A DNA stretch of 13,124 bases, taken from a bacterium. GTDB lineage: Bacteria > UBP14 > UBA6098 > JAFGQG01. A program made the translations under genes and the position numbers. Below are positions 1 through 13,124 of this stretch, in pieces. The stretch is from contig JAFGGQ010000009.1 in NCBI GenBank assembly GCA_016930435.1, forward strand, positions 1-13,124. The letters run 5' to 3'. The notes below the pieces were generated by a model. The model was not told where the DNA came from and ran no database searches. It saw only the letters and a program-made list of their open reading frames with translations. How positions within the stretch are numbered: position 1 is the first letter of the stretch; each line of letters starts with the position of its first letter.

Positions 1-154
1 AAAATGCATTATATTATTTTTACAATATAAAGTCAAGTGGTTTAGATTAAATATGGATTTTCGATAAGTCCAACTATCAGTTCCATCCCCTCTAAGACCG
101 GTTTTAGATTTTGTACTTGCCCAAATTAAATATAATACTATTTTTGTTGTCATT
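1..154. other. AT-rich region upstream of hslU
   Basis: No gene is recognisable here. All three forward frames hit stops early (for example TAA at 28-30, 48-50 and 65-67), and none of the short peptides resembles the end of HslV, the usual upstream partner of hslU. A perfect 7-bp inverted repeat (TTATATT at 9-15, AATATAA at 24-30, 8-nt loop) is present. In such AT-rich DNA it may be chance, or a weak hairpin at the end of an upstream gene. The right end carries the putative hslU promoter. Confidence 0.6.
111..136 (+). promoter_or_regulatory. Putative hslU promoter
   Basis: A perfect TATAAT lies at 131-136, with TTGTAC at 111-116 as a possible -35. The 14-nt spacer is shorter than the usual 16-18 for a sigma-70 type promoter, so the -35 assignment is weak. 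Transcription from this -10 would begin around 142-144, leaving only about a dozen untranslated bases before the ATG at 155. No purine-rich Shine-Dalgarno is visible there, so a nearly leaderless mRNA is possible. Confidence 0.4.
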
Positions 155-1513
155 ATGAAAAATGGAATGGAGGAACTCACCCCTCAAAGGATTGTAGATG
201 AGCTTGCCCGTTATATAATCGGGCAGGAAAAAGCTAAGAAAAGTGTAGCAATAGCGCTACGGAACCGCTGGCGCCGCCAGCAGGTTCAGGGCACACTCAG
301 GGAAGAGATAATGCCCAATAATATTCTGATGATCGGTCCCACTGGAGTGGGGAAAACCGAGATTGCCCGTCGTCTTTCCAATCTTGCCAATGCCCCATTC
401 ATCAAGGTTGAAGCATCTAAATTCACCGAGGTCGGTTATGTGGGGCGGGATGTTGAATCGATGGTGCGTGAACTCCTGAATATCGCGGTTAATATGGTCA
501 AAAAAGAGAAATCAGACGAGGTGGAGGATAAAGCTTCACGTCAGGTTATTGCACGTTTGCTGGATGTATTACTGCCCAAGCCCCCCAGAAAGCGGAATAC
601 TGGTTCGGGAGACGAAGATGCGATGACCTCCTGGAAACGCAGTCAGGATAAGATAAAGCAGAGACTTGAAAACCAGGAAATGGAAGATAAGTTGATCGAG
701 GTTGAGTTGAACCAGTTTCAATCCCCTACCATCGAAATATTTTCCCCAATGGGGATGGAGGAGTTGGGCATTAATTTCCAGGAGATGATCGAAGGGGCTT
801 TTCCCAAGCAGAAGAAAAGAAGGAAAGTTAGCGTTAGGGATGCCAGGAAGATCTTTTTGCAGGAAGAGATCCAAAAATTAGTAGATTTGGATGAAGTTAT
901 CGATATTGCCCGGCAAAGGGTAGAGGATAATGGGATAATCTTTGTTGACGAGCTGGATAAAATTGTTGAGGATCAGTCCGGCCAGAGCGCCGGGGTTTCC
1001 AGGGAAGGCGTGCAACGTGATCTTCTCCCTATCATAGAAGGCTCAAATGTTATGACCAAATACGGAATGATTAAAACCGACCACATTTTGTTTATTGCCG
1101 CAGGTGCTTTTCATACATGCAAGCCATCCGATCTGATACCCGAATTACAGGGACGGCTGCCCATCCGGGTGGAACTGGATAGCCTGGGCCAGGAAGAGTT
1201 CGAACGCATTCTGGTCGAACCACAGAATGCCCTTATTAAACAGTACGTAGCGCTTATGAAAGCGGAAGAATTCGAGCTTAACTTCACCTCCGGTGCAGTT
1301 AAAGAAATCGCCAAGATTGCTTCTGAAGTGAACGATGCTACCGAAAATATCGGAGCCCGACGCTTGCAAACAGTACTTTCCGCACTCCTCGAAGATATTA
1401 TGTATGAGATTCCGGAAAGAAAAGACCGTCAAATTACATTCACAAAAAAGATGGTCAGGGAAAAATTAGCAGATATCGTTGAGGATAAAAACCTTTCAAG
1501 ATATATCCTTTAA
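155..1513 (+). CDS. hslU: HslU, ATPase subunit of the HslUV (ClpYQ) protease
   Basis: Cytoplasmic AAA+ unfoldase whose hexamer feeds unfolded proteins to the HslV peptidase. The 452 residues are close to the family norm (about 440-460). Motifs in order: N-terminal LTPQRIVDEL...YIIGQ at 8-23; Walker A GPTGVGKT at 61-68; pore loop GYVG at 94-97; the intermediate (I) domain at about 110-240, with MEELGINFQEM near 201-211; Walker B IIFVDE at 261-266; arginine-finger region ELQGRLPIR at 330-338 (R334); sensor 2 GARRL at 400-404. The C-terminal tail LSRYIL is the type that docks into HslV. The start is uncertain: ATG155 gives four extra residues before a second Met at 167, where family alignments usually begin (MEELTP). 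Neither start has a clear Shine-Dalgarno. coaD follows after 1 nt. hslV, normally just upstream, is not in the window. Confidence 0.97.
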   Translation: MKNGMEELTPQRIVDELARYIIGQEKAKKSVAIALRNRWRRQQVQGTLREEIMPNNILMIGPTGVGKTEIARRLSNLANAPFIKVEASKFTEVGYVGRDVESMVRELLNIAVNMVKKEKSDEVEDKASRQVIARLLDVLLPKPPRKRNTGSGDEDAMTSWKRSQDKIKQRLENQEMEDKLIEVELNQFQSPTIEIFSPMGMEELGINFQEMIEGAFPKQKKRRKVSVRDARKIFLQEEIQKLVDLDEVIDIARQRVEDNGIIFVDELDKIVEDQSGQSAGVSREGVQRDLLPIIEGSNVMTKYGMIKTDHILFIAAGAFHTCKPSDLIPELQGRLPIRVELDSLGQEEFERILVEPQNALIKQYVALMKAEEFELNFTSGAVKEIAKIASEVNDATENIGARRLQTVLSALLEDIMYEIPERKDRQITFTKKMVREKLADIVEDKNLSRYIL

Positions 1514-1514
1514 A

Positions 1515-2021
1515 ATGTTAATTGGAATTTACCCGGGAACTTTTGATCCTATTACTTACGGCCATATAGATATTATAGAACGTGCCCTGGTTCTGTTTGA
1601 CCAGCTCATCGTTGCCATCGGAACCAATCTAAGAAAGGAGACACTCTTCACTGTCGAAGAACGATTGCAAACGGTCCGGCAATGTACAAAGCACCTTCCA
1701 AAGGTTAAAGTAATGCAATTTAATGGCCTGCTGGCTGATTACGCCCGGGAAGTTAAAGCTACGGCGATAATCCGCGGTTTACGGGCTTTGTCGGATTTTG
1801 AATACGAATTTCAGATGGCATTAGCCAATCGACGGATAAATGCTAAGGCAGAGACTATCTTTCTGATGCCCAGTGAACAATATACCTTCCTTAACTCTAC
1901 TATCGTTAAAACTATTGCCCGGATGGGAGGGGATGTTACCACTTTTGTACCCGAACAGGTAAGACAGGCTTTAAAGAGTAAATTCCAAACTCAAGATACC
2001 CCGGGTACTCAAAGCCTATGA
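1515..2021 (+). CDS. coaD: Phosphopantetheine adenylyltransferase (PPAT)
   Basis: Catalyses the penultimate step of coenzyme A synthesis: 4'-phosphopantetheine + ATP gives dephospho-CoA + PPi, in the cytoplasm. The 168 residues fit this nucleotidyltransferase family (about 160). Visible signatures: IYPGTFDPITYGH at 5-17, which contains the nucleotide-binding TxGH motif; IRGLRALSDFEYE at 86-98, the substrate/ATP-binding stretch; and PSEQYTFLNSTIVK at 119-132, the C-terminal family signature (with Asn where Ser is common). I chose ATG1515 because the family begins a few residues before YPGTFDP. An in-frame ATG at 1479 would add 12 residues overlapping hslU. The start lies 1 nt after the hslU stop (TAA 1511-1513) with no strong Shine-Dalgarno, which suggests translational coupling. 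The stop TGA overlaps the next gene's ATG. The tail after about residue 158 is probably non-essential. Confidence 0.96.
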   Translation: MLIGIYPGTFDPITYGHIDIIERALVLFDQLIVAIGTNLRKETLFTVEERLQTVRQCTKHLPKVKVMQFNGLLADYAREVKATAIIRGLRALSDFEYEFQMALANRRINAKAETIFLMPSEQYTFLNSTIVKTIARMGGDVTTFVPEQVRQALKSKFQTQDTPGTQSL

Positions 2022-2665
2022 AATCTCCCAAGTTCTTCATTAGCATTATGCTCCTCTTGACTCTCTTAATTATCCCGGCAGAGGCATTTAAACCCGCCTT
2101 GCCACCAAATGCACCTAAAATCTGGCTGGAATATTTCTCACCTGAAACACAGGTTGAATTTACTTTCCTCTATTTACACGTGGAGATAAAAGATTCTAAC
2201 GCCCTGGTTCACATGGACCTCTATCTTCATGGTACCCTTATGGATTCCATGTATATAAATTTTTTCAACCGAACCCGGGAAACTGACTTTTTCATCAATG
2301 GAACACGTTATAAATATTCATATCAGAGTGAGAAGCTTTTATATTATAGTTACTATGATGATGTTATTAAAATAAGTACTTCCTATAATATGCCCCTCCG
2401 CTATACTTTCAGTGGACCCCCGGGTCCCTGGAAAAAGGGATATCTTCTGGAACTCTCTGGACCTTTGGTAGAAAACGAAATCCATGGTAATCCCATTATG
2501 CCTAAATCGATGCTCGTTTCTGTTCAGGCTCCCAAAGATTATCAGTTCCAAGGTGAGGCAAAAATTTGGTCCATCAGGGAGGATGCTGACTTTTATTACT
2601 ACACTATGCAGAACCAGATCGGGTTAAAAATGGCCTCCCGGTGGGAAAAACTAAATTTAGATTAG
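2018..2665 (+). CDS. Exported beta-rich protein of unknown function
   Basis: A 215-residue protein I do not recognise. It starts with a clear signal peptide: basic MKSPK, a hydrophobic core (about residues 6-18), then PAEA, with probable cleavage after Ala23. There is no Cys at the cleavage site, so it is not an obvious lipoprotein, and no later transmembrane segment is seen. The mature part is rich in aromatic and alternating hydrophobic residues (for example YSYYDD near 110-115 and FYYYTM near 192-197), suggesting beta structure and a periplasmic or surface location. Its ATG lies inside the coaD stop (ATGA, 2018-2021), so it is almost certainly co-translated with coaD and belongs to the hslU-coaD transcript. 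The link to CoA synthesis is probably only positional. The stop is TAG at 2663-2665. Confidence 0.8.
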   Translation: MKSPKFFISIMLLLTLLIIPAEAFKPALPPNAPKIWLEYFSPETQVEFTFLYLHVEIKDSNALVHMDLYLHGTLMDSMYINFFNRTRETDFFINGTRYKYSYQSEKLLYYSYYDDVIKISTSYNMPLRYTFSGPPGPWKKGYLLELSGPLVENEIHGNPIMPKSMLVSVQAPKDYQFQGEAKIWSIREDADFYYYTMQNQIGLKMASRWEKLNLD

Positions 2666-2796
2666 TCTGACCGAAAACAGTTTCTTTTTCATCCCAAAAA
2701 AACCTTGCGATTAATCTGTTTATATATAATATTAGTATATTAGAAAAAAATAGTGTGTATTTAAGGTTCAGAATTATTTATAGGAGGTATTTTATT
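2666..2796 (+). promoter_or_regulatory. Intergenic region with putative promoter of the giant gene
   Basis: This 131-nt AT-rich gap separates the hslU-coaD run from the giant gene. TATAAT is present at 2725-2730, with TTGCGA at 2705-2710 as a possible -35 (spacer 14 nt, short, but the same layout as in front of hslU). Transcription starting near 2737 would give a leader of about 60 nt. No convincing rho-independent terminator is visible after the preceding stop. Read-through from the upstream operon therefore cannot be excluded. Confidence 0.4.
2782..2787 (+). promoter_or_regulatory. Ribosome binding site of the giant gene
   Basis: AGGAGG is a perfect Shine-Dalgarno core, 9 nt before the ATG at 2797. 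It is the strongest ribosome binding site in the window and fixes the start of the giant reading frame. hslU and coaD, by contrast, lack a clear one. Confidence 0.85.
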
Positions 2797-2865
2797 ATGA
2801 ATATTAAAAGGTATTTGTTTTTTGCAGGTCTATTTTGGCTGGTATTTTCAGGGTCGCTCTTTGCT
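2797..2865 (+). other. Signal peptide of the giant protein
   Basis: Residues 1-23: positively charged N-region (MNIKR), a long hydrophobic aromatic core (YLFFAGLFWLVF), then SGSLFA followed by VESDP. Cleavage is most likely after Ala23. This is a Sec-type signal without a lipobox Cys, so the mature protein enters the periplasm or beyond. Confidence 0.85.
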
Positions 2866-5800
2866 GTAGAGAGTGACCCGGTTGAATTACCAGGTTCCGG
2901 CCATATCATGCAGGTACATCAGGATACTATCTGGGGTTACTGGGGAAATTGTATTGGATTTCCTCTGAACTGCCTTAGCACTATACCGGTAGGCCTGCCC
3001 TCAGTTTATACGGAATGGGAAGTAGGAATCTACAGGACTTGTTTCAATCCACTTACCGATAATTTCACGAACAAGATCGTTCCACTGGAATTTTCCATAT
3101 TTGGGATCCCTGATGACGCTGTCATTGAGTATGTTACCCTGGGCCTGAATACCGATAGCACTTACTCCAATCATTTGGCTCCGCCTTTTCATATTAAAGC
3201 CTATGATATGCTGGATGCCCGTCCATCCACAGGGCTTTCAGTTACAGTCTATACGGATGCGGTTTCCGGAAATACTTACTTCACAAGCTCAACCATTAAT
3301 ACTGGTGTATATTCCTTTCATCTCAATGCCCAGGCTACCACGGATATGCAGAATCAATTAACCCAGGATTGGTTTGCGGTTGGCATTAACCTTGACGAGA
3401 CCGTTATAGGTTCTACCGATACAACCTATTTGACCCTGAACAACACGGCTTCAGAACATTTTCTTATAGTTGGCTACATGATCCCTGTCGAGGTTACCAT
3501 ACAGAACAGTTTCAGCGGTGGACAGGTAATTGTGGATTGGGATTATAAGGATTCGCCCTTTGATACCGTTTGGCATCCTGAAGAATTGCATACCATTGCA
3601 GTGGATTCCATTCAAACCCTGCCCAGCTATGTCCGGTATCTTTTCCGGGGCTGGAGCGATGAAGGCAGCCGAATCCACCAGATCCAACCGGAATCGGATA
3701 CCGTGTTCACTGCATATTATGATTCCCTTTTCAGGCTGCTGGTAATGTCAGATTATGGAATAGCCTATGGTTCCGGCTGGTATCTTCCATTAACAAGCCG
3801 TTTATTCTGGGTAACTCCCGAGACGGTTTACGTGGGAGGAGTCCGCCACGCTTTCCAGGGCTGGATAGGTACCGGCAGCGGCTCCTATACAGGGCCCTCG
3901 GATTCCGCTATGGTAACCATGAACGAACCTCTCATAGAGCGCGCTCAGTGGGATACCTCCTATTTCCTTGCCCTTGATGATTCAGGCTGCGGAGCGGGAG
4001 AACCCTATCAAACCGGCGCCGGATGGTATGCCCCCGATACCTGGGCTAATATCGCTACCTCCGATTCCGTTTATGATACTCTCTCCGGTGAGTGGTTCTT
4101 CTTTCACCATTGGACCGGCGGCGTGTTTGCCGATTCGATGAACCGGAGTACTCAAGTATATGTAGATGGACCTCTTCAGGCTATTGCGGTTTACCATCCA
4201 CCCGTCAGACTATGGGTATTCCCGCCGGATACTACTGACGGAACGCCAATGAGCGTGGTTCAAATTCCGGTAATATTCGAGGCTACTGTACCATTCCCCA
4301 TTGATTCCTTTGGTTTCAGTATTTATTTTGATAATTCCATCCTTAGTTTTGTTTCGGTAACCGAAGCCTTGATCGATTGGGATACCCTGGAGGCATTCGA
4401 TCTTTCCTCCGGCCCGGCAGGTCAGGTGATCGCGGGAGGTGGCTCAATACTACCCGAAACGGTTTATTCCCCGGATACCCTCTTCTACTTCAATTTCAGT
4501 GTAAGATTAGGCGTTTCCGGTGAATGCTTACTGCAGTTCGGTGATTTTCTGGGCGATCTTGCGGGAGCTATAACCTACGACGGCATTTTCAGGGTGGAAA
4601 CTGCTCTTCATAATGTTATGATCAGAACATCATTTGGCGGTGGTCAGGTTTATGTGGATGGCACCTCATTCCCCTCACCATATATAGATACCTGGACCTC
4701 CGGTGAATTTCATGAGATAGGAGCAGATTCACTTTATGAACCCGCCCTGGGAGTAAGATTAAAATTCGATTCCTGGAGCGATTCCGGGGAACTCGTACAC
4801 GATGCAGCAGTTATATCCGATAGCATTTTCACAGCTCTCTATGATACCATACTGGGACTGCTTGTGGAGAGCAGCTATGGAGTTGCCTATGGCAGCGGAT
4901 GGTATGAAAAGGGGAGTGCCGTACCCTTCTGGGTTGAGCCGGAAACTATTTCCGTTTCAGATAGTACTCAATTGATATTCACCGGTTGGGACGGCCTGGG
5001 ATTGGGAGCCTATACGGGACCGGATAATCCCGCTAATTGTGTGATGGGAAGTCCCATCCAGGAGACAGCCGAATGGCAGAGCGAACATTATATCGGTCTC
5101 GATTTCCTTGGTTGCGGAACAGCCATCCCCCTGCAAGCGGGAGAAGGGTGGTATGAGCAGGATACTTGGGCGGCAATTTCTACACCGGATAGCGTTTCCG
5201 ACGGGGTTCGCTGGTACTACTTTCAGTGGTGGCTGGGGGGTACCTTTACAGATCGTTATGCATCATCCACCAATATACTGGTAAATGCGCCCCATACTGC
5301 GACCGCAGTGTACTCCGGAGAACCGGGTTATTTTAGGGTTAGCCCACCCGACACCGTGGTGGGAACCCCCGGTGGTCTGATATTAATACCCGCTATATTC
5401 TCAGCATCCGGACCCATGGAAATGGACACCGTTCTCTTTGATTTTAACTATGATGCTAATATCATCACCTTTCTGAGAATGCAGGAATCTGCCGTCGATT
5501 GGGATACCGTATTGGGCTTTGATAATTCAGTTGGCGATTCCGGGCTGGTTACGGTGATCGCAGGAAACTCTTATGGCTCATTTCTCTTGTTCCCTCCTGA
5601 AACTCTCTTTTATTTCGTGTTCCGGGTAAATCCGGGGGTCTCCCGGCAGTCAATTTTACATTTTGATAATTTTCTGTTCGACCTCGCCGGGGCAACAACT
5701 GCCGATGGCGTTTTGATCATCAGGGGCAGGGTGGAAGCTGTTGTGGACGTGAATTTTGAAGGGGGATCGGTATGGGTAGATGGCACCAGTTATTCAACCC

Positions 5801-8800
5801 CATATTACGCATCGTGGCTGCTGAACTCCGAACATCTGCTCGAAGCGGATAGTTTGCAGCATGGCCTGCCCGGAGTGCGAATGGTGTACCGGAATTGGAG
5901 TGATGGCGGTAACCGGGCTCACCTGGTAACCGTTAATACAGATACATCCTTTATTGCCTACTATCACCCCCAGTTTATGTTGACAGTGGAAAGCCCATTC
6001 GGAACTACTGAAGGTTCCGGCTGGTTTGAAGAAGGAGATACTGCTAATTTCAGAGTGTTTCCTGAAACATTGAGCTTTCCTTTGGCTGAACACTACTTTG
6101 TAGGTTGGGAAGGATTCGGGGACAGCTCCTACAGCGGCCCCGATAACCCCGCCTGGTGTTTGATGTACAGCCCGGTAAGGGAACGGGCAAGATGGACCCA
6201 TAATTATTATTTGCAACTTGCTTATAGCGGCTGCGGACTGGCTATCCCTGCACAGACTGGCGAAGGATGGTACATGGAAGGAACCTGGGCTGGTATTACA
6301 ACCGACAGCATCGTGTACGATGGCGCGGATACCTTTTATTTCCTTTACTGGGGCGGTGCAACCTTTGCTGAGCCCTATGAGCATTCCACAATGGCTTATG
6401 TTGATGCCCCCGGTCTGGTCGCTACTGCTTATTACGGAACCAGTCCCGCATTCATTGCCGTGGGACCTCCTGATACTACCTACGGAGCTTCCGGAGAATA
6501 TGTCCTGTTGCCTGTAATCCTGCATACCGGAGAACCGGTAGAAATGGATACTATTGCCCTTAATGTACTCTTCTCGGCAAATATCATCGATTATCTTATC
6601 GCCATACGGGCTTCTGTTGACTGGGATGTGCTGCTGGGCACCGATCTTTCCTCAGGCCCGGCAGGAAAAGTAAATGTCTTTGCCGCTTCTGCAGCACCTA
6701 ATACGTTAATGGATAAAGATACCCTCTTCAATCTGGTTTTCTTCGTCAATGGCGATTCCGGAGAAACCGGGGTCCGTCCTGATAGTCTAAAATTCGACCT
6801 GAATGCTGCTCTTCCAATTAGAGGAATTTTCATTATCGGCGAGGTAGTGAACGTTCTGATAACTACCAGCTTTGGAGACGGTGAAGTAATAGTGGACGGG
6901 ATTCGTTATGGCGCCCCTCATCTGGAAACCTGGGCAGTGGGCTCTGAACATCTGATCAGGGCAGACCTTTTCCAACCATATAACCCGGATACCCAGTATG
7001 TATTTAGGAACTGGAGTGACGGCGGAGCCATGGGGCATTATGTCACCGTACTCTCGGATACACTTTTTGTAGCTAATTACGGTTATCAATTCCGTCTCAC
7101 AGTGGATAACGGCGGCCATGGAACAACGTATGGAGATGGATGGTATAATGAGGGATTACGCGTACCCTTCAGGGTGGAACCTGAAACCGTTACTGTAGGT
7201 GGAATACGCTATATATTCATGAGGTGGCAAGGGAACGGTACAGGGTCTTACAGCGGCCCGAATAATCCAGCCAGCTGTGTTATGAATGCCGCCATCACCG
7301 AATTGGCATTATGGAACACACAGTATTACCTTAGCCTGAATTATTCCGGGTGTGGCGCAGGAATACCCTACCAGGAAGGAGAAGGATGGTACAATGAGTT
7401 GGCCTGGGCCCCTGTACTTAGTGACGAGATAGTCTATGACGGCGATAACCGCTATCACTTTAACTACTGGACCGGAACCTTATTTGCCGATTCCTCCAAC
7501 TGGGAAACAGCAGCGCTGGTTGATTCAGTGCGTACTGCTACTGCATTTTATTCTGCCTTCGAAGTCAGCCCACCGGATTCCCTGTTCGCCCTTCCCGGTG
7601 AGATCGTCAGGATTCCCATCTTCCTTTATAATAATGAGATTATGTATATCGATACGGTCTGTTTCGATTTCTATTTTAACAACAATCTGCTAAGCTTCCT
7701 GGGGATGGTTCCTGGGGATATCCCCTTCGATAGTATTTATGGTATAGATAACAGCGCGGGTCCTTTCGGAAATATTGAAACAGGGGCATTTTCAGGGCTG
7801 GAGCATGAAGTGGATCCTCCTGTAATAGTGTTTTTTCTGCTCTTCCGGGTACGCCCCGGTACCGGGTTTTCACGATTGGAATTGGATAACCTAAGTTGCG
7901 ATTTGACTGGTGCCTACACCCGCCAGGGGTGGCTGGTCGTTACTTCTCCCGTTGAAGTTACAATCACCTCTGAAGCCGGAGGAATGGTCTATATGGATGG
8001 GGTAGGCTACCCTTCACCCCTTGATACACTTTGGGCGATAGGCTCACCGCACCTGATAGCCGTGGACCCTGTGGTTCCGGTCGCCGATGACAGCATTCGA
8101 ATGGTATTTGTCCGGTGGTCTGACGCAGGCGCCCTGGAACATACCGCAAGCGCGATAGGCGATACCCAGTTCACAGCTTTTTATGTACTTCAATATCATC
8201 TCTGGGTTGCCAGCCCTCTGGGGTCCACTTCCGGCGCAGGATGGTATTTTGCCGGGGATAGCGCATATATCTCAATAGACCCCGATTCTATCATGATCGG
8301 GGATAGCATTATGTATATTTTTGATGACTGGATAGGTACCGGTGATATTTCTTATACCGGCCCCGATAATCCCGCCATGGTAATAGTGAACAGCCCCATC
8401 GTTGAAGTCGCTAATTGGGAACACTGGTATTACCTAACGGTGGATAACGGCGGTCATGCTACAGCTAACGGGGAGGGCTGGTACCCTGCCGGAGCTCTCG
8501 CTTACTTCTCCGTGGACCCGGAAACGGTTATGGTGGATGCTACACACCGGGTAACCTTTTCCGCCTGGGATGGTTTCGGTCCAGGCGCATACAGCGGTTC
8601 GGATAACCCCGCCAGTGTCATAATGAATAATCCCGTCAGGGAAGTCGCCTCCTGGTTGGACCAATACTATCTGACCATTCTAAACGGAGGTTATGGTACC
8701 GTTACTGGTGAGGGGTGGTACACTTACGGTGATTCCGCTTTGTTCTATATCACCCCTACGGTATTCGATGTTGACCGTGATATTCGCTATCTCTTCGATG

Positions 8801-11800
8801 GTTGGGCCGGAACCGGCGAGTGGGCTTACAGCGGCCCTGAAAGCCTGGCTTACGCTCATATTATGGAACCTTGCGAGGAGGAAGCGCAGTGGACGCTGCA
8901 GTATTACCTAACCGTTAACAGCCCCCATGGCATTCCCTATGGGCAGGGCTGGTATAACGCCGGATCTGAAGCAAATTTCGGGGTTGATCCCGATACCTTT
9001 GACGTTGGTCCCGGCTCAAGATTCCAGTTCGCACTTTGGAACGGAACCGGTTCCGGCTCTTATACAGGGCCCGAAAACCCCTCCGGGTGCATTATGAACG
9101 GACCAATTACCGAAGATGCTGCATGGGACCATCAATTCTATCTCACCCTGAATTACTCCGGATGCGGCGGGGCAACGCCTATCCAAAACGGGGAAGGATG
9201 GCATCCCGCCTTCAACTGGACCCCAATCAGCACTGAAGATATAGTATATTCGGGAGCAGTTCGTTATCATTTCGACCATTGGGAGGTGGATTCCGGCGGG
9301 GTGATTATGGATGATACCTTAATCCTGACCCAGACATTTATGGATACGGCTCATACTGCTACGGCTCGCTATTCCGCTTTTGAAGTCAGCCCCCCTGATA
9401 CCACTTACGTCCTGGCAAATGATACCGTTGATATCCCCATAATCCTTTATAATAACCTATCTTTGGATATTTTAAGTGTAGGATTGAACCTGGATTATCC
9501 CCACCATATTCTGACCTTCCTGGGGATAGAAGGCTTGCGCGAGGGTATTCCCTGGACCACCATCATCGGAACCCCTATGGATAGCAATACAATCCAGATC
9601 TATGCAACTCAATCGGGGACAACGGTTGATCCTCCTGAGACCCTCTTCTTTGCTAAATTCTATGCTCATGCAGGTTTGGCGGGTATCGGTGAATTGAATT
9701 GTTATAATCTGATTTACAGCCTGGCTGGTGCTGATAGCCGTCCCGGTACCGTCATCGTTCAGGGTTCGGTAACTATCACTGTACAACTGGATTTTGCCGC
9801 CCCCGGCGCCCAGGTTCGGGTTGATGGAGTCTGGCATGATTCGCCATACACGGCAACCTGGCTTTCCGCATCTTTGCATGAGATATCTGCACCTCCTTAT
9901 TTCAATATCGATCCTGAAACACGGCGGCGATGGGATAACTGGAGCGATGGGGGTACTATTACCCATAATATTGCCCCTGTGGTTAACGATACCTTCACCG
10001 CATCATACCAGCTGCAATACTATCTTTTTGTTAATTCTGCCCGGGGAACCGTATCCGGTCAGGGTTGGTATGATGCAGGGAATCCTGCTAACTTCGGGGT
10101 TACACCCGATAGCATAGAAGCAGGGGGAACCCGCTATATATTCCAATCCTGGACAGGAACAGGGAGCGGGTCATATTCCGGCTCCAATAACCCGGCAACC
10201 GTTAATATGAATAATTCCATTACGGAAGTTGCAAACTGGCAAACGCAATACTATCTCACCATACTCAACGGCGGAAGAGGGTCAGTTATCGGTTCAGGCT
10301 GGTTCCTTGCTGGATCGCATCCTGAATTTGAGGTTACTCCCACCATTATCGATTCCACTGCGACTATACGATACATCTTTAAGCAGTGGACGGGTATTGG
10401 ACCCGGCTCCTATACGGGCAGTACCAATCCCGGATCATGTACTATGAACGGTCCGGTAACCGAAACGGTGGTTTGGACCAGGCAATATTATCTAACCGTG
10501 GATAATGGCGGCCGTTCAACCCCGGCTGGTGAGGGCTGGTACGACCAGGGCGTTCTGGCAGGATTCAGCATCGCCCCGGGAATAGTGGACTCTACAGCCG
10601 ATATCCGCTTTGTATTCAATGGTTGGACAGGATTGGGTTCCGGTTCATACACCGGCAGCGCTAATCCAGGCGAATGCACCATGAACGGCCCAATAACCGA
10701 AACCGCCAACTGGCGAATACAGTATTACCTCCGGGTTACCTCCGATTGGGGGGCGGTATCCGGTCAGGGATGGTATAATGCCGGGGTCATCGCTAATTTT
10801 GGTGTAACCCCTGATACAGTCCTGGAAACCGGAACCAGACACATCTTCCAGCGCTGGGATGGAACAGGCGATGCAGCATATTCCGGCCCCCTCAATCCCG
10901 CTTCCTGCACGGTCAATGGCCCTCTAAATGAACAGGCTATCTGGACCAATCAGTATTACCTTACAGTATATAACGGTGGTTATGGCACCCCGTCCGGCGA
11001 AGGTTGGTATGATTCCGGCGCTATAGCAGTATTTTCAATCTGGCCTGAGACCATTCCCGTTACAGACAGTGTGAGAGTATTATTTTCCCGCTGGGCGGGT
11101 ACTGGCCCGGGCGCTTACAACGGCCCCGATAACCCGGCAGGATGTTATATGAATAACCCTATCCGCGAAGAAGCCATCTGGAATACACAATATTACTTGA
11201 CAATATTGTCAGAATATGGTATAACTTACGGCGAGGGTTGGTATAGCCAAGGTGCCACTGCGGAATTTTGGATTGAGCCTGAAACGGTTAATGTTCTGGA
11301 TTCCCGCTTTGTTTTCGGCCAATGGTCAGGTTTTGGTGATGAGAGTTATTCCGGTCCCATCAATCCCGGGCAGTGCGTTTTGAATGAGCCTGTAACAGAA
11401 GAGGCCTTGTGGTCCGAGGAAGTTTTTCTGGATCTGGATTATAGCGGCTGCGGGGCGGCGGTCCCCGATCAATGGGGAGAAGGGTGGTACCCGCTGGGTT
11501 CGCTGGTGGATATCTATACTGCTCATGTTATATATGATGGCGGAACCCGATATTCCTTCGATCATTGGTCTGGAGCAGTATTCACTGATCCTGCAGATTG
11601 GCATACTACGCTAACTGTGGACAGTACAATCCTCGTGATCGCCCATTACGCTGCATTCGAGGTCAGTACTCCGGATACTTTCTGGGGGTATCCCGGCGAT
11701 ACCGTTAATATCCCCATAATTTTGTATGATGATTCTATTTTCAGCCTGGATTCCCTGGGATTGGATTTCTATTATGATGATTCGCTTCTGCATTATGTTG

Positions 11801-13124
11801 GGATACTTGAGAGTGCGATTGCCTGGGACAGTTTATTTGCCTGGGAGCCGCCCACCATGTCTTCTGACAGTCGAATAAGGGTTCGCGCCTACAGCGCCAC
11901 ACCGGTAATAACCTCTCCCCCGGAAACCCTCTTCTTCTTCCGGATGGAAGTGGACACCGGAGCCTCCGGGTACTGCCCACTCCTGCTTAGAAACCTGAGT
12001 CATGATCTTGTTTCTGCTCAGACTGTAGATGGAATCTTTATCACCAATACGAATGTGGAAGTGGTTGTTCAGAATCAGTTTGGCGGGGATTCCGTCTATG
12101 TTGACGGAATCAAATATGCTTCTCCATATACGGTTATCTGGGCTCCGGGCACTCCCCATGAGATCTCGGTTGATCAGGTGATCCCAGAAGATGCTGGTGT
12201 CCGTTATGACTTTACCGTATGGAGTGATGGCAGAATCAGGACCCACATTGTTACCGCATTGAATGATACTACCTTCACCGCTTATTTTGACAGGCAATAC
12301 CTATTTGGAGTATTCAATCCGGACGGCGGCGATACCCCAGTGCCTCCGGTGGGCTCGCACTGGTATGATGAAGGGTTCAATGTACACGCCTATGTAACTT
12401 CCCCTGATGATTTAAACCACCTTTACTGTGCGGGTTATAATGGCACCGGTGATCTGGCTCCTGGCGGGACCGGAAGCGACGTGGAATTTGTAATCACCCA
12501 GCCTACTGTTTTGGAATGGATCTGGCAGCAGCAGCTTTATCTGGTAGTCGTTTCTGAATACGGCACTCCTGATCCACCACGTGATACGACCTGGTACAAC
12601 CCCGGTGAAGAGGTAGCCGCAATGGTGGATAGCATAGTTGTATTCGGATCTGATATAAGGCATATCTGCACCGGCTGGTCAGGTGCAGGATCCGTACCCG
12701 TAAGTGGGGTTGGCACTCTGGTTATATTTGTTATTAATGATAATTCTTCCCTTGAATGGCAATGGGATGAGCAGTTTTACCTAAACCTGGCATATTCCGG
12801 TACGGGCGGTACGCCGGTAGCGCAGACCGGCGAAGGATGGTACGATCGTGCTGAATGGGTTGATATTGAAACTCCGGGTTCGGTCTCATCAGGGGATGGG
12901 GTAAGCTACTTCTTTAATTACTGGCGCTCCAACCCACCTGGCGCAACGTTCTCCGATTCATCTCTTACCGTTTGCCAGGTCTTTTTAGATACCCCCTATG
13001 TGGCTATTGCCGTTTACCAGCAAGGAGTTAGAGTAGCTGTCATTAAAGAACCAAGGGAAGCTTACGGGTCCATCCTGGTGGACTCATTGGACTATCCCGG
13101 GGCAGATAGTATCCTGGTCTGGTT
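2797..13124 (+). CDS. Giant secreted modular repeat protein with cohesin-like domains (3' end outside window)
   Basis: One open frame of 3442 complete codons with no stop, truncated by the window end. The start ATG2797 follows a perfect Shine-Dalgarno and opens a signal peptide (residues 1-23), so the protein is exported. Next comes a unique beta-rich domain (about 24-229), then seven super-repeats of order B - A(n) - A' - C. B (about 80 aa) carries VDG...SP...W and W-S-D...H. A (about 78 aa) carries G-x-GWY, W-x-G-x-G, a Y-[ST]-G-P-x-NP-like stretch and an MN-x-P-like end. A' is an A variant with SGCG. C (about 133 aa) has the cohesin-like pattern PPDT..PG..V.IP...YD...L...TLF...F. B and A/A' resemble InlB-B-repeat/Flg_new-type small domains. 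By inference it is a surface scaffold, stalk or adhesin. No catalytic motif, dockerin, SLH, LPXTG or type IX sorting domain is visible. It probably has its own promoter. The exact partner and anchor are unknown. Confidence 0.93.
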   Translation, partial: MNIKRYLFFAGLFWLVFSGSLFAVESDPVELPGSGHIMQVHQDTIWGYWGNCIGFPLNCLSTIPVGLPSVYTEWEVGIYRTCFNPLTDNFTNKIVPLEFSIFGIPDDAVIEYVTLGLNTDSTYSNHLAPPFHIKAYDMLDARPSTGLSVTVYTDAVSGNTYFTSSTINTGVYSFHLNAQATTDMQNQLTQDWFAVGINLDETVIGSTDTTYLTLNNTASEHFLIVGYMIPVEVTIQNSFSGGQVIVDWDYKDSPFDTVWHPEELHTIAVDSIQTLPSYVRYLFRGWSDEGSRIHQIQPESDTVFTAYYDSLFRLLVMSDYGIAYGSGWYLPLTSRLFWVTPETVYVGGVRHAFQGWIGTGSGSYTGPSDSAMVTMNEPLIERAQWDTSYFLALDDSGCGAGEPYQTGAGWYAPDTWANIATSDSVYDTLSGEWFFFHHWTGGVFADSMNRSTQVYVDGPLQAIAVYHPPVRLWVFPPDTTDGTPMSVVQIPVIFEATVPFPIDSFGFSIYFDNSILSFVSVTEALIDWDTLEAFDLSSGPAGQVIAGGGSILPETVYSPDTLFYFNFSVRLGVSGECLLQFGDFLGDLAGAITYDGIFRVETALHNVMIRTSFGGGQVYVDGTSFPSPYIDTWTSGEFHEIGADSLYEPALGVRLKFDSWSDSGELVHDAAVISDSIFTALYDTILGLLVESSYGVAYGSGWYEKGSAVPFWVEPETISVSDSTQLIFTGWDGLGLGAYTGPDNPANCVMGSPIQETAEWQSEHYIGLDFLGCGTAIPLQAGEGWYEQDTWAAISTPDSVSDGVRWYYFQWWLGGTFTDRYASSTNILVNAPHTATAVYSGEPGYFRVSPPDTVVGTPGGLILIPAIFSASGPMEMDTVLFDFNYDANIITFLRMQESAVDWDTVLGFDNSVGDSGLVTVIAGNSYGSFLLFPPETLFYFVFRVNPGVSRQSILHFDNFLFDLAGATTADGVLIIRGRVEAVVDVNFEGGSVWVDGTSYSTPYYASWLLNSEHLLEADSLQHGLPGVRMVYRNWSDGGNRAHLVTVNTDTSFIAYYHPQFMLTVESPFGTTEGSGWFEEGDTANFRVFPETLSFPLAEHYFVGWEGFGDSSYSGPDNPAWCLMYSPVRERARWTHNYYLQLAYSGCGLAIPAQTGEGWYMEGTWAGITTDSIVYDGADTFYFLYWGGATFAEPYEHSTMAYVDAPGLVATAYYGTSPAFIAVGPPDTTYGASGEYVLLPVILHTGEPVEMDTIALNVLFSANIIDYLIAIRASVDWDVLLGTDLSSGPAGKVNVFAASAAPNTLMDKDTLFNLVFFVNGDSGETGVRPDSLKFDLNAALPIRGIFIIGEVVNVLITTSFGDGEVIVDGIRYGAPHLETWAVGSEHLIRADLFQPYNPDTQYVFRNWSDGGAMGHYVTVLSDTLFVANYGYQFRLTVDNGGHGTTYGDGWYNEGLRVPFRVEPETVTVGGIRYIFMRWQGNGTGSYSGPNNPASCVMNAAITELALWNTQYYLSLNYSGCGAGIPYQEGEGWYNELAWAPVLSDEIVYDGDNRYHFNYWTGTLFADSSNWETAALVDSVRTATAFYSAFEVSPPDSLFALPGEIVRIPIFLYNNEIMYIDTVCFDFYFNNNLLSFLGMVPGDIPFDSIYGIDNSAGPFGNIETGAFSGLEHEVDPPVIVFFLLFRVRPGTGFSRLELDNLSCDLTGAYTRQGWLVVTSPVEVTITSEAGGMVYMDGVGYPSPLDTLWAIGSPHLIAVDPVVPVADDSIRMVFVRWSDAGALEHTASAIGDTQFTAFYVLQYHLWVASPLGSTSGAGWYFAGDSAYISIDPDSIMIGDSIMYIFDDWIGTGDISYTGPDNPAMVIVNSPIVEVANWEHWYYLTVDNGGHATANGEGWYPAGALAYFSVDPETVMVDATHRVTFSAWDGFGPGAYSGSDNPASVIMNNPVREVASWLDQYYLTILNGGYGTVTGEGWYTYGDSALFYITPTVFDVDRDIRYLFDGWAGTGEWAYSGPESLAYAHIMEPCEEEAQWTLQYYLTVNSPHGIPYGQGWYNAGSEANFGVDPDTFDVGPGSRFQFALWNGTGSGSYTGPENPSGCIMNGPITEDAAWDHQFYLTLNYSGCGGATPIQNGEGWHPAFNWTPISTEDIVYSGAVRYHFDHWEVDSGGVIMDDTLILTQTFMDTAHTATARYSAFEVSPPDTTYVLANDTVDIPIILYNNLSLDILSVGLNLDYPHHILTFLGIEGLREGIPWTTIIGTPMDSNTIQIYATQSGTTVDPPETLFFAKFYAHAGLAGIGELNCYNLIYSLAGADSRPGTVIVQGSVTITVQLDFAAPGAQVRVDGVWHDSPYTATWLSASLHEISAPPYFNIDPETRRRWDNWSDGGTITHNIAPVVNDTFTASYQLQYYLFVNSARGTVSGQGWYDAGNPANFGVTPDSIEAGGTRYIFQSWTGTGSGSYSGSNNPATVNMNNSITEVANWQTQYYLTILNGGRGSVIGSGWFLAGSHPEFEVTPTIIDSTATIRYIFKQWTGIGPGSYTGSTNPGSCTMNGPVTETVVWTRQYYLTVDNGGRSTPAGEGWYDQGVLAGFSIAPGIVDSTADIRFVFNGWTGLGSGSYTGSANPGECTMNGPITETANWRIQYYLRVTSDWGAVSGQGWYNAGVIANFGVTPDTVLETGTRHIFQRWDGTGDAAYSGPLNPASCTVNGPLNEQAIWTNQYYLTVYNGGYGTPSGEGWYDSGAIAVFSIWPETIPVTDSVRVLFSRWAGTGPGAYNGPDNPAGCYMNNPIREEAIWNTQYYLTILSEYGITYGEGWYSQGATAEFWIEPETVNVLDSRFVFGQWSGFGDESYSGPINPGQCVLNEPVTEEALWSEEVFLDLDYSGCGAAVPDQWGEGWYPLGSLVDIYTAHVIYDGGTRYSFDHWSGAVFTDPADWHTTLTVDSTILVIAHYAAFEVSTPDTFWGYPGDTVNIPIILYDDSIFSLDSLGLDFYYDDSLLHYVGILESAIAWDSLFAWEPPTMSSDSRIRVRAYSATPVITSPPETLFFFRMEVDTGASGYCPLLLRNLSHDLVSAQTVDGIFITNTNVEVVVQNQFGGDSVYVDGIKYASPYTVIWAPGTPHEISVDQVIPEDAGVRYDFTVWSDGRIRTHIVTALNDTTFTAYFDRQYLFGVFNPDGGDTPVPPVGSHWYDEGFNVHAYVTSPDDLNHLYCAGYNGTGDLAPGGTGSDVEFVITQPTVLEWIWQQQLYLVVVSEYGTPDPPRDTTWYNPGEEVAAMVDSIVVFGSDIRHICTGWSGAGSVPVSGVGTLVIFVINDNSSLEWQWDEQFYLNLAYSGTGGTPVAQTGEGWYDRAEWVDIETPGSVSSGDGVSYFFNYWRSNPPGATFSDSSLTVCQVFLDTPYVAIAVYQQGVRVAVIKEPREAYGSILVDSLDYPGADSILVW
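2866..3486 (+). other. Unique N-terminal beta-sandwich-like domain of the giant protein
   Basis: About 207 residues (24-230) found once in the window, occupying the place before the first B module. The pattern PLEFSIFGIPDDAVIEYVTL near residues 97-116, later LQ-type and WFAVGINL stretches, and the end EHFLIVGY recall bacterial jelly-roll/DNRLRE-type domains. Those read roughly 'F.l..IP..a.I..a.L.l' and end in a 'P.L.V.Y' strand. Three Cys (residues 52, 59 and 82) are present. A carbohydrate-binding or capping role is possible, but the family match is only by eye. Confidence 0.5.
3487..4599 (+). repeat. Super-repeat unit 1 (B1-A1-A'1-C1)
   Basis: Modules by approximate position: B1 3487-3720 (VIVDWDYKDSP, then FRGWSDEGSRIH); A1 3721-3960 (YGSGWY, WIGTGSGSYTGP, VTMNEP); A'1 3961-4197 (DDSGCGAGEP, TGAGWY, HWTGGVFAD); C1 4198-4599 (cohesin-like: PPDTTDGTP, VQIPVIF, IYFDNSILSF, SPDTLFYFNF, final AGAITYDGIF). 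A1 has no Cys in the position where later A modules have 'NP..C'. This is the basic 1.1-kb unit with one A module. Confidence 0.85.
4600..5727 (+). repeat. Super-repeat unit 2 (B2-A2-A'2-C2)
   Basis: B2 4600-4842 (GGGQVYVDGTSFPSP, FDSWSDSGELVH, SDSIFTALY); A2 4843-5085 (YGSGWY, WDGLGLGAYTGPDNPANC); A'2 5086-5313 (FLGCGTAIP, GEGWYEQDTW, ATAVY); C2 5314-5727 (cohesin-like: SPPDTVVGTPGG, IPAIF, FNYDANIITF, PPETLFYFVF, LAGATTADGV). C2 is one of the clearest cohesin-like copies, with intact N-terminal strand, YD motif and TLF strand. Confidence 0.85.
5728..6840 (+). repeat. Super-repeat unit 3 (B3-A3-A'3-C3)
   Basis: B3 5728-5964 (GGSVWVDGTSYSTP, YRNWSDGGNRAH, TDTSFIAYY); A3 5965-6204 (GSGWFEEG, WEGFGDSSYSGPDNPAWC); A'3 6205-6435 (AYSGCGLAIP, GEGWYMEGTW, ATAYY); C3 6436-6840 (cohesin-like: GPPDTTYGASG, LLPVIL, VLFSANIIDYL, VDWDVLLG, KDTLFNLVFFV). 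A3 has GWF in place of GWY. Module order and length match units 1 and 2. Confidence 0.85.
6841..7947 (+). repeat. Super-repeat unit 4 (B4-A4-A'4-C4)
   Basis: B4 6841-7080 (GEVIVDGIRYGAP, FRNWSDGGAMGH, SDTLFVANY); A4 7081-7320 (TVDNGGHGTTYGDGWY, WQGNGTGSYSGPNNPASC); A'4 7321-7551 (NYSGCGAGIP, GEGWYNELAW, YWTGTLFADS); C4 7552-7947 (cohesin-like: SPPDSLFALPG, RIPIFLY, FYFNNNLLSFLG, VIVFFLLFRV). C4 has PPVIVFF where the other copies have a TLF strand, and two internal Cys. Confidence 0.85.
7948..9765 (+). repeat. Super-repeat unit 5, expanded (B5-A5..A8-A'5-C5)
   Basis: B5 7948-8184 (GGMVYMDGVGYPSP, FVRWSDAGALEH). Four tandem A modules follow: A5 8185-8427 (SGAGWYFAG), A6 8428-8664 (DNGGHATANGEGWY), A7 8665-8901 (LNGGYGTVTGEGWY) and A8 8902-9135 (YGQGWYNAGSEANFGV). 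A'5 9136-9372 (NYSGCGGATP, GEGWH). C5 9373-9765 (cohesin-like: SPPDTTYVLAN, VDIPIILYNN, LDYPHHILTFLG, PPETLFFAKF). A'5 has His for Tyr in the GWY motif. The unit is about 700 bp longer than units 1-4, entirely through the extra A modules. Confidence 0.85.
9766..12048 (+). repeat. Super-repeat unit 6, most expanded (B6-A9..A14-A'6-C6)
   Basis: B6 9766-10008 (QVRVDGVWHDSP, WDNWSDGGTITH). Six tandem A modules follow: A9 10009-10248, A10 10249-10485, A11 10486-10722, A12 10723-10953, A13 10954-11190, A14 11191-11421. All have GxGW[YF] and a near-canonical SY[ST]G..NP..[CV].[MVL]N stretch. A'6 11422-11649 (DYSGCGAAVP, GEGWYPLG, HWSGAVFTD). C6 11650-12048 (cohesin-like: STPDTFWGYPGD, VNIPIILYDD, FYYDDSLLHYVG, PPETLFFFRM). 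At about 2.3 kb this is the longest unit. A10 and A11 look like the closest pair (IDSTATIRYIF / VDSTADIRFVF). Confidence 0.85.
12049..13017 (+). repeat. Super-repeat unit 7, divergent (B7-A15-A16-A'7, no cohesin-like module seen)
   Basis: B7 12049-12288 (GGDSVYVDGIKYASP, VWSDGRIRTH, DTTFTAYF) is canonical. A15 12289-12534 and A16 12535-12774 are strongly diverged. The GxGWY motif becomes SHWY or TTWY preceded by proline-rich insertions, and the SYTGP..NP stretch is lost. A'7 12775-13017 keeps TGEGWY but has SGTG in place of SGCG. The sequence directly after A'7 does not start like a C module. Confidence 0.7.
13018..13124 (+). other. Start of an unassigned module at the window end
   Basis: The last 35 codons include VRVAVIKEPREAYGSILVD and later GADSILVW. 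They lack the PPDT..PG...IP start of a cohesin-like C module, which is expected at this point of the super-repeat. The pattern V.V.V....I.VD......VW is closer to the beginning of a B module, so an eighth unit may start here with C skipped. Too little is visible to be sure. Confidence 0.3.

Follow-up and report, generated by a model that had tools for sequence, protein, structure and literature searches.

A giant cell-surface protein of approximately 3,800 residues, assembled from about forty small modules, is encoded in a little-known bacterial phylum, UBP14, which is listed as Candidatus Idrufiota and occurs in sediments of hydrothermal origin and in wastewater (PMC11382960). A surface protein rich in repeats would be expected to gain or lose them quickly, whereas this protein has kept exact module counts at about one third sequence identity. 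Accordingly, it was concluded with moderate confidence that the protein is a rod serving as a spacer of fixed length, not a length-tunable stalk. Moreover, the length of the rod and the positions of its six cohesin modules are probably under stabilizing selection, which was favored over a neutral explanation by a modest degree and not more.

The window, i.e., the whole stretch of DNA that was analyzed, is an entire contig of 13,124 bp. A single open reading frame on the forward strand spans it from the ATG at 2797 to the contig end at 13124 and is still open there; thus, the giant gene lacks its C-terminal end here. A ribosome-binding site, AGGAGGT, is located at about 2782, just 5′ of the ATG. 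The frame begins with a signal peptide, MNIKRYLFFAGLFWLVFSGSLFA (2797–2865, forward strand), which was read from the sequence, followed by an N-terminal domain with a predicted CBM-like jelly roll (2866–3486, forward strand). Upstream on the same strand are hslU (155–1513), coaD (1518–2021), and a gene for a secreted protein of 215 aa that belongs to no known family (2018–2665), which sits between coaD and the giant gene and is kept beside the latter only in the nearest relative. The synteny of hslU with the giant gene was likewise found in the nearest relative only. As the genomic neighborhood of the giant gene differs between families while the inner module order is unchanged, the conservation belongs to the protein itself.

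When the frame was cut at its recurring landmarks, the module string N-[B-A-A′-C]x4-B-A4-A′-C-B-A6-A′-C-B-(2)-A′-B was obtained, with n = 1,1,1,1,4,6,2. The sequence-only reading had described the same counts, coordinates, and unit sizes, all of which were reproduced. In total, one N-terminal domain, seven complete B modules and the start of an eighth, 16 modules labeled A, seven A′, and six C were counted. All units lie on the forward strand. Unit 1 (3487–4608, 1122 bp) consists of B (3487–3729), A (3730–3963), A′ (3964–4203), and C (4204–4608), and unit 2 (4609–5730, 1122 bp) of B (4609–4851), A (4852–5088), A′ (5089–5325), and C (5326–5730), the last with a predicted cohesin fold. Unit 3 (5731–6846, 1116 bp) comprises B (5731–5973), A (5974–6207), A′ (6208–6447), and C (6448–6846), while unit 4 (6847–7950, 1104 bp) comprises B (6847–7089), A (7090–7326), A′ (7327–7551), and C (7552–7950). 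In the case of unit 5 (7951–9768, 1818 bp), B (7951–8193) is followed by four A modules (8194–9138), A′ (9139–9372), and C (9373–9768), and in unit 6 (9769–12054, 2286 bp), B (9769–10017) is followed by six A modules (10018–11424), A′ (11425–11649), and C (11650–12054). Besides the segmentation, units 1 and 3 to 6 are backed by their conservation in orthologues and unit 2 by its structural model.

Modules of the same type in the protein of the window share approximately 24–61% identity at the amino acid level and about 60% at the DNA level; adjacent A modules share 58–64% DNA identity with exact matches of at most 10 bp. Tandem Repeats Finder reported zero repeats in the window, because at such low DNA identity it is blind to them, and the repeats are visible at the protein level only. 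A collapse of repeats during assembly is unlikely, as adjacent modules are only about 60% identical in DNA and independent genomes agree. In the module phylogeny, A′ formed one clade (SH-aLRT 100), which bore out the earlier distinction between A and A′.

The seven-fold repeat that had been described was correct for units 1–6 but not for the seventh unit, which is the start of a shared C-terminal cassette. This segment (12055–13026, forward strand, 972 bp) consists of B (12055–12297), a dyad of modules Xa (12298–12534) and Xb (12535–12777), and A′ (12778–13026), without C. Xa and Xb group in a clade of their own, distinct from A (SH-aLRT 99); this separation, together with the alternating dyads in paralogues, ruled out that they are ordinary A modules (A7a/A7b). 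The absence of C in unit 7, which had also been pointed out, was confirmed, as A′7 is directly followed by an eighth B, of which the contig end leaves only the initial 32 residues (13027–13122, forward strand). Since all full-length orthologues continue with B-B-B-T at this place, a loss of C by truncation was ruled out.

To define the range of the protein, 98 genomes were searched, and all orthologues fell within the class of the window (UBP14/Ca. Idrufiota), in genomes that are MAGs or of unknown origin. Full-length frames of 3,725–3,839 aa were found in eight further genomes and partial ones in four more. Module HMMs built from the window recovered the same module types, boundaries, and order in these independent orthologues, far beyond chance. 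Up to contig ends, the common string in 13 genomes from four families was N-BAPC-BAPC-BAPC-BAPC-BAAAAPC-BAAAAAAPC-BXXP-BBB-T, where P is A′ and X denotes the unit-7 modules; the HMMs miss or relabel a few tail B modules, and the aligned tails are nearly equal in length. No gain or loss of a module was seen in the 13 genomes over every unit observed.

The global alignment was collinear by module, with identities of 32–42% between families and 48–67% within families. According to per-pair permutation tests, the modules match position by position in most between-family pairs; the tests were not significant in some far pairs, namely, G002–G008 for A and C, G002–G009 for B, and G000–G009 within the six-A array. 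The per-pair tests were used because the mean identity of A modules, 39% at both the same and different positions, is an unfair comparison in which the genome pairs differ. As modules at the same position are for the most part orthologous, both duplication layers proposed in the sequence-only reading, i.e., a duplication of super-units and a local amplification of A, which are plausible, are older than the family split.

Under the length-tuning explanation, the number of A modules varies between lineages and sets the reach of a stalk, and A had indeed been taken as the one module free to vary in number. On comparing the orthologues in 13 genomes from four families, zero variation was found. 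Six A modules were present in unit 6 in 10/10 genomes showing the whole array, and four A modules were present in unit 5 in 13/13 genomes showing that array. These counts ruled out length tuning by A at the species and family levels, and the explanation as such has become extremely improbable. What speaks for it comes from the paralogues of the superfamily, which carry one to six dyads of related X modules. The cassette B-(ab)n-A′-B-B-B-T ends several other giants of the window's genome and its relatives, and the number of dyads differs among the paralogues (1, 2, 4, 5, or 6; the HMMs give a few dyad members the other letter). Therefore, length was varied between paralogues at some time. In the one orthologue group of such a paralogue that was tested, the C127 type, twelve X modules, i.e., six dyads, were constant in ten genomes. 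Among the giants with the cassette, those on contigs C127 (two copies), C94, C13, C147, C137, and C106 of the window's genome, G000, are 1,270–2,750 aa long and carry two to six dyads each. Separately, a 3,643-aa relative (L089, G001:C189) showed an irregular long alternation of A and b-type modules, AAAAAAA-P-bAbAbAAbAAbAbAbA.

The fixed count could also have arisen by neutral freezing, in which the modules are too diverged for intragenic recombination and the constant count reflects a lack of mutation instead of selection on length. The low DNA identity and short exact matches of adjacent A modules, with no tandem repeat in the DNA, agree with this, as does the observation that, among Periscope-type proteins, the greatest variation goes with the most similar repeats (PMC8201768). 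However, the deletion of a whole module needs no long identity, and yet none was seen in ten lineages. Moreover, the A modules were recently homogenized in one genome of family f2 (G002, orthologue L053), where A5a and A5b are 81% identical in both protein and DNA and the mean identity of A modules within the protein is 52%, compared with 39% between families. As the counts there are still four and six, modules were exchanged between neighbors without a net change in number. Neutral freezing was accordingly considered somewhat unlikely, and stabilizing selection on a rod of fixed length is the reading we prefer.

The predicted structure is consistent with such a rod. A model of B2-A2-A′2-C2-B3 was obtained with AF2 from 26 alignment rows, with a pLDDT of 94.7 and a pTM of 0.62. 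The predicted strands run unbroken across the B|A (residues 72–87) and A|A′ (150–167) junctions, which suggests a rod free of linkers. In this respect, the stalk-like build proposed earlier is in line with a model that is very confident by its pLDDT. In a PDB fold search with unit 2, C2 (model residues 240–374) matched cohesin 5nrm_A with a Z of 15.6 and an rmsd of 2.2 Å over 128 aligned residues. The top rows were all cohesins, among them the archaeal non-cellulosomal cohesin 2xdh (Archaeoglobus), and the match list was filled by cohesin to such an extent that the folds of A, A′, and B were hardly covered. C is thus predicted to have the cohesin fold of type I. Against the Pfam cohesin profile PF00963, the protein of the window scored 17.5 bits, below the cut-off of 24.1, and an orthologue (L066) scored 29.4 bits, above it; single C modules gave no Pfam match. 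In the case of A, five of 16 modules matched the divergent InlB B-repeat (PF18998) weakly at E ≤1 (best E 0.00047), compared with one of seven A′ modules (E 0.028) and no B module. The hhalign values were 94.6% for A and A′, 74% for A and B, and 12.5% for A′ and B, and a common origin of B and A appears likely from these profiles. When A, B, A′, N, and T were compared by sequence with the PDB, no credible match was obtained.

With cohesins in the stem, a cellulosome-like scaffoldin had to be considered, in which six cohesins dock dockerin-bearing enzymes and B, A, and A′ are spacers. The type I fold of C in six copies and an N-terminus that is CBM-like in fold would suit this function. However, the dockerin domain PF00404 was absent from the window's genome and exceeded the cut-off in only 1/17 genomes of the class, while the positive controls were detected. 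The sole match lies at G004:C19:987–1121, in a 1,127-aa frame. As dockerins are nearly absent, there is probably no cellulosome. Moreover, C is the least conserved module, with 26.5% identity between families compared with 34–39% for B, A, and A′. Overall, a scaffoldin is quite improbable.

Regarding attachment, full-length orthologues end, after B-B-B, in a terminal domain of about 145–150 aa, T. In the window's genome, at least 11 proteins, from 240 aa to giant size, terminate in T; short T-ending proteins of 240–631 aa are located on contigs C2, C76, C11, C167, and C180 of G000 (L096 and L098–L101). T was detected in 17/17 genomes of the class and, outside the class, in one genome with a weak match. 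No Pfam match was found for T, and in two full-length orthologues (L066 and L071) the type 9 sorting domain PF18962 was not matched, both proteins ending in T instead. The window's genome encodes SprA and >100 Por_Secre_tail (PF18962) domains, a large type 9 secretion repertoire in UBP14. Export through the type 9 secretion system (T9SS) is hence available to the organism, and T is not a known T9SS sorting domain. Judging from its C-terminal position, T may act as an anchor or sorting signal, and the phylum possibly has in it a new type of C-terminal domain for sorting or anchoring.

At the other end, the best PDB fold matches of the modeled N-terminal domain were a chondroitin-sulfate CBM (8wab, Z 14.4) and an alginate CBM (7vbo, Z 13.0), with the next rows at about 10. 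In fold, the domain thus resembles CBMs that bind acidic polysaccharides, and polysaccharide binding may be its function. Taken together, the protein would be exported, perhaps through the T9SS of the genome, and held at the surface via the C-terminal T. The stem would project as a stiff rod that carries six cohesin stations in set positions, and the N-terminal tip would bind acidic polysaccharide. Length and cohesin positions would then have to match a counterpart whose dimensions do not vary, for example a layer of the envelope, the lattice of a sheath, or proteins that act as partners.

The fixed-length reading includes the special case that the protein is a subunit of an S-layer, a sheath, or an extracellular lattice that needs exact dimensions. 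The giant size, the dimensions fixed over a large divergence, and the several paralogues, each with its own dimensions and one common C-terminal cassette, are in line with a lattice. However, not every genome of the class has the gene, and a putative lattice subunit was judged unlikely. The giant was missing from three genomes of the class, of which two have a completeness of 96% or more, and thus the protein is not essential in the phylum. G003, G006, G012, and G005 of the class showed no giant or only weak or fragmentary matches. A tentative and rather doubtful proposal is a molecular ruler, in which the counts 1,1,1,1,4,6 would encode the exact spacing of the six cohesins as well as the overall length of a surface structure particular to the phylum. 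The ruler would have stayed the same since the ancestor of the class, and T would be a new C-terminal export or anchor domain of the phylum.

The giant offers a natural case for asking what keeps so large a surface protein at one length. It also suggests that these bacteria, known from genomes alone, have an envelope structure and a family of C-terminal domains that are both undescribed; a literature search for UBP14 surface proteins found no paper.

Among known systems, the Periscope Proteins (SasG, Rib, and Sgo_0707/SHIRT) resemble the predicted build of this protein in that they expose tandem arrays of small folded domains, which form a rod and bear a binding domain at the N-terminus. Their repeats are near-identical and change in number between strains (PMC8201768), whereas the modules here are 24–61% identical, with 58–64% DNA identity between adjacent A modules, and their count is constant across families. 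The InlB B-repeat proteins (PF18998) are close through those A modules that match the profile, A and A′ falling under one profile; the match is weak, however, and the protein has three specialized subtypes in a fixed order, interspersed with cohesin modules. Scaffoldin and non-cellulosomal cohesins (PF00963; 2xdh) are comparable to the six C copies in predicted fold, but here no dockerin partner was found, and C is the fastest-diverging module, set between InlB-like modules. The N-terminal domain is similar in predicted fold to the alginate and chondroitin-sulfate CBMs (7vbo and 8wab) but only 12–17% identical to them, with three invariant cysteines and a moderately confident model (mean AF2 pLDDT 74). 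Similar to the T9SS C-terminal sorting domain PF18962, which occurs beside SprA in the same genome, T ends many otherwise unrelated secreted proteins; in contrast to that domain, T has double the length, matches nothing in Pfam, and hardly occurs outside the UBP14 class.
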